From Sneathiella sp. HT1-7 (GTDB lineage: Bacteria > Pseudomonadota > Alphaproteobacteria > Sneathiellales > Sneathiellaceae): a stretch of 64,000 bases of DNA. Positions 1 to 64,000 of this stretch are shown piece after piece (position 1 is the first letter of the stretch; each line of letters starts with the position of its first letter). The stretch is from NCBI RefSeq assembly GCF_020731145.1, contig NZ_JAJFZN010000002.1, positions 434,001 through 498,000 of the forward strand, read 5' to 3'. A model generated the notes under the pieces. The model saw nothing but the letters and a program-made list of their open reading frames with translations, was not told the origin of the DNA and did not search any database. The translations under genes and the position numbers were made by a program.

Positions 1-1106
1 CGGCGGCGATTACGAAAGTTCTGGCAGAGCAGAGCGGGGGTGCTGCGTTTGCGTTTGACGAAATTGACAAGGCGCCGGAAGAGAAGGCGCGCGGTATTAC
101 GATTTCGACAGCCCATGTTGAATATGAGACGGCGAACCGTCACTATGCGCATGTGGATTGCCCGGGCCATGCTGACTATGTGAAGAACATGATCACGGGT
201 GCGGCGCAGATGGACGGCGCTATTCTGGTTGTGTCTGCAAACGACGGCCCGATGCCCCAGACACGCGAGCATATCCTGCTGGCCCGTCAGGTTGGTGTTC
301 CGGCGCTTGTCGTCTTCATGAACAAGGTTGACCTTGTCGATGATGAAGAGCTGATCGAACTTGTTGAAATGGAAATCCGCGAGCTTCTGTCCGAGTATGA
401 TTTCCCGGGCGACGATATTCCGATCATTGGCGGTTCTGCACTTGCCGCTCTTGAAGGCCGGGATGACGAAATCGGCAAGGAAGCGATCCTGAAGCTGATG
501 GAAGCGGTTGACGCGTCTATCCCGCAGCCGGAACGTGAGATTGACAAGCCATTCCTGATGCCGATTGAGGATGTGTTCTCGATCTCGGGTCGTGGTACGG
601 TTGTGACCGGTCGTGTTGAAAGCGGCATTGTGAAGGTTGGTGAGGAAATCGAGATTGTCGGCATTCGCCCGACGACGAAGACGACCTGTACGGGCGTTGA
701 GATGTTCCGCAAGCTTCTGGATCAGGGTCAGGCTGGCGACAACGTGGGTGTTCTCCTGCGTGGTACGAAGCGTGAAGATGTTGAGCGCGGCCAGGTTCTG
801 GCGCATCCGGGATCAATTACCCCGCATACGAAGTTCAAGGCAGAAGCCTACATCCTGACGAAGGAAGAGGGCGGCCGTCATACACCGTTCTTCACGAACT
901 ATCGTCCGCAGTTCTACTTCCGGACGACGGACGTGACGGGTGTTGTGTCTCTTCCCGATGGGACGGAGATGGTGATGCCAGGTGACAATGTGACAATGGA
1001 TGTCGAGCTGATTGCTCCGATCGCCATGGATGAAGGTCTGCGCTTCGCCATTCGCGAAGGCGGCCGTACCGTCGGCGCTGGCGTCGTCGCATCCGTAACC
1101 GAATAA
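1..1106 (+). CDS. tuf: Elongation factor Tu, copy 1 (5' end outside window)
   Basis: EF-Tu delivers aminoacyl-tRNA to the ribosome as a GTP complex. The open frame is already running at base 1 (base 1 is the second base of codon 29 when compared with the full copy at 16656), so 28 codons including the P-loop GHVDHGKT are missing. The G3 motif DCPGH and G4 motif NKVD are present, and the C-terminal beta-barrel domains are intact to the TAA stop. Every base shown is identical to the second tuf copy, including silent sites. Downstream come tRNA-Trp, secE and nusG, the usual proteobacterial tufB-type neighbourhood. An internal ATG at 153 is not the start. Confidence 0.98.
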
Positions 1107-1165
1107 AGAAAGTGGCCGCTGTTTGTTTTAAATGGCGAAAAGTTTACATGTAGATTGATGGTCAG

Positions 1166-1202
1166 TCCCGGGCGCCGGACGTAAAAAATCGGCGACTCGG
1201 GA
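1166..1202 (+). other. Hairpin upstream of tRNA-Trp
   Basis: An interrupted inverted repeat: TCCCG (1166-1170) pairs with CGGGA (1198-1202), and CGCCG (1173-1177) pairs with CGGCG (1190-1194), around an A-rich loop. It lies between the tuf stop and the 5' end of tRNA-Trp. No T-run follows, so it is more likely a processing or stability element of the tuf-tRNA transcript than a terminator. Confidence 0.4.
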
Positions 1203-1219
1203 TTGCCCGTTCAGACCGG

Positions 1220-1295
<76 letters not shown>

Positions 1296-1301
1296 ATCTG
1301 G

Positions 1302-1330
1302 TTGATCTATACGTAAAAGTCTTGTATACC
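1302..1330 (+). promoter_or_regulatory. Possible promoter of secE-nusG
   Basis: TTGATC (1302-1307) and TATACC (1325-1330) are separated by 17 bases just after the tRNA-Trp gene and 38 bases before the secE start. The match to the sigma-70 type consensus is fair, not strong; cotranscription from the tuf promoter is the alternative. Confidence 0.4.
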
Positions 1331-1368
1331 GCCGGGTCATTCACCGGATGAAGGATTTTTGAAGAATT

Positions 1369-1566
1369 ATGGCAAAGGTAAACCCAGGAGCTTTTATCCG
1401 CCAGGTGCGGCAGGAAGCCTCGAAGGTCACATGGCCGACCCGCAAGGAAACGCTCGTGACGACGGGGATGGTATTTGTCATGGTTTTTCTGGCTTCCATG
1501 TTCTTTTTCCTGGTTGATTCCGGCATTCAGTTCGTTATCAAACAAATTATGACGCTGGGATCCTGA
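1369..1566 (+). CDS. secE: Preprotein translocase subunit SecE
   Basis: SecE is the small clamp subunit that stabilises the SecYEG channel in the inner membrane. The 65-residue protein has the conserved amphipathic stretch [14 protein letters not shown] (about residues 15-28) followed by one hydrophobic transmembrane helix (about 33-55). This short one-helix form is the usual one outside the enterobacteria. It lies 4 bases upstream of nusG, and its partner secY is at 27252. Confidence 0.96.
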
Positions 1567-1570
1567 TCAC

Positions 1571-2101
1571 ATGGCCAAACGCTGGTATATCATTCATGCC
1601 TATTCGGGCTTCGAAAAAAAGGTCGCGCAGTCCGTTAAGGAGCAGGCGATCATCAAGGGCATGGCCGAATTGTTTGAAGAGGTGTTGGTCCCGGTCGAAG
1701 AAGTAGTAGAAGTTCGGCGTGGCCAGAAGGTTAATGCAGAGCGGAAGTTTTTCCCGGGCTATGTGCTGGCGCATATGGAAATGAACGACGAAACATACCA
1801 TCTGGTCAAAAACCTGCCAAAAGTAACGGGTTTCTTGGGCAATGGAAACAAACCGACGCCAATCTCCGAGAAGGAGGCAATGGCAGTCCTCAATCAGGTT
1901 CAGGAAGGGATCGAGCGGCCCAAACCATCGGTTACGTTTGAGCTGGGTGAGGAAGTTCGGGTCAGTGATGGTCCGTTCGCTACCTTTATGGGTCAGGTTG
2001 AAGAAGTAGATGAAGAAAAAGCAAAGCTGAAGGTCTCGGTATCGATCTTTGGCCGCTCGACGCCTGTTGAACTTGATTATTCGCAGGTTGAAAAAAGTTA
2101 A
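1571..2101 (+). CDS. nusG: Transcription termination/antitermination factor NusG
   Basis: NusG binds RNA polymerase, suppresses pausing and links it to Rho and to the ribosome through S10. The 176-residue product has the N-terminal NGN domain starting [14 protein letters not shown], with the conserved [10 protein letters not shown] motif near residues 57-66. A C-terminal KOW domain includes [13 protein letters not shown]. Length is typical. It follows secE with a 4-base gap and is followed by a structured 83-base leader before rplK. Confidence 0.98.
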
Positions 2102-2130
2102 AGCGTAATTTCCGCATGGTGCGGATCGTT

Positions 2131-2157
2131 GTGGGAGGCCTGCCATGGTCGTACCAC
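2131..2157 (+). promoter_or_regulatory. Putative ribosomal protein L1 operator in the rplK leader
   Basis: The mRNA leader of rplKA contains GTGGGAGG (2131-2138) that can close on ACCAC (2153-2157). Such a GUGGGAGG plus closing CCAC arrangement is what is known of L1 binding sites in rplKA leaders, where L1 represses its own translation. A smaller hairpin, TCCGCA/TGCGGA (2111-2125), precedes it. The assignment is by resemblance and position only. Confidence 0.55.
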
Positions 2158-2184
2158 GGCCCCTTAATTTGAAGAGGGAAGATA

Positions 2185-2613
2185 ATGGCAAAGAAGATTA
2201 AAGGTTATATCAAGTTGCAGGTCCCGGCGGGACAGGCAAATCCATCACCGCCTATCGGACCGGCATTGGGCCAGCAGGGTGTGAATATTATGGAATTCTG
2301 CAAGGCCTTCAATGCCTCAACGGGCAGTATGGAAGGCGGCATGCCAATTCCAACAGTTATTACTGTTTATGCAGACCGTTCATTCAGTTTCATTACCAAG
2401 ACGCCTCCGGCATCTTATTTCCTGAAAAAGGCTGCCAAGTTGAAAAAAGGCGGCAGCACGCCAAGTAAGGAAGTTGCGGGTACCGTGACCGAAGCGCAGG
2501 TTCGTGAAATTGCGGAAGCGAAGATGGTGGACCTGAACGCCAACGATATCGACGCAGCAATGAACATTATCAAAGGCTCCGCCCGTTCCATGGGCCTGGA
2601 AGTGGTGGGTTAA
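2185..2613 (+). CDS. rplK: 50S ribosomal protein L11
   Basis: L11 forms the GTPase-associated centre with 23S rRNA and L10-(L7/L12). The 142-residue protein starts [30 protein letters not shown]... with the proline-rich N-terminal domain that lines the thiostrepton site, and ends in the RNA-binding C-terminal domain ([11 protein letters not shown]). Start chosen at ATG after AGAGGGAAGATA. The rplA start is 4 bases past its stop, so the two are surely cotranscribed. Confidence 0.98.
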
Positions 2614-2617
2614 GATC

Positions 2618-3310
2618 ATGGTAAAACTGACAAAAAACCAAAAAGCTGCGGCTGACGTTATTGATCGCGAGAAGTTTTACGCGCTTGACGAGGCTGTTGA
2701 AATCATTAAAACGCACGCGAAATCGAAGTTTGATGAAACTATCGAAATTGCAATGAACCTCGGAGTTGACCCACGGCATTCGGACCAGATGGTTCGCGGT
2801 GTGATTCAGTTGCCGAACGGAACAGGTAAATCTGTCCGCGTCGCCGTGTTCGCTCGTGGTGACAAGGCCGAGGAAGCAACGAAAGCCGGCGCCGATCTCG
2901 TCGGGGCGGAAGACCTGATGGAGAAAATCCAGGCAGGTGAAATGAATTTCGACCGGTGCATCGCAACGCCTGACATGATGGCTGTGGTTGGCCGCCTCGG
3001 TAAAGTTTTGGGCCCGCGCGGTCTGATGCCAAATCCGAAGCTGGGCACGGTAACACCAAATGTTGCTGAAGCTGTTGAGGCCGCCAAGGGCGGACAGGTT
3101 GAATTCCGCGCAGAGAAAAGCGGTATCATCCATGCCGGACTTGGAAAATCGAGTTTCACCAAGGAAGCCTTGAGCGAAAACATCAAGGCCTTTGTGGGCG
3201 CAGTGGCAAAATCCAAGCCGAGCGGCGCAAAAGGAACATTTATCAAGAAGATTGCTGTGAGTTCCACAATGGGACCAGGCGTGAAACTTGAAATCGGTGA
3301 CGTAATCTAA
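2618..3310 (+). CDS. rplA: 50S ribosomal protein L1
   Basis: L1 builds the mobile L1 stalk at the ribosomal E site and is a translational repressor of rplKA. At 230 residues it is full length. The conserved [12 protein letters not shown] segment and the [13 protein letters not shown] region are present. It is the second gene of the rplKA pair and is followed by a 271-base untranslated stretch leading to rplJ. Confidence 0.98.
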
Positions 3311-3323
3311 CGTTGCCTAACAA

Positions 3324-3349
3324 ATTTGCCGCATTTCGGTGCGGTAAAT
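3324..3349 (+). other. Hairpin after rplA
   Basis: A 10-bp stem (3324-3333 with 3340-3349, one G-U pair) and a 6-base loop TTTCGG sit 14 bases after the rplA stop. There is no downstream T-run, so it looks like an mRNA processing or 3'-end stabilising structure, or the 5' border of the rplJ leader. Confidence 0.5.
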
Positions 3350-3350
3350 G

Positions 3351-3581
3351 TCGGGCTGGTTCGCCAGTCCGTCTGTCCAAGACTGCAGGTGTTCCCGGAT
3401 CTTCTGAGAAGGGAATTTAATTGCAATTTGTTGCCTGCATAGACAGGGAAGCTAAATAATTCGCTGCTAGTCAGCAATTCAGGTGGACCTGGGACAGTTT
3501 AACCGGATCCGGCGTGGCCGGGTTCTAGTGTAAACGGAATGCTTCAAGAGTTTGAGGTATTTCAAAGACTGGAGACGACGA
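3351..3581 (+). promoter_or_regulatory. rplJ mRNA leader (L10-type autoregulatory leader)
   Basis: A non-coding stretch of about 230 bases precedes rplJ. It contains AAGACTGCAGGTG (3379-3391), resembling the conserved segment of proteobacterial rplJ leaders. In those leaders the L10-(L7/L12) complex binds and represses translation of its own operon. I did not find a clear promoter or terminator inside it. The identification rests on position and the short conserved motif. Confidence 0.55.
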
Positions 3582-4091
3582 GTGGACCGATCGCAAAAAG
3601 AAGCGGTGGTTACCGAACTGAATGGTGTCTTTAACGAGGCAGCTGTGGTTGTTGTCGCTGAATACAGTGGTCTCACTGTGGCGCAAATGACTGAGCTTCG
3701 CGTAAAGATGCTGGACGCCGGTGCCAGCTTCAAAGTGACTAAAAATCGGCTTGCGCGTCTCGCTCTTGATGGCACGGACTATAGTTCCCTGTCCGATAAA
3801 CTGAAGGGTCCTGTGGGCATCGCTTATTCAAGCGATCCCGTCGCGGCGCCGAAAGTTGTTATGGACTATGCAAAGGGAAACGAGAAGTTTGTCGTTATTG
3901 GCGGTGCAATGGGCACAACGGAACTCGACCCTGCCGGGGTCAAGTCTCTTGCGAGCCTGCCGTCATTGGACGAACTTCGTGGAAAGCTGGTCGGGTTGCT
4001 GCAGGCGCCTGCGACGAAAATCGCTGGTGTCCTACAAGCTCCTGCTGGTCAGTTGGCCCGTGTCCTGGCGGCGAAAGCCGAACAGGGTTAG
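3582..4091 (+). CDS. rplJ: 50S ribosomal protein L10
   Basis: L10 anchors the L7/L12 dimers to the large subunit stalk. I start it at GTG 3582, giving [15 protein letters not shown], because this matches the usual alphaproteobacterial L10 N-terminus and GGAG lies 8 bases upstream; an in-frame codon at 3552 would add ten unrelated residues. The 169-residue product keeps the RNA-binding N-terminal domain ([11 protein letters not shown]). The C-terminal helix carries two near-repeats, [12 protein letters not shown] and [12 protein letters not shown], which fit the L12-binding helix. Confidence 0.96.
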
Positions 4092-4151
4092 ATGTAATAG
4101 CCAGTTAATATTGAAACTAAACCGCTAGGTTTACCTGAGGAGAATAGTACA

Positions 4152-4532
4152 ATGGCCGATCTCGAAAAGATTGCCGAAGATCTTTCCAGCCTGACAGTGC
4201 TGGAAGCTGCAGAACTTGCAAAACTTCTGGAAGAAAAATGGGGCGTTTCTGCTGCGGCACCGGTTGCAGCTGCTGCGGCTCCGGGCGCAGGTGGTGGCGA
4301 CGCCGCTGCTGCTGAAGAAAAAGACGAATTTGACGTTATTCTTGCCGCTGCTGGCGAAAAGAAAATCAACGTCATTAAAGAGGTTCGTGCGATCACGGGT
4401 CTTGGTCTTAAGGAAGCAAAAGACCTCGTTGAAGGTGCACCGAAAGCCGTTAAGGAAGGCGCACCAAAAGACGAAGCTAACAAAATTAAAGAACAGCTCG
4501 AAGGCGCAGGCGCAACTGTTGAACTCAAATAA
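4152..4532 (+). CDS. rplL: 50S ribosomal protein L7/L12
   Basis: The stalk protein that recruits and stimulates the translational GTPases. It has 126 residues: an N-terminal dimerisation domain ([25 protein letters not shown]), an Ala/Gly-rich hinge (about residues 33-54) and the factor-binding C-terminal domain with the hallmark [30 protein letters not shown] lies upstream. It is 60 bases after rplJ and shares its transcript. Confidence 0.98.
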
Positions 4533-4573
4533 TCAGTTGCGATGTAGCGACCTTTGGGTAGCTAAGGTTACAA

Positions 4574-4603
4574 CGGGGAAGGCGGCTTTTGCTGCCTTCC
4601 CCG
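4574..4603 (+). other. Strong GC-rich hairpin after rplL
   Basis: A 13-bp stem, CGGGGAAGGCGGC (4574-4586) with GCTGCCTTCCCCG (4591-4603), one G-U pair and a TTTT loop, lies 41 bases past rplL. No T-run follows. It is in the place where enterobacteria have a partial attenuator and RNase III site that set the RNA polymerase to ribosome ratio; a similar role is inferred. Confidence 0.65.
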
Positions 4604-4632
4604 CAGCCGCTTTCTAAGCAGGCAAGCGGCTG
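4604..4632 (+). other. Second hairpin in the rplL-rpoB spacer
   Basis: A perfect 9-bp inverted repeat, CAGCCGCTT (4604-4612) and AAGCGGCTG (4624-4632), directly abuts the previous hairpin with no spacer. Its 5' arm could compete with the GCTGCC arm of the first hairpin, so the two may be alternative structures. Confidence 0.55.
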
Positions 4633-4746
4633 TCCGGCGGGAATTTAATCACGTGGCGTCTCCAACGGCCTTAAGTTTGGAGAAGAATTTGCAGGAATTT
4701 CAAGAGATTAGATCATTTTCTCTGATTTCAGGAAAATCCGGCTCGC

Positions 4747-4772
4747 AGCCTTTTTAACAAAGGTTGTTTTTT
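4747..4772 (+). terminator. Terminator-like attenuator just before rpoB
   Basis: AGCCTTT (4747-4753) pairs with AAAGGTT (4759-4765), loop TTAAC, followed by GTTTTTT. The stem is only 7 bp with a G-U pair, so it would terminate partially. It ends 30 bases before the rpoB start codon and would separate high rplJL from lower rpoBC expression. Confidence 0.55.
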
Positions 4773-4802
4773 AGTTGGCCAAGAAACATACGGGGATTTG
4801 GC

Positions 4803-7800
4803 ATGGGCATATTGCAGTCGTTCACCGGTCGCAAGCGCGTTCGTAAAAACTTTGGAAGCATTGAGGCGGCAACAGAAATGCCGAACTTGATTGAGGTCCA
4901 GAAAACCTCTTACGATGCGTTTTTAATGCAAGACACGCCGCCCGATGCGCGCGGCGACGAAGGTCTTCAATCCGTTTTCAAATCCGTTTTTCCAATCAAG
5001 GATTTTGCCGATACGGCAAGCCTTGAATTTGTTTCCTATGAATTTGAAACTCCGAAGTATGACGAAGAAGAATGTCAGCAGCGTGGCATGACCTTTGGCG
5101 CGCCGCTAAAAGCAACGCTGCGCCTGATCGTCTTTGAAGTGGATCCGGATACTGAAGCGAAATCTGTCCTCGATATCAAGGAACAGAGCGTCTACATGGG
5201 CGATATGCCGCTTATGACGGATAAAGGTACATTCATTATTAACGGCACAGAGCGTGTGATCGTTTCCCAGATGCACCGTAGCCCCGGCGTGTTCTTCGAC
5301 CATGACAAGGGTAAAACCCATGCCAGTGGCAAGCTCCTGTTTGCGGCACGCGTAATTCCTTACCGCGGTTCATGGCTTGATTTCGAGTTTGACGCGAAAG
5401 ACATCGTTCATGTTCGTATCGACCGTCGTCGCAAGCTACCGGTTACGGCGCTTCTGCAGGCGCTTGATATGAGTCATGAGGATATTCTGAGCTATTTCTA
5501 TGATCGCGTAGATTATAAGTTGGAAAAGAAGGGCTGGCGGACACCGTTCAACGTGGATCGGGTTCGTGGCAGTCGCCTGATCCGTGATCTTGTTGACGCG
5601 GATACCCAGAAAGTCGTCGCTGAAGCAGGCACGAAAATTACTCAGCGCCTCGCCAATAAATTGATGGACGAAGGCCTGAAAGACATGCTTGTCGGTCATC
5701 TTGATCTCGTGGGTCGCTTCATTGCGGAAGACTTGGTCAATGAAAAAACTGGTGAAGTTCTGGTTGAGGCTGGCGAAGAGTTGACAGAAGCTCTTATCGA
5801 TCAACTCGAAGCTTCCGGATTCAAGGAAATTCCGACACTCGATATCGATAATGTGAATGTTGGCCCATACATCCGTAATACGCTTGCCGTAGACAAGAGC
5901 AGCACCCGTGATCAGGCGTTGGTTGATATCTACCGTGTGATGCGCCCGGGTGAGCCACCGACCGAGGAAACGGCCGAAGCTTTGTTCAAGGGCCTCTTCT
6001 TTGATTCGGAACGCTACGATCTATCTGCTGTTGGCCGGGTGAAGATGAACCTTCGCCTTGACCTCGATGCGGAAGACACCGTGCGGGTTCTGCGTAAAGA
6101 AGACATTCTTGCCGTCGTGAAAACCCTGGTCCGCCTGAAAGACGGCCACGGGGAAACTGACGATATCGATAACCTCGGCAACCGGCGTGTTCGCTCCGTT
6201 GGTGAGTTGATGGAAAATCAGTACCGTATTGGACTGCTCCGCATGGAGCGTGCCATTCGGGAACGGATGAGTTCGGTTGAGATTGACACCGTCATGCCGC
6301 ATGACTTGATCAATGCGAAACCGGCGGCTGCTGCGGTGCGTGAATTCTTTGGCTCCAGCCAGCTCAGCCAGTTTATGGACCAAACAAATCCGCTGTCGGA
6401 AATTACCCATAAGCGTCGTCTATCCGCGCTTGGCCCGGGCGGCCTGACCCGCGAGCGGGCCGGCTTTGAAGTTCGGGACGTGCATCCGACCCATTATGGT
6501 CGAATTTGCCCGATTGAAACGCCGGAAGGGCCGAATATTGGTCTGATCAACTCGCTTGCGACCTTTGCACGAGTGAACAAGTATGGCTTTATTGAAAGCC
6601 CGTATCAGCGTGTGGAAAATGGCAAGCTGACCGGTGATGTTAAATATCTCTCGGCGATGGAAGAAAGCAAGCATACCATCTCTCAGGCCAACGCGGCTCT
6701 GGATGAAAACGGTATGTTTACCGAGGATTTTGTGCGTTGCCGGGCGCAGGGCGAATATGTCGTCGCCAAGCCTGAAGATGTCACCTATATCGACGTGTCG
6801 CCAAAACAGCTGGTGTCCGTCGGTGCGGCGCTTATCCCTTTCCTTGAAAACGACGATGCGAACCGCGCCCTTATGGGTTCGAACATGCAACGTCAGGCGG
6901 TTCCGCTCCTGCGGGCCGAGGCTCCATTTGTTGGTACTGGTATGGAAGAGCGGGTTGCGCGCGATTCCGGTGTTGCGACGGTCGCCAAACGGGCCGGTAT
7001 TGTCGATCAGGTGGACGCCACCCGTATCGTCATTCGTGCAACAGAGGAAGAAGACCTCAGCAAGTCTGGTGTCGATATTTATAACCTGCTGAAATTCCAG
7101 CGGTCGAACCAGAATACCTGTATCACCCAGCGGCCTTTGGTGAAGGTCGGCGACAAGGTGGACGCCGGCGATATTATCTGTGACGGACCGTCTACGGATC
7201 TTGGTGAATTGGCGCTTGGCAGGAACGTGCTGGTCGCGTTTATGCCGTGGAATGGGTATAACTTCGAAGACTCGATTCTCATCTCCGAACGGATTGTGAA
7301 GGATGACGTCTTCACCTCGATCCATATCGAGGAATTCGAGGTTATGGCACGGGATACGAAGCTTGGCCCGGAAGAAATTACCCGCGATATTCCGAACGTC
7401 GGTGAAGAGGGGCTTAAAAACCTCGACGAAGCCGGTATCGTTTATGTTGGTGCGGAAATCCAGCCTGGTGATATTCTTGTTGGCAAGATCACGCCGAAGG
7501 GTGAAAGCCCGATGACGCCGGAAGAAAAACTCTTGCGCGCCATCTTCGGTGAAAAGGCATCCGATGTTCGTGATACCTCCCTGCGATTGCCTCCGGGTGT
7601 TGCCGGTACGGTCGTTGAGGTGCGCGTCTTTAACCGCCATGGCGTTGAGAAGGACGAGCGTGCGCTCGCCATCGAACGCGATGAGATCGAACATCTGGCA
7701 AAAGACCGCGATGACGAAAAAGCCATTCTGGAACGGACAATTTATGACCGCCTGAAAGGTCTGCTTGTCTCTCAGAAAGTTGCCTCTGGCCCGAGCGAGT

Positions 7801-8906
7801 TCAAGGCTGGCGAGGAAATCGCGTCCGAGAAGCTGATGGACCTGCACCCAGGTGTCTGGTGGCAGATCAGTGTCAAGGACGACGGCGCCATGGAGAAAAT
7901 CGAGCAACTCAAGAAGCAGTATGACGAAGCAATCGGTGGCTTGCGTGCTCGCTTTGAGAACAAGGTCGACAAGCTACAGCGCGGTGATGAGTTGCCACCA
8001 GGGGTGATGAAGATGGTTAAAGTCTTTGTTGCTGTGAAGCGCAAGCTTCAGCCTGGTGACAAGATGGCCGGTCGTCATGGTAACAAGGGTGTTATCTCCC
8101 GGATCTTGCCTGAAGAGGATATGCCGTATCTTGAAGACGGGAAGCCTGTTGATATCGTGCTGAACCCACTTGGCGTGCCATCACGTATGAACGTTGGGCA
8201 GATTCTGGAAACGCATCTCGGTTGGGCCAGCCATGGTATTGGCACCCAGATTACTGAGATCATGACCCGTATCCGCCTTGGCGCTACTGACTTGAACCCA
8301 CTTAAGTCCAAGCTACAAGAGGTCTATGGCGACGAAGAGTATGAGGAAAAAATCTCCGGCATGTCCGATGAGCAATTCCTTGAACTCGGTGGTAACCTCA
8401 CCAACGGTGTGCCGATGGCGACTCCGGTTTTTGACGGTGCCAAGGAAGATGATATTAACCGTCTTCTTGAGGTCGCAGGTCTTGATACTTCCGGTCAGGT
8501 CACACTTGTTGACGGTCGGACGGGCGAGACCTTTGATCGGAAGGTGACGGTGGGCTATATCTATATGCTGAAACTGCATCATCTGGTCGATGACAAGATC
8601 CATGCACGGTCAATTGGACCCTACAGCTTGGTTACTCAGCAGCCGCTAGGCGGTAAGGCGCAGTTCGGCGGACAGCGTTTCGGTGAGATGGAAGTTTGGG
8701 CCCTGCAGGCCTATGGCGCCGCCTACACCCTGCAGGAAATGCTGACCGTCAAGTCGGACGACGTGGCAGGCCGGACGAAAGTCTATGAAGCCATTGTCCG
8801 TGGTGACGATACGTTTGAAGCCGGTATTCCGGAAAGCTTCAACGTTCTGGTCAAGGAAATGCGATCCTTGTGCCTGAATGTGGAACTTTCGCAGGTTGGT
8901 TACTGA
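4803..8906 (+). CDS. rpoB: DNA-directed RNA polymerase subunit beta
   Basis: The beta subunit of RNA polymerase forms the catalytic cleft with beta'. I use ATG 4803 ([18 protein letters not shown]), with GGGGA about 8 bases upstream. TTG 4812, which gives the more usual LQSFTGRKR start, cannot be excluded, and an in-frame TTG at 4764 lies inside the attenuator. The product has 1367 residues. The rifampicin pocket is conserved, with [20 protein letters not shown] then [17 protein letters not shown]. The downstream catalytic regions [20 protein letters not shown] and the C-terminal clamp ([20 protein letters not shown]) are intact. Confidence 0.98.
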
Positions 8907-8911
8907 TTAAG

Positions 8912-8937
8912 TTGGTCCCGGGTCATTCCGGGACCAA
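8912..8937 (+). other. Perfect hairpin between rpoB and rpoC
   Basis: A perfect 10-bp stem, TTGGTCCCGG (8912-8921) and CCGGGACCAA (8928-8937), with a 6-base loop, lies 6 bases after the rpoB stop. There is no T-run directly after it, so it is unlikely to terminate; it is probably a cleavage or stability element between the two cistrons. Confidence 0.55.
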
Positions 8938-8991
8938 TTGATACGTTGGTCACAGACAGTTATTTTTTTAAGGCCGCTTTATCGAGCGCCT

Positions 8992-9006
8992 CCCGGGGAC
9001 CCCGGG
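8992..9006 (+). other. GC palindrome overlapping the region just before the rpoC ribosome-binding site
   Basis: CCCGGGG A CCCCGGG is a 7-bp inverted repeat with a single-base centre, ending 9 bases before the AGGAGAG ribosome-binding site of rpoC. A one-base loop cannot form as such, so the real hairpin would have a shorter stem. It may influence rpoC translation. Confidence 0.4.
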
Positions 9007-9012
9007 GTTTAA

Positions 9013-13215
<4,203 letters not shown>

Positions 13216-13274
13216 TGCCTAAAGAATCAGTCTTTTTGATGTGGTGAGCCACGCCATAAAGACGGAAAAAAGGG

Positions 13275-13303
13275 AAGCGGCGCCTCTCAACGGGCGTCGT
13301 TTT
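13275..13303 (+). terminator. Rho-independent terminator of the rpoBC operon
   Basis: AAGCGGCGCC pairs with GGCGTCGTTT (10 bp counting two G-U pairs) around a TCTCAACG loop, and the stem runs into TTTT. It is 60 bases after the rpoC stop and before a new promoter, so it marks the end of the first operon. Confidence 0.75.
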
Positions 13304-13449
13304 CTGTTAACCCGATACATATTTAACGATCTACCGCGGCAAAATCATATACATGATCAAGGAATCGCCCTATTTCCCTCCAAATTGAGGGTGAGGGGAG
13401 GTCTAAGTTGGCGGCATTAAGAGATTAACGAAAATGCAATCTTTTCTGC

Positions 13450-13478
13450 TTGACTGCATAGGGCCTCGCCCATATATT
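13450..13478 (+). promoter_or_regulatory. Promoter of the rpsL-rpsG-fusA-tuf (str) operon
   Basis: TTGACT (13450-13455) and TATATT (13473-13478) with exactly 17 bases between them, preceded by a C as in the alphaproteobacterial CTTGAC pattern. It follows the rpoC terminator and leaves a leader of about 160 bases before rpsL. It is one of the best sigma-70 type matches in the window. Confidence 0.75.
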
Positions 13479-13645
13479 GCGCGCTCCTGACAGCAGTCGT
13501 GTACTAAATTTTCCGTGTGTCGTCAGGATTTTGAAAAAAACACACGTGTTAAGTCTCTTCGGGTGGACGCAAAAAACCTGACCGCGAGCAGAGCCGCAGC
13601 TGCACGCGGCTGTTCTGTTTGCGGCAACGCATGATAGGAAGAAGA

Positions 13646-14017
13646 ATGCCTACTATTAATCAGCTGATTAGAAACCCCCGCAAGGCGCCGGTTTCGCGCA
13701 ATAAAGTGCCCGCCATGGAGGCGTGCCCGCAGAAACGTGGTGTTTGCACGAGAGTTTATACGACAACTCCGAAAAAGCCGAACTCCGCTTTGCGTAAGGT
13801 CGCACGTGTGCGCCTGACCAATGGATTCGAAGTGACGAGCTATATTCCGGGTGAGGGTCATAACCTTCAGGAGCATTCAGTTGTTCTGATCCGTGGTGGT
13901 CGTGTAAAGGATTTGCCGGGTGTTCGTTATCATATCATTCGTGGTGTGCTGGATACGCAAGGGATTGCGGATCGTCGCCAGCGTCGCTCCAAATATGGCG
14001 CGAAGAAGCCGAAATAA
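13646..14017 (+). CDS. rpsL: 30S ribosomal protein S12
   Basis: S12 lies at the decoding centre and helps control accuracy. The start is ATG 13646 ([13 protein letters not shown]) after GGAAGAAG; an in-frame codon at 13619 would add nine alien residues. The 123-residue product has the wild-type decoding loop [13 protein letters not shown] and the second loop [13 protein letters not shown], so the lysines altered in streptomycin-resistant strains are unchanged. It is first in the str operon. Confidence 0.98.
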
Positions 14018-14026
14018 GGAATTTAA

Positions 14027-14500
<474 letters not shown>

Positions 14501-14539
14501 TTGAATTTAACGACGCAAGCTTGATCTAGGATTTCAGAC

Positions 14540-16615
<2,076 letters not shown>

Positions 16616-16655
16616 CGCAATTAGCTGAGGCAGCCGGAAATAACGGAGAGATAAA

Positions 16656-17846
16656 ATGGCCAAAGAGAAATTTGATCGTAGTAAACCGCATGTAAACATT
16701 GGAACGATTGGTCATGTTGACCATGGTAAGACGACGCTGACGGCGGCGATTACGAAAGTTCTGGCAGAGCAGAGCGGGGGTGCTGCGTTTGCGTTTGACG
16801 AAATTGACAAGGCGCCGGAAGAGAAGGCGCGCGGTATTACGATTTCGACAGCCCATGTTGAATATGAGACGGCGAACCGTCACTATGCGCATGTGGATTG
16901 CCCGGGCCATGCTGACTATGTGAAGAACATGATCACGGGTGCGGCGCAGATGGACGGCGCTATTCTGGTTGTGTCTGCAAACGACGGCCCGATGCCCCAG
17001 ACACGCGAGCATATCCTGCTGGCCCGTCAGGTTGGTGTTCCGGCGCTTGTCGTCTTCATGAACAAGGTTGACCTTGTCGATGATGAAGAGCTGATCGAAC
17101 TTGTTGAAATGGAAATCCGCGAGCTTCTGTCCGAGTATGATTTCCCGGGCGACGATATTCCGATCATTGGCGGTTCTGCACTTGCCGCTCTTGAAGGCCG
17201 GGATGACGAAATCGGCAAGGAAGCGATCCTGAAGCTGATGGAAGCGGTTGACGCGTCTATCCCGCAGCCGGAACGTGAGATTGACAAGCCATTCCTGATG
17301 CCGATTGAGGATGTGTTCTCGATCTCGGGTCGTGGTACGGTTGTGACCGGTCGTGTTGAAAGCGGCATTGTGAAGGTTGGTGAGGAAATCGAGATTGTCG
17401 GCATTCGCCCGACGACGAAGACGACCTGTACGGGCGTTGAGATGTTCCGCAAGCTTCTGGATCAGGGTCAGGCTGGCGACAACGTGGGTGTTCTCCTGCG
17501 TGGTACGAAGCGTGAAGATGTTGAGCGCGGCCAGGTTCTGGCGCATCCGGGATCAATTACCCCGCATACGAAGTTCAAGGCAGAAGCCTACATCCTGACG
17601 AAGGAAGAGGGCGGCCGTCATACACCGTTCTTCACGAACTATCGTCCGCAGTTCTACTTCCGGACGACGGACGTGACGGGTGTTGTGTCTCTTCCCGATG
17701 GGACGGAGATGGTGATGCCAGGTGACAATGTGACAATGGATGTCGAGCTGATTGCTCCGATCGCCATGGATGAAGGTCTGCGCTTCGCCATTCGCGAAGG
17801 CGGCCGTACCGTCGGCGCTGGCGTCGTCGCATCCGTAACCGAATAA
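16656..17846 (+). CDS. tuf: Elongation factor Tu, copy 2
   Basis: The complete copy, 396 residues, starting [20 protein letters not shown] after GGAGAG. P-loop GHVDHGKT (19-26), switch II DCPGH, NKVD and the two beta-barrel domains are all present. It is the tufA-type copy at the end of the str operon, followed at once by a strong hairpin and then rpsJ. Its last 1106 bases are identical to copy 1. Confidence 0.99.
16741..17846 (+). repeat. 1106-bp perfect direct repeat of the tuf gene (partner at 1-1106)
   Basis: Bases 16741-17846 match bases 1-1106 without a visible difference, and the identity stops right after the TAA stop codons (next base A in one copy, G in the other). The upstream limit cannot be seen because copy 1 is cut by the window edge. 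The copies lie 16.74 kb apart in direct orientation. This is the expected result of gene conversion between tuf paralogues. Confidence 0.95.
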
Positions 17847-17855
17847 GTTAATTTT

Positions 17856-17882
17856 GACAGCCCCTTGTGGGGCTGTCTTGTT
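17856..17882 (+). terminator. Terminator-like hairpin between tuf and rpsJ
   Basis: GACAGCCCC (17856-17864) pairs perfectly with GGGGCTGTC (17869-17877) around TTGT, followed by TTGTTTCTCTTCT. The T-rich tail is imperfect, so partial termination is likely. It begins 9 bases after the tuf stop and would separate str from S10 expression. A TTGACA hexamer overlaps its 5' arm (17854-17859), but no matching -10 is seen. Confidence 0.7.
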
Positions 17883-17905
17883 TCTCTTCTGGAGTGACCA
17901 GAGTA

Positions 17906-18220
17906 ATGGAAAACCAAAATATCCGCATCCGCCTGAAAGCGTATGATCATCGTGTTCTCGATGCTTCGACAGGTGAAATTGTAAATACGGCCAAGCGCAC
18001 GGGTGCTCAGGTTCGTGGACCTATTCCGCTGCCGACGCATATCGATAAATATACGGTCCTGCGCGGCCCGCATATTGACAAGAAGTCGCGGGAACAGTTC
18101 GAAATCCGGACCCATAAGCGGCTTTTGGATATCGTTGAGCCGACACCGCAGACGGTGGACGCACTGATGAAACTGGACCTCGCCGCAGGCGTCGATGTGT
18201 CCATCAAATTGTTGGGGTGA
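17906..18220 (+). CDS. rpsJ: 30S ribosomal protein S10
   Basis: S10 is a 30S head protein that also binds NusB and NusG (NusE). The start is ATG 17906 ([19 protein letters not shown]), giving 104 residues; in-frame codons upstream lie in the terminator hairpin. The long loop [29 protein letters not shown] is the segment that reaches the 30S core. It opens the S10 operon, with rplC 5 bases downstream. Confidence 0.97.
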
Positions 18221-18225
18221 TCGAA

Positions 18226-18990
18226 ATGCGTAGTGGATTGATCGCAAAGAAACTGGGGATGACCCGGGTTTTCGCGGAAGACGGGACCCATATTCCGGTA
18301 ACCGTTCTTGCTGTTGATAACTGTCAGGTCGTCGCTCACCGGACAACTGAGACTCATGGTTATAACGCCATGCAGCTCGGGGTTGGCAAGGCAAAGGTCA
18401 AGAACGTCAATAAGGCGTTGCGCGGCCATTTTGCCAAGGCAGAAGTTGAGCCGAAAATGAAACTGGCTGAGTTTCGTATTGAGGGTGATGGCTTCGTCGA
18501 TGTTGGTGCGGAAATCACGGCGGATCATTTTGTGTCTGATCAGTTTGTTGATGTTGTGGGCACCAGTATCGGTAAAGGTTTTGCCGGAGCCATGAAGCGC
18601 CATAATTTCGGCGGCATGCGGGCCACTCATGGTGTGTCCGTATCCCATCGTGCGCATGGTTCTACTGGTCAGTGTCAGGATCCGGGCAAGGTCTTCAAGG
18701 GTAAGAAGATGGCCGGTCACATGGGTGCGGCACGGGTTACGACGCAGAATTTGAAAGTGGTCTCAACGGATAAGGATCGCGGATTGGTTCTTATCAGGGG
18801 TGCCGTTCCAGGTTCCAAAGGATCCTGGGTCTTTGTCGCGGATGCCGTGAAAAAGGCGCGTCATAGCGATGCCCCTTATCCGGCCGCATTTGTTGCAAAG
18901 GGTGGAAAGCCAGAGCCAGTTGAAGAAACAGCTCAGGCTGATACGCCTGCCGAAGAGACTGCCGCCGCCGATACGGCGACGGAAGAATAA
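18226..18990 (+). CDS. rplC: 50S ribosomal protein L3
   Basis: L3 is an early assembly protein reaching towards the peptidyl transferase centre. Start taken at ATG 18226 ([16 protein letters not shown]); GTG 18217, which overlaps the rpsJ stop, is possible. The core with [20 protein letters not shown] and KKMAGHMG is conserved and includes the Gln that is N5-methylated in other bacteria. The 254-residue protein ends in an acidic tail of about 25 residues rich in Glu, Ala and Thr, longer than in E. coli. Confidence 0.97.
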
Positions 18991-19002
18991 GGGACGGCTC
19001 AG

Positions 19003-19623
19003 ATGAAGGTAAATGTAATTAACCTCGACAACAAAAAGGCCGGTGATATTGAGCTGGCTGATGAGGTCTTTGGCTTGGCGCCGCGCGCCGACCTGCTGCA
19101 ACGCATGGTTCGCTATCAGCTGGCGTCGCGCCGGTCTGGCACCCATAAGACAAAGGGTGTTGCGGAAGTTTCCGGCACCGGTCAGAAGCCGTTTAACCAG
19201 AAAGGCACTGGTCGTGCCCGTCAGGGTCAGAAGCGTAACCCGATTCAGCGCGGTGGTGGTGTAGCCCATGGCCCGGTTGTTCGCAGCCACGCCCATGACC
19301 TGCCGAAAAAGGTTCGTAAACTGGCCCTGAAGACAGCGCTTTCCGCCAAACAGGCAGAAGGAAAGCTAGTCGTCGTGGACGAGTTGAATGCCAAGGGCAT
19401 CAAGACCAAGGATATGGCCGGGAAGTTCAAGGCGCTCGGTTGGGATTCGATCCTGATCGTGGATGGGGCGGAAATGGAAAAGAACTTTGCTCTTTCCACC
19501 CGCAACCTGCCGAAAGTGGACTTGCTGACGTCAAGCGGCGCTAATGTATATGACATTCTTCGCCGTGACACTCTTGTGCTGACGAAAAGCGCAGTAGAAA
19601 GCCTGGAGGCTCGACTGAAATGA
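19003..19623 (+). CDS. rplD: 50S ribosomal protein L4
   Basis: L4 lines the nascent peptide exit tunnel; in enterobacteria it also represses the S10 operon. The 206-residue protein has the long internal loop ([20 protein letters not shown] then RARQGQ, about residues 48-75) and the conserved [20 protein letters not shown]. Its ATG-TGA overlap of 4 bases with rplW implies coupled translation. Confidence 0.97.
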
Positions 19624-19913
19624 ACCAGGAAAATCTATATGACATCCTGCTGGGCCCGGTTGTGACTGAAAAGTCAACAATGGGATCAGAGTTTAATCAG
19701 GTGACATTCCGTGTCGCACTGGATGCGACGAAACCTCAGATCAAAGAAGCAGTTGAAAAACTCTTCGATGTCAAGGTCACGAACGTGAACACCAACCGCA
19801 CCAAGGGTAAGGTTAAGCGTTTCCGGGGCCATATTGGCAAACGGTCTGATTACAAGAAGGCAATTGTGACCCTTGCTGAGGGTCAGGCCATCGATGTGAC
19901 GGCGGGGATTTAG
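19620..19913 (+). CDS. rplW: 50S ribosomal protein L23
   Basis: L23 sits at the tunnel exit and is the docking site for trigger factor and SRP. The 97-residue protein has the expected [20 protein letters not shown] start and the basic loop [24 protein letters not shown] (quoted in part: [12 protein letters not shown]). It overlaps rplD by 4 bases and precedes rplB by 3. Confidence 0.97.
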
Positions 19914-19916
19914 ACT

Positions 19917-20753
19917 ATGGCGTTGAAGAATTATAAACCGACAACACCTTCTCAGAGGGGATTGATCCTTGTTGATCGGTCCGACCTGCATAAGGGAAAG
20001 CCGGTCAAAGCCCTGACTGAAGGGTTGTCCGGAAATGGTGGTCGCAATAACCACGGCCGGATCACCGCGCGTCGTCGCGGTGGCGGGCATAAGCGGACTT
20101 ACCGTATCGTGGATTTCAAGCGGAACAAGTTTGATGTCCCGGCAACGGTGGAACGGCTTGAGTATGACCCGAACCGGTCTGCCTTTATCGCGCTGATTCG
20201 CTACGAAGATGGCGAGCAGGCGTATATCTTGGCGCCGCAGCGAATTTCTGCGGGTGACAAGGTGATTTCTGGCAAGAATGTCGACATCAAGCCGGGCAAC
20301 GCGATGCCGATGAAGAACATGCCGGTTGGTACCATCATCCATAATGTGGAGATGAAACCGGGAAAAGGTGGCCAGATGGCACGTGCCGCGGGCACCTATG
20401 TTCAACTTATCGGCAAGGATGCGGGTTACGCGCAGCTTCGTCTGGCATCCGGTGAGCAGCGTATTGTTCTCGGTGAATGTATGGCGACGGTTGGAGCGGT
20501 TTCCAATCCGGACCAGAAAAACATCAAGCTTGCGAAGGCGGGACGGTCCCGCTGGCTTGGTAAGCGCCCGTCGGTTCGTGGTGTAGCCATGAACCCGGTG
20601 GATCATCCACATGGTGGTGGTGAAGGCCGGACTTCCGGTGGTCGTCATCCGGTCTCCCCATGGGGTGTGCCGACGAAGGGTAAACGGACTCGTTCAAACA
20701 AGTCCACGGATAAAATGATCATGCGGCGCCGTCCGCTGAAGCGGAAGAAGTAG
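19917..20753 (+). CDS. rplB: 50S ribosomal protein L2
   Basis: L2 is the largest and most conserved 50S protein, needed for subunit joining and peptidyl transferase function. It is 278 residues long. The C-terminal region contains [13 protein letters not shown], whose first His corresponds to the functionally important residue near 229 in E. coli, then [11 protein letters not shown]. The order rplC-rplD-rplW-rplB is standard for the S10 operon. Confidence 0.98.
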
Positions 20754-20763
20754 GAGCGCAAAC

Positions 20764-21042
20764 ATGGCACGTTCTGTATGGAAAGGTCCTTTTGTCGACG
20801 GCTATCTGCTGAAGAAAGCGGAAGCTGCACGCGAGAGCGGCAGAAAACAAGTAATCAAGATCTGGTCTCGCCGGTCGACAATTCTCCCGCAGTTCGTGGG
20901 GCTTACCTTTGGCGTTTATAATGGCCAGAAGTTTGTACCGGTTCTGGTGGATGAAGACATGGTGGGTCACAAGTTTGGGGAATTTTCTCCCTCACGGACA
21001 TATTACGGCCATGCGGCTGATAAAAAGGCTCGGAGAAATTAA
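20764..21042 (+). CDS. rpsS: 30S ribosomal protein S19
   Basis: S19 forms a complex with S13 in the 30S head and contacts the large subunit in a bridge. The 92-residue product begins [20 protein letters not shown] and ends KKARRN, with the conserved [22 protein letters not shown] segment ([13 protein letters not shown]). RBS GGAG lies upstream. It is 2 bases before rplV. Confidence 0.98.
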
Positions 21043-21044
21043 TC

Positions 21045-21425
21045 ATGGGTAAAGCGTCACTCACGCGGCAACTTAAAGACACGGAAGCGCGCGCCGTTGG
21101 CAATCGCATTCGCGTAAGCCCACAGAAAATGAACCTGGTGGCTAGCCTCATTCGTGGAAAATCTGCTGAAGCGGCATTGACCGAACTCAGTTTTTCCAAA
21201 CGCGGGATTGCACCGGATGTACGCAAAGTGTTGCAGTCCGCAATTGCGAACGCGGAAAACAACCATCAGCTGGACGTAGATCAGCTCTATGTTTCCGAAG
21301 CCTATGTGAGCAAGTCCCTGGTGATGAAGCGCATGCGGCCACGGGGACGGGGGCGTTCAAGCCCGATCCTGAAACCTTTCAGCAATATCACGATTATTGT
21401 TCGTGAGCGCGAGGAGCAAGAGTAA
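21045..21425 (+). CDS. rplV: 50S ribosomal protein L22
   Basis: L22 extends a beta-hairpin into the peptide exit tunnel, where macrolide-resistance changes occur. The hairpin tip [14 protein letters not shown] is present near residue 90-100. The 126-residue length is usual. The TAATG junction overlaps rpsC by one base, so translation is probably coupled. Confidence 0.97.
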
Positions 21426-22135
21426 TGGGTCAAAAAGTAAATCCAATTGGCCTTCGGGTCGGTATCAACCGGACTTGGGATTCACGCTGGTACGCCAAAG
21501 ATAACTACGCCAAGCTGTTGCATGAAGATGTGCGCATTCGCGAATATCTGGAAAAGCAGCTGGAGCAGGCGGGCATCAGTAAGATCGTGATTGAACGTCC
21601 GGCCAAGAAGGCCCGGATCACAATCTATTCGGCGCGCCCGGGTGTCATCATTGGTAAGAAGGGCGCAGATATTGAAAAGCTTCGTTCCGCAATTGCCAAA
21701 ATGACGAGCTCTGAAGTGCATTTGAATATCGTCGAAGTCCGCAAGCCGGAAATTGATGCGAAGTTGGTTGCTGAGAATATTGGTCAGCAGTTGGCGCGTC
21801 GTGTTTCCTATCGTCGGGCGATGAAGCGGGCGGTTCAGTCGGCTCTGCGTCTTGGCGCGGAAGGTATCCGGATCAACTGTGCCGGTCGCTTGGGCGGCGC
21901 GGAAATTGCGCGAACGGAATGGTATCGCGAAGGTCGTGTACCACTGCATACACTGCGCGCGAATATTGATTATGGAACCGCTTCGTCCTTGACGACTTAT
22001 GGGATCATTGGGATCAAGGTCTGGATCTACAAAGGTGAGATTCTGGAGCATGATCCGATGGCTCAGGACAAGATTGCGGAAAAACAACAGGCTGGTGGCC
22101 GTCCTGCGGGTCGTCCCGGCTCCCGTCGGAATTAA
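21425..22135 (+). CDS. rpsC: 30S ribosomal protein S3
   Basis: S3 guards the mRNA entry tunnel. The 236-residue protein has the N-terminal [20 protein letters not shown], a KH domain with [18 protein letters not shown], and the C-terminal domain with [14 protein letters not shown]. The last 15 residues are a Gly/Arg/Pro-rich tail, common in this class. It overlaps rplV by one base. Confidence 0.98.
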
Positions 22136-22151
22136 GTAAAGGGGTGATGTC

Positions 22152-22571
22152 ATGCTTCAACCGAAGCGCACAAAATTTCGTAAAGCGCATAAAGGGCGCT
22201 TGAAGGGAGTAGCAACTTCAGGTACAACGCTGAACTTCGGCGCATATGGCCTGAAAGCTGTTGAGCCCGGACGTATTACCGCACGGCAGATCGAGGCGAC
22301 TCGACGTGCAGTAACACGCCATATCAAGCGAGCTGGACGTGTCTGGATCCGTATCTTCCCGGATGTGCCCGTATCCAAAAAACCCACCGAAGTCCGGATG
22401 GGTAAGGGTAAGGGTTCACCGGAATATTGGATGGTCCGCATTCAGCCCGGAAAAGTAATGTTTGAACTTGACGGTGTTCCACTCGAAATCGCCCGTGAGG
22501 CGTTCGAGAGGGGAGCGGCTAAATTGCCGATCAAAACCCGTTTCGTGACCCGCATTGGTGAAGGAAATTGA
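22152..22571 (+). CDS. rplP: 50S ribosomal protein L16
   Basis: L16 positions the aminoacyl-tRNA in the A site. The 139-residue product starts [19 protein letters not shown] and has the conserved [23 protein letters not shown] core. Its stop is followed by rpmC at a 2-base distance, so the two are translated as a unit. Confidence 0.97.
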
Positions 22572-22573
22572 CC

Positions 22574-22765
22574 ATGAAAGCACAGGATTTACTGGGCAAA
22601 ACGGCTGATGAACTTAAATCAGAACTGCTTCAACTGAAGAAGGAGCAGTTCAATTTACGCTTCCAGCAAGCCAGTGGACAATTGGAGAATACGGCGCGCC
22701 AACGCCAGGTGCGGCGGGATATCGCCCGCATTAAAACGGTGATGTCAGCTAGCGCTGCGTCTTAG
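22574..22765 (+). CDS. rpmC: 50S ribosomal protein L29
   Basis: A small helical-hairpin protein near the tunnel exit. I start at ATG 22574 ([17 protein letters not shown]), 63 residues; a TTG two codons upstream overlaps the rplP stop. The signature [20 protein letters not shown] is present ([15 protein letters not shown]). Confidence 0.96.
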
Positions 22766-22776
22766 GAGAGAAAACG

Positions 22777-23001
22777 ATGCCAAAGCGTATCCTGCAAGGA
22801 ACAGTTGTCAGCGACAAGAATGATCAAACCGTCGTTGTTAAAGTCGATCGTCAAGTGATGCATCGGCTATATAAGAAGTACATAGGCCAGTCGAAAAAGT
22901 ACCACGCCCATGACGCGAAAAACCAGTTTAAGACAGGGGATACAGTCCGTATTCAGGAATGTGCTCCCTACTCGAAACTGAAGCGTTGGGAAGTTCTTTA
23001 A
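22777..23001 (+). CDS. rpsQ: 30S ribosomal protein S17
   Basis: S17 is an early-binding 16S rRNA protein with an OB fold. The 74-residue protein [20 protein letters not shown]...SKLKRWEVL carries the typical [18 protein letters not shown] start and the [20 protein letters not shown] core. RBS GGAGAG lies just upstream. A 47-base gap follows before rplN. Confidence 0.97.
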
Positions 23002-23048
23002 ACGTCGCTTAAGTAAACAGTGTTGATACCAAACGAAGGTAAACGACT

Positions 23049-23417
23049 ATGATTCAGATGCAAACCAACCTGGAGGTCGCCGACAACTCCGGCGCAAGGC
23101 AGGTGCAGTGCATTAAAGTTTTGGGTGGTTCAAAACGGAAAACTGCTTCTATCGGGGACGTGATTGTTGTCTCCGTGAAGGAGGCGATTCCGCGCGGCCG
23201 CGTCAAAAAAGGTGACGTTCAGAGAGCTGTCATCGTGCGCACAAAAAAGGAAATTCGCCGGACCGATGGAACGGCAATTCGCTTTGATAGCAACGCAGCC
23301 GTGCTGATCAACAAGCAGGGTGAACCGGTTGGGACCCGTATTTTCGGCCCGGTTACGCGTGAGCTCAGAAGCAAGAATTACATGAAGATTATTTCCCTCG
23401 CGCCGGAGGTTCTCTAA
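23049..23417 (+). CDS. rplN: 50S ribosomal protein L14
   Basis: L14 lies at the subunit interface and is the docking site of the silencing factor RsfS. The 122-residue protein starts [20 protein letters not shown] and contains the conserved FGPVTRELR. In this class it usually heads the spc operon; no clear promoter is seen in the 47 bases before it. It overlaps rplX by one base. Confidence 0.97.
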
Positions 23418-23740
23418 TGGCTGAAAAATTCGCAGTGAAAAAGGGCGACAAGGTCGTTGTGCTCACAGGCAAGGATAAGGGCCGTACAGGCGAGGTGCTG
23501 AGCGTTCGTCGCAAAGACCGGCGCGTATTCGTGTCCGGTATCAATATGGTGAAACGCCATACGAAACCGAGCCAGGCAGACCAGGGTGGCATTGTCGAAA
23601 AAGAAGCGGCAATCCATATCTCGAATATCGCATTGCAGGATCCGAAGGATGGCAAGGCGACCCGTGTTGGTTACAAAAATCTTGATGACGGCCGGAAAGT
23701 TCGCTTCGCCAAGCGCTCCGGTGAAGTCATCGATATATAG
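23417..23740 (+). CDS. rplX: 50S ribosomal protein L24
   Basis: An assembly-initiator protein of the 50S subunit with a KOW fold: [20 protein letters not shown] is near the N-terminus (about residues 8-27). The 107-residue length is normal. It overlaps rplN by one base and precedes rplE by 11. Confidence 0.97.
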
Positions 23741-23751
23741 AGGGCAGTTCG

Positions 23752-24300
23752 ATGACGACGCCAAGACTTAAAACATTATATAACGAGGAACTGCGGAAGC
23801 AGCTTCAGGGCAAATTTTCTTACGCCAACGAGATGCAGATTCCAAAGCTGGAAAAAATTGTCATCAATGTTGGGTGCGGGGAAGCGGTCGCCGATTCGAA
23901 AAAGATCAAATCGGTTGAGAGCGAGCTTGCAAAGATTTCCGGTCAGAAGCCGGTTGTCACTACTGCCAAGAAATCCGTTGCTACCTTCAAATTACGTGAA
24001 GGAATGCCAATCGGAGCAAAAGTAACGCTGCGCAAGAGCCAGATGTATGAGTTTCTTGACCGGCTGATTAATATCGCACTCCCGCGTGTTCGGGATTTCC
24101 GCGGTGTGTCTGAGAAAAGTTTCGACGGCCGGGGCAACTATGCCATGGGCCTGAAGGAACAAATTGTTTTCCCGGAAATTCATTACGATGATGTAACGGA
24201 CGTACGGGGAATGGATATCGTAATCTGCACGACTGCCAAAACCGACGAAGAGGCTCGTGAGCTTCTGAGTGGTTTCAGCATGCCGTTCAAGATTAATTGA
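23752..24300 (+). CDS. rplE: 50S ribosomal protein L5
   Basis: L5 binds 5S rRNA and the P-site tRNA elbow. The 182-residue protein shows the conserved [15 protein letters not shown], the loop [21 protein letters not shown] (part: [16 protein letters not shown]) and the terminal [17 protein letters not shown] precedes it. Confidence 0.97.
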
Positions 24301-24318
24301 TCCTAGGAGTTAATTAAA

Positions 24319-24624
24319 ATGGCTAAGAAAAGTGCTGTCGAAAAAAACCAGAAGCGCCGCCGTTTGGTTGAAAAATTTGAGACCAAACGTGCTGAGCTGA
24401 AGGCGATGAGCAAGAATGAAGAGCTGCCGCAGGAAGAGCGTTTTGCGGCGCGTTTGAAATTGGCAGAACTGCCGCGGAATTCGTCCAAGACACGTGTTCG
24501 CAATCGCTGCGAACTCACCGGTCGTCCGCGCGGTGTTTACCGTAAATTGAAACTATCCCGTATTGGCCTGCGCGACATGGCGTCCAATGGCCAAATTCCG
24601 GGCATGGTTAAATCGAGCTGGTAG
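24319..24624 (+). CDS. rpsN: 30S ribosomal protein S14 (zinc-free type)
   Basis: S14 is a 30S head protein. This is the 101-residue form: only one Cys remains in [11 protein letters not shown], so it lacks the CxxC pairs of the short zinc-binding form and should not depend on zinc supply. RBS TAGGAG lies 12 bases upstream. It lies between rplE and rpsH as in the standard spc operon. Confidence 0.97.
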
Positions 24625-24636
24625 GGAGATACAGAA

Positions 24637-25035
24637 ATGTCATTAAGTGATCCCCTCGGCGATATGCTGACCCGTATTCGCAACGGTCAGCGAGCCATGA
24701 AAAGTTCAGTTAAGAGCCCGTCTTCAAAATTGCGCCTGAATGTGCTTGAAGCGTTGAAGCGTGAAGGCTTCATTCGCGGATATGACGTGGCTGAGCCTGA
24801 AAAGGGCAAGCCTGAAGTCACCATTGAACTGAAATATTATCAGGGCAAGGGCGTGATTGAACATGTCAGCCGTATTTCAAAGCCTGGTCGCCGTGTTTAT
24901 AGTGGCGTGAAGGATTTGCCGACCATACGTAATGGTCTGGGCGTTGCCATTCTATCCACCCCGAGCGGTGTTTTGTCAGACAATGAGGCACGCGATGCCC
25001 ATGTCGGTGGCGAAGTACTGTGTAAGTTGTACTAG
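24637..25035 (+). CDS. rpsH: 30S ribosomal protein S8
   Basis: S8 binds the central domain of 16S rRNA and represses the spc operon in enterobacteria. The 132-residue protein begins [18 protein letters not shown] and ends with the conserved [20 protein letters not shown] region followed by GGEVLCKLY. It sits 12 bases after rpsN and 8 before rplF. Confidence 0.97.
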
Positions 25036-25043
25036 GAGCTATT

Positions 25044-25577
25044 ATGTCTCGAATTGGAAAACATCCGGTGACAATCCCTTCTGGTGTGGATGTCCAGCTC
25101 TCCGGTAGCGATGTGACCGTCAAGGGTAGCAAGGGCGTGTTGAGCATGACCTTTGTCGATGACGTCGTCGTGAGCCGTGAAGATGACCAAATAACGGTTA
25201 AGCCTCGTACGAATAATATTCGGGGCCGTCAGATGTGGGGGCTGCAGCGTACATTGCTGAGCAACCTCGTTGAAGGCGTCTCGAACGGCTTTACCAAAAC
25301 ACTGGAAGTTGTCGGCGTTGGTTACCGTGCGGCGGTACAGGGAAAGACATTGAAGTTGAACCTCGGGTTCAGCCACGACGTTGACTTCCCGATCCCGGAA
25401 GGTATTGAGATTAAATGCCCCCAGCCGACGGTGATTGAAATCTCCGGTGCTGACAAGCAGCAGGTTGGTCAGGTTGCGGCGGTTATCCGGTCTTACCGGA
25501 AGCCAGAGCCTTACAAGGGCAAGGGTGTCAAATATGCGGACGAGTATATCTTCCGCAAAGAAGGCAAGAAGAAGTAG
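25044..25577 (+). CDS. rplF: 50S ribosomal protein L6
   Basis: L6 lies near the factor-binding site and the sarcin-ricin loop. The 177-residue product has the start [17 protein letters not shown] and the C-terminal signature [24 protein letters not shown] (core [14 protein letters not shown]). RBS TAGGAG overlaps the rpsH stop. Confidence 0.97.
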
Positions 25578-25586
25578 GAACCGATT

Positions 25587-25946
25587 ATGGCAAACTCAAA
25601 AGAATTGTTCGACCGCCGTCGGCGGAGAAATCGGACCCAGCTTCGCAAGGTGTCTTCTGGTCGTCCGCGGCTGTCTGTACACCGTACGCTTCAGCAGATT
25701 TATGTTCAGGTCATTGACGATGCCGCAGGCAAGACAATCGCGTCTGCCTCCAGCCTTGAAAAAGACCTGCGCAGCAAGCTGAAAGGCGGTAACAAGGAAG
25801 CTGCAGCGGCAATTGGCAAGCTGATTGCCGAGCGGGCCATCAAGGCCGGCGTCAAGGAAGTCGCGTTTGATCGCGGCGGATACAAATATCATGGCCGGGT
25901 CAAAGCCCTTGCCGACGCTGCCCGTGAGGGCGGCCTGTCCTTCTAG
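25587..25946 (+). CDS. rplR: 50S ribosomal protein L18
   Basis: L18 binds 5S rRNA together with L5 and L25. The 119-residue protein has the basic N-terminus [21 protein letters not shown] and the C-terminal [23 protein letters not shown] signature (part: [16 protein letters not shown]). Gap to rpsE is 11 bases. Confidence 0.97.
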
Positions 25947-25957
25947 GGGAATTGACG

Positions 25958-26509
25958 ATGTTGAGACCTGATCAAAACGAAAAAGGCGATTCAGAATTCG
26001 TCGACAAGCTGGTTTACATTAACCGTGTGGCCAAAGTTGTAAAAGGTGGCCGTCGTTTCGGTTTTGCGGCTTTGGTTGTTGCTGGTGACCAGAAAGGCCG
26101 CGTTGGCTATGGTCACGGTAAAGCCCGTGAGGTCCCGGAAGCCATTCGTAAGGCAACGGAAGCTGCAAAGCGCAACATGGTGCGTGTACCGCTTCGTGAA
26201 GGCCGGACACTGCATCACGATGTCCAGGGTCGCTTCGGCGCGGGCCGTGTGGTTCTTCGCTCAGCTCCGGCTGGTACCGGTATTATCGCAGGCGGTCCAA
26301 TGCGTGCCGTTTTCGAAACACTGGGCGTACAGGATGTAGTGACGAAGTCTATCGGAACTTCCAACCCCTACAACATGGTCAAAGCAACATTCGAAGCCTT
26401 GAAGGCGATGAACTCCCCGAGAATGATTGCGGCAAAACGCGGCAAGAAAGTCTCTGAGGTGGTAGGTCGCCGTGGTGCCGATGCAGCAAAGGAAAAGGTC
26501 GATGGCTAA
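25958..26509 (+). CDS. rpsE: 30S ribosomal protein S5
   Basis: S5 contributes to mRNA unwinding and decoding accuracy. Start ATG 25958 ([19 protein letters not shown]), 183 residues, with TAGGGGA upstream; a TTG two codons earlier is less likely. The conserved [19 protein letters not shown] and the C-terminal [16 protein letters not shown] are present. The stop overlaps the rpmD start by 8 bases. Confidence 0.97.
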
Positions 26510-26690
26510 ATCAACGATCAAAGTTACCCAGACGGGCAGCCCGATCGGTCGCCCAAAGAACCAGCGGGCAACGCTGGTTGGTATGGGGCTGAATAAAATG
26601 CACCGGACGGTGGAACTCGAAGACACCGACGCCGTTCGCGGCATGATCCGCAAGGTGAATCATCTGGTACAGGTGGAAGAGTCCAAATAG
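26502..26690 (+). CDS. rpmD: 50S ribosomal protein L30
   Basis: A 62-residue 50S protein. The start ATG 26502 ([19 protein letters not shown]) gives the standard N-terminus and overlaps rpsE by 8 bases; in-frame codons from 26472 lie within rpsE and look spurious. The [16 protein letters not shown] signature is intact. AAGG lies upstream within rpsE. Confidence 0.95.
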
Positions 26691-26723
26691 GACTCCGCCG
26701 GTCTGATTTAAGGAATATTGAAC

Positions 26724-27203
26724 ATGCGTTTAAATCAATTAGCCGACAACAAAGGCAGCACCAAGAATCGGATGCGTGTTGGTCGGGGTATCGGTTCCGG
26801 CAAGGGAAAAACCTCCGGATCCGGCCAGAAGGGTCAGAAATCACGTTCCGGCGTCGCCATCAAGGGATTTGAAGGCGGTCAGATGTCGATCTATCGTCGT
26901 CTGCCGAAGCGCGGCTTCAAGAACATTTTCAGCAAGAACTTCGCTGTGGCGAACATCGGCCGGGTACAGGCTGCGATTGACGCGGGTAAGCTCGACCCAA
27001 AGGCAACGATTACGGCGGAACTGCTGCAGCAGGCAGGTGTTGTCGGTAAAATCGGTGATGGCGTTCGTCTGCTTGCAAAGGGTGAGCTCAAAACCAAAGT
27101 GAATTTCGAGGTTGCCGGCGCATCTAAATCTGCACTGGAAGCAGTCGAGAAGGCCGGGGGTAAAGTCACCCTTCTGACGCCAGCCCCGGCAAAAAGCGAG
27201 TAA
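26724..27203 (+). CDS. rplO: 50S ribosomal protein L15
   Basis: A late assembly protein of the 50S. ATG 26724 ([18 protein letters not shown]) follows AAGGAAT; 159 residues. The Gly-rich basic N-terminal arm [20 protein letters not shown] is characteristic. It is last before secY, with a 48-base gap. Confidence 0.97.
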
Positions 27204-27251
27204 ATACATCGGCGGGGCGGTTTGAATCCGTACCTTCGGGAGAAATATTAA

Positions 27252-28598
27252 ATGGCGTCAGCAGCAGAGCAAATGGCTTCTTCCATGAGTTTCGGTGCCT
27301 TTTCGAAGGCAACGGAACTCAAGAAGCGTTTATGGTTCACGCTCTTTGCCCTGATCGTTTACCGGATCGGGACATATATACCGATCCCGGGTGTCGATCC
27401 GACAATTCTGGCTGACGTTTTCGCACAGAATTCCGGGGGTATCCTCGGAATGTTTGACGTTTTTGCGGGTGGCGCGCTCGGTCGTATGACGATTTTCGCC
27501 CTCAATATCATGCCTTATATCTCGGCGTCGATTATCATGCAGTTGATGACCTCGATCTCGCCGCAGATGGCCCAACTCAAGAAAGAGGGCGAGGCCGGGC
27601 GTAAGAAGATCAACCAGTATACCCGCTACGGTACAGTTCTACTGGCCGCGTTGCAGGGTTATGGTATTGCCGCCGGTATTGAAGGCCTGACCCTTTCAAA
27701 CGGGCAGTCTGCCGTGATTGACCCTGGCATGCAGTTCCGCCTGTTTACAGTGGTGACGTTGGTTGCAGGTACTGTCTTCCTGATGTGGCTGGGTGAGCAG
27801 ATAACCGCGCGTGGCGTTGGTAATGGTATTTCGTTGATCATTTTTGCCGGTATTGTCGCAGAATTGCCAAGTGCGCTTGTCGGCACACTGGAATTGGGTC
27901 GTACAGGGGCTCTCTCTACTTTCGTTATCTTGCTGCTGTTGGTTATGGCAGTAGCCGTCATTGCTTTCATTGTCTTTATGGAGCGGGCGCAGCGCCGGAT
28001 TTTGATTCAGTATCCAAAGCGACAGCGCGGTAACAAGACCTATGGTGGCCAGAATTCACATTTACCGCTCAAGCTGAACACGGCTGGCGTTATTCCGCCG
28101 ATCTTTGCCTCTTCACTGTTGCTGATGCCGACGACGGTCGCAAGTTTCAGCGCAGGTTCAGGTCCGGACTGGCTGAACAGCCTGACAGCGATGCTGGGTC
28201 ATGGGCAGCCGATTTATCTGATGCTCTATATTGCGGGTATCGTCTTCTTTTGCTTTTTCTATACGGCAGTTGTCTTCAATCCGGATGACACAGCTGATAA
28301 CCTGAAGAAGCATGGCGGCTTCGTACCGGGCATTCGCCCCGGAAAACGGACGTCGGAGTATCTCGATTATGTCCTGACACGATTGACGGTTGTTGGCGCG
28401 GCGTATCTTTCTTTGGTCTGTATTTTACCGGAAATTCTCGTCTCTCAATGGGCGGTTCCTTTTTACTTCGGCGGAACATCCCTCCTGATCGTAGTGTCGG
28501 TCACCATGGATACGGTGGCGCAAATCCAAAGCCACCTTGTTGCCCATCAATATGAAGGGCTGATCAAAAAATCAAAGCTGGGGGGACGGCGTAGATGA
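27252..28598 (+). CDS. secY: Preprotein translocase subunit SecY
   Basis: The channel-forming inner-membrane subunit of SecYEG. The 448-residue protein has the hydrophobic pattern of ten transmembrane helices. Landmarks are [14 protein letters not shown], the cytosolic loop before helix 3 with [14 protein letters not shown], and [16 protein letters not shown] with the basic cytosolic tips needed for SecA and ribosome binding. It lies between rplO and adk and overlaps adk by 4 bases. The small rpmJ gene that follows secY in enterobacteria is not here. Confidence 0.98.
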
Positions 28599-29245
28599 TT
28601 TTGATTCTTCTGGGACCGCCAGGCGCGGGGAAGGGAACTCAGGCACAGCGGTTGCAAGACAAGCATGGCCTGGTGCAGCTCTCAACTGGAGATATGTTGC
28701 GCGCAGCCGTAGCGGCAGGCACAGAAGTTGGCAAGAAAGCCAAGACTGTGATGGATCGAGGAGAACTTGTCTCCGACGACATAATGACGGGTATCATCTC
28801 TGATCGACTGGATCAGCCCGACTGTAAAAACGGCGTTATTCTTGATGGCTTCCCGCGCACCGAAGCGCAAGCGGAAGCGCTGGATGCGATGCTTGCGGAA
28901 AAGGGCCTCAAGCTTGATGCCGTTATCGAGATGAAAACCGACGACGATATACTGGTTGAGCGGATTACGGGTCGCTATACTTGCGCAAAATGCGGTGCGG
29001 GCTACCACGATATATTCCTGAAACCGAAGGTCGAAGGTGTTTGCGATAAATGCGGCGGGACAGAGTTTAGCCGACGTAGTGATGATAATGCCGAGACAGT
29101 GAAGTCACGGCTTAAGGCCTATCACGACCAGACGGCGCCTTTGCTTCCGTACTACCGGAGTAAAGATATCCTGAAGCAAGTTGATGGCATGGCCGGGATT
29201 GACGAAGTGACAGCAGAAATGGAAGCCGCTTTACAGGCAATCTAA
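28595..29245 (+). CDS. adk: Adenylate kinase (zinc-lid type)
   Basis: Adenylate kinase interconverts ATP + AMP and 2 ADP. The 216-residue enzyme starts with the P-loop [12 protein letters not shown] (residues 7-18), has the AMP-site [13 protein letters not shown], and a LID with four cysteines (CAKCG...CDKCGG), the arrangement that binds structural zinc. It is cotranslated with secY (ATGA overlap) and followed by a promoter for the alpha operon. Confidence 0.97.
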
Positions 29246-29249
29246 ACTG

Positions 29250-29277
29250 TTGACTAGGTAACACAAAATTATATAAT
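29250..29277 (+). promoter_or_regulatory. Internal promoter of the rpsM-rpsK-rpoA-rplQ (alpha) operon
   Basis: TTGACT (29250-29255), 16 bases, then a perfect TATAAT (29272-29277). It lies 4 bases after the adk stop. A start near 29284 would give a leader of about 65 bases. It is the closest match to the sigma-70 consensus in the window, which supports separate expression of the alpha operon. Confidence 0.75.
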
Positions 29278-29308
29278 CGCGCGCTTCTCAGGAGGCGCTT
29301 GAGATAAC

Positions 29309-29325
29309 CGGGTCAGGACGACCCG
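29309..29325 (+). other. Leader hairpin upstream of rpsM
   Basis: CGGGTC (29309-29314) and GACCCG (29320-29325) flank a 5-base loop AGGAC and run into TTTT. A second stem, GCGCTTC/GAGGCGC (29281-29298), precedes it. In other bacteria S4 represses this operon through the rpsM leader; here rpsD is not in the operon, so the meaning of the structures is open. Confidence 0.5.
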
Positions 29326-29349
29326 TTTTGGTGATGAGGAGAAACTAGC

Positions 29350-29718
29350 GTGGCTCGTATTGCTGGTGTAAATATTCCGACGAATAAGCGGGTATTGATT
29401 GCACTGACCTATATTCATGGAATTGGCCCGGCAAAGGCCAAGGAAATTTGCGAGGCTGTCGGCCTCGCTCCGGAAATTCGCGTCAATGCGTTGAGCGATT
29501 CCGAAGTGGTGAAAATCCGCGAAACCATCGACGGCGATCATATCGTTGAAGGTGATTTGCGCCGTCAAACCTCAATGAATATCAAGCGTCTGATGGACCT
29601 TGGTTGTTACCGTGGCCTGCGCCATCGTCGTGGCCTGCCTGTCCGTGGTCAGCGTACCCATACCAACGCCCGCACCCGCAAGGGTCCGGCCAAAGCTATC
29701 GCTGGGAAGAAGAAGTAA
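29350..29718 (+). CDS. rpsM: 30S ribosomal protein S13
   Basis: S13 contacts the P-site tRNA and bridges to the 50S. I take GTG 29350 as start ([20 protein letters not shown]), preceded by GAGGAG. The 122-residue protein ends in the basic tail [20 protein letters not shown] that reaches the decoding site. It heads the alpha operon and its stop is one base from rpsK. Confidence 0.97.
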
Positions 29719-29719
29719 T

Positions 29720-30109
29720 ATGGCACGTGAAAAAACACGCGTTAAACGCCGCGAACGTAAAAACATTATTTCAGGTGTCGCACATGTAAGCGCGTCCTTT
29801 AATAATACAAAGATTATGATTACCGATGCACAGGGCAACGCAATTGCCTGGTCGTCCGCTGGTTCGCAGGGCTTCAAGGGATCGCGTAAATCCACACCGT
29901 TCGCCGCGCAGATCGCAGCGGAGGACGCGGGCAAAAAAGCCATGGACCATGGTATGAAAACTCTTGAAGTTGAAGTCAAGGGACCGGGTTCCGGGCGCGA
30001 ATCGGCTTTGCGTGCATTGCAGTCTGTAGGGTTCAATATCACGTCAATTCGTGATGTGTCGCCCATTCCGCACAATGGATGCCGTCCGCCAAAACGCCGC
30101 CGCGTTTAA
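29720..30109 (+). CDS. rpsK: 30S ribosomal protein S11
   Basis: A platform protein next to the E site and the mRNA exit. Start ATG 29720 ([15 protein letters not shown]), 129 residues; a longer in-frame extension from 29600 lies entirely inside rpsM and is rejected. The C-terminal [18 protein letters not shown] holds the NG pair that becomes isoaspartate in E. coli S11. Confidence 0.97.
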
Positions 30110-30166
30110 CGGATTACTACATATCGATACGGGCTTTTGGCCTGTATTGCTATTTGTCTAGACGTC

Positions 30167-30187
30167 GCAGGTCCAAGGTGGGCCTGC
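30167..30187 (+). other. Hairpin in the rpsK-rpoA spacer
   Basis: GCAGGTCC (30167-30174) pairs with GGGCCTGC (30180-30187), one G-U pair, loop AAGGT. It lies 20 bases before the rpoA GTG start, just upstream of the ribosome-binding site, in a 98-base spacer that is long for this operon. A role in setting alpha-subunit translation is possible. Confidence 0.45.
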
Positions 30188-30207
30188 AAAACTATGAGGT
30201 CATTACC

Positions 30208-31221
30208 GTGATTCAGCAAAACTGGAAAGATCTGATCCAGGCGAACCTCTCAGTAGAGCCGGGTGAGCAGAGCGATCGGGAAGCCACGATTATTGCGGAA
30301 CCTTTGGAAAGAGGGTTCGGTTTGACATTGGGCAACGCACTTCGTCGCGTTCTTTTGTCGAGCCTACAGGGCGCCGCCATTACGTCCATTCAAATCGATA
30401 ATGTTTTGCATGAATTCTCCTCGATCGCCGGTGTGCGCGAGGATGTAACGGATATCGTTCTGAACCTGAAGACGCTGGCAATCCGGGCGCATTCGGACGG
30501 ACCGAAGCGTATGGTACTGAAAGCTTCAGGTCCATGTGAAGTCACATCCGGCATGATTGAAACCGGACCGGACATCGAGATTATGGACCATGACCAGGTT
30601 CTAATGACCCTGGATGACGGTGCGTCAATCTCCATGGAGATGAATGTCGATACCGGCAAGGGCTATGTTCCTGGCGTCAACAACCATCCGGAAGATGCTC
30701 CGATCGGTTTGATTCCGATGGACAGCCTCTATAGTCCGGTTCGCAAGGTTACTTACAAAGTTGAAGCCGCCCGTGAAGGGCAGGTGCTCGATTATGACAA
30801 ACTGACTCTGAAAGTGGAAACAAACGGTACGGTTTCACCGGAAGATGCTGTGGCTTTCGCCGCACGCATCCTGCAAGAGCAGTTCCAACTCTTCGTGAAT
30901 TTCGATGAGCCAGAAGAAGTTGTCGTCAAGGAAGAGAGCCAGGAGCCTGAATTCAACAGGAACCTGCTTCGCAAGGTGGACGAGCTTGAACTCTCCGTTC
31001 GCTCGGCAAACTGCCTGAAGAACGATAACATTGTGTATATCGGCGATCTTATTCAGAAGACCGAAGCGGAAATGCTGCGGACGCCGAACTTCGGCCGTAA
31101 GAGCTTGAACGAGATCAAGGAAGTTCTGGCGCAAATGGGTCTGCATCTTGGCATGGAAGTGCCGAACTGGCCGCCGGAAAACATTGAAGATATGGCCAAA
31201 CGGCTGGAAGAACCTTTTTAG
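30208..31221 (+). CDS. rpoA: DNA-directed RNA polymerase subunit alpha
   Basis: Alpha dimerises to seed RNA polymerase assembly and its C-terminal domain touches UP elements and activators. I choose GTG 30208, giving an [21 protein letters not shown]-terminus that matches the family, after GAGGT. The longer in-frame reading from 30079 is unrelated. The 337-residue protein has the N-terminal dimerisation domain ([19 protein letters not shown]) and the helix-hairpin CTD ([33 protein letters not shown]). Confidence 0.97.
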
Positions 31222-31251
31222 AACAGCAACACTCGCTGTGGAGTAAGAAAA

Positions 31252-31689
31252 ATGCGGCATCGTAAATCTGGGCGCAAGCTCAATAGAACATCCTCTCATC
31301 GCAAGGCGATGTTTGCCAATATGGCGGCATCCCTGATCAAGCATGAGCAAATTCAGACGACCTTGCCAAAGGCGAAGGATCTGCGGCCTATCGTTGAAAA
31401 GCTTATTACGCTTGGCAAACGCGGCGATCTTCATGCACGTCGGCAAGCTCTGGCCGAATTGCATGAGAAATCTGCAGTCGATAAGCTGTTTTCCACGCTG
31501 AGTGAACGTTATGCAGAACGCAGCGGTGGTTATACACGCGTCCTGAAAGCGGGTTTTCGCACAGGGGATGCCGCGCCGATGGGTGTTATAGAACTGGTTG
31601 ATCGTGACGTGGAAGCAAAGGGTCAGGATTCCGGCCCGGATCAGAACGCTGTCGACGAAGAAGAATTAGAGGCGGAAGCCGTAGCCTAA
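31252..31689 (+). CDS. rplQ: 50S ribosomal protein L17
   Basis: A 50S protein near the tunnel exit. The 145-residue product starts [20 protein letters not shown] and has the conserved [19 protein letters not shown]. After the core it carries an acidic tail of about 25 residues ([20 protein letters not shown]), longer than the E. coli protein, as often seen in alphaproteobacteria. It is last in the alpha operon. Confidence 0.97.
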
Positions 31690-31711
31690 AACAGCCCGCA
31701 CGTAGAAAAGG

Positions 31712-31742
31712 AAAAGGCAGTCCCCGGGGCTGCCTTTTTTTT
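31712..31742 (+). terminator. Strong rho-independent terminator of the ribosomal protein cluster
   Basis: AAAAGGCAGTCC pairs with GGGCTGCCTTTT (12 bp with one G-U pair, 3-base loop) and continues into eight T residues. It lies 22 bases after the rplQ stop and is the clearest terminator in the window. Confidence 0.9.
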
Positions 31743-31761
31743 CGCCCTGATCGCTGCCAAG

Positions 31762-31791
31762 CTGACAACAGCTTGAAAAACGCGTTAGTAT
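31762..31791 (+). promoter_or_regulatory. Possible promoter of the protease operon
   Basis: CTGACA (31762-31767) and TAGTAT (31786-31791), 18-base spacing, directly after the rplQ terminator. A transcript from here would start near 31798, ahead of either plausible ATG of the protease but after the TTG at 31773. Confidence 0.4.
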
Positions 31792-31844
31792 GGGCATTTA
31801 TACGAAGACATATTGAAATTCTCATGGAACCGGTTTTTACAGGC

Positions 31845-33260
31845 ATGAAAAGATATATCCGGCAGATTGCATCCGGCATTTTTCTATTGGTTTTTGTTGG
31901 GTTCAATGCCCCAGTGCAGGCTGAGGATGCGGTCCCGCAAAGCCAAGCACAGATTATGTTGTCCTTTGCTCCGTTGGTGAAGAAGGCGGTGCCGGCGGTT
32001 GTCAATATCTTCACCAAGACGCGTGTAACCCAGACCAGGCCGAGCTTGTTCGATGATCCTTTCTTCAAACGGTTCTTTGGTGACAATTTTGGCCCACAGC
32101 GAAAGCGCCAGCAAATCCAGAATTCATTGGGTTCCGGTGTGCTGGTGGATAGTGAGGGGGTTATTGTAACCAATTATCATGTTGTCAGTGGTGCCGATGA
32201 AATCACCGTGGCGCTTTCCGATCGTCGTGAGTTTGATGCCCGCCTGATTGTTTCGGATGAGCGGACGGACCTTGCGATCCTGAAAATTGATGTGGAGGGA
32301 GAGAGGCTTCCTTTTCTGGAATTTTCCGATTCTGACACTCTTGAGATCGGCGATCTTGTCATCGCCATTGGTAACCCTTTCGGCGTCGGCCAAACTGTAA
32401 CGAGCGGCATTATTTCCGCGCTCGACAGAAGCGCGGGAGTTGCCAATGATATTCAGTCTTTTATCCAGACAGATGCCGCCATCAACCCCGGTAATTCCGG
32501 CGGTGCACTCCTGACCATGGATGGGAAAATCGCGGGCATTAATTCGGCAATTTTCAGTAAGAGCGGTGGTTCCCTCGGCATCGGGTTTGCCATCCCCGCC
32601 AATCTGGTGAAAGCCGTTCTTATCAACGGTCTTGAAACTGGGAAGGTCGTGCGTCCCTGGCTCGGCGCGAGCGGGCAGGAGATTACCGGCGACGTCGCCG
32701 ATGGTCTTGGCCTTGAAAAGCCGGGCGGAGTGCTGATTAACCGTGTCCATCCTTATGGTGCTGCCTATCAGGCGGGTCTCCGGGTGGGAGACGTTATCGT
32801 CTCCATCGATGACAAGGAAATTCTCGGTCCAGAAACGCTTACCTTTCGGGTTGCGTCCAGTGTTATCGGCAAGATTGCGCGGCTCGCTGTTTATCGGGAT
32901 GGGAAGCGGATGACGCTGGAGATGAACCTGCAGCCCGCACCGGAAATCCCACCGCGCAGTATAGAAACATTGACCGGTCGCCACCCTTTGTCAGGATCAG
33001 TGGTGGGAAATTTGTCGCCGGCCTATGCGCTGGAGCTGGGTCTCTCCGCTTTCTCGGAAGGCGTTGTTGTTGCCGCAACGACGAAGGGAAGTGTTGCGGA
33101 ACGATATGGTTTGCGGCCAAGGGATATTCTGTTCCGGGTCAACGGGGAAAAAATCACGGATATCGAACAGGCAAAACGCGTGCTAGAATCCGCCCAAGGA
33201 AGTTGGCAGATTGCGATTCGCCGGAACGGGCGAACATTGTCTTTCAAGGTTAGTTTATGA
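31845..33260 (+). CDS. Do-like periplasmic serine protease (DegP/DegQ family)
   Basis: An HtrA-family protease/chaperone that degrades or guards misfolded envelope proteins. From ATG 31845 the 471-residue precursor begins MKRYIRQIASGIFLLVFVGF with a signal peptide ending near APVQA-ED. ATG 31824 would add seven residues before it, and neither start has a good ribosome-binding site. The catalytic triad is visible as NYHVV (His), RTDLAIL (Asp) and the GNSGG serine. Two PDZ domains follow (about residues 270-360 and 385-470). It opens a run of four overlapping genes. DegQ or MucD are equally possible names. Confidence 0.93.
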   Translation: MKRYIRQIASGIFLLVFVGFNAPVQAEDAVPQSQAQIMLSFAPLVKKAVPAVVNIFTKTRVTQTRPSLFDDPFFKRFFGDNFGPQRKRQQIQNSLGSGVLVDSEGVIVTNYHVVSGADEITVALSDRREFDARLIVSDERTDLAILKIDVEGERLPFLEFSDSDTLEIGDLVIAIGNPFGVGQTVTSGIISALDRSAGVANDIQSFIQTDAAINPGNSGGALLTMDGKIAGINSAIFSKSGGSLGIGFAIPANLVKAVLINGLETGKVVRPWLGASGQEITGDVADGLGLEKPGGVLINRVHPYGAAYQAGLRVGDVIVSIDDKEILGPETLTFRVASSVIGKIARLAVYRDGKRMTLEMNLQPAPEIPPRSIETLTGRHPLSGSVVGNLSPAYALELGLSAFSEGVVVAATTKGSVAERYGLRPRDILFRVNGEKITDIEQAKRVLESAQGSWQIAIRRNGRTLSFKVSL

Positions 33261-34573
33261 CCAGCCTGTTTGATGCGGGTCTGCCCGACGATGTGTCCCA
33301 TCGGCCGCTGGCGGACCGGTTGCGCCCCTCCCGTCTTGAGGAGGTGGTGGGGCAGGACCATCTTTTGAAAAAGGACGCGCCGCTCAAACGTATGCTGGAT
33401 GCTGGTTGGCTCGCGTCGATTGTCTTCTGGGGTCCGCCGGGATCGGGCAAGACGACAATCGCACGGCTGCTCGCCAAGGAAGTGGATATGCATTTTGAGC
33501 AGATTTCCGCCGTCTTTTCCGGTGTGGCGGATTTGCGCAAAGCTTTCGAGGCGGCAAAGATGCGGCGACAGGATGGCAAAAGAACTCTTCTGTTCGTCGA
33601 TGAAATTCATCGCTTCAATCGCTCCCAGCAGGATGGCTTTCTGCCCTATGTGGAGGATGGCACGATCACGCTGGTGGGCGCGACCACGGAAAATCCGTCG
33701 TTCGAGTTGAATGGCGCCTTGCTCTCACGCTGTCAGGTGTTGGTCCTTAATCGCCATGACGAGGATTCTCTTCGTGTCCTGATGGAACGGGCGGAGGAAC
33801 TGGAAGGTCGGCCCATCCCGCTTGATGAGGCGGCGAAGACGGCACTCCTGCAGCTTGCAGATGGGGACGGACGGTTTTTCTTGAATATGGTTGAGGCTGT
33901 TTTTCATTCAGGCGAGGAGATGCTCGACACTGAGGCGCTATCTCAGGTTATTTCCAAACGCGCACCAGCTTATGACAAGGACCGTGACGGTCATTATAAC
34001 CTGATCAGTGCACTTCATAAATCCTTGCGCGGCTCCGACGTGGATGCGGCGCTCTATTGGTTCTCGCGTATGATGGATGGCGGGGAGGATCCGCTTTATC
34101 TCGCGCGGCGACTCGTTCGGTTCGCGATAGAGGATATTGGCATGGCGGATCCCAACGCGTTAGTGCAGGCTAATGCCGCAAAGGACGCCTATCAATTCCT
34201 CGGCTCACCGGAGGGCGATCTCGCGATTGCGCAATCGGTGATCTATCTCGCCACGGCGCCGAAATCCAACGCCGCCTATCGTGCCTTTAGTCAATCCAAG
34301 AAGGCGGCACGCAAGCATGGTTCCCACATGCCGCCCAAACATATCCTGAACGCGCCGACGGGAATGATGAAGGATCTGGGCTATGGAAAAGACTACGCCT
34401 ATGATCATGATGCGGAAGATGGATTTTCGGGGCAGAGCTATTTTCCCGATGAAATGAAGCGCGAGCAGTATTATTCTCCGGTTGAGCGCGGGTTCGAGCG
34501 CGACATAAAGAAGCGCCTTGAATATTGGGCGAGACTGAGGGCGGAGAAGCAGGCCGGAAAGACAAAAAAATGA
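33257..34573 (+). CDS. rarA: Replication-associated recombination protein A (RarA/MgsA) AAA+ ATPase
   Basis: A clamp-loader-like ATPase acting at stalled replication forks. The 438-residue protein begins with RPSRLEEVVGQDHLL. It has Walker A GPPGSGKTT (about residues 59-67), Walker B LLFVDEIHRFN, sensor-1 VGATTENPSFELN and the C-terminal tetramerisation region with HGSHMPPKHILNAPTGMMKD. It overlaps the protease gene by 4 bases and crcB by 4, so the group is translated together although the functions differ. Confidence 0.95.
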   Translation: MTSLFDAGLPDDVSHRPLADRLRPSRLEEVVGQDHLLKKDAPLKRMLDAGWLASIVFWGPPGSGKTTIARLLAKEVDMHFEQISAVFSGVADLRKAFEAAKMRRQDGKRTLLFVDEIHRFNRSQQDGFLPYVEDGTITLVGATTENPSFELNGALLSRCQVLVLNRHDEDSLRVLMERAEELEGRPIPLDEAAKTALLQLADGDGRFFLNMVEAVFHSGEEMLDTEALSQVISKRAPAYDKDRDGHYNLISALHKSLRGSDVDAALYWFSRMMDGGEDPLYLARRLVRFAIEDIGMADPNALVQANAAKDAYQFLGSPEGDLAIAQSVIYLATAPKSNAAYRAFSQSKKAARKHGSHMPPKHILNAPTGMMKDLGYGKDYAYDHDAEDGFSGQSYFPDEMKREQYYSPVERGFERDIKKRLEYWARLRAEKQAGKTKK

Positions 34574-34947
34574 ATATGTTCCTATCAGTGGCAATCGGCG
34601 GCGCGTTGGGTGCCTGCGCGCGTTACGGCGTCGCACAAATCATGCTGCGACAGCTAGGGCCGGGCTACCCTTATGGAACCTTACTTGTGAATATCGTCGG
34701 CTCTTTCCTGATGGGGGTGTTGATCGAACTGATTGCGCTGCGCTGGTCTCCCTCTCCGGAAATGCGCGTTTTGCTGGTGACAGGCTTTCTGGGCGGCTTT
34801 ACGACTTTTTCTGCTTTCTCTCTCGACGTTGCGTTGATGGTGGAGAAGGGGGAGACACTCTCGGCGGTGAGTTATGTTTTAATGTCAGTTTTTCTATCTA
34901 TTGCCGGGCTGTTCGCCGGGCTTCATTTAATGCGGGCGGTATTGTAA
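34570..34947 (+). CDS. crcB: Fluoride channel CrcB (Fluc family)
   Basis: A small dimeric fluoride export channel of the inner membrane. Start ATG 34570 (MNMFLSVAIGGALGACARYG), overlapping the rarA stop as ATGA, gives 125 residues with four hydrophobic helices. Family motifs GGALGACARYG, GTLLVNIVGSFLMG and TGFLGGFTTFSAFSLD are all visible; the last holds the pore phenylalanines and the central sodium-site backbone. No fluoride riboswitch is apparent, which fits its place inside an operon. Confidence 0.95.
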   Translation: MNMFLSVAIGGALGACARYGVAQIMLRQLGPGYPYGTLLVNIVGSFLMGVLIELIALRWSPSPEMRVLLVTGFLGGFTTFSAFSLDVALMVEKGETLSAVSYVLMSVFLSIAGLFAGLHLMRAVL

Positions 34948-35945
34948 TGAGCCGGGTTCAACATCTTATCGTGAGCGAGGACGAAGCGGATCAACGGCTC
35001 GATCGTTGGTTCAAGGCACATTTTCCGGGCCTTACCCACGGGCAACTCGAAAAATTTCTTCGTAAGGGGGATATCCGGGTCGACAAGAAAAGATCAAAGG
35101 CGAATGATCGTCTTGAGGCAGGGCAGACAGTACGGGTACCGCCTCTGGCGGATGATGTCTACAAACCGGTGCAAGCAAGAGGCCCGCGCGTGACGCAAGC
35201 CGAGAAACTCTCCGATAGGGATATCGCCGACATCCGGCAGATGGTCCTGCATATGGATGATGCCGTGATTGTCCTCAACAAGCCGGCCGGTCTTCCGGTT
35301 CAGGGCGGTAGTGGTCAGAACCGCCATATCGACGGTCTGCTGGAAGGGTTGCGGTTTGACTATCCGGAAAAGCCACGTCTCGTACATCGTCTGGACAAAG
35401 ATACATCTGGCGTCCTCGTGCTGGGCCGGACAAGGCAGGCGGCAAAGCATCTGGCGGAAGCATTCAAACGCCGCACAACGCGCAAGATTTACTGGGCCCT
35501 GCTTGTCGGTGTGCCAAAACCGCATGAAGGAACAATCAGCTATAACCTTGCCAAAATTGTTACCTCTAACGGAGAGAAGGTCGTTGTCGATCGGGAAGGG
35601 CAGACGGCAGTCACGGATTATTCCGTTGTTGAGGTCGCTGCACAAAAGGCCTGTTGGGTCGCCTTCAAGCCACTCACCGGACGCACGCATCAGCTTCGTG
35701 TTCATGCGGTGGGGCTGGGCACGCCGATCGTTGGCGACGGCAAATATGGCGGCACGGAAGCTTTCCTGGACGGGATTGTCAGCAAGAAAATGCATCTGCA
35801 TGCGCGGGAGATAACGATCTCGCATCCTGATGGGGGGGATGTCACGGTATCTGCGCCGCTGGATCGACATATGGCCGAGAGCTGGAAGCTGTTCGGTTTT
35901 CAGGAAAATGACTATGAAGATCCGTTCCTGGATATCGAGTTTTAG
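34947..35945 (+). CDS. 23S rRNA pseudouridine synthase, RluC/RluD family
   Basis: Converts specific uridines of 23S rRNA to pseudouridine. The 332-residue enzyme has an N-terminal S4 RNA-binding domain (LDRWFKAHFPGLTHGQLEKF) and the catalytic motif HRLDKDTSGVLVLGRT with the essential Asp. The RTHQLRVHAVGLG and GDGKYGG motifs follow. RluC is the usual alphaproteobacterial assignment, but RluD is not excluded. It overlaps crcB by one base and ends the four-gene run. Confidence 0.92.
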   Translation: MSRVQHLIVSEDEADQRLDRWFKAHFPGLTHGQLEKFLRKGDIRVDKKRSKANDRLEAGQTVRVPPLADDVYKPVQARGPRVTQAEKLSDRDIADIRQMVLHMDDAVIVLNKPAGLPVQGGSGQNRHIDGLLEGLRFDYPEKPRLVHRLDKDTSGVLVLGRTRQAAKHLAEAFKRRTTRKIYWALLVGVPKPHEGTISYNLAKIVTSNGEKVVVDREGQTAVTDYSVVEVAAQKACWVAFKPLTGRTHQLRVHAVGLGTPIVGDGKYGGTEAFLDGIVSKKMHLHAREITISHPDGGDVTVSAPLDRHMAESWKLFGFQENDYEDPFLDIEF

Positions 35946-35976
35946 GCTCATGGGCACGGATTTTGCCGCTTTTGGC

Positions 35977-36004
35977 TTGACTAATGGCTTGGAATGACTA
36001 GATT
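35977..36004 (+). promoter_or_regulatory. Promoter of the leuA leader transcript
   Basis: TTGACT (35977-35982), 16 bases, TAGATT (35999-36004). Preceded by GGC as in CTTGAC-type promoters. A transcription start 7-8 bases after the -10 box would fall at 36011-36012, on the ATG of the leader peptide. Confidence 0.65.
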
Positions 36005-36011
36005 TTCACGC

Positions 36012-36065
36012 ATGATGAATTCGAACCGACTACTGAGCCTACGACTTATTGGCCCGGCACTCTGA
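36012..36065 (+). CDS. Leucine-rich leader peptide of leuA (probably leaderless)
   Basis: A 17-residue reading frame, MMNSNRLLSLRLIGPAL, ending in TGA. Five of its 17 codons are for leucine (CTA, CTG, CTA, CTT, CTC), four of them within seven codons. It sits between a good promoter and leuA, the first gene of leucine synthesis. The terminal codons and stop overlap the 5' arm of the CCGGCAC/GTGCCGG hairpin, so ribosome position would decide whether that stem forms. This is the classic layout of amino-acid attenuation. There is no room for a ribosome-binding site between the predicted transcription start and ATG, which suggests leaderless translation as reported for the trp leader of Sinorhizobium. 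The gene is not proven. Confidence 0.6.
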   Translation: MMNSNRLLSLRLIGPAL

Positions 36066-36333
36066 ACTTGGTGCCGGAGCGAAAGCTGTCCTATTCTCAA
36101 AATTGTCGGATAAACGAATGTGTGTAATGAAGACCTCTGGGTCGACCATCTCTGAAAATTTAAACGGTTCATGGCGGGAAGAGTGTCTTCACTCCTCCGG
36201 GGGGCTCTCTCGACTTCCAGGCGGTCGTTCGGATACGCGCGGCGTCCGGGGACCGTATGCAGGCTGCATTGAACTGAGTATATGAGAAACAAGGGGCGCA
36301 TGGCGTCCAATCGAGACAAGAGGAATTCTAAAA

Positions 36334-38007
36334 ATGACATTCACACCCGGCGACAAATATAAGGCATTCGAGCCGATTAATATTCCAGATCGACAATGGC
36401 CAACCAAGGTGATTGATAAGGCGCCGATTTGGTGCAGCGTGGATTTGCGCGACGGTAACCAGGCGCTGATTGAACCCATGGGGCATGAGCGTAAACTCCG
36501 CATGTTCCGCCATCTGGTGGAGCTTGGCTTCAAGGAAATCGAGGTCGGCTTCCCCTCTGCTTCCCAGACGGATTTCGATTTTGTCCGCTTCCTGATCGAC
36601 GAAGGGGAAATTCCCGATGATGTGAAAATTCAGGTGCTGACCCAGGCACGTGAAGAGCTGATCCGCCGCACTTTCGAAAGTATCAAAGGTGCCAAGCAGG
36701 CGATTGTGCATCTGTATAACTCAACCTCTACCTTGCAGCGCCGGGTGGTGTTCGATCTCGATAAGGTTGGCATCAAGCAAATCGCAATCGAAGGTGCGAA
36801 ACTGGTTCGACAGCTTGCCGATGAAATGCCGGAAACCTTGGTGCAGATGGAATATTCTCCGGAAAGCTTTACCCAGACGGAACTCGACTATGCCTGCGAA
36901 GTGTGCTCGGTCGTCATGGATATCTGGAAGCCGACGGTCGACAACAAGATTATCATCAACCTGCCTGCGACTGTCGAAGTTGCGAGCGCTAATGTCTATG
37001 CGGACCAGATTGAATGGATGCACCGCAATCTGCCTGATCGGGACAAGGTCCTGTTGAGCCTGCATCCGCATAATGACCGGGGCACCGGTGTTGCTGCCGC
37101 TGAATTTGGCATCATGGCAGGCGCCGACCGGGTGGAAGGCACCCTGTTTGGCAATGGCGAGCGCACCGGCAATGTCGATGTGGTGAATATCGCCATGAAT
37201 ATGTACACGCAGGGCGTTGATCCCGAGCTCGATTTCAGTGACATTAATGAGGTTGTCCGCACCGTCGAATATTGTAACCAACTGCCGGTCCATCCGCGTC
37301 ATCCTTATGGCGGCGATCTGGTTTTTACGGCCTTCTCCGGATCGCATCAGGACGCGATCAAGAAGGGCTTCGGCGCGATGAAAAAATCAAACGATCCACT
37401 TTGGGCGATCCCTTATCTGCCGATTGATCCCGCCGACCTTGGTCGTAACTATGACGCGGTGATCCGGGTCAACAGCCAATCGGGCAAGGGCGGTGTGGCC
37501 TATCTGCTGGAGGAAGACTATGGGATTGAACTTCCGCGTCTGTTACAGGTTGAACTCAGCAAGGTGGTGCAGGGCGTGACCGATGAGACAGGGAAGGAGC
37601 TTTCCTCTGCGACGATCTTTGAAATTTTCGAAAATGAGTATCTCAACGCTAAGGGTGATATTGAATTTGTCGATCATCAGACGACAGTGGATACCCACGC
37701 ATCCGAGCGGCGCAAACTGATCGCGACCATCCGCGAGAAGGGTAAGGAACGCACGGTCGAGGGTATTGGGACCGGTCCGATAGATGCCTATATGTCGGCC
37801 CTTAAGGACTCTTATGGCTTTGACCTCAAGGTCAATGATTATCGCGAGCATACAACCGGGTTTGGTTCTGACGCGGTGGCGGTGGCCTATGTTGAAATGC
37901 GCGATGACAAGGGTGAACCGATCTTCGGTGTTGGCCGTCATGCGAATATTGTAACGGCCTCTCTCAAGGCGATTACAAGCGCGGTAAACCGTTCGCAAAA
38001 TCAGTAA
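36334..38007 (+). CDS. leuA: 2-isopropylmalate synthase
   Basis: Condenses acetyl-CoA with 2-oxoisovalerate, the first committed step of leucine synthesis. The 557-residue protein belongs to the larger LeuA type found in actinobacteria and many alphaproteobacteria. The TIM-barrel starts with IWCSVDLRDGNQALIEPM (metal Asp), has SLHPHNDRGTGVAAAE (metal His pair) and GTLFGNGERTGNVDV. The C-terminal third is the regulatory domain (GIGTGPIDAYMSALKDSYG and beyond) through which leucine gives feedback inhibition. Its long leader with a leucine-rich peptide suggests attenuation, and a terminator follows. Confidence 0.96.
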   Translation: MTFTPGDKYKAFEPINIPDRQWPTKVIDKAPIWCSVDLRDGNQALIEPMGHERKLRMFRHLVELGFKEIEVGFPSASQTDFDFVRFLIDEGEIPDDVKIQVLTQAREELIRRTFESIKGAKQAIVHLYNSTSTLQRRVVFDLDKVGIKQIAIEGAKLVRQLADEMPETLVQMEYSPESFTQTELDYACEVCSVVMDIWKPTVDNKIIINLPATVEVASANVYADQIEWMHRNLPDRDKVLLSLHPHNDRGTGVAAAEFGIMAGADRVEGTLFGNGERTGNVDVVNIAMNMYTQGVDPELDFSDINEVVRTVEYCNQLPVHPRHPYGGDLVFTAFSGSHQDAIKKGFGAMKKSNDPLWAIPYLPIDPADLGRNYDAVIRVNSQSGKGGVAYLLEEDYGIELPRLLQVELSKVVQGVTDETGKELSSATIFEIFENEYLNAKGDIEFVDHQTTVDTHASERRKLIATIREKGKERTVEGIGTGPIDAYMSALKDSYGFDLKVNDYREHTTGFGSDAVAVAYVEMRDDKGEPIFGVGRHANIVTASLKAITSAVNRSQNQ

Positions 38008-38017
38008 GTTGATCAGG

Positions 38018-38046
38018 GCCGGTGATTTTTTCATCGGCTCTTTTTT
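38018..38046 (+). terminator. Terminator of leuA
   Basis: GCCGGTGA pairs with TCATCGGC (8 bp, one G-U pair) around a TTTTT loop and is followed by TC and a run of T. It lies 10 bases after the leuA stop, so leuA is probably monocistronic. Confidence 0.8.
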
Positions 38047-38059
38047 ACGGCAGGTATAG

Positions 38060-38731
38060 ATGACAAATGCATCTGATATTCTCGTGGTCTTCGATTGCGA
38101 CGGCACGTTGGTTGATAGTGCACATAATGTTATCGCCTGTATGCGCGTGGCGTTTGAAGATGCGGACCTGCCTTCTCCAGCAGACCTTGATATTCGCCGA
38201 ACTATCGGTCTCAATCCGGATGTGGCGGTGCGCCATCTGGCGCAAACCCCTTTGAGTGATACTCATCTGGAGAAAATTGTCAAAGGCTACAAACAGGCGT
38301 TCTTTCATCGGCGTTTGGAAGCGGATCATCACGAGCCGTTGTTTGATGGCGTGTGTGAGGTGTTGGAATATCTCGCAAGCCGAAATATCGCCATGGCAGT
38401 CGCCACGGGGAAATCGATGCGCGGTGTGAAAGCGGTGATTGAGCAGCATGGCCTCGATGGTTATTTTGGTTCTCTTCAGACACCCGATCATAACCCCGGC
38501 AAGCCGCATCCGCAGATGTTGGAGAAGGCAATGACAGCCGCTGGTGCGTTGCCGGGGCGAACATTTATGATTGGTGACACCAGCTTTGATATGATGCTTG
38601 CGAAAAATGCCGGATGCCGCGGGATTGGCGTGACTTGGGGCTATCATGATGATGCCGAACTGCTGGAAAGTGGCGCGGAGAAGCTGATCAATCGGTTTGA
38701 TGAACTGCCGGAAATTGTGAGCGCAACGTGA
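38060..38731 (+). CDS. HAD-superfamily hydrolase, phosphoglycolate phosphatase-like
   Basis: A 223-residue cytosolic phosphatase of the haloacid dehalogenase superfamily. Motif I is VFDCDGTLVDS (residues about 9-19) with the nucleophile and acid Asp, motif II is AVATGKS, motif III includes the KPHPQML lysine, and motif IV is MIGDTSFDMMLAKNAG. The cap between motifs I and II matches the Gph-type subclass, but the substrate cannot be told; the gene has no metabolic partner nearby. It follows the leuA terminator by 13 bases, so its own promoter is not clear. Confidence 0.85.
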   Translation: MTNASDILVVFDCDGTLVDSAHNVIACMRVAFEDADLPSPADLDIRRTIGLNPDVAVRHLAQTPLSDTHLEKIVKGYKQAFFHRRLEADHHEPLFDGVCEVLEYLASRNIAMAVATGKSMRGVKAVIEQHGLDGYFGSLQTPDHNPGKPHPQMLEKAMTAAGALPGRTFMIGDTSFDMMLAKNAGCRGIGVTWGYHDDAELLESGAEKLINRFDELPEIVSAT

Positions 38732-38759
38732 AGGTTCATCAAAAAAACCAAGTCTAACC

Positions 38760-38787
38760 TTGCTTTTTCTTGCGTAATCGCTATAAG
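38760..38787 (+). promoter_or_regulatory. Possible promoter of the ATP12-pcc gene group
   Basis: TTGCTT (38760-38765), 16 bases, TATAAG (38782-38787), 40 bases before the ATP12 start. A moderate match to the consensus. Confidence 0.4.
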
Positions 38788-38827
38788 CCAAACGACTGTT
38801 AGGTTAAAGGCGCGAAAGCGAACAGGG

Positions 38828-39529
38828 ATGAAACGCTTTTACAAAAAAGTGACGGCAGAAGAAGAGGGTGGGGCTTACTCCGTTCAGCTTGACGGGCGGG
38901 TGATTAAAACGCCGGCCAAGGCGCATTTGCGCCTGCCAACCCACGCACTTGCTGCCGCCATTGCTGAAGAATGGGATGCGCAGGAAACTGAAATCAATCC
39001 ATCGACAATGCCGCTTATGCAGGCGGCGGCCACGGCCATAGACCGGGTCACGCCGCAGCGCAATAAGGTGATTGAGGAAATCGCAAACTATGGCGGGACC
39101 GACCTCGTCTGCTATCGCGCGACACACCCGCAAAATCTGGTGGAGCGGCAATTGGCGGCTTGGGACCCGATGCTGGAATGGGTCGAGCAGCGCCACAAGG
39201 TTTCACTTAAAACCTGTGAAGGCATCATGCATATACAGCAGCCGGAAGACTCATTAGCGCGGATGCGGGATGTCGTGGCGGCACAAAATGATATGACGCT
39301 TGCGCCACTTCATAATATAACTTCATTGTGTGGCTCTCTGGTGATCGCGCTCGCGTTGCTGGATGGGCGTATCACGGCGGAAGAGGCGTTTGAGATCAGC
39401 GAACTTGACGAAACCCATATGATGGAATTCTGGGGGTCAGATGCGGAAGCTGTTAATCGGCGGAACAATAACAAGAAAAGCCTTGCAGCAAGCGAGCGCT
39501 TTCTGAAATTAAGCGGCATTATTACCTGA
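38828..39529 (+). CDS. ATP12-family F1F0-ATPase assembly chaperone
   Basis: In mitochondria ATP12 binds unassembled F1 alpha subunit; alphaproteobacteria carry homologues believed to assist F1 assembly. The 233-residue protein has the family N-terminus MKRFYKKVTAEEEGGAYSVQLDGRVIKTP (quoted part: YSVQLDGRVIKTPAKAHL). Further in are the conserved ATAIDRV, GTDLVCYRA and WDPMLEWVEQRH blocks and a C-terminal region ending SERFLKLSGII. It lies 9 bases before pccB and is probably cotranscribed. Confidence 0.9.
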   Translation: MKRFYKKVTAEEEGGAYSVQLDGRVIKTPAKAHLRLPTHALAAAIAEEWDAQETEINPSTMPLMQAAATAIDRVTPQRNKVIEEIANYGGTDLVCYRATHPQNLVERQLAAWDPMLEWVEQRHKVSLKTCEGIMHIQQPEDSLARMRDVVAAQNDMTLAPLHNITSLCGSLVIALALLDGRITAEEAFEISELDETHMMEFWGSDAEAVNRRNNNKKSLAASERFLKLSGIIT

Positions 39530-39538
39530 GGAGGGGAC

Positions 39539-41071
39539 ATGCAGGACATCATTCAGCAGCTTGAAGAGAAGCGGGCCAGAGCGCGGCTCGGCGGCGGTCA
39601 GAAAAGGATCGACTCGCAACATAGCAAGGGTAAGCTTACCGCGCGCGAACGGATCAGCCTGCTTCTCGACGAAGGATCCTTCGAGGAATGGGATATGTTC
39701 GTCGAGCATCGCTGCGTCGATTTCGGCATGCAGGAAGAAACTGTCACAGGCGATGGTGTTATTACCGGCCACGGCACGATTAATGGCAAGCTGGTGTTTG
39801 TATTCAGTCAGGACTTCACCGTATTCGGCGGTTCCCTCTCTGAGTACCACGCCAAGAAAATCTGCAAGATCATGGATAAAGCTGTTCAGGTCGGTGCTCC
39901 GGTCATCGGCCTCAATGATTCTGGTGGCGCTCGCATTCAGGAAGGAATTGACAGTCTCGCGGGCTACGCGGAGGTGTTCCAGCGTAACGTGATGGCGTCC
40001 GGTGTTGTACCGCAAATCTCGGTCATCATGGGGCCATGCGCGGGTGGTGCAGTTTACTCCCCGGCGATGACAGACTTTATCTTCATGGTCCGCGACAGCT
40101 CCTACATGTTTGTGACGGGGCCGGACGTGGTCAAGACGGTCACGAACGAGACTGTGACAGCGGAAGAGCTTGGCGGCGCAAGTACACATACCAGCAAGTC
40201 ATCTGTTGCCGACAACGCCTATGACAATGACATGGAAGTCCTGACGGAGGTTCGCCGTCTTGTCGATTTTCTCCCCTCCAGCAACCTGGAATCCTCGCCC
40301 GTTCGGGACAGCTTCGATGATCCGGATCGCAAGGAAAAATCACTTAACACGCTGGTTCCCGCCAATGCCAACAAGCCCTATGACATGATGGAACTGGTGG
40401 AGAAGCTGGTCGATGAAGGCGACTTTTTTGAAATTCAGCCGAATTTTGCGAAGAACATCATTACCGGCTTTGGCCGGATGGAAGGGCAGACTGTTGGCAT
40501 CGTAGCCAACCAGCCGATGGTTCTCGCTGGCTGCCTGGATATCGATAGCTCCAAGAAAGCGGCGCGGTTTGTTCGTTTTTGTGACTGCTTCAATATTCCA
40601 ATCGTCACCCTTGTCGATGTTCCCGGCTTCCTGCCCGGCACGTCGCAGGAATATGGCGGCATTATCAAGCATGGTGCAAAGCTGCTCTATGCCTATGCCG
40701 AAGCGACGGTGCCGAAGGTTACTGTGATTACCCGCAAAGCCTATGGCGGGGCCTATGATGTGATGGCCTCCAAGCATTTGCGCGGCGACGTCAACTATGC
40801 CTGGCCATCGGCGGAAATTGCTGTGATGGGCTCCAAGGGTGCCGTGGAGATTATTTTCCGCTCCGAGATTGGTGATGAAGAAAAAATACAAAAGCGTACC
40901 GATGAATATCAGGCTCGCTTTGCCAATCCGTTCGTCGCCGGTCATCGCGGATTTATCGATGACGTGATCATGCCTAATAATACCCGGCATCGTGTCACCA
41001 CATCACTGCGTATGCTAAAAAACAAACAAATGGAAAATCCGTGGAAAAAACACGGCAATATTCCGCTATAG
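39539..41071 (+). CDS. pccB: Propionyl-CoA carboxylase beta subunit (carboxyltransferase)
   Basis: Transfers CO2 from biotin to propionyl-CoA, giving (S)-methylmalonyl-CoA. The 510-residue protein shows the two crotonase-like halves: [20 protein letters not shown] (acyl-CoA side oxyanion glycine region) and [23 protein letters not shown] (biotin side), and [13 protein letters not shown]. It resembles PccB of alphaproteobacteria rather than the methylcrotonyl enzyme, which this window encodes separately at 54946. It is 24 bases upstream of pccA. Confidence 0.93.
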
Positions 41072-41095
41072 GGTCGAAGGTAAAGGGAAAGAACA

Positions 41096-43063
41096 ATGTT
41101 TAAAAAGATCCTGATAGCCAACCGTGGCGAAATCGCCTGCCGTGTTATCCGCTCCGCCCGTGCGATGGGCATCAAGACTGTGGCTGTTTATTCTGACGCG
41201 GATGATGGCGCCGTTCATATGCAGATGGCGGATGAGGCCGTGCATATCGGACCGTCTGCCGCCGCCGAAAGCTATCTCATTATTGAGAAAATCATCAGTG
41301 CCTGTAAGGAAACCGGCGCTGAAGCCGTGCATCCGGGTTACGGCTTCCTGTCTGAGAATCAGGCTTTCGCCGATGCGCTGGATGAGGCGGGGATTGCCTT
41401 TATAGGGCCGGGCAAGAAGGCCATCGCTTCTATGGGTGACAAGATTGCGTCCAAAAAGCTGGCGCTGGACGCCGGCGTCAATACCGTGCCGGGCCATATG
41501 GACTTGATCGAAGATGCGGAGCATGCCGTCAAAATCTCCAAGGAGATCGGTTATCCTGTGATGATCAAGGCATCCGCTGGCGGTGGCGGCAAGGGTATGC
41601 GGATCGCCCATGATGACGAGGAAGCACGCGAAGGTTTCCAGTCAGCCAAGAATGAGGCGATCAGCAGCTTCGGCGATGACCGTATCTTTATCGAGAAATT
41701 CGTCGTCGATCCGCGCCATATCGAAATTCAGGTGCTGGCGGACAAGCATGGAACCTGTCTCTATCTGGGGGAACGCGAATGTTCCGTCCAGCGGCGACAC
41801 CAGAAGGTAATCGAGGAGGCGCCAAGCCCCTTCGTTGATGAAGATTTGCGTAAAGCCATGGGGGAGCAGGCGGTCGCGCTGGCCAAGGTGGTGGATTATC
41901 ATTCTGCCGGAACGGTCGAGTTCATCGTCGGCAGCGACAAGAGCTTCTATTTCCTGGAGATGAACACCCGCTTGCAGGTGGAGCATCCGGTGACGGAACT
42001 GATCACAGGGATCGATCTCGTCGAGCAGATGATCCGAGTTGCCTATGGCGAGAAGTTGAGCCTGAAGCAAAAGGACATCAAGCTCACTGGCTGGGCCCTG
42101 GAGAGCCGCCTCTATGCCGAGGACCCCTACCGGGGCTTCCTTCCCTCCATTGGTCGCCTGAGCCGCTACAAGGTGCCGAAGGGGGATAACGTCCGGGTTG
42201 ATACCGGTGTGACCGAAGGTTCCGAGATTACCATGTTCTATGATCCGATGATCGCCAAGCTGGTCACCTATGGTAAGGATCGTGATGAGGCGATTGAGGA
42301 AATGGGCCGGGCGCTTGATGCTTATGAAGTGAGCGGTATCGCCCATAACATCAATTTCCTGAATGCGGTTTGTAACCACCCGCGTTTCAAGGCGGGTAAT
42401 CTCACGACTGGTTTTATTGCCGAGGAATATCCCGAAGGGTTCCACGGTGCGCCGCTTAGCGATGAAACCTATGAGAATCTTGTCGCCATTGCTACGCTTG
42501 TCCATTTACGCTCCGTCAGTCGATCACTGAAGCATGTGGTTGAGAAGACAGCCACGAAATGGGTCGTGAGCGAAGGCAAGGAAAAGTCCGTAGTGGTTTC
42601 GGCAGAAGATGCGAAAGGCGGCATCGAGGTGAAGATCGGGGGTCGCGTCATTGTGGTTCGTTCCAAATGGGAACCGGGCAAGCGGCGCATCAAGGCCAAG
42701 GTCAATGGCGTCAAGATGATTGCTCAGCTTTCACTCTTCCGGGGGGCTATCCGATTGACTCATGGTGGTGCAGAAGTTGATCTCTCTGTCCGGACGCCAA
42801 ATGCGGCGGCGCTTGCGGAAATAATGCCGGTCAAGATTGCACCGGATATGTCGAAATATCTTCTCTGCCCGATGCCCGGGATAATCGTCGCTGTCAATGT
42901 CAGTGAAGGCGATGAAGTAAAGGCCGGTCAGGCACTTGCTGTGGTCGAGGCGATGAAGATGGAGAATATTCTCCGTGCCGAGCAGGATGGCGTGATTTCC
43001 GCCGTGAAAGCAGGCGCAGGTGATGTCCTGGCGGTGGACGACGTTATTCTGGAATTCGAATAA
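41096..43063 (+). CDS. pccA: Propionyl-CoA carboxylase alpha subunit (biotin carboxylase + BCCP)
   Basis: ATP-dependent carboxylation of biotin for the propionyl-CoA carboxylase. The 655-residue protein has the N-terminal biotin carboxylase start FKKILIANRGEIACRVIRSA, ATP-grasp loop KASAGGGGKGMRI, ECSVQRRHQKVIEEAPSP and EMNTRLQVEHPVTE. A subunit-interaction domain follows, and the C-terminal biotinyl domain has EAMKMEN with the biotin lysine at about residue 621. AAGGGAAAG upstream is the ribosome-binding site. It is convergent with lipB, 4 bases apart. Confidence 0.94.
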   Translation: MFKKILIANRGEIACRVIRSARAMGIKTVAVYSDADDGAVHMQMADEAVHIGPSAAAESYLIIEKIISACKETGAEAVHPGYGFLSENQAFADALDEAGIAFIGPGKKAIASMGDKIASKKLALDAGVNTVPGHMDLIEDAEHAVKISKEIGYPVMIKASAGGGGKGMRIAHDDEEAREGFQSAKNEAISSFGDDRIFIEKFVVDPRHIEIQVLADKHGTCLYLGERECSVQRRHQKVIEEAPSPFVDEDLRKAMGEQAVALAKVVDYHSAGTVEFIVGSDKSFYFLEMNTRLQVEHPVTELITGIDLVEQMIRVAYGEKLSLKQKDIKLTGWALESRLYAEDPYRGFLPSIGRLSRYKVPKGDNVRVDTGVTEGSEITMFYDPMIAKLVTYGKDRDEAIEEMGRALDAYEVSGIAHNINFLNAVCNHPRFKAGNLTTGFIAEEYPEGFHGAPLSDETYENLVAIATLVHLRSVSRSLKHVVEKTATKWVVSEGKEKSVVVSAEDAKGGIEVKIGGRVIVVRSKWEPGKRRIKAKVNGVKMIAQLSLFRGAIRLTHGGAEVDLSVRTPNAAALAEIMPVKIAPDMSKYLLCPMPGIIVAVNVSEGDEVKAGQALAVVEAMKMENILRAEQDGVISAVKAGAGDVLAVDDVILEFE

Positions 43064-43067
43064 GCTA

Positions 43068-43733
43068 TCAGGCGGCTTCGGTCACGAGTGTGCCGAGGTC
43101 GCCGTTCTCTAAAAAGACCCGATTGAAGGCAGCCTTTAGTTCCATGTCGACTTCCGCCATGCTGACCGGAATTCCCAGATCGACAAGGGACGTCACCCCG
43201 TGCTCGGCAATGCCGCAGGGGACAATTCCTTCATAATGGCTGAGGTCGGGATCGACATTGATTGAGATCCCGTGAAAACTCACCCAGCGACGCACACGCA
43301 CGCCGATTGCCGCGATCTTGTCTTCGCGAAACCCCCTGTCCACCCAGACGCCAACCCGCTCACAGCGTTTTTCGCCCTTGATTTGATACTGCGCGAGTAA
43401 CTCGATAACCCAGTCTTCCAAATCCTGCACATAGGCGCGGATATCCGCATTGCGCTTCTTTAAGTCCAACAGAACATAGGCGATACGCTGTCCGGGGCCA
43501 TGATAAGTATATTGTCCGCCGCGGCCTGCGTTATAAACGGGGAATCGGTTCGGGTCTTTAAGATCTGCGGCATCTGCGCTGGTCCCTGCGGTATAAAGCG
43601 GGGGATGCTCCAGCAACCAGACCAACTCCCGCGCGGTTCCCTCGCGGATGGCCGCAACTCTGGCCTCCATTGCGGCAAGCGCCTCTTCATAGGGGATCGG
43701 CGCGTCAGATATTTTCCATTCAATTTCCTGCAT
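43068..43733 (-). CDS. lipB: Octanoyl-[acyl carrier protein]:protein N-octanoyltransferase
   Basis: Moves octanoate from ACP to lipoyl domains of 2-oxoacid dehydrogenases and GcvH. The 221-residue enzyme has the motif [13 protein letters not shown], the catalytic Lys in [18 protein letters not shown] and the catalytic Cys in [16 protein letters not shown]. It stands alone on the minus strand between pccA and the FliN-like gene; a lipA partner is not in the window. Confidence 0.95.
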
Positions 43734-43853
43734 GCTCGCTATATAGCATTTTCCAGCGAAACAGCAATATTTGGCGGTGGTTGTTCATCTTAATATCCTG
43801 TTAACCCTGATGGTTGATAATGGCCCATCTTCGGTTTACAGGAATTTACGGGC

Positions 43854-44108
43854 ATGAGCGAGGAAGACAAGGCAATTGAAGGCGTTGATGTGGAACTCTC
43901 GGTAGTTCTGGGAAAAGCAGTCATGCCAATTCACCAGCTTCTGAAAATGGGGCGTGGCGCGGTTATCGAACTTGATGCCGGTGCGGATGACGATGCCGTT
44001 GTTCTTGCAAACAACAAACCGATTGCCTACGGGGGCATTATTATCGTTGATGATAACATCGGTATTTCGATCACCGATAGCTTCAAGACAAATCTCCCGG
44101 AATTTTAA
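43854..44108 (+). CDS. Stand-alone FliN-like (SpoA domain) protein
   Basis: An 84-residue protein that consists of little more than one surface-presentation-of-antigens (SpoA) domain, the C-terminal domain of flagellar switch protein FliN. The hallmarks are VELSVVLGKAVMPIHQLLKMGRGAV then IELD, NNKPIAYGGIIIVDDNIGI, matching FliN closely. The N-terminal extension is short, so it is a minimal FliN. No other flagellar gene lies within the window. It could be the real switch component FliN encoded apart from its operon, or a paralogue. The ribosome-binding site is weak (ACGGGC). Confidence 0.85.
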   Translation: MSEEDKAIEGVDVELSVVLGKAVMPIHQLLKMGRGAVIELDAGADDDAVVLANNKPIAYGGIIIVDDNIGISITDSFKTNLPEF

Positions 44109-44174
44109 TTCATCGAATTTGTGATTCAGTTGTTGCGTGAGGGACAAACATTTGTTATTTCCCTCGTCCATTGT

Positions 44175-44261
44175 GCGGTCGTGGCGGAATTGGTAGACGC
44201 GCAGCGTTGAGGTCGCTGTCCGGTAACACGGGTGGAAGTTCGAGTCTTCTCGACCGCACCA
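44175..44261 (+). tRNA. tRNA-Leu (anticodon GAG)
   Basis: An 87-nt class II tRNA. The acceptor stem GCGGTCG/CGACCGC is perfect, discriminator A is followed by encoded CCA (44259-44261). The anticodon stem CAGCG/CGCTG encloses TTGAGGT, anticodon GAG, reading CUC and CUU codons. A long variable arm (TGTCCGGTAACACGGGTGG region) and T-loop TTCGAGT are present. Confidence 0.97.
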
Positions 44262-44352
44262 CTTCTCATATAGCCCATATCTGGCTGAAGAAGTTTTCCA
44301 CAACAATTTCATGAAACTTTCCCCAACTACGTTATGATGGCGTGGTATAGGG

Positions 44353-44469
44353 ATGTTCGCGTATTTCCTTAATATATTGATGCTGCTAATTTATTTATGG
44401 TGGTGTTATATATTGCCATCAGGTTGCAGCGGGCATCGATTTTTTCGGGAGATTGGGAGAGCATGGTGA
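44353..44469 (+). CDS. Possible small hydrophobic upstream reading frame of maeB
   Basis: A 38-codon frame from ATG 44353 to TGA 44467-44469 that overlaps the maeB start codon by 7 bases. The predicted peptide begins MFAYFLNILMLLIYLWWCYI, a single membrane-spanning stretch, then a short basic tail. It could be a small membrane protein or a translated upstream frame coupled to maeB. There is no good ribosome-binding site (GGG is directly against the ATG) and I cannot exclude chance in an AT-rich spacer. Confidence 0.25.
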   Translation: MFAYFLNILMLLIYLWWCYILPSGCSGHRFFREIGRAW

Positions 44470-46790
44470 AAGATATTTCTGAGAAGGCAATGGATTATCA
44501 CCGGTTGCCTAAGCCCGGAAAACTGACCATTACGCCGACAAAGCCAATGGATACTCAGACTGATCTGGCTATGGCATATTCACCGGGCGTTGCGCATCCA
44601 TGTCTTGCCATCGCGGATGATCCCGCTCAGGCCGCGGAACTAACTGCGCGCGGCAATCTCGTCGGTGTTGTCACCAATGGCACGGCAGTCCTTGGCCTTG
44701 GCGCGATTGGCCCGCTCGCCTCCAAGCCGGTGATGGAAGGGAAGGCCGTTCTTTTTAAGAAATTTGCCGGGATAGACGTCTTCGATATTGAATTGGCCGA
44801 GACAGATCCTGAAAAACTGGTTGATATTATTTCGGCGATGGAGCCGACTTTCGGCGGTATTAATCTGGAAGACATCAAGGCGCCGGAATGCTTTGTCGTT
44901 GAGAAGCTCTGCCGGGAGCGCATGAACATCCCTGTCTTTCACGATGATCAGCATGGCACGGCGATTTGTGTGGCAGCTGCCGTTTATAATGCGCTGCGCG
45001 TGGTCGAGAAAGATATTGCCGAAGTCAAGCTAACGGCCTGTGGGGCAGGGGCGGCAGCGCTTGCCTGCCTGAACCTGCTGGTCAGCCTGGGGTTGCCAAA
45101 GGAAAATATTACCGTCTGCGATATTCATGGTGTTGTTTATAAAGAGCGTACGGTCGAGATGGACCCATATAAATCTGTCTTCGCCGTGGATACGAACAAG
45201 CGAACCTTGGCAGATGCCATGCATGGCGCAGATATATTCCTCGGCTGTTCTGGTCCCGGTGCGTTGAAGCCTGAGATGGTGGAGACTATGGCCGAGAAGC
45301 CGATCATTCTGGCACTTGCCAATCCGACACCGGAAATCCTGCCCGAGGAGGCCAAGGCGGTTCGGCCGGATGCTATTATCGCGACGGGACGCTCGGATTA
45401 TCCGAACCAGGTCAATAACGTCGTTTGTTTTCCATATCTCTTTCGCGGTGCCCTTGATGTGGGCGCGACGGAAATCAATGAGGAAATGAAAATCGCCGCG
45501 GTCAAGGCCATCGCCAATCTCGCAATGGCGGAACAATCGGATATCGTCTCGAAAGCATATGGCGGCGCGCAGGCGTGTTTTGGCCCGGAATATCTTATCC
45601 CGACGCCATTTGATCCGCGTCTTTATCTGGAAGTCTCCTTCGCCGTTGCAAAGGCGGCAATGGAAAGCGGCGTTGCGACTCGCCCCATAGAAGATCTGGA
45701 GAAGTACCACCAGCATCTTTCGCATTTTGTTTATCGTACGGGTTTTGTCATGAAGCCGTTGTTCGATCGCGCGCGTCAGGAAATTATGAGCGTCGCCTAT
45801 GCGGAAGGGGAGGAAGAGCGTGTCCTTCAAGCCGCTCAGACGGTCGTCGATGAAGAGCTGGCAAGGCCTATCCTGATCGGGCGAAGCAAAGTCATTGAAT
45901 TCAGGATCGAGAAACTTGGCCTTCGTATCCGTCCCGGTGTTGATTTTGAGATTGTCGATCCTGAAGATGATCCGCGCTACCGGGAATATTGGCAGGCCTA
46001 TCACAAACTGCGGGAGCGGTTTGGGGTCGATGTGGAAACCGCAAAGGCCCGCATCCGCACCAACACGACGATCATTGGCGCGATGATGGTTCATCTTGGT
46101 CATGCGGATGCCATGATTTGCGGAACCTATGGTAAATATGATCAGCATTACCGACGCGTCTCCGATATCATTCCGTTCCGGGAAGGGGTGCGTGATGCGT
46201 CAGCGCTGCATTTGCTGATCATGCCCGATCGCACCTTGTTTTTCACCGATACACAAATCAGCCATGAACATACGGCGGAAGAGCTCGCTGAGCTGACAAT
46301 TCTCTCTGCGGAAGAAGTGCGACGATTCGGGATTGAACCCAAGGCCGCGCTCTTATCCTATTCTAACTTTGGCTCGACAGATATGCCGTCGGCACGGCGT
46401 GCGCGTAAAGCCCTTGCGATAATAGAGAAGCTGGCTCCCGAATTGGAGGTTGAGGGGGAAATGAAGGCTGATACGGCACTGATCCCTGCAATCCGTGAGG
46501 CGATTTTCCCTAATTCCCGGCTGCAGGGCGCGGCAAATCTTCTGGTTATGCCCAATCTGGATGCGGCAAATATCAGCTATAATATCGCGAAGAGCATCGG
46601 GCATGGCATAGCCGTTGGACCGATCCTGATCGGCATGTCAAAGTCCGTGCATGTGACGGCGGCGTCGATCACCGTACGCGGACTTGTAAATATGACGGCG
46701 ATTGCCGCTGTTGATGCGCAAGATCATAAGGTTGGAAAAATGATGCCCGGACCAGTCGCGAGAAGAGAACGTCTGATAGAAGAAGGTTAA
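44463..46790 (+). CDS. maeB: NADP-dependent malic enzyme fused to a phosphotransacetylase-like domain
   Basis: Decarboxylates malate to pyruvate with NADP. Start ATG 44463 ([20 protein letters not shown]) after GGGAGA; upstream in-frame codons look spurious. The 775-residue protein has the malic domain (residues 1 to about 430) with [31 protein letters not shown] and the metal loop [11 protein letters not shown]-terminal half (about 435-775) resembles phosphate acetyltransferase and is usually regulatory, sensing acetyl-CoA, rather than catalytic. This MaeB layout is common in proteobacteria. It is followed by mgtE after 2 bases. Confidence 0.94.
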
Positions 46791-46792
46791 TC

Positions 46793-48190
46793 ATGACCGA
46801 TGCGCAGGAACATAAAGACGACCTCCTCGATGAGGAGAACACTGCGCCTTCTTACGGTCTGAGCGATGAAATTGTTCAGGAAATACAGGGCGCCATAGAG
46901 CGCGACGACGCGTCTTTCATCCATGACAAGCTCGAGGATTGGCATTCCGCTGATATGGCGGATTTGATCGAGCAGTTGAAGCCGAAGCTGCGCCTGCCTC
47001 TGCTGAACATCATGGAAGGCCGGGTCGATCCGGATGTTTATTCCGATCTCGACGAGAATGTGCGTGAACATCTGGTCGATGATATGGAACCAGCGGAGAT
47101 TGCCGCTTTCCTCAATGAGTTGGAGCTTGACGACGCAGTTGACGTGTTGGAGAGCTTTGAGGAAGAAGAGCAGCGCGAAGTTCTGAAGGAAATCCCGGCC
47201 GATGAGCGGGGGATTCTGCAGGAAGGTCTATCCTACGGGGAGGATAGTGCCGGCCGGTTGATGCAGCGTAACCTGATTGCGGTGCCGGAATATTGGGATA
47301 TCGGCCAGACCATCGACTATATGCGTGATACCGAAGATCTACCTGAAGAATTCTACGAAATTTTTGTGGTTGATCCTCGGCATCACCCCATTGGCACTAT
47401 TCCGCTCAACCGCGCCATGCGAAGCAAGCGCCCTGTTCAAGTCCGCGACATCATGGATACGGAGCAGAAGCTTATCTCGGTCGATATGGATCAGGAAGAA
47501 GTCGCCTATTTGTTCCAGCAATATCGCCTTACCTCCGCGGCGGTTGTTAACGATGATGGTGCGCTGATCGGTGTGATTACGGTTGATGACATCGTCGATG
47601 TTATCAGCGAAGAGGCGGAGGAGGATATCCTGCGCCTCGGTGGTGTGTCCGAAGATGACCTGTTCGGCAGTGTGATGTCGACAACAAAGGCACGTTTCCT
47701 GTGGCTTTTCGTTAATTTATTGACGGCCATTGCAGCCTCCATCGCGATTGGTTTATTCGACGCAACGCTAGAGGCTATTATCGCGCTTGCCGTTCTGATG
47801 CCCATTGTTGCCAGTATGGGAGGCAATGCGGGTACCCAGACGCTGACGGTCGCAGTGCGCGCCATCGCAACGAAGGAGTTGACCGCAGCCAATATGCTCC
47901 GAATCCTGCGTAAGGAGACCATGGTGGCGTTTTTGAATGGCAGTGTTTTTGCGGTTTTGATCGGCGTGATCGCCTGGGCCTGGTTCGATAATGTGCAGAT
48001 AGGCTTGATTATTGCGCTGGCGATGATCATGAACATCCTAGTCGCCGCTGTCGCAGGGATGATCGTGCCGGTCACGCTCGACCGGATGAATATCGACCCG
48101 GCCATTGCCTCCAGCGTCTTTGTGACAACCGTGACCGATATTGTTGGCTTTGTTGCCTTTCTCGGCCTGGCGACGGTTGTCCTGCTCTAA
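46793..48190 (+). CDS. mgtE: Magnesium transporter MgtE
   Basis: A dimeric inner-membrane Mg2+ channel gated by internal Mg2+. The 465-residue protein has the acidic N-domain of alpha-helical repeats (about 20-150), a CBS pair (about 155-275) with the linker DIVDVISEEAEEDILRLGGV, and five hydrophobic helices with the pore motif VASMGGNAGTQTLTV. Many acidic residues of the N and CBS domains fit Mg2+ sensing. It is 2 bases after maeB, so cotranscribed, and convergent with the LysR gene. Confidence 0.95.
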   Translation: MTDAQEHKDDLLDEENTAPSYGLSDEIVQEIQGAIERDDASFIHDKLEDWHSADMADLIEQLKPKLRLPLLNIMEGRVDPDVYSDLDENVREHLVDDMEPAEIAAFLNELELDDAVDVLESFEEEEQREVLKEIPADERGILQEGLSYGEDSAGRLMQRNLIAVPEYWDIGQTIDYMRDTEDLPEEFYEIFVVDPRHHPIGTIPLNRAMRSKRPVQVRDIMDTEQKLISVDMDQEEVAYLFQQYRLTSAAVVNDDGALIGVITVDDIVDVISEEAEEDILRLGGVSEDDLFGSVMSTTKARFLWLFVNLLTAIAASIAIGLFDATLEAIIALAVLMPIVASMGGNAGTQTLTVAVRAIATKELTAANMLRILRKETMVAFLNGSVFAVLIGVIAWAWFDNVQIGLIIALAMIMNILVAAVAGMIVPVTLDRMNIDPAIASSVFVTTVTDIVGFVAFLGLATVVLL

Positions 48191-48197
48191 ATGTTGA

Positions 48198-49097
48198 TTA
48201 CCGCGCCCAATCGAGGTTTTTCGCTGCGGCGCGCTCTGGATGCCAGTCATGGCTGGTCGCGAACATATGAAATGAATGAACTCGATCATTCTGTTTTTCC
48301 TTTGGCCAGACCAGCCCGATCACGCGATCAATGTTGATCCCTTCCACCGGCACAAGTGTAACGCCGGGCGCGTTTAAGGTATCTGGCATCATACAGAGCC
48401 CAAGGCCTGCGCCGACATATGCAAGAGCTTTTTCATCCTGATCAGTTCTGAAAACAATATGCGGATTGACACCTGCGCTGGAGAAGGACCGGGTTACTTC
48501 GGTCTCCGCTTCGCAATGGGACCGATGCAGGAAATCCAGTCCGTCCAACTCCGTCAAGGGGATCGCGTTGCGGTTGGCGAAGGAATGGCCGCTCGGGACG
48601 GCAAGCATATATTTCCAGTTATAAAGCCGAGTAAACTGAGCGTTGCTGACTTCTTCAGGGGGCGTAGAGATCGCAAGATCGATCCGCCCTTCATCAAGCC
48701 AGCGTTGTAGCTGAACTGGCGTGCTATCCTTTATGGATATCTGAATATCCGGATGGGCTTTCCCGAAATCATTTAGTAATGCTGCTATCCGTCCCGTAGG
48801 CGCACTTCGAAGCAAGCCCAACTGCAAACGCCGGATCGGGTTTTTTCGCGTGATGTCTGATTTTGCCGCGTTACATTCATATATTATGGTGCGGGCGCGG
48901 GGGAGAAATCGGCGGCCAGCCTCGGTCAACGATATCTTCCTGGATCCGCGGTTGAAAAGCGGAGTGCCAAGTTCCGTTTCAAGCTTTTTAATTCCTGCGG
49001 ACAGTGTTGGCTGGCTCACGAAGGCGCGTTCTGCCGCGCGTGAAAAATTGCTGGTTTCGACAATGGCCAGAAAATATCTGAGCTGATAAAGATCCAT
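48198..49097 (-). CDS. LysR-family transcriptional regulator
   Basis: A 299-residue regulator with the winged helix-turn-helix at the N-terminus (MDLYQLRYFLAIVETSNFSR then AAERAFVSQPTLSAGIKKLE) and a periplasmic-binding-protein-like effector domain. It is divergent from the thioesterase at 49236, a layout in which LysR proteins usually control both genes. The ligand is unknown. Neighbouring acyl-CoA genes suggest a metabolic signal, but the sequence does not show this. Confidence 0.92.
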   Translation of the reverse strand: MDLYQLRYFLAIVETSNFSRAAERAFVSQPTLSAGIKKLETELGTPLFNRGSRKISLTEAGRRFLPRARTIIYECNAAKSDITRKNPIRRLQLGLLRSAPTGRIAALLNDFGKAHPDIQISIKDSTPVQLQRWLDEGRIDLAISTPPEEVSNAQFTRLYNWKYMLAVPSGHSFANRNAIPLTELDGLDFLHRSHCEAETEVTRSFSSAGVNPHIVFRTDQDEKALAYVGAGLGLCMMPDTLNAPGVTLVPVEGINIDRVIGLVWPKEKQNDRVHSFHMFATSHDWHPERAAAKNLDWAR

Positions 49098-49100
49098 ACT

Positions 49101-49121
49101 ATAGATAATATCAATAACTAT
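49101..49121. promoter_or_regulatory. Possible LysR-type operator
   Basis: An imperfect AT-rich dyad with ends ATAG and CTAT (49101-49104 and 49118-49121) lies 4 bases from the lysR start codon. On the thioesterase side it would be followed by a weak -35/-10 pair (TTTATC 49138-49143, TATATT 49161-49166). This is the position of autoregulatory LysR boxes, but the symmetry is weak. Confidence 0.3.
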
Positions 49122-49235
49122 GATTGAAACAAATGATTTTATCTATTGGAAGGAAACGCTTATATTGTCACCAAGCAATTGGGAAGGATTGACGGGTTAT
49201 CGCCCCGGAACGGTCCTCAAATTCGGGAATAAGGC

Positions 49236-49718
49236 ATGCAGACGGAATTCGAACCACGCAATCCGAATTATGATAGCGCTGTCCGTGATAGTTTCTCTCG
49301 GCAGCCCTATATGGCGGATATCGGTGCCCGGATTGATCTGATTGATCCGGGTGTATGTGAGCTGTCCCTAGGGTTGCGTCCGGGGCTAACGCAGCAGCAT
49401 GGTTTTTTCCATGGCGGGTTGGTGGCGGCTCTTGCTGATTCCGCTGCGGGGTATGCCTGCTATTCACTCTTTCCCGAGAACAGCACGATTCTGACGACTG
49501 AGTTCAAGGTAAACTTCCTCAATCCCTCTCAAGGGGCGCGATTGAGAGCGCGGGGGCGAGTATTGAAGACGGGCAAGACATTATTTGTGTGCCAAGCGGA
49601 TGTCTATTCGGACGGGGATAGTGGTGAAAAGCACTGCCTGACCGGTTTGTTTACGATGATGTGTCTGATGGGGAAATCGGACGCGTTGAACCTTGGCCGC
49701 GAAGTAGTATCGACATGA
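49236..49718 (+). CDS. PaaI-family hotdog thioesterase
   Basis: A 160-residue single hotdog-fold acyl-CoA thioesterase. The signature QHGFFHGGLVAALADSAAGY (residues about 53-72) holds the catalytic Asp and oxyanion glycines; FKVNFLNPSQGARLRARG follows. It is the first gene after the divergent LysR regulator and lies 88 bases before the isovaleryl-CoA dehydrogenase. The acyl chain it cleaves is not defined; a housekeeping role in clearing dead-end CoA esters of branched-chain acids is an inference from place. Confidence 0.88.
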   Translation: MQTEFEPRNPNYDSAVRDSFSRQPYMADIGARIDLIDPGVCELSLGLRPGLTQQHGFFHGGLVAALADSAAGYACYSLFPENSTILTTEFKVNFLNPSQGARLRARGRVLKTGKTLFVCQADVYSDGDSGEKHCLTGLFTMMCLMGKSDALNLGREVVST

Positions 49719-49806
49719 GTAGCATGACGCGCCATATTAGGTTTTGTCAGGCCATTTGCGTATTTTAAACCATCATTTAATCATCTTTTGAAGGTAGGGA
49801 ATAACG

Positions 49807-50979
49807 ATGTCAGCAATTCATTTTCCGGGTCTCAATTTCGGTCTTGGTGAGACGGCTGATATGATTCGCGATACGGTGTCCAACTTTGTCAGCGAAGAAC
49901 TCGCCCCGAGAGCTGCGGAAATCGATGCCACCAACGAATTCCCCATGGATATGTGGCGGAAGATGGGAGATATAGGGCTTCTCGGGATCACCGTAGACGA
50001 AGCCTATGGCGGCGCTGGTCTAGGCTATCTGGAGCATTGTGTTGCGGTCGAGGAAATCAGTCGAGCGTCAGCCTCTGTCGGGCTATCCTATGGCGCGCAC
50101 TCAAATCTCTGTGTGAACCAGATATCTCGTAACGGGACCGAGGCGCAAAAATCCAAGTATCTACCAAAACTGATCAGCGGAGAACATGTCGGCGCGCTGG
50201 CTATGAGTGAACCGGGCGCGGGCTCCGATGTGGTCTCAATGCGGCTCAGAGCAGAGAAAAAGGGTGATCGTTATATCCTGAATGGCAATAAATTCTGGAT
50301 CACTAACGGCCCTGATGCGGATGTCCTTGTCGTCTATGCGAAGACCGCGCCGGACGCGGGCCCGCGGGGCATTACGGCCTTCCTCATAGAGAAGCATTTT
50401 GCCGGGTTTTCCACGGCGCAGAAGCTCGATAAACTTGGCATGCGCGGCTCCAACACCTGTGAACTGGTGTTCGAGGATTGTGAGGTGCCGGAGGAGAATA
50501 TTCTGGGGCCGCTTAATGAAGGTGTGCGCGTATTGATGAGTGGGCTCGATTATGAACGCGTTGTCCTTTCCGCCGGACCGCTGGGCATCATGCAGGCCTG
50601 CATGGATGCGGTGATCCCATATATTCATGATCGGGAACAGTTCGGCCAGCCTATCGGGACGTTTCAACTGATGCAGGGCAAGGTTGCAGATATGTATTCG
50701 ACCATGAATGCCTGCAAGGCTTACGTCTATGCGGTTGCTAAATCGTGCGACCGGGGAGAGACGACGCGAAAGGATGCGGCCGGAGTAATTCTATATGCGG
50801 CGGAGAAAGCCACTTGGATGGCGCTGGAGGCGATCCAGGCGCTGGGCGGTAATGGCTACATTAATGATTATCCAACCGGACGGCTTTTGCGCGATGCCAA
50901 GCTCTATGAGATTGGTGCGGGCACGAGCGAAGTCCGGCGGATGTTGATCGGGCGCGAACTGTTTAACGAGACATCATAA
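49807..50979 (+). CDS. ivd: Isovaleryl-CoA dehydrogenase
   Basis: FAD enzyme oxidising isovaleryl-CoA to 3-methylcrotonyl-CoA in leucine breakdown, passing electrons to ETF. The 390-residue protein closely follows the IVD pattern: [47 protein letters not shown], and [19 protein letters not shown]. In that last block the Glu occupies the unusual catalytic position of IVD, which is moved from the helix used by other acyl-CoA dehydrogenases. At the usual place the motif reads [13 protein letters not shown], with Gly-Ala where the Glu would be. RBS GGTAGGGA. Confidence 0.95.
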
Positions 50980-51014
50980 AAATATAAAATAACCTGTTGA
51001 AAATGGAGAAGAAA

Positions 51015-52202
51015 ATGAGTGAAGATCCAATTGTCATCGTTGGTATGGCGCGGACGCCAATGGGCGGATTTCAGGGCGATCTTTCCGACGTAAAAGCCCC
51101 GGCATTGGGTGCTACGGCGATTAAGGCGGCGATGGACCGCGCTGGTGTGACCGGAACTGATGTCGACGAAGTGATCATGGGCTGTGTCCTGCCGGCGGGT
51201 CTCGGTCAGGCGCCAGCGCGTCAGGCCTCCTTCGGCGCGGGCATCCCCGACAGTGTGGGCTGTACAACCGTGAACAAGATGTGTGGCTCCGGCATGCGCG
51301 CTGCGATGTATGGTTATGACGCCCTCAAGGCAGGCAGCAACAATGTTGTTGTCGCGGGCGGGTTTGAAAGCATGACGAATGCCCCGTATATCCTGCCGAA
51401 AATGCGTACAGGACTGCGGCTCGGTCATGGCGATGTGAAGGATCATATGTTCCTCGATGGGCTTGAAGACGCTTATGAGGAAGGCCGACTGATGGGCAGC
51501 TTTGCGGAAGAAACCGCTGGCCTCTATCAGTTTACCCGCGAAGCGCAGGACTCATACGCAATTGAATCGCTGCGCCGGGCGAAACAGGCGACGGAAGATG
51601 GTACTTTTGCCGCCGAAATTACGCCGGTCACGTTCAAGACCCGAAAGGGTGATGTTACGATCGACAAAGACGAGCAGCCGCTCAAGGGCCAGCCAGATAA
51701 AATTCCAACGCTCAAACCCGCCTTCGCGAAAGATGGCACGGTCACGGCGGCAAACAGCTCCTCTATCTCAGATGGCGGCGCGGCACTGGTCCTGATGAAG
51801 GAAAGCGAGGCGAAGAGGCGTGGGTTGAAGCCCATCGCGAAATTCCTCGCCCATTCGACCCATGCCCGTAAACCTTCCGAATTCACCATGGCACCAATCG
51901 ACGCGATTCAGAAGGTGATGGACAAGGTCGGCTGGACGAAAGACGACGTTGATCTGTTCGAGATTAACGAAGCCTTCGCCGTCGTCACAATGGCGGCAAT
52001 GAAAGACCTTGGCCTTGATCATGAGAAAGTCAATGTGCATGGCGGTGCCTGCGCGCTCGGCCATCCCGTGGGTGCATCCGGTGCACGGATTGTCGTAACA
52101 CTTCTCTCTGCCCTGCAGAAATACGGCAAGACACGTGGTGTTGCCTCCCTCTGCATCGGCGGCGGGGAAGCGACGGCGATGGCACTTGAACTTGTCAATT
52201 AA
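51015..52202 (+). CDS. Acetyl-CoA C-acetyltransferase (thiolase)
   Basis: Degradative or biosynthetic thiolase interconverting acetyl-CoA and acetoacetyl-CoA. ATG 51015 (MSEDPIVIVGMARTPMGGF) follows GGAGAAGAAA; an in-frame start at 50997 is possible. The 395-residue protein has the nucleophile Cys in NKMCGSGMRA, the GHPVGASGAR histidine motif and the final CIGGGEATAM. In this cluster it would cleave the acetoacetate product after CoA activation, but a CoA-transferase is not in the window. Confidence 0.94.
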   Translation: MSEDPIVIVGMARTPMGGFQGDLSDVKAPALGATAIKAAMDRAGVTGTDVDEVIMGCVLPAGLGQAPARQASFGAGIPDSVGCTTVNKMCGSGMRAAMYGYDALKAGSNNVVVAGGFESMTNAPYILPKMRTGLRLGHGDVKDHMFLDGLEDAYEEGRLMGSFAEETAGLYQFTREAQDSYAIESLRRAKQATEDGTFAAEITPVTFKTRKGDVTIDKDEQPLKGQPDKIPTLKPAFAKDGTVTAANSSSISDGGAALVLMKESEAKRRGLKPIAKFLAHSTHARKPSEFTMAPIDAIQKVMDKVGWTKDDVDLFEINEAFAVVTMAAMKDLGLDHEKVNVHGGACALGHPVGASGARIVVTLLSALQKYGKTRGVASLCIGGGEATAMALELVN

Positions 52203-52235
52203 TCGCTGAGACCCACGCAAAATGGAGGAGGCTAG

Positions 52236-53372
52236 ATGATTTTAACCGAAGAGCAGACCATGATCCGCGACATGGCGCGTGACTTTGCGCAAAATCGTTT
52301 GGCCCCTCATTCCGTAGAATGGGAAGATGCTGCTGCCATCCCGCGTAGCGTTCTGAACGAGATGGGAGCCCTCGGCCTGATGGGCATGACGGTGCCGGAA
52401 AGCTATGGCGGGGCGGCGGCTGACTATGTCTCCTACGCGCTTGCGCTGATGGAAATTGCAGGCGGTGACGGAGCGGTTTCTACGGTGATGAGCGTTAATA
52501 ACTCACCCTGCTGTGCCGCGATTCTGCAGGAAGGAACCGAGGCGCAGAAAGAGGCTTTCCTCCCACAGCTTGCTAAGGGGGAAGAGATTGGCGCTTTCTG
52601 TCTTACCGAACCGCAGGCGGGCTCTGATGCGTCCGCGCTGAAGACCCGAGCCCGTAAGGACGGGGACCATTACGTCCTGAACGGCACCAAGCAATTCATC
52701 ACGTCGGGCAAGATTGGCGGAATTGCTCTGGTTTTTGCCGTCACGGATCCGGATGCCGGAAAGAAGGGAATTAGCTGCTTCATTGTACCGACGATCAGCG
52801 AAGGGTATCGCGTCGTCTCGGTTGAGAAAAAACTCGGTCAGAAAGCCTCCGACACCTGCCAGATCGCCTTAGATGATATACATATTCCCGCGGCGAATAT
52901 GCTCGGGCCGGAGGGGGCGGGATATCGCATTGCACTCGCCAATTTGGAAACAGGGCGCATCGGTATTGCCGCGCAGAGCGTCGGTATGGCCGGCGCGGCA
53001 CTGGCACATGCGTTGGCCTATGCAAAAGAGCGCAAGGCATTTGACAAAACAATCATCGAACATCAGGCAGTCGGCTTCCGCCTTGCGGATATGGCAACCA
53101 AGCTGGAGGTTGCACGGCAGATGGTGCTGCATGCGGCAAGCCTGAAAGACGCGGGACTGCCTTGCCTGACCGAGGCAAGCATGGCGAAACTCTTTGCGTC
53201 AGAAATGGCGGAAGAGGTCTGCTCTGGAGCGATTCAGACCCTCGGCGGCAATGGTTATATCGCCGACTATCCGGTCGAGAAAATTTACCGCGACGTCCGG
53301 GTTTGCCAGATTTATGAAGGCACATCTGATATTCAAAAGCTGGTGATTGCGCGCAACCTGGCGATGGGGTAG
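52236..53372 (+). CDS. Acyl-CoA dehydrogenase (short/branched chain type)
   Basis: A 378-residue FAD-dependent dehydrogenase, clearly distinct from the IVD two genes upstream. It has AFCLTEPQAGSDASALKT, KQFITSGKIGGIALVFAVTD and a catalytic Glu in IYEGTSDIQKLVIARN near residue 367, the standard position. Isobutyryl-, 2-methylbutyryl- or butyryl-CoA are possible substrates. The gene is 33 bases after the thiolase with a GGAGG ribosome-binding site, so it is in the same transcript. Confidence 0.92.
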   Translation: MILTEEQTMIRDMARDFAQNRLAPHSVEWEDAAAIPRSVLNEMGALGLMGMTVPESYGGAAADYVSYALALMEIAGGDGAVSTVMSVNNSPCCAAILQEGTEAQKEAFLPQLAKGEEIGAFCLTEPQAGSDASALKTRARKDGDHYVLNGTKQFITSGKIGGIALVFAVTDPDAGKKGISCFIVPTISEGYRVVSVEKKLGQKASDTCQIALDDIHIPAANMLGPEGAGYRIALANLETGRIGIAAQSVGMAGAALAHALAYAKERKAFDKTIIEHQAVGFRLADMATKLEVARQMVLHAASLKDAGLPCLTEASMAKLFASEMAEEVCSGAIQTLGGNGYIADYPVEKIYRDVRVCQIYEGTSDIQKLVIARNLAMG

Positions 53373-53384
53373 TGGTTTAAGAAT

Positions 53385-53990
53385 ATGTCTAAACCCATTG
53401 ATTTTTATTTCGATTTCTCATCCCCTTACGCTTATCTTGGCAGTTGCCTGATCGAGCCGATTGCGGCAAAGCATAGTCGTGAGGTCAATTGGCATCCCTT
53501 TATGCTCGGCGTTGCCATGCAAGGGGAGAAAACCTTCCCGCTGACGCAATATCCCCTGAAAGGGGACTATTCACGGATGGATTTTGAGCGAACCGCCCGC
53601 TATCACAAAATCCCCTTTGCCATGCCGGCGGATTTTCCGAAGTTGACCCTGGGTGCTTCCCGTGGGTTCCTTTGGATTTCGCGCGAGGATCCGGGAAAAG
53701 CCGTCGAGTTCGCGAAGAAAATCTTCGCCGCCTATTTCGTCTCGGGCAAGGATATCTCCGATATCGAGATCGTTGCCGACATTGCGGAAGAGACCAGCGT
53801 TGATCGCGCCGCCTTTATGGAAGCTGTGCAAAATGACGCGATCAAGGCGGCCTTCAAGGCCTCGGTTGAGGATACCGTGTTCAACAGGAAAGTTTTCGGC
53901 GCACCGTTTTTCATTGTTGAGGGAGAGCGCTTCTGGGGCGCGGATCGCGTGGGTCAGCTTGATGAATGGCTTGAGACAGGGGGGTGGTAA
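53385..53990 (+). CDS. DsbA-like thioredoxin-fold protein (2-hydroxychromene-2-carboxylate isomerase family)
   Basis: A 201-residue cytosolic member of the kappa-GST/HCCA isomerase branch of the DsbA superfamily. It starts KPIDFYFDFSSPYAYLGS, where the active-site CxxC of DsbA is replaced by the SSPY Ser that binds glutathione. The C-terminal GAPFFIVEGERFWGADRVGQ is the family cis-Pro region. These genes frequently sit near acyl-CoA dehydrogenases in alphaproteobacteria, but the substrate is unknown. It is 12 bases after the acyl-CoA dehydrogenase and convergent with the SDR gene. Confidence 0.88.
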   Translation: MSKPIDFYFDFSSPYAYLGSCLIEPIAAKHSREVNWHPFMLGVAMQGEKTFPLTQYPLKGDYSRMDFERTARYHKIPFAMPADFPKLTLGASRGFLWISREDPGKAVEFAKKIFAAYFVSGKDISDIEIVADIAEETSVDRAAFMEAVQNDAIKAAFKASVEDTVFNRKVFGAPFFIVEGERFWGADRVGQLDEWLETGGW

Positions 53991-54058
53991 TGAATTTGGA
54001 GACGCAAGATTTTCAGATTTCCGACCCCGCCTTTGCGGAGCCGGAAGATGTAGCGAAC

Positions 54059-54841
54059 TTAAAAGAGGAAATAGCCGCCGTCGATCAGCATGGTATCGCC
54101 CGTGTGGTAGGCGCTGGCGTCCGACATCAGATAAACGCCCATGCCGCCAAAATCTTCGGGCTGGCCCCAACGCTTGGCCGGGATGCGCGGTTTAACGGCA
54201 TCGGAGAATTTCTGCCAGGCGATGGCATTTTCCGTCATCGCGGTTTCGATCCAGCCGGGCAGGATCGCGTTTGCAGTGATGCCCTTGCCGGCGAATTCCA
54301 CAGCAAGTGCGCGGATCATGGAGATGACGCCGCCTTTTGTCGCCGCGTAATGCTCGTTTCGTGCAGCGCCAGAAATGGCAGCGAGACTGGCTGTGCCGAT
54401 GAGGCGTCCGCCCGGATCCCCATTCTCGGCGCGCTCCACCATATGTCTCGTCGCGGCTTGGAACGTATAAAAGACGCCATCGAGATTGATATCGAGGATG
54501 CGATGCCATTCTTCGTCGTCGATATCCAGGAAGGATTTCTTGCCCGAGCTTACGCCCGCATTCGCAAAGCAGCCGTCAACACGGCCAAATTGCGACAGCG
54601 TCTCGGCAAAGCAGCCCTTGACCTCATCTTCTTTCGCAACATTACAGATGAGAGAGGAAACCTTCGTACCGTGAGCTTTGAGGCTTTCAACGGCGGCGGC
54701 ATTCTTGGTTTCGTTTGTACCCCAGATGCAGATGTCGCCACCTGCTTGCGCAATGGCGTCCGCCATGCCAAGGCCAATGCCTCCGTTTCCGCCAGTGATG
54801 AGGGCGACCTTACCTGTCAGATCAAATGGATTATAGGCCAT
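54059..54841 (-). CDS. Short-chain dehydrogenase/reductase
   Basis: A 260-residue classical SDR with NAD(P) motif TGGNGGIGLGMADAI (residues 16-30), NAG at CFANAGVSSG, and catalytic Ser and YAATK in ASLAAISGAARNEHYAATKG. The ACGGxxIP-type exit IETAMTENAIAWQKF is typical of oxidoreductases acting on hydroxyl groups. It is the only minus-strand gene inside the leucine-catabolic cluster. The sequence suggests a hydroxyacyl-CoA or alcohol dehydrogenase, but nothing fixes the substrate. A long open frame antisense to it (53984-54928) is a shadow. Confidence 0.9.
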   Translation of the reverse strand: MAYNPFDLTGKVALITGGNGGIGLGMADAIAQAGGDICIWGTNETKNAAAVESLKAHGTKVSSLICNVAKEDEVKGCFAETLSQFGRVDGCFANAGVSSGKKSFLDIDDEEWHRILDINLDGVFYTFQAATRHMVERAENGDPGGRLIGTASLAAISGAARNEHYAATKGGVISMIRALAVEFAGKGITANAILPGWIETAMTENAIAWQKFSDAVKPRIPAKRWGQPEDFGGMGVYLMSDASAYHTGDTMLIDGGYFLF

Positions 54842-54945
54842 TTATGGCTCCTTTATTGTTTCTTGCGTAGAGGCAAATCCGTAACACATAGGGCGACTTT
54901 CGCCAAGCAATCGATTTTCGCGTGCTGAAAAGGAAAATGACCTAG

Positions 54946-56553
54946 ATGACTGTATTGAAAAGCAGCCTCAATACCCGGAGTGACGAATTCAAGGCCAATG
55001 CGGCGCATATGGCGGGCCTCGTCGAGGATTTGAAGGAAAAAGTGGCAACCATCAAGCAGGGCGGTGGGGAGCGTGCGCGCGACAAGCATCTCTCCCGCGG
55101 AAAACTTCTCCCGCGTGAGCGGGTGCGCAAGCTTCTCGATCCCGGTTCTCCTTTTCTGGAATTCAGCCAGATGGCGGCGTGGGATATGTATGGCGGGGAT
55201 ATTCATTCTGCTGGGATCATCACCGGAATTGGCCGGGTTGAAGGGCGCGAATGTATCATCATCTGCAATGACGCGACGGTAAAGGGTGGCACTTATTATC
55301 CGCTGACCGTCAAGAAGCAACTTCGGGCGCAGGAAGTCGCACTGGAAAACCGGCTTCCATGTATTTATCTTGTCGATTCCGGCGGGGCGAACCTTCCCAA
55401 TCAGCAGGATGTGTTTCCCGACCGCGATCACTTTGGTCGGAGCTTTTATAATCAGGCGAATATGTCTGCCCTTGGCATCCCGCAGATTGCGGTTGTTATG
55501 GGATCCTGTACTGCGGGCGGGGCCTATGTTCCGGCGATGTGTGATGAAAGCATTATTGTGCGCAATCAAGGCACTATCTTCCTCGCGGGTCCGCCCCTTG
55601 TGAAGGCAGCAACGGGGGAAGTCGTCTCCGCTGAGGACCTCGGTGGGGCTGAGGTGCATTCGCGCACCTCCGGCGTGACCGACCATATGGCCGAGAATGA
55701 TTTACATGCCTTGCAGATCGCGCGGCGTTGCGTTGCCAACTTCAACCAGCCGAAAGCGATGCAGCTTGAGCTGCGTAAACCCAGACCACCGCTCTATGAT
55801 CCGAAGGAAATTTACGGCCTGATCCCGAAGGATATGCGCACGCCTTTCGATGTGCGGGAGATTATTGCCCGCGTCGTCGACGGTTCCGAATTCGATGAAT
55901 TCAAAAAGAATTACGGCACGACGCTGGTTACCGGTTTTGCCCATATCCATGGCTATCCCGTTGGCATTCTCGCAAACAATGGCATACTCTTTTCCGAGTC
56001 TTCTGTAAAAGGCGCGCATTTCATTGAGCTCTGCTGCCAGCGGAATATCCCGCTTGTTTTCATGCAGAACATCACGGGTTTCATGGTTGGCCAGAAATAT
56101 GAGGCAGGCGGCATCGCCAAGGATGGTGCCAAGTTGGTGACCGCCGTCGCAACTGCGAAGGTTCCCAAATTCACGATGATTTTTGGTGGTTCGTTCGGGG
56201 CTGGAAACTATGGTATGGGCGGTCGTGCCTATAGCCCGCGCCTTCTCTGGATGTGGCCGAATGCCCGTATCTCAGTGATGGGCGGACCGCAGGCTGCCTC
56301 GGTTCTCGCCACCGTCAAGCGCGACGGGATGGAGGCGCGCGGCGAGAGCTGGAGCGCGGAAGAAGAAGCCGCCTTTAAAGCGCCGATCGAAGCGCAATAT
56401 GAAAAGGAAGGCCATCCCTATTTCGCGAGCGCCCGTGTCTGGGATGATGGTATTGTCGATCCGGCGGAGAGCCGGATGGTCTTGGGGCTCGGTATTTCCG
56501 CTGCCCTTAACGCGCCAATTGAGCCGACAAAGTTCGGCCTGTTCAGAATGTAG
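54946..56553 (+). CDS. mccB: Methylcrotonyl-CoA carboxylase beta subunit
   Basis: Carboxyltransferase that makes 3-methylglutaconyl-CoA in leucine degradation. The 535-residue protein has the MCC-type N-terminus ([20 protein letters not shown]), the extended loop [20 protein letters not shown] and [37 protein letters not shown] is an MCC-specific glycine loop. It lies 9 bases upstream of the hydratase gene and is separated from mccA by that gene, an order seen in other liu clusters. Confidence 0.95.
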
Positions 56554-56562
56554 GAGAGTTTT

Positions 56563-57357
56563 ATGAGTGAAGAATCAGCCGTATTGCATTTTTCCACTGA
56601 TGGTATTGCAACCATCACCCTCAACCGGCCAGAGGTGCACAATGCCTTTGATGAGGAACTGATCGAACGCCTTGGCGATATGTTCGGGGATGTCGGTCAT
56701 CAGGAAGGTGTGCGTGCTGTCGTCGTTGCGGCAGCAGGCAAGAGCTATTGTGCAGGTGCGGATCTAAACTGGATGAAGCGGGCGGCTCATTTTACGGATG
56801 AAGATAACCGCGAGGACAGCATTGCTTTGGGAAGAATGCTGAAAAACCTTCATGCCATTCCGAAGCCAACCATCGCGCTGGTGCAGGGCGCGGCCTATGG
56901 CGGGGGACTGGGTCTCGTCGCCGCCTGCGATATCGCCATCGGGGTCAAAGCCGCTAAATTCTGTCTTTCCGAAGTGAAACTTGGTCTTCTTCCGTCCGTG
57001 ATCTCGCCCTATGTGGTAGAGGCAATTGGTATTCGCGCCTGTCGCCGTTACTTCCTTACAGCGGAAGTATTTGATGCGGTAGAAGCCCATCGTCTTGGCC
57101 TGTTGCACGAAGTAGTTGAAGATGTACATCATCTTGCCGAAGCACGGGACCAACTGCTGGAGCAGATTATGAAGAATGCGCCGGGCGCTATGGCGGATTC
57201 AAAAGACCTGATCTATACGGTCGCGGATCGTCCAATTGATCAGAATATGATTGAGGAAACAGCGGAGCGCATAGCAAGCCGTCGGGCAACAGATGAGGGG
57301 AAGGAAGGGGTCGAAGCCTTCCTTGAAAAGCGCAAGCCCGTCTGGCACACTATTTAA
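56563..57357 (+). CDS. Enoyl-CoA hydratase, probably methylglutaconyl-CoA hydratase
   Basis: A 264-residue crotonase-fold enzyme. It has the oxyanion loop SYCAGADLNWMKR, GAAYGGGLGLVAACDIAIG and the catalytic Glu in FCLSEVKLGLLPSVISPYV. Its place between the two methylcrotonyl-CoA carboxylase subunits and next to HMG-CoA lyase strongly suggests the hydration of 3-methylglutaconyl-CoA to HMG-CoA (LiuC role). That specific role is inferred from context, not from residues. RBS TAGGAG. Confidence 0.9.
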   Translation: MSEESAVLHFSTDGIATITLNRPEVHNAFDEELIERLGDMFGDVGHQEGVRAVVVAAAGKSYCAGADLNWMKRAAHFTDEDNREDSIALGRMLKNLHAIPKPTIALVQGAAYGGGLGLVAACDIAIGVKAAKFCLSEVKLGLLPSVISPYVVEAIGIRACRRYFLTAEVFDAVEAHRLGLLHEVVEDVHHLAEARDQLLEQIMKNAPGAMADSKDLIYTVADRPIDQNMIEETAERIASRRATDEGKEGVEAFLEKRKPVWHTI

Positions 57358-57378
57358 CCTAAATAGGATATATAACCG

Positions 57379-59400
57379 GTGTTTAAAAAAATACTCATAG
57401 CGAACCGCGGAGAGATTGCCTGCCGGGTCATGGCCACGGCGGCGAAGCTCGGCATCCGGACGGTTGCCGTCTATTCCGAGGCAGATGCCAATGCCCGCCA
57501 TGTCGAGATGGCGGATGAAGCCGTCCTGATCGGCCCGGCAGAAGTCTCGGAGAGTTACCTGAAGGGGGATACCCTGCTTGAGGTTGCGCGCGGGACCGGG
57601 GCCGAGGCGATCCATCCCGGCTATGGCTTCCTCTCTGAAAATGCGGGGTTTGCGGAGAAATGCGCAGAGGCAGGTGTTGTCTTTATCGGCCCACCCGCGG
57701 ATGCGATCCGCGCGATGGGACTGAAAGACGCAGCAAAGGCCCTGATGGTCGAGGCCGGGGTGCCGGTGGTACCGGGTTATCATGGGGAAGGGCAGGATTC
57801 CGATATGCTGGCGAAGGAAGCGGAAAAGATTGGCTATCCTGTCCTGATTAAGGCGGTCGCTGGTGGTGGTGGCAAGGGAATGCGGAGCGTGAGTTCCGCA
57901 AGCGAATTTCCGGCGGCTTTGGCGTCTGCGCAGCGCGAAGGAAAGTCGGCCTTTGGCGATGATCGTGTACTGATAGAGAAATTCCTCACCAAGCCTCGCC
58001 ATATCGAAATTCAGGTTTTCGCTGATTCCCATGGTAATGCGGTGCATATGTTCGAGCGCGATTGCTCCCTGCAACGGCGGCATCAGAAGGTGATCGAGGA
58101 AGCACCGGCGCCGGATATGCCTGAGACGATGCGAGAGGCCATGGGGGCCGCAGCCGTCGCAGCGGCCAAAGCGATTGGGTATGTTGGGGCAGGCACCATT
58201 GAATTTATCGCCGATGTCTCCAACGGGTTGAAGGAAGATGCCTTTTACTTCATGGAGATGAACACGCGCCTGCAAGTGGAGCATCCGGTGACGGAAATGA
58301 TCACCGGGCAGGATTTGGTGGAATGGCAGTTGAAGGTTGCTGCGGGGGGTGAACTCCCTTGTGCGCAGGAAAACCTCTCCATCTCCGGCCATGCGTTCGA
58401 GGTGCGGCTCTATGCCGAAGACCCGGCGAATGATTTCCTGCCAGCGACGGGGCAATTGCTCCGGTTGCGCCCACCTCGGGAATCGGACGGAGTGCGAATT
58501 GATACCGGCGTGCGGGAAGGTGACACGGTGACGCCGTTCTATGATCCGATGATCGCAAAGCTGATTGTCTGGGATGAAACGCGCGATTTGGCGCTTCAGA
58601 AATTGAGTGCCGCCCTTGATGAATATCAGGTGGCGGGTGTTGCGACGAACCTCGCATTCCTCGGTAATATCGCTGACCATCCATCTTTTGCGGCGAAGGA
58701 TCTCGATACTGGTTTTATCGACCGTTTCAAGGATGACCTGGTGCCGGCCCCGCTGACCCCGTCGGATAAGGATATGGCGATTGCCGTGGCGCATCTCCTG
58801 CTGGAGCGGGAGAAAGCTCATAAAGCGATTCGTGCCGCGACAAATGATCCTTATTCGCCCTGGGATGATCTTACCGGCTGGCGACCTAATGATACTGGCC
58901 ATGATGATTTCAAGTTCGAGATAAACGAGATGGAAGTCACCACCCATGTCGTTTATGAAAGGGGAGGCTATCTGATCGATCTGCCGACTGGCGTGCTCCC
59001 AGTGCAGGCGGAAAGGACGGCGGATGGTGGTCTTCTTGTGGATATCGCCGGACATAAGCTGTCCGCTGCGGCAGTGACCCAGGGTAACAAAATTATTGTC
59101 ATGACAACCGGGCGGCAGGTTGAACTGACGCGGATCATTGATGATTTTGATGATGCCGGAGGGCAAGCGGGGGCTGGTGCCATCACGGCGCCCATGCCTG
59201 GAAAGCTTATTCAGGTATTTATCGAATCGGGTGCATCAGTCACGAAGGGCGATCCTCTTGTTGTTCTGGAGGCCATGAAAATGGAGCATACATTAACGGC
59301 CCCGCGGGACGGCATTATTGAAGAGATATTTTTTGACGTCGGAGACCAGGTGGATGATGGCACAGTGCTTGTCTGCCTTGAAAGTGAGGAAACATCATGA
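57379..59400 (+). CDS. mccA: Methylcrotonyl-CoA carboxylase alpha subunit (biotin-containing)
   Basis: ATP-dependent biotin carboxylase with its own biotinyl domain. GTG 57379 is the start (first residues FKKILIANRGEIACRVMATA). The 673-residue protein has KAVAGGGGKGMRS, CSLQRRHQKVIEEAPAP and EMNTRLQVEHPVTEM. The C-terminal LEAMKMEHT carries the biotin lysine near residue 634. Partner of mccB one gene upstream; pairing with the distant pccB is less likely. The stop overlaps the HMG-CoA lyase start by 4 bases. Confidence 0.95.
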   Translation: MFKKILIANRGEIACRVMATAAKLGIRTVAVYSEADANARHVEMADEAVLIGPAEVSESYLKGDTLLEVARGTGAEAIHPGYGFLSENAGFAEKCAEAGVVFIGPPADAIRAMGLKDAAKALMVEAGVPVVPGYHGEGQDSDMLAKEAEKIGYPVLIKAVAGGGGKGMRSVSSASEFPAALASAQREGKSAFGDDRVLIEKFLTKPRHIEIQVFADSHGNAVHMFERDCSLQRRHQKVIEEAPAPDMPETMREAMGAAAVAAAKAIGYVGAGTIEFIADVSNGLKEDAFYFMEMNTRLQVEHPVTEMITGQDLVEWQLKVAAGGELPCAQENLSISGHAFEVRLYAEDPANDFLPATGQLLRLRPPRESDGVRIDTGVREGDTVTPFYDPMIAKLIVWDETRDLALQKLSAALDEYQVAGVATNLAFLGNIADHPSFAAKDLDTGFIDRFKDDLVPAPLTPSDKDMAIAVAHLLLEREKAHKAIRAATNDPYSPWDDLTGWRPNDTGHDDFKFEINEMEVTTHVVYERGGYLIDLPTGVLPVQAERTADGGLLVDIAGHKLSAAAVTQGNKIIVMTTGRQVELTRIIDDFDDAGGQAGAGAITAPMPGKLIQVFIESGASVTKGDPLVVLEAMKMEHTLTAPRDGIIEEIFFDVGDQVDDGTVLVCLESEETS

Positions 59401-60302
59401 CGCTTCCCTCCAAGGTGCGTATTTTTGAAGTCGGTGCGCGGGACGGCCTGCAGAATGAAAAGCAGATGGTCCCGGCGGATATCAAGGTTGAATTGATCGA
59501 GCGGTTGGTCGAGGCGGGCGCGACTGCAATTGAAACTGGAAGCTTTGTCTCCCCGAAATGGGTGCCACAGATGGCGGATACTGCCGATGTGATGGCGAAG
59601 GTTTCTCGTTATGATGATGTTACCTATGCGGTTCTGACACCGAATATGAAAGGGTATGAAGGAGCGATTGCCGCCAAGGCTGACGAAATCGAAATTTTCA
59701 GTGCGGCGTCAGAAGCGTTCAACCTGAAAAACATTAATTGTTCCATTGCTGAAAGCTTGGAACGGTTTGTCCCGGTTACAGACGCCGCCAAAGCGGCGGG
59801 CATTCCCTACCGTGCAAGTATTTCCTGTGCGCTTGGCTGTCCGTTTGAGGGGGAAGTCGCCCCAGAAGCGGTGGCCGATGTCGCCAAAAATCTATATGAT
59901 ATGGGCGCTTACGAAGTTTCCATTGCCGATACTATCGGGGTCGGTACACCGACCCGCACCAAGCAGGTGATCGAAGCTGTGGCCAATGTTATCCCGCTTG
60001 ATGTTATGGGCGTGCATTTTCATGATACCTATGGTCAGGCGCTGGCGAACTACTTCGCGGCGCTGGAAATGGGCATCTCGAAATTCGACAGCTCCGTTGC
60101 CGGGCTTGGCGGCTGTCCCTATGCGCCGGGTGCAACGGGAAATGTGGCGACAGAAGATGTTGTTTATATGCTGGACGGAATGGGGATTGATAGTGGGCTC
60201 GATCTTAAGAAGTTGGTCAAGACAGCATGGTTTATATCTGATTATCTTGGACGTCCGCCGGTGAGTAGTGTTGCCAGGGCTTTGAAGAATAAGGTCGATT
60301 AA
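59397..60302 (+). CDS. Hydroxymethylglutaryl-CoA lyase
   Basis: Cleaves HMG-CoA to acetyl-CoA and acetoacetate, the last step of the leucine route. The 301-residue TIM-barrel enzyme has the divalent-metal motif FEVGARDGLQNEK at the N-terminus, HFHDTYGQALANYFAAL and the active-site Cys loop GLGGCPYAPGATGNVATEDV. It is translationally coupled to mccA. The expected acetoacetate CoA-transferase does not follow. Confidence 0.95.
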   Translation: MTLPSKVRIFEVGARDGLQNEKQMVPADIKVELIERLVEAGATAIETGSFVSPKWVPQMADTADVMAKVSRYDDVTYAVLTPNMKGYEGAIAAKADEIEIFSAASEAFNLKNINCSIAESLERFVPVTDAAKAAGIPYRASISCALGCPFEGEVAPEAVADVAKNLYDMGAYEVSIADTIGVGTPTRTKQVIEAVANVIPLDVMGVHFHDTYGQALANYFAALEMGISKFDSSVAGLGGCPYAPGATGNVATEDVVYMLDGMGIDSGLDLKKLVKTAWFISDYLGRPPVSSVARALKNKVD

Positions 60303-60349
60303 TCCGGGTTAGCTGGACAAGCAAGGCCCTTTCGGAGTATCTTCAGGAT

Positions 60350-60784
60350 ATGTCAGTACATCTTCTAATCGTTAGCGTCGGGATCACGACGGTGGATCAG
60401 CTGCGCGCCAATCAGTCACGACGGCTGATTGCGGGCCCGCTTTGTCATGTCACGAAACAACGTCCGGCCCGTGAGGCAGAATTGCTAGAGGGGGGCTCCG
60501 TATATTGGATTATCAAGGGTCATATCGCGGCGCGCCAGAAGGTCGTGGAGCTTGAACGGCTTTTTGACTCTGAGGGCGAGAAATGCGGCCTGATCCTTGA
60601 TCCCGAATTGATCGAGACGGAACTGTTTTCGCGCAATCCGCATCAGGGATGGCGCTATCTGGAAGATGATGATGCCCCGCGTGACCTTCGTGATCTGGTA
60701 GAGGAAAGTGAAGCCGACGAAGATAGCGAAGGGGAGATGTCCGAGGAAATGGCCGCGGAACTTCGCAACCTTGGCCTAATCTGA
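60350..60784 (+). CDS. DUF1489 family protein
   Basis: A 144-residue protein of unknown function found almost only in alphaproteobacteria. The recognisable blocks are HLLIVSVGITTVDQLRANQS, CHVTKQRPAREAELLEGGSVYWIIKG and CGLILDPELIETE followed by HQGWRYLEDDDAP (quoted in short pieces). The tail is strongly acidic (about residues 115-138). No catalytic motif is obvious. Its stop overlaps the stop of the minus-strand oxidoreductase by 9 bases. It lies 47 bases after the HMG-CoA lyase and could be read through from that operon. Confidence 0.85.
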   Translation: MSVHLLIVSVGITTVDQLRANQSRRLIAGPLCHVTKQRPAREAELLEGGSVYWIIKGHIAARQKVVELERLFDSEGEKCGLILDPELIETELFSRNPHQGWRYLEDDDAPRDLRDLVEESEADEDSEGEMSEEMAAELRNLGLI

Positions 60785-62854
60785 CGGGGCAGGTTCCGGC
60801 TTGATCCAGATTGCGGTATCGTGAAACACTGCGCCACCGTTGGGTTTAGCGGCCTCTGCACTGATAAGGATATTGATCCCGACTTTCTCGATAAAATGCT
60901 TTCCGGGCCAGACCCCTTCAGAAATCACGGTGCCGGGCTGCTGGCCATCAAAAACCTCTACATGAATTAATAACGACCCCAACCGGTTGCCGAGACGCAC
61001 AACAGCTCCATCATCTGCGCCAAGTCTGGCGGCGTCGCTGCTATGGATCTTGACTGTCGGTCGATTCTCCCGCTTTAGCGAGGTAGGCGTCGCGGTGAAA
61101 GATGAGTTGAGAAAATTCCGCGCTGGCGCTGTCACCAAACGAAAGGGATGCTCTGCGTCTGTCTGGTCAATCACCTCCCAATGATCGGGCAGGGACGGCA
61201 TGCCCTCAAAATTTGGCCCCATGCGTGACCAGTCAGGTGTGAAGTGGAACTTCTTGTCGGAATGGGCAAAACCGTTCAGGTAATGCGCCTCTTCAAACGG
61301 AATCTGGCAGTCATGCCATTTGCTGGCGGTCAGGTTTTCCGCGTCGGGCCAGCCAGATATTTTCAGGGTGTCATCGATTATTTCCATTTCCGTCATCTCG
61401 AACCCGCGATGTTTCGCACCGAGGCGCTTTGCGAGCCCAGAGATAACTTCATGGTTGGAGCGGCATTCACCAAGTGGCTCGATAATCTTCCCGCCCATCA
61501 TGATATGATTCTGTCCGCCCCCTTGATAAAAATCATCATGCTCCACAAAGGTTGTGGCGGGCAGCAGGATATCCGCCATTTTCGCGGTTTCCGTCATAAA
61601 CTGTTCATGCACGCAGACGAAAAGATCGTCGCGCGCGAAGCCGGCATGAACTTTCGTGAGATCCGGCGCGACATCCATCGGGTTCATATTCTGGATCAGC
61701 AATCCGGTAACCGGCGGCCCATCGCCAAGGTCTCGCTTATCGCCGGTGAGTACCGGTCCAATACGCGACATATCGAGATTGCGGATGGATGGATCACGTG
61801 CATCCAAACCTTCGACAAGGGTTTTATCCCAGTGATAAATGGCACCATTGTTGTGAAAAGCGCCGCCGCCTTCATATTGCCAGGAACCGGTTACAGCGGC
61901 GAGGCAGCTTGCGGCATGCATGTTGACAGAACCATTCCGGCTCCGCGAAAAGCCATAGCCGAGCCTGAGGAAGGACTTCTTCGTCTGGCCATAAAGCCTC
62001 GCAAATTCATATATCTCCTCAATCGTGAGGCCTGTTATCTCGGCGGCCCATTCCGGTGTCCGGGTTTTAAGATGCTCTTCCAGCTCAGCCGCGCCTTTGG
62101 TGTATTTTTCCATATAGGCGCGATCAGTCATGCCTTCCGCGAACATGATATGCATGACCGCACAGGCAAGCGCGCCGTCTGTACCGGGCCGGAGGCAGAG
62201 ATGCATGTCGGCGGTTGCCGCCGTCGGATTGCGATAGGGGTCGATGACGACAATCTTCGCCCCTCTCTCTTTGCGGGCGCGGGTCGCATGGGTCATCACA
62301 TTGACTTGGGTGTGAACAGCATTAGTCCCCCAGATGACCACAAGATCGGATTTTGCCATTTCTCTTGGATCGGTCCCGTGCAGCGATCCGGTTCCAACAT
62401 TCCAGCCGGTCCAGGCCAGCATGGTGCAGATTGTGGACTGCTGCCGCGAATATTTTTTGACATGGCGCAGCCGGTTGATCCCGTCCCGTTGCACAAGCCC
62501 CATTGTTCCCGCATAATAGTAGGGCCAAATGGTTTCGCTGCCATACTCGGCTTCGCGTTTCAGGAACGCATCTGCTACTTCATCAAGGGCGTCGTCCCAG
62601 CTGATTTGTTGCCATTCGCCGCTGCCTTTCGGGCCAACCCGACGCATGGGATGCATCAGACGGTCGGGATGATGGGTCCGCTCTGTATAGCGGGCGACCT
62701 TCGCGCAGATTACGCCGGCGGTGTATGTGTTGTCTTCCGCGCCGCGTACCCGGCCGATTTGCTGCGGTCCCAGCCGTTCAATCTCCAACGCGCATGTGGA
62801 CGGGCAGTCATGCGGACAGGCGGAGGGGAGAATTTCTGGAGCAATGCTTGTCAT
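60776..62854 (-). CDS. Molybdopterin-dependent oxidoreductase (DMSO reductase superfamily, orphan)
   Basis: A 692-residue protein with an N-terminal [4Fe-4S] cluster motif ACPHDCPSTCALEIERLG...GVICAK (C-x3-C-x3-C-x27-C type, residues about 10-50). The molybdopterin-binding blocks follow (VIWGTNAVHTQVNVMTHATR, IVVIDPYRNPTAATADMHL) and then a C-terminal cofactor-dinucleotide domain. Start chosen at ATG 62854 (MTSIAPEILPSACPHDCPST); the 63-residue upstream frame is unlike the family. No Tat signal is visible, so it should be cytoplasmic. No electron-transfer or membrane subunits are adjacent, and I cannot name the substrate. Confidence 0.88.
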   Translation of the reverse strand: MTSIAPEILPSACPHDCPSTCALEIERLGPQQIGRVRGAEDNTYTAGVICAKVARYTERTHHPDRLMHPMRRVGPKGSGEWQQISWDDALDEVADAFLKREAEYGSETIWPYYYAGTMGLVQRDGINRLRHVKKYSRQQSTICTMLAWTGWNVGTGSLHGTDPREMAKSDLVVIWGTNAVHTQVNVMTHATRARKERGAKIVVIDPYRNPTAATADMHLCLRPGTDGALACAVMHIMFAEGMTDRAYMEKYTKGAAELEEHLKTRTPEWAAEITGLTIEEIYEFARLYGQTKKSFLRLGYGFSRSRNGSVNMHAASCLAAVTGSWQYEGGGAFHNNGAIYHWDKTLVEGLDARDPSIRNLDMSRIGPVLTGDKRDLGDGPPVTGLLIQNMNPMDVAPDLTKVHAGFARDDLFVCVHEQFMTETAKMADILLPATTFVEHDDFYQGGGQNHIMMGGKIIEPLGECRSNHEVISGLAKRLGAKHRGFEMTEMEIIDDTLKISGWPDAENLTASKWHDCQIPFEEAHYLNGFAHSDKKFHFTPDWSRMGPNFEGMPSLPDHWEVIDQTDAEHPFRLVTAPARNFLNSSFTATPTSLKRENRPTVKIHSSDAARLGADDGAVVRLGNRLGSLLIHVEVFDGQQPGTVISEGVWPGKHFIEKVGINILISAEAAKPNGGAVFHDTAIWIKPEPAPSD

Positions 62855-63049
62855 GGGCTGCTTTTCTTTAGTTTTTGCTTTGGCGGTAGGCGTTTTTTGC
62901 GATCGATGGTTGGCAGATAGATTAGTGAGATATTGAAAGCGCTGCAATCCATGGCGATGAAAAAGGTGATTTTTTGGTGAATAGGCTGGAATTGGCGGGT
63001 CGGGCAAGATATATCGGGGCGTGGGATAACCCGGTGAAAGCACAGATAT

Positions 63050-63787
63050 TTGAAGTTATTTAAGAAAATACTGAAAAGCAACGGCGCCAAGGCTGTGATC
63101 AGCCTGTTGGCGGCGGGTTATATCTGGCTTGTCCACCGCACCAGTCACTGGGAGGTTATCAATGGGCAGGCACCGCACGCCCTGATGAGCGAAGGCAAAC
63201 CCTTTATCCTTGCCTTCTGGCATGGTCGCCTGTTGATGATGCCGATCTCCGTTCAGCGCAAGACGCCGGTTCATGTCATGATCTCCCACCATGGCGATGG
63301 GGAGATTATCGCCCGCACGATTAAGCATTGGGGACAGGAGAGTATAAGAGGGTCCGCGACAAAGGGTGCGGCGGCTGCGGTTAAGCAGATGCTGAAGATC
63401 CTGAAAAAGGGGGAGGTGGCGGTTATTACTCCGGACGGGCCGCGCGGGCCACGTATGCGCGCGCAGGAGGGAGTCGTTCGTCTTGCGGCCATGTCCGGTT
63501 TGCCGGTCTATCCGGTTAGCTTCTCAACCACGCGGGGTAGAATACTTGGTAGCTGGGATCGCTTTCTCCTCGCCGCGCCGTTCAGCCGGGGCGTTGTTAT
63601 CTGGGGTGATGGGGTCGAGGTACCACGGAGAGATGAAAACGGTGCCTATCAGCAGGCGCGCGATGCAATTGAGAACAGCCTCAACGAAATTACTCATGCT
63701 GCAGATAAGGCCTGCGGGCGGGAGCCAGTCGCTCCGGAATCTCGTGATAAGCCCGTGAAGCCGCATAAGAAGACAGCAGAACTCTGA
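63050..63787 (+). CDS. DUF374 lysophospholipid acyltransferase family protein
   Basis: A 245-residue membrane-associated protein with a hydrophobic N-terminal helix (residues about 13-28). The acyltransferase-like block is FILAFWHGRLLMMPI, SHHGDGEIIARTIKHWG and VITPDGPRGPRMRAQ. Only TTG 63050 gives the standard start (first residues KLFKKILKSNGAKAVIS); GGTGAAAG lies 9 bases upstream. It precedes waaA with a one-base overlap, which in this class is conserved and points to a lipid A or lipopolysaccharide role. The substrate is inferred. Confidence 0.88.
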   Translation: MKLFKKILKSNGAKAVISLLAAGYIWLVHRTSHWEVINGQAPHALMSEGKPFILAFWHGRLLMMPISVQRKTPVHVMISHHGDGEIIARTIKHWGQESIRGSATKGAAAAVKQMLKILKKGEVAVITPDGPRGPRMRAQEGVVRLAAMSGLPVYPVSFSTTRGRILGSWDRFLLAAPFSRGVVIWGDGVEVPRRDENGAYQQARDAIENSLNEITHAADKACGREPVAPESRDKPVKPHKKTAEL

Positions 63788-64000
63788 TGCAGATGGCCCT
63801 CTATAATGGCCTGCTGTGGATTGGCACGCCGATCCTCAACCGGCATTTGAAAAAGCGACTCGCGGTGGGCAAAGAAGACCCGGAGCGGTTCCCGGAACGC
63901 TTGGGGAATGCTTCTCGCACGCGACCGGAAGGGCAGCTCATCTGGATACATGCCGCGTCCGTTGGGGAGTCGGTTTCGGCTCTGTCGCTGATTGACGGGC
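63787..64000 (+). CDS. waaA: 3-deoxy-D-manno-octulosonic acid transferase (3' end outside window)
   Basis: Adds Kdo to lipid A precursor at the inner membrane. Only the first 71 codons are visible: MQMALYNGLLWIGTPILNR, then KRLAVGKEDPERFPERLGNA and the diagnostic LIWIHAASVGESVSALSL. The last motif carries the catalytic base Glu. The start ATG overlaps the stop of the DUF374 gene (TGATG). The gene runs off the window. Confidence 0.93.
   Translation, partial: MQMALYNGLLWIGTPILNRHLKKRLAVGKEDPERFPERLGNASRTRPEGQLIWIHAASVGESVSALSLIDG

Follow-up and report, generated by a model that had tools for sequence, protein, structure and literature searches.

In the marine bacterium Sneathiella sp. HT1-7, a gene for a pseudouridine synthase is separated from leuA by 388 nt, a distance of about 380–470 nt in relatives. 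The locus raises the question of whether this gap carries a leader that adjusts leuA expression to the supply of leucine and, if so, how such a leader is built. We addressed it in a 64,000-nucleotide stretch of DNA (hereafter, the window) from a genome of 3.83 Mb, for which the nearest named relative found was Sneathiella glossodoripedis (LeuA 85% identical). A first-pass annotation had read the region as having the layout of ribosome-mediated attenuation. Its leucine-coded leader and the hairpin over the end of the peptide were recovered here and are conserved, but a second leader frame and a long RNA arm (P1) had been missed. The leader region is flanked by the following features:

34947–35945: pseudouridine synthase gene, 5' neighbor of the leader region
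36320–36324, plus strand: Shine-Dalgarno sequence of leuA (GAGGA), conserved in the genus
36334–38007, plus strand: leuA, 2-isopropylmalate synthase, 557 aa, with genus orthologs 83–97% identical

Promoter and first leader frame

Three features make up the upstream part of the leader:

35976–36004, plus strand: promoter CTTGACT-N16-TAGATT (TTGACT at 35977–35982, TAGATT at 35999–36004), aligned in 23/23 genus genomes
36012–36065, plus strand: ORF1, leader peptide MMNSNRLLSLRLIGPAL, with five Leu codons (CTA CTG CTA CTT CTC)
36042–36047, plus strand: CGA-CTT (Arg-Leu) signature, followed by A, near the end of ORF1

A scan of positions 35900–36400 returned a single sigma-70-like site, the promoter at 35977–36004, and its TAGATT -10 element ends 7 nt before ATG 36012. 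Transcription is accordingly predicted to start at 36011–36012, at or beside the first codon of ORF1. Readable sequence was available from 23 genomes of the Sneathiella clade, that of the window among them. In every one, this ATG lacks a ribosome-binding site and lies approximately 7 nt after the promoter, and the promoter, the ATG at the same distance, and a frame of 17–19 aa of constant design are all kept. Hence, the promoter placed just ahead of ATG 36012 by the earlier annotation was borne out as the sole site in the region, as was its 17-residue, five-leucine peptide before leuA, with frame and Leu codons conserved in 23/23 congeners. The proposal that this peptide is translated without a ribosome-binding site was likewise upheld by the conserved promoter-ATG spacing, the 5' end itself being a prediction. 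Loss of the short frame in relatives, one of the checks suggested at that time, was not seen among the 23 congeners, and ORF1 is additionally conserved in one further genome (G025). Upstream of ORF1, the spacer of the promoter contains an in-frame ATG at 35994 (MTRFSRMMNSN...) that could lead gene-calling programs astray.

Codon usage in ORF1 departs strongly from that of the 36 genes in the window. Leu codons account for 31.5% of ORF1 codons (8.25% in window genes), CTA makes up 47 of 120 Leu codons (39%, versus 2.7%), and 43 of 46 Arg codons are CGA (versus 6.3%). The pattern formed by ORF1 and the hairpin over its end occurs once in the genome, at leuA. Taken at the level of sequence comparison, ORF1 is well supported as a real, leaderless, leucine-rich leader peptide, and so is its anatomy as a sensor. 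The leader peptides had no match in NCBIfam or Pfam, and Rfam covariance models gave no match between 35700 and 36500 up to an E value of 5; a tRNA gene (1220–1292) was the sole Rfam match in the window.

A second leader frame and the pairing that joins it to the first

Downstream of ORF1, we identified a second conserved frame and three paired elements:

36118–36285, plus strand: ORF2, 55 aa (...SSGGLSRLPGGR...), second conserved leader ORF
36196–36216, plus strand: TCCGGGGGGCTCTCTCGACTT block, the most conserved part of the leader, holding the CGA-CTT of ORF2 (36211–36216)
36054–36061 with 36070–36077, plus strand: hairpin 1, with the ORF1 stop codon (36063–36065) in its loop
36221–36226 with 36251–36256, plus strand: hairpin 2, over the end of ORF2
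36026–36109, plus strand: long arm P1 between ORF1 codons 5–12 and the segment that leads up to the ORF2 start, enclosing hairpin 1

ORF2 is preceded by a weak possible ribosome-binding site (GGA, 36108–36110). From its ATG to CGA-CTT, the frame contains no stop codon in 23/23 genomes, whereas the two alternative frames stay open in 4 and 2 genomes, and shuffled sequences were open in a mean of 4.3 and a maximum of 11 genomes (2,000 trials). The distance from ATG to CGA takes several values among congeners, every one of them a multiple of 3. The amino acids of the N-terminal part are free to change (pN/pS of about 0.75–1), so the act of translation, and not the peptide, probably matters in this part of ORF2. 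Leucine makes up only 10% of ORF2 in the genus. The alignment columns of the TCCGGGGGGCTCTCTCGACTT block, on the other hand, are invariant or nearly invariant in the 23 genomes. Conservation of this block extends to synonymous sites, a constraint at the nucleotide level that coding alone does not explain. The stop codon of ORF2 sits in the loop of hairpin 2 in 15/23 congeners and in most other families; in the subclade to which the window belongs (G020, G022, G018, G001, G002, G016, and G014), it falls outside the loop and the frame runs on.

To assess pairing, each 5' arm was matched with its own 3' region and with those of other genomes (partner-swap test), giving covariation P values that serve as guides because the sequences are related by descent. 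The arms of hairpin 1 covary across families (P = 4e-10; P = 1e-8 with differently set search intervals), and pair counts within the genus also back this covariation. The first-pass annotation had the core of this hairpin exactly (36054–36060 with 36071–36077); it extends by one further T-G pair (36061/36070) and holds the stop codon in its loop. Hairpin 2 gave P values of 1e-10 and, with the differently set intervals, 3e-6. A hairpin over the end of the ORF follows each CGA-CTT, and its loop usually holds the stop codon.

Three further stems had been proposed before leuA, but these are not independent and resolve into parts of hairpin 2 and of one long arm. P1 proceeds in steps, CCGAC:GTCGG (36026–36030 with 36105–36109), TGAG:CTCA (36034–36037 with 36096–36099), and GAC:GTC (36043–36045 with 36088–36090), so that its 5' strand is the Arg-Leu-Leu region of ORF1 and its 3' strand ends about 8 nt before the ORF2 ATG. 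ORF1 matched the 30 nt before its own ORF2 better than those of other genomes (P = 8e-9, 29 loci; P = 3e-6 in the swap test that covered the hairpins), while control pairings of ORF2 with the pre-ORF2 segment and of ORF1 with the leuA start gave P values of 0.7–0.8. Compensated versions of the arm include GGCTTTCGGGC:GCCCGAAGGCC, AATCTGGC:GCCAGATT, and CCTGTCGCC:GGCGACAGG, as well as AATTCTGAGC:GCTCGGAATT and AATCGACTA:TAGTCGATT. Within the genus, 20 double-change cells were counted versus 6.3 in shuffles (0/500 reached 20), and sliding the partners lowered pairing from 88% to 31–50%. The arm also formed in the fold of every congener (14.2 arm pairs versus 7.8 with a shuffled 3' strand), and the folding test gave P = 2e-7 in other families.

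Approximately 30 pairings were tried in all, of which the two hairpins and the ORF1 arm hold up under any correction and are established by comparison of sequences. Pairing between ORF2 and the leuA start survives only barely and is only suggestive: a helix search gave P = 0.001 and folding gave 0.03 and 0.10, with a value of about 0.03 once the roughly 30 tests are taken into account. We relied on arm covariation because a loose count of stop codons enclosed by a stem was barely above that in shuffles (104/117 versus 88).

Several other candidates were tried and rejected. A pseudoknot between the loop of hairpin 2 and a downstream segment is attractive by eye (GYRGC:GCTGC in Sneathiella, GAGGAGC:GCTCCTC in rhizobia), and it gave a swap P value of 0.25, or of 0.04 with a mean family rank of 0.53. 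A programmed frameshift at CUU-A that would fuse ORF1 to ORF2 was dropped because the frame relation varies between genomes, with ORF1-to-ORF2 start distances of 104, 106, 108, and 128 nt. We also discarded the idea that CGACTTA pairs with a fully complementary, conserved site elsewhere in the leader, as the complement TAAGTCG was found once in 68 genomes; in the genus, pairing is limited to the GAC of this motif, whose partner is a conserved GTCC (98.6% of cells).

Distribution across Alphaproteobacteria

The regions upstream of leuA were surveyed in 68 other alphaproteobacterial genomes from 44 families, with ORF and leuA starts picked by rule and not by annotation. CGACTT occurred 81 times in these regions, versus 7 for its reverse complement AAGTCG, and the longer CGACTTA occurred 67 times versus the single TAAGTCG. 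Most copies of CGACTT (72/81) were in frame as CGA-CTT within a short ORF that had a start and a stop close by, compared with 1 and 10 in the remaining frames. Such an ORF was present in 28/44 families, and two were present in 18. A leucine-rich leader ORF (≥3 Leu in 8 residues) was found at 68 of 83 loci, a set that includes the named loci, whereas the reverse strand gave 8 and shuffled sequences 11.6; requiring 4 Leu left 45 loci, with 2 on the reverse strand.

Pairs of leader ORFs in other families are exemplified by MTIRTDTGLLGLRLIGPAS with ...VPPLGLMRLSGGRR and by MNKTARLSLLLLSGPIL with ...ISLLLLRLTSGR. Leu codons are carried by both leader ORFs across families, and a second signal is not evident. 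Spacing from TTGA(C) to ATG was 35–36 nt in 26 loci of other families, and the leaderless layout therefore reaches far beyond the genus. Some families have a single leader, such as ...SLGLLLALRLIGGYRP, which is apparently leaderless too, and the rhizobial ...LSLLSLDLTRGCRVQ. In rhizobial leuA leaders with a single Leu leader (L033, L038, L044, and L056), a hairpin loop with GAGG(G)AGC is complementary to a downstream, anti-Shine-Dalgarno-like GCTCCTC/GCTCTCTC, and this may represent a separate switch design.

A possible relay to leuA, competing readings, and precedents

We consider it probable that ribosomes on the leader frames make leuA responsive to leucine through a relay in two steps, from ORF1 to ORF2 and from ORF2 to leuA. 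The transcript would begin at or next to ATG 36012, and ORF1 would be translated leaderless. When Leu-tRNA is short, a ribosome would pause on the Leu codons of ORF1, including the rare CUA, and in doing so would melt P1 and hold the start region of ORF2 open. Where ribosomes finish ORF1 and leave, or never load, P1 would close beside the ORF2 start. ORF2 repeats the design (Leu codons, CGA-CUU, and a hairpin over its end) immediately ahead of leuA, and its translation could either expose the leuA start or keep Rho off an otherwise untranslated leader, and so set the level of leuA expression. The leader lacks a U-run terminator, so the last step most likely opens leuA for translation or guards against Rho. 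Masking of ORF1 by a ribosome in a partition-function model opened neither the ORF2 start nor the leuA start significantly, so that the switch (stalling, ORF2 activation, and read-out on leuA) remains an inference. That the relay is truly serial, with leaderless ORF1 licensing ORF2 and leucine-dependent stalling on ORF2 then licensing leuA, is a tentative idea that we regard as possible without favoring it.

Alternatively, ORF1 alone may sense leucine, and ORF2 may be a spacer frame whose translation, or lack of it, decides termination by Rho. The earlier annotation had noted no clear stem plus T-run terminator, and our terminator scan of the window indeed found no intrinsic (U-run) terminator; predictions in relatives showed no clear excess (47/107 versus 37 expected). 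Both results suit control by Rho, as does the unconstrained N-terminal sequence of ORF2. However, ORF2 too has an in-frame CGA-CTT and, in other families, runs of Leu (LLLALRLIGG, ISLLLLRLTSGR), it has its own covarying hairpin, and the excess of C over G before leuA is only slight in other families and nil in the genus. We therefore regard such single-ORF, Rho-controlled attenuation as unlikely.

Classical transcription attenuation, in which the hairpins would be parts of an antiterminator/terminator switch with a non-canonical terminator, appears still more doubtful. A stop codon in a hairpin loop does resemble the 1:2 hairpin of trpL-type leaders, and hairpin 2 is followed by a U-rich stretch in a few relatives (G040, G257). 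Nonetheless, the window offers no terminator for such a switch, and 2:3-type pairings between the arms of hairpins 1 and 2 failed the swap control (P = 0.3–0.9).

A free trans-acting product had also been suggested, with the leader released as a small RNA or the peptide acting in trans, as for rnTrpL/peTrpL of Sinorhizobium. The leaderless ORF recalls trpL of Sinorhizobium meliloti (PMC10117765), but no support for such a product emerged: there is no terminator to make the 3' end and so release a small RNA, the pattern is present once in the genome, at leuA, and conservation follows codons and pairing in cis, all of which makes this reading very improbable. Chance or an annotation artifact, meaning short frames within an ordinary 5' UTR, would fit the unremarkable folding energy of the whole leader (z = -1.16) but can practically be dismissed given that frame, codons, and pairing are conserved in 23 congeners and 28 families. 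A minus-strand open frame of 119 aa (35981–36340), antisense to the whole leader, is itself probably a product of chance.

The preferred relay has precedents for its components, namely single-ORF amino acid attenuators, a leaderless trpL, and the tandem attenuators of mgtCBR. The textbook amino acid attenuator has one ORF and, in most cases, a terminator; leuL and other proteobacterial examples comprise a short ORF with codons for the product amino acid, a stop codon in a hairpin, and rare Leu codons. The leuA leader resembles leuL-type attenuators in its Leu-rich short ORF before a biosynthetic gene, its stop codon in a hairpin, and its rare Leu codons. It differs in that two ORFs in tandem are coded for one amino acid, of which the first is leaderless, in its lack of a U-run terminator, and in the arm between ORF1 and the segment ahead of the ORF2 start. 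In the leaders of the inducible resistance genes ermC and cat, sequence of the leader ORF is paired to the region where the following ORF starts, and a stalled ribosome could free that start. ORF1 likewise pairs with the segment leading into ORF2; unlike in those translation attenuators, the signal would be Leu-tRNA supply instead of a drug, and the downstream frame is a second leader.

In S. meliloti, trpL (rnTrpL) has one leaderless ORF on an mRNA that begins at the AUG and yields a released attenuator small RNA (PMC10117765). The leuA leader shares with it an alphaproteobacterial leader peptide on an mRNA beginning (here, by prediction) at the AUG, but has two ORFs instead of one and no terminator, in contrast to the released small RNA of rnTrpL. 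In the Salmonella mgtCBR leader, mgtM and mgtP answer different signals (ATP and proline) additively (PMC3641672). As in that leader, two short ORFs (here open, conserved frames) each have their own structures; unlike mgtM and mgtP, both ORFs of the leuA leader are coded for leucine, and ORF1 is paired to the region where ORF2 starts. Our searches of openly available papers turned up no account of leucine leaders arranged in tandem at leuA, although a single alphaproteobacterial leuA leader may already have been described, for example by Vitreschak et al. (2004).

The job of a terminator-bearing, single-ORF attenuator seems to be done in many alphaproteobacterial families by two serial Leu-coded ORFs, the first leaderless, with no terminator. 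If this is correct, the leader would be a natural setting in which to test how ribosomes that start on a leaderless ORF can gate the next one, and why cells would sense one amino acid twice. A serial relay, if real, would amount to a two-stage, sharpened leucine switch, marked by CGA-CUU-A and present across many families of Alphaproteobacteria. Because the signature is near-invariant, the element can readily be found in sequence searches. As to why exactly CGA-CUU-A persists in both ORFs across families, a slow codon pair is one idea.
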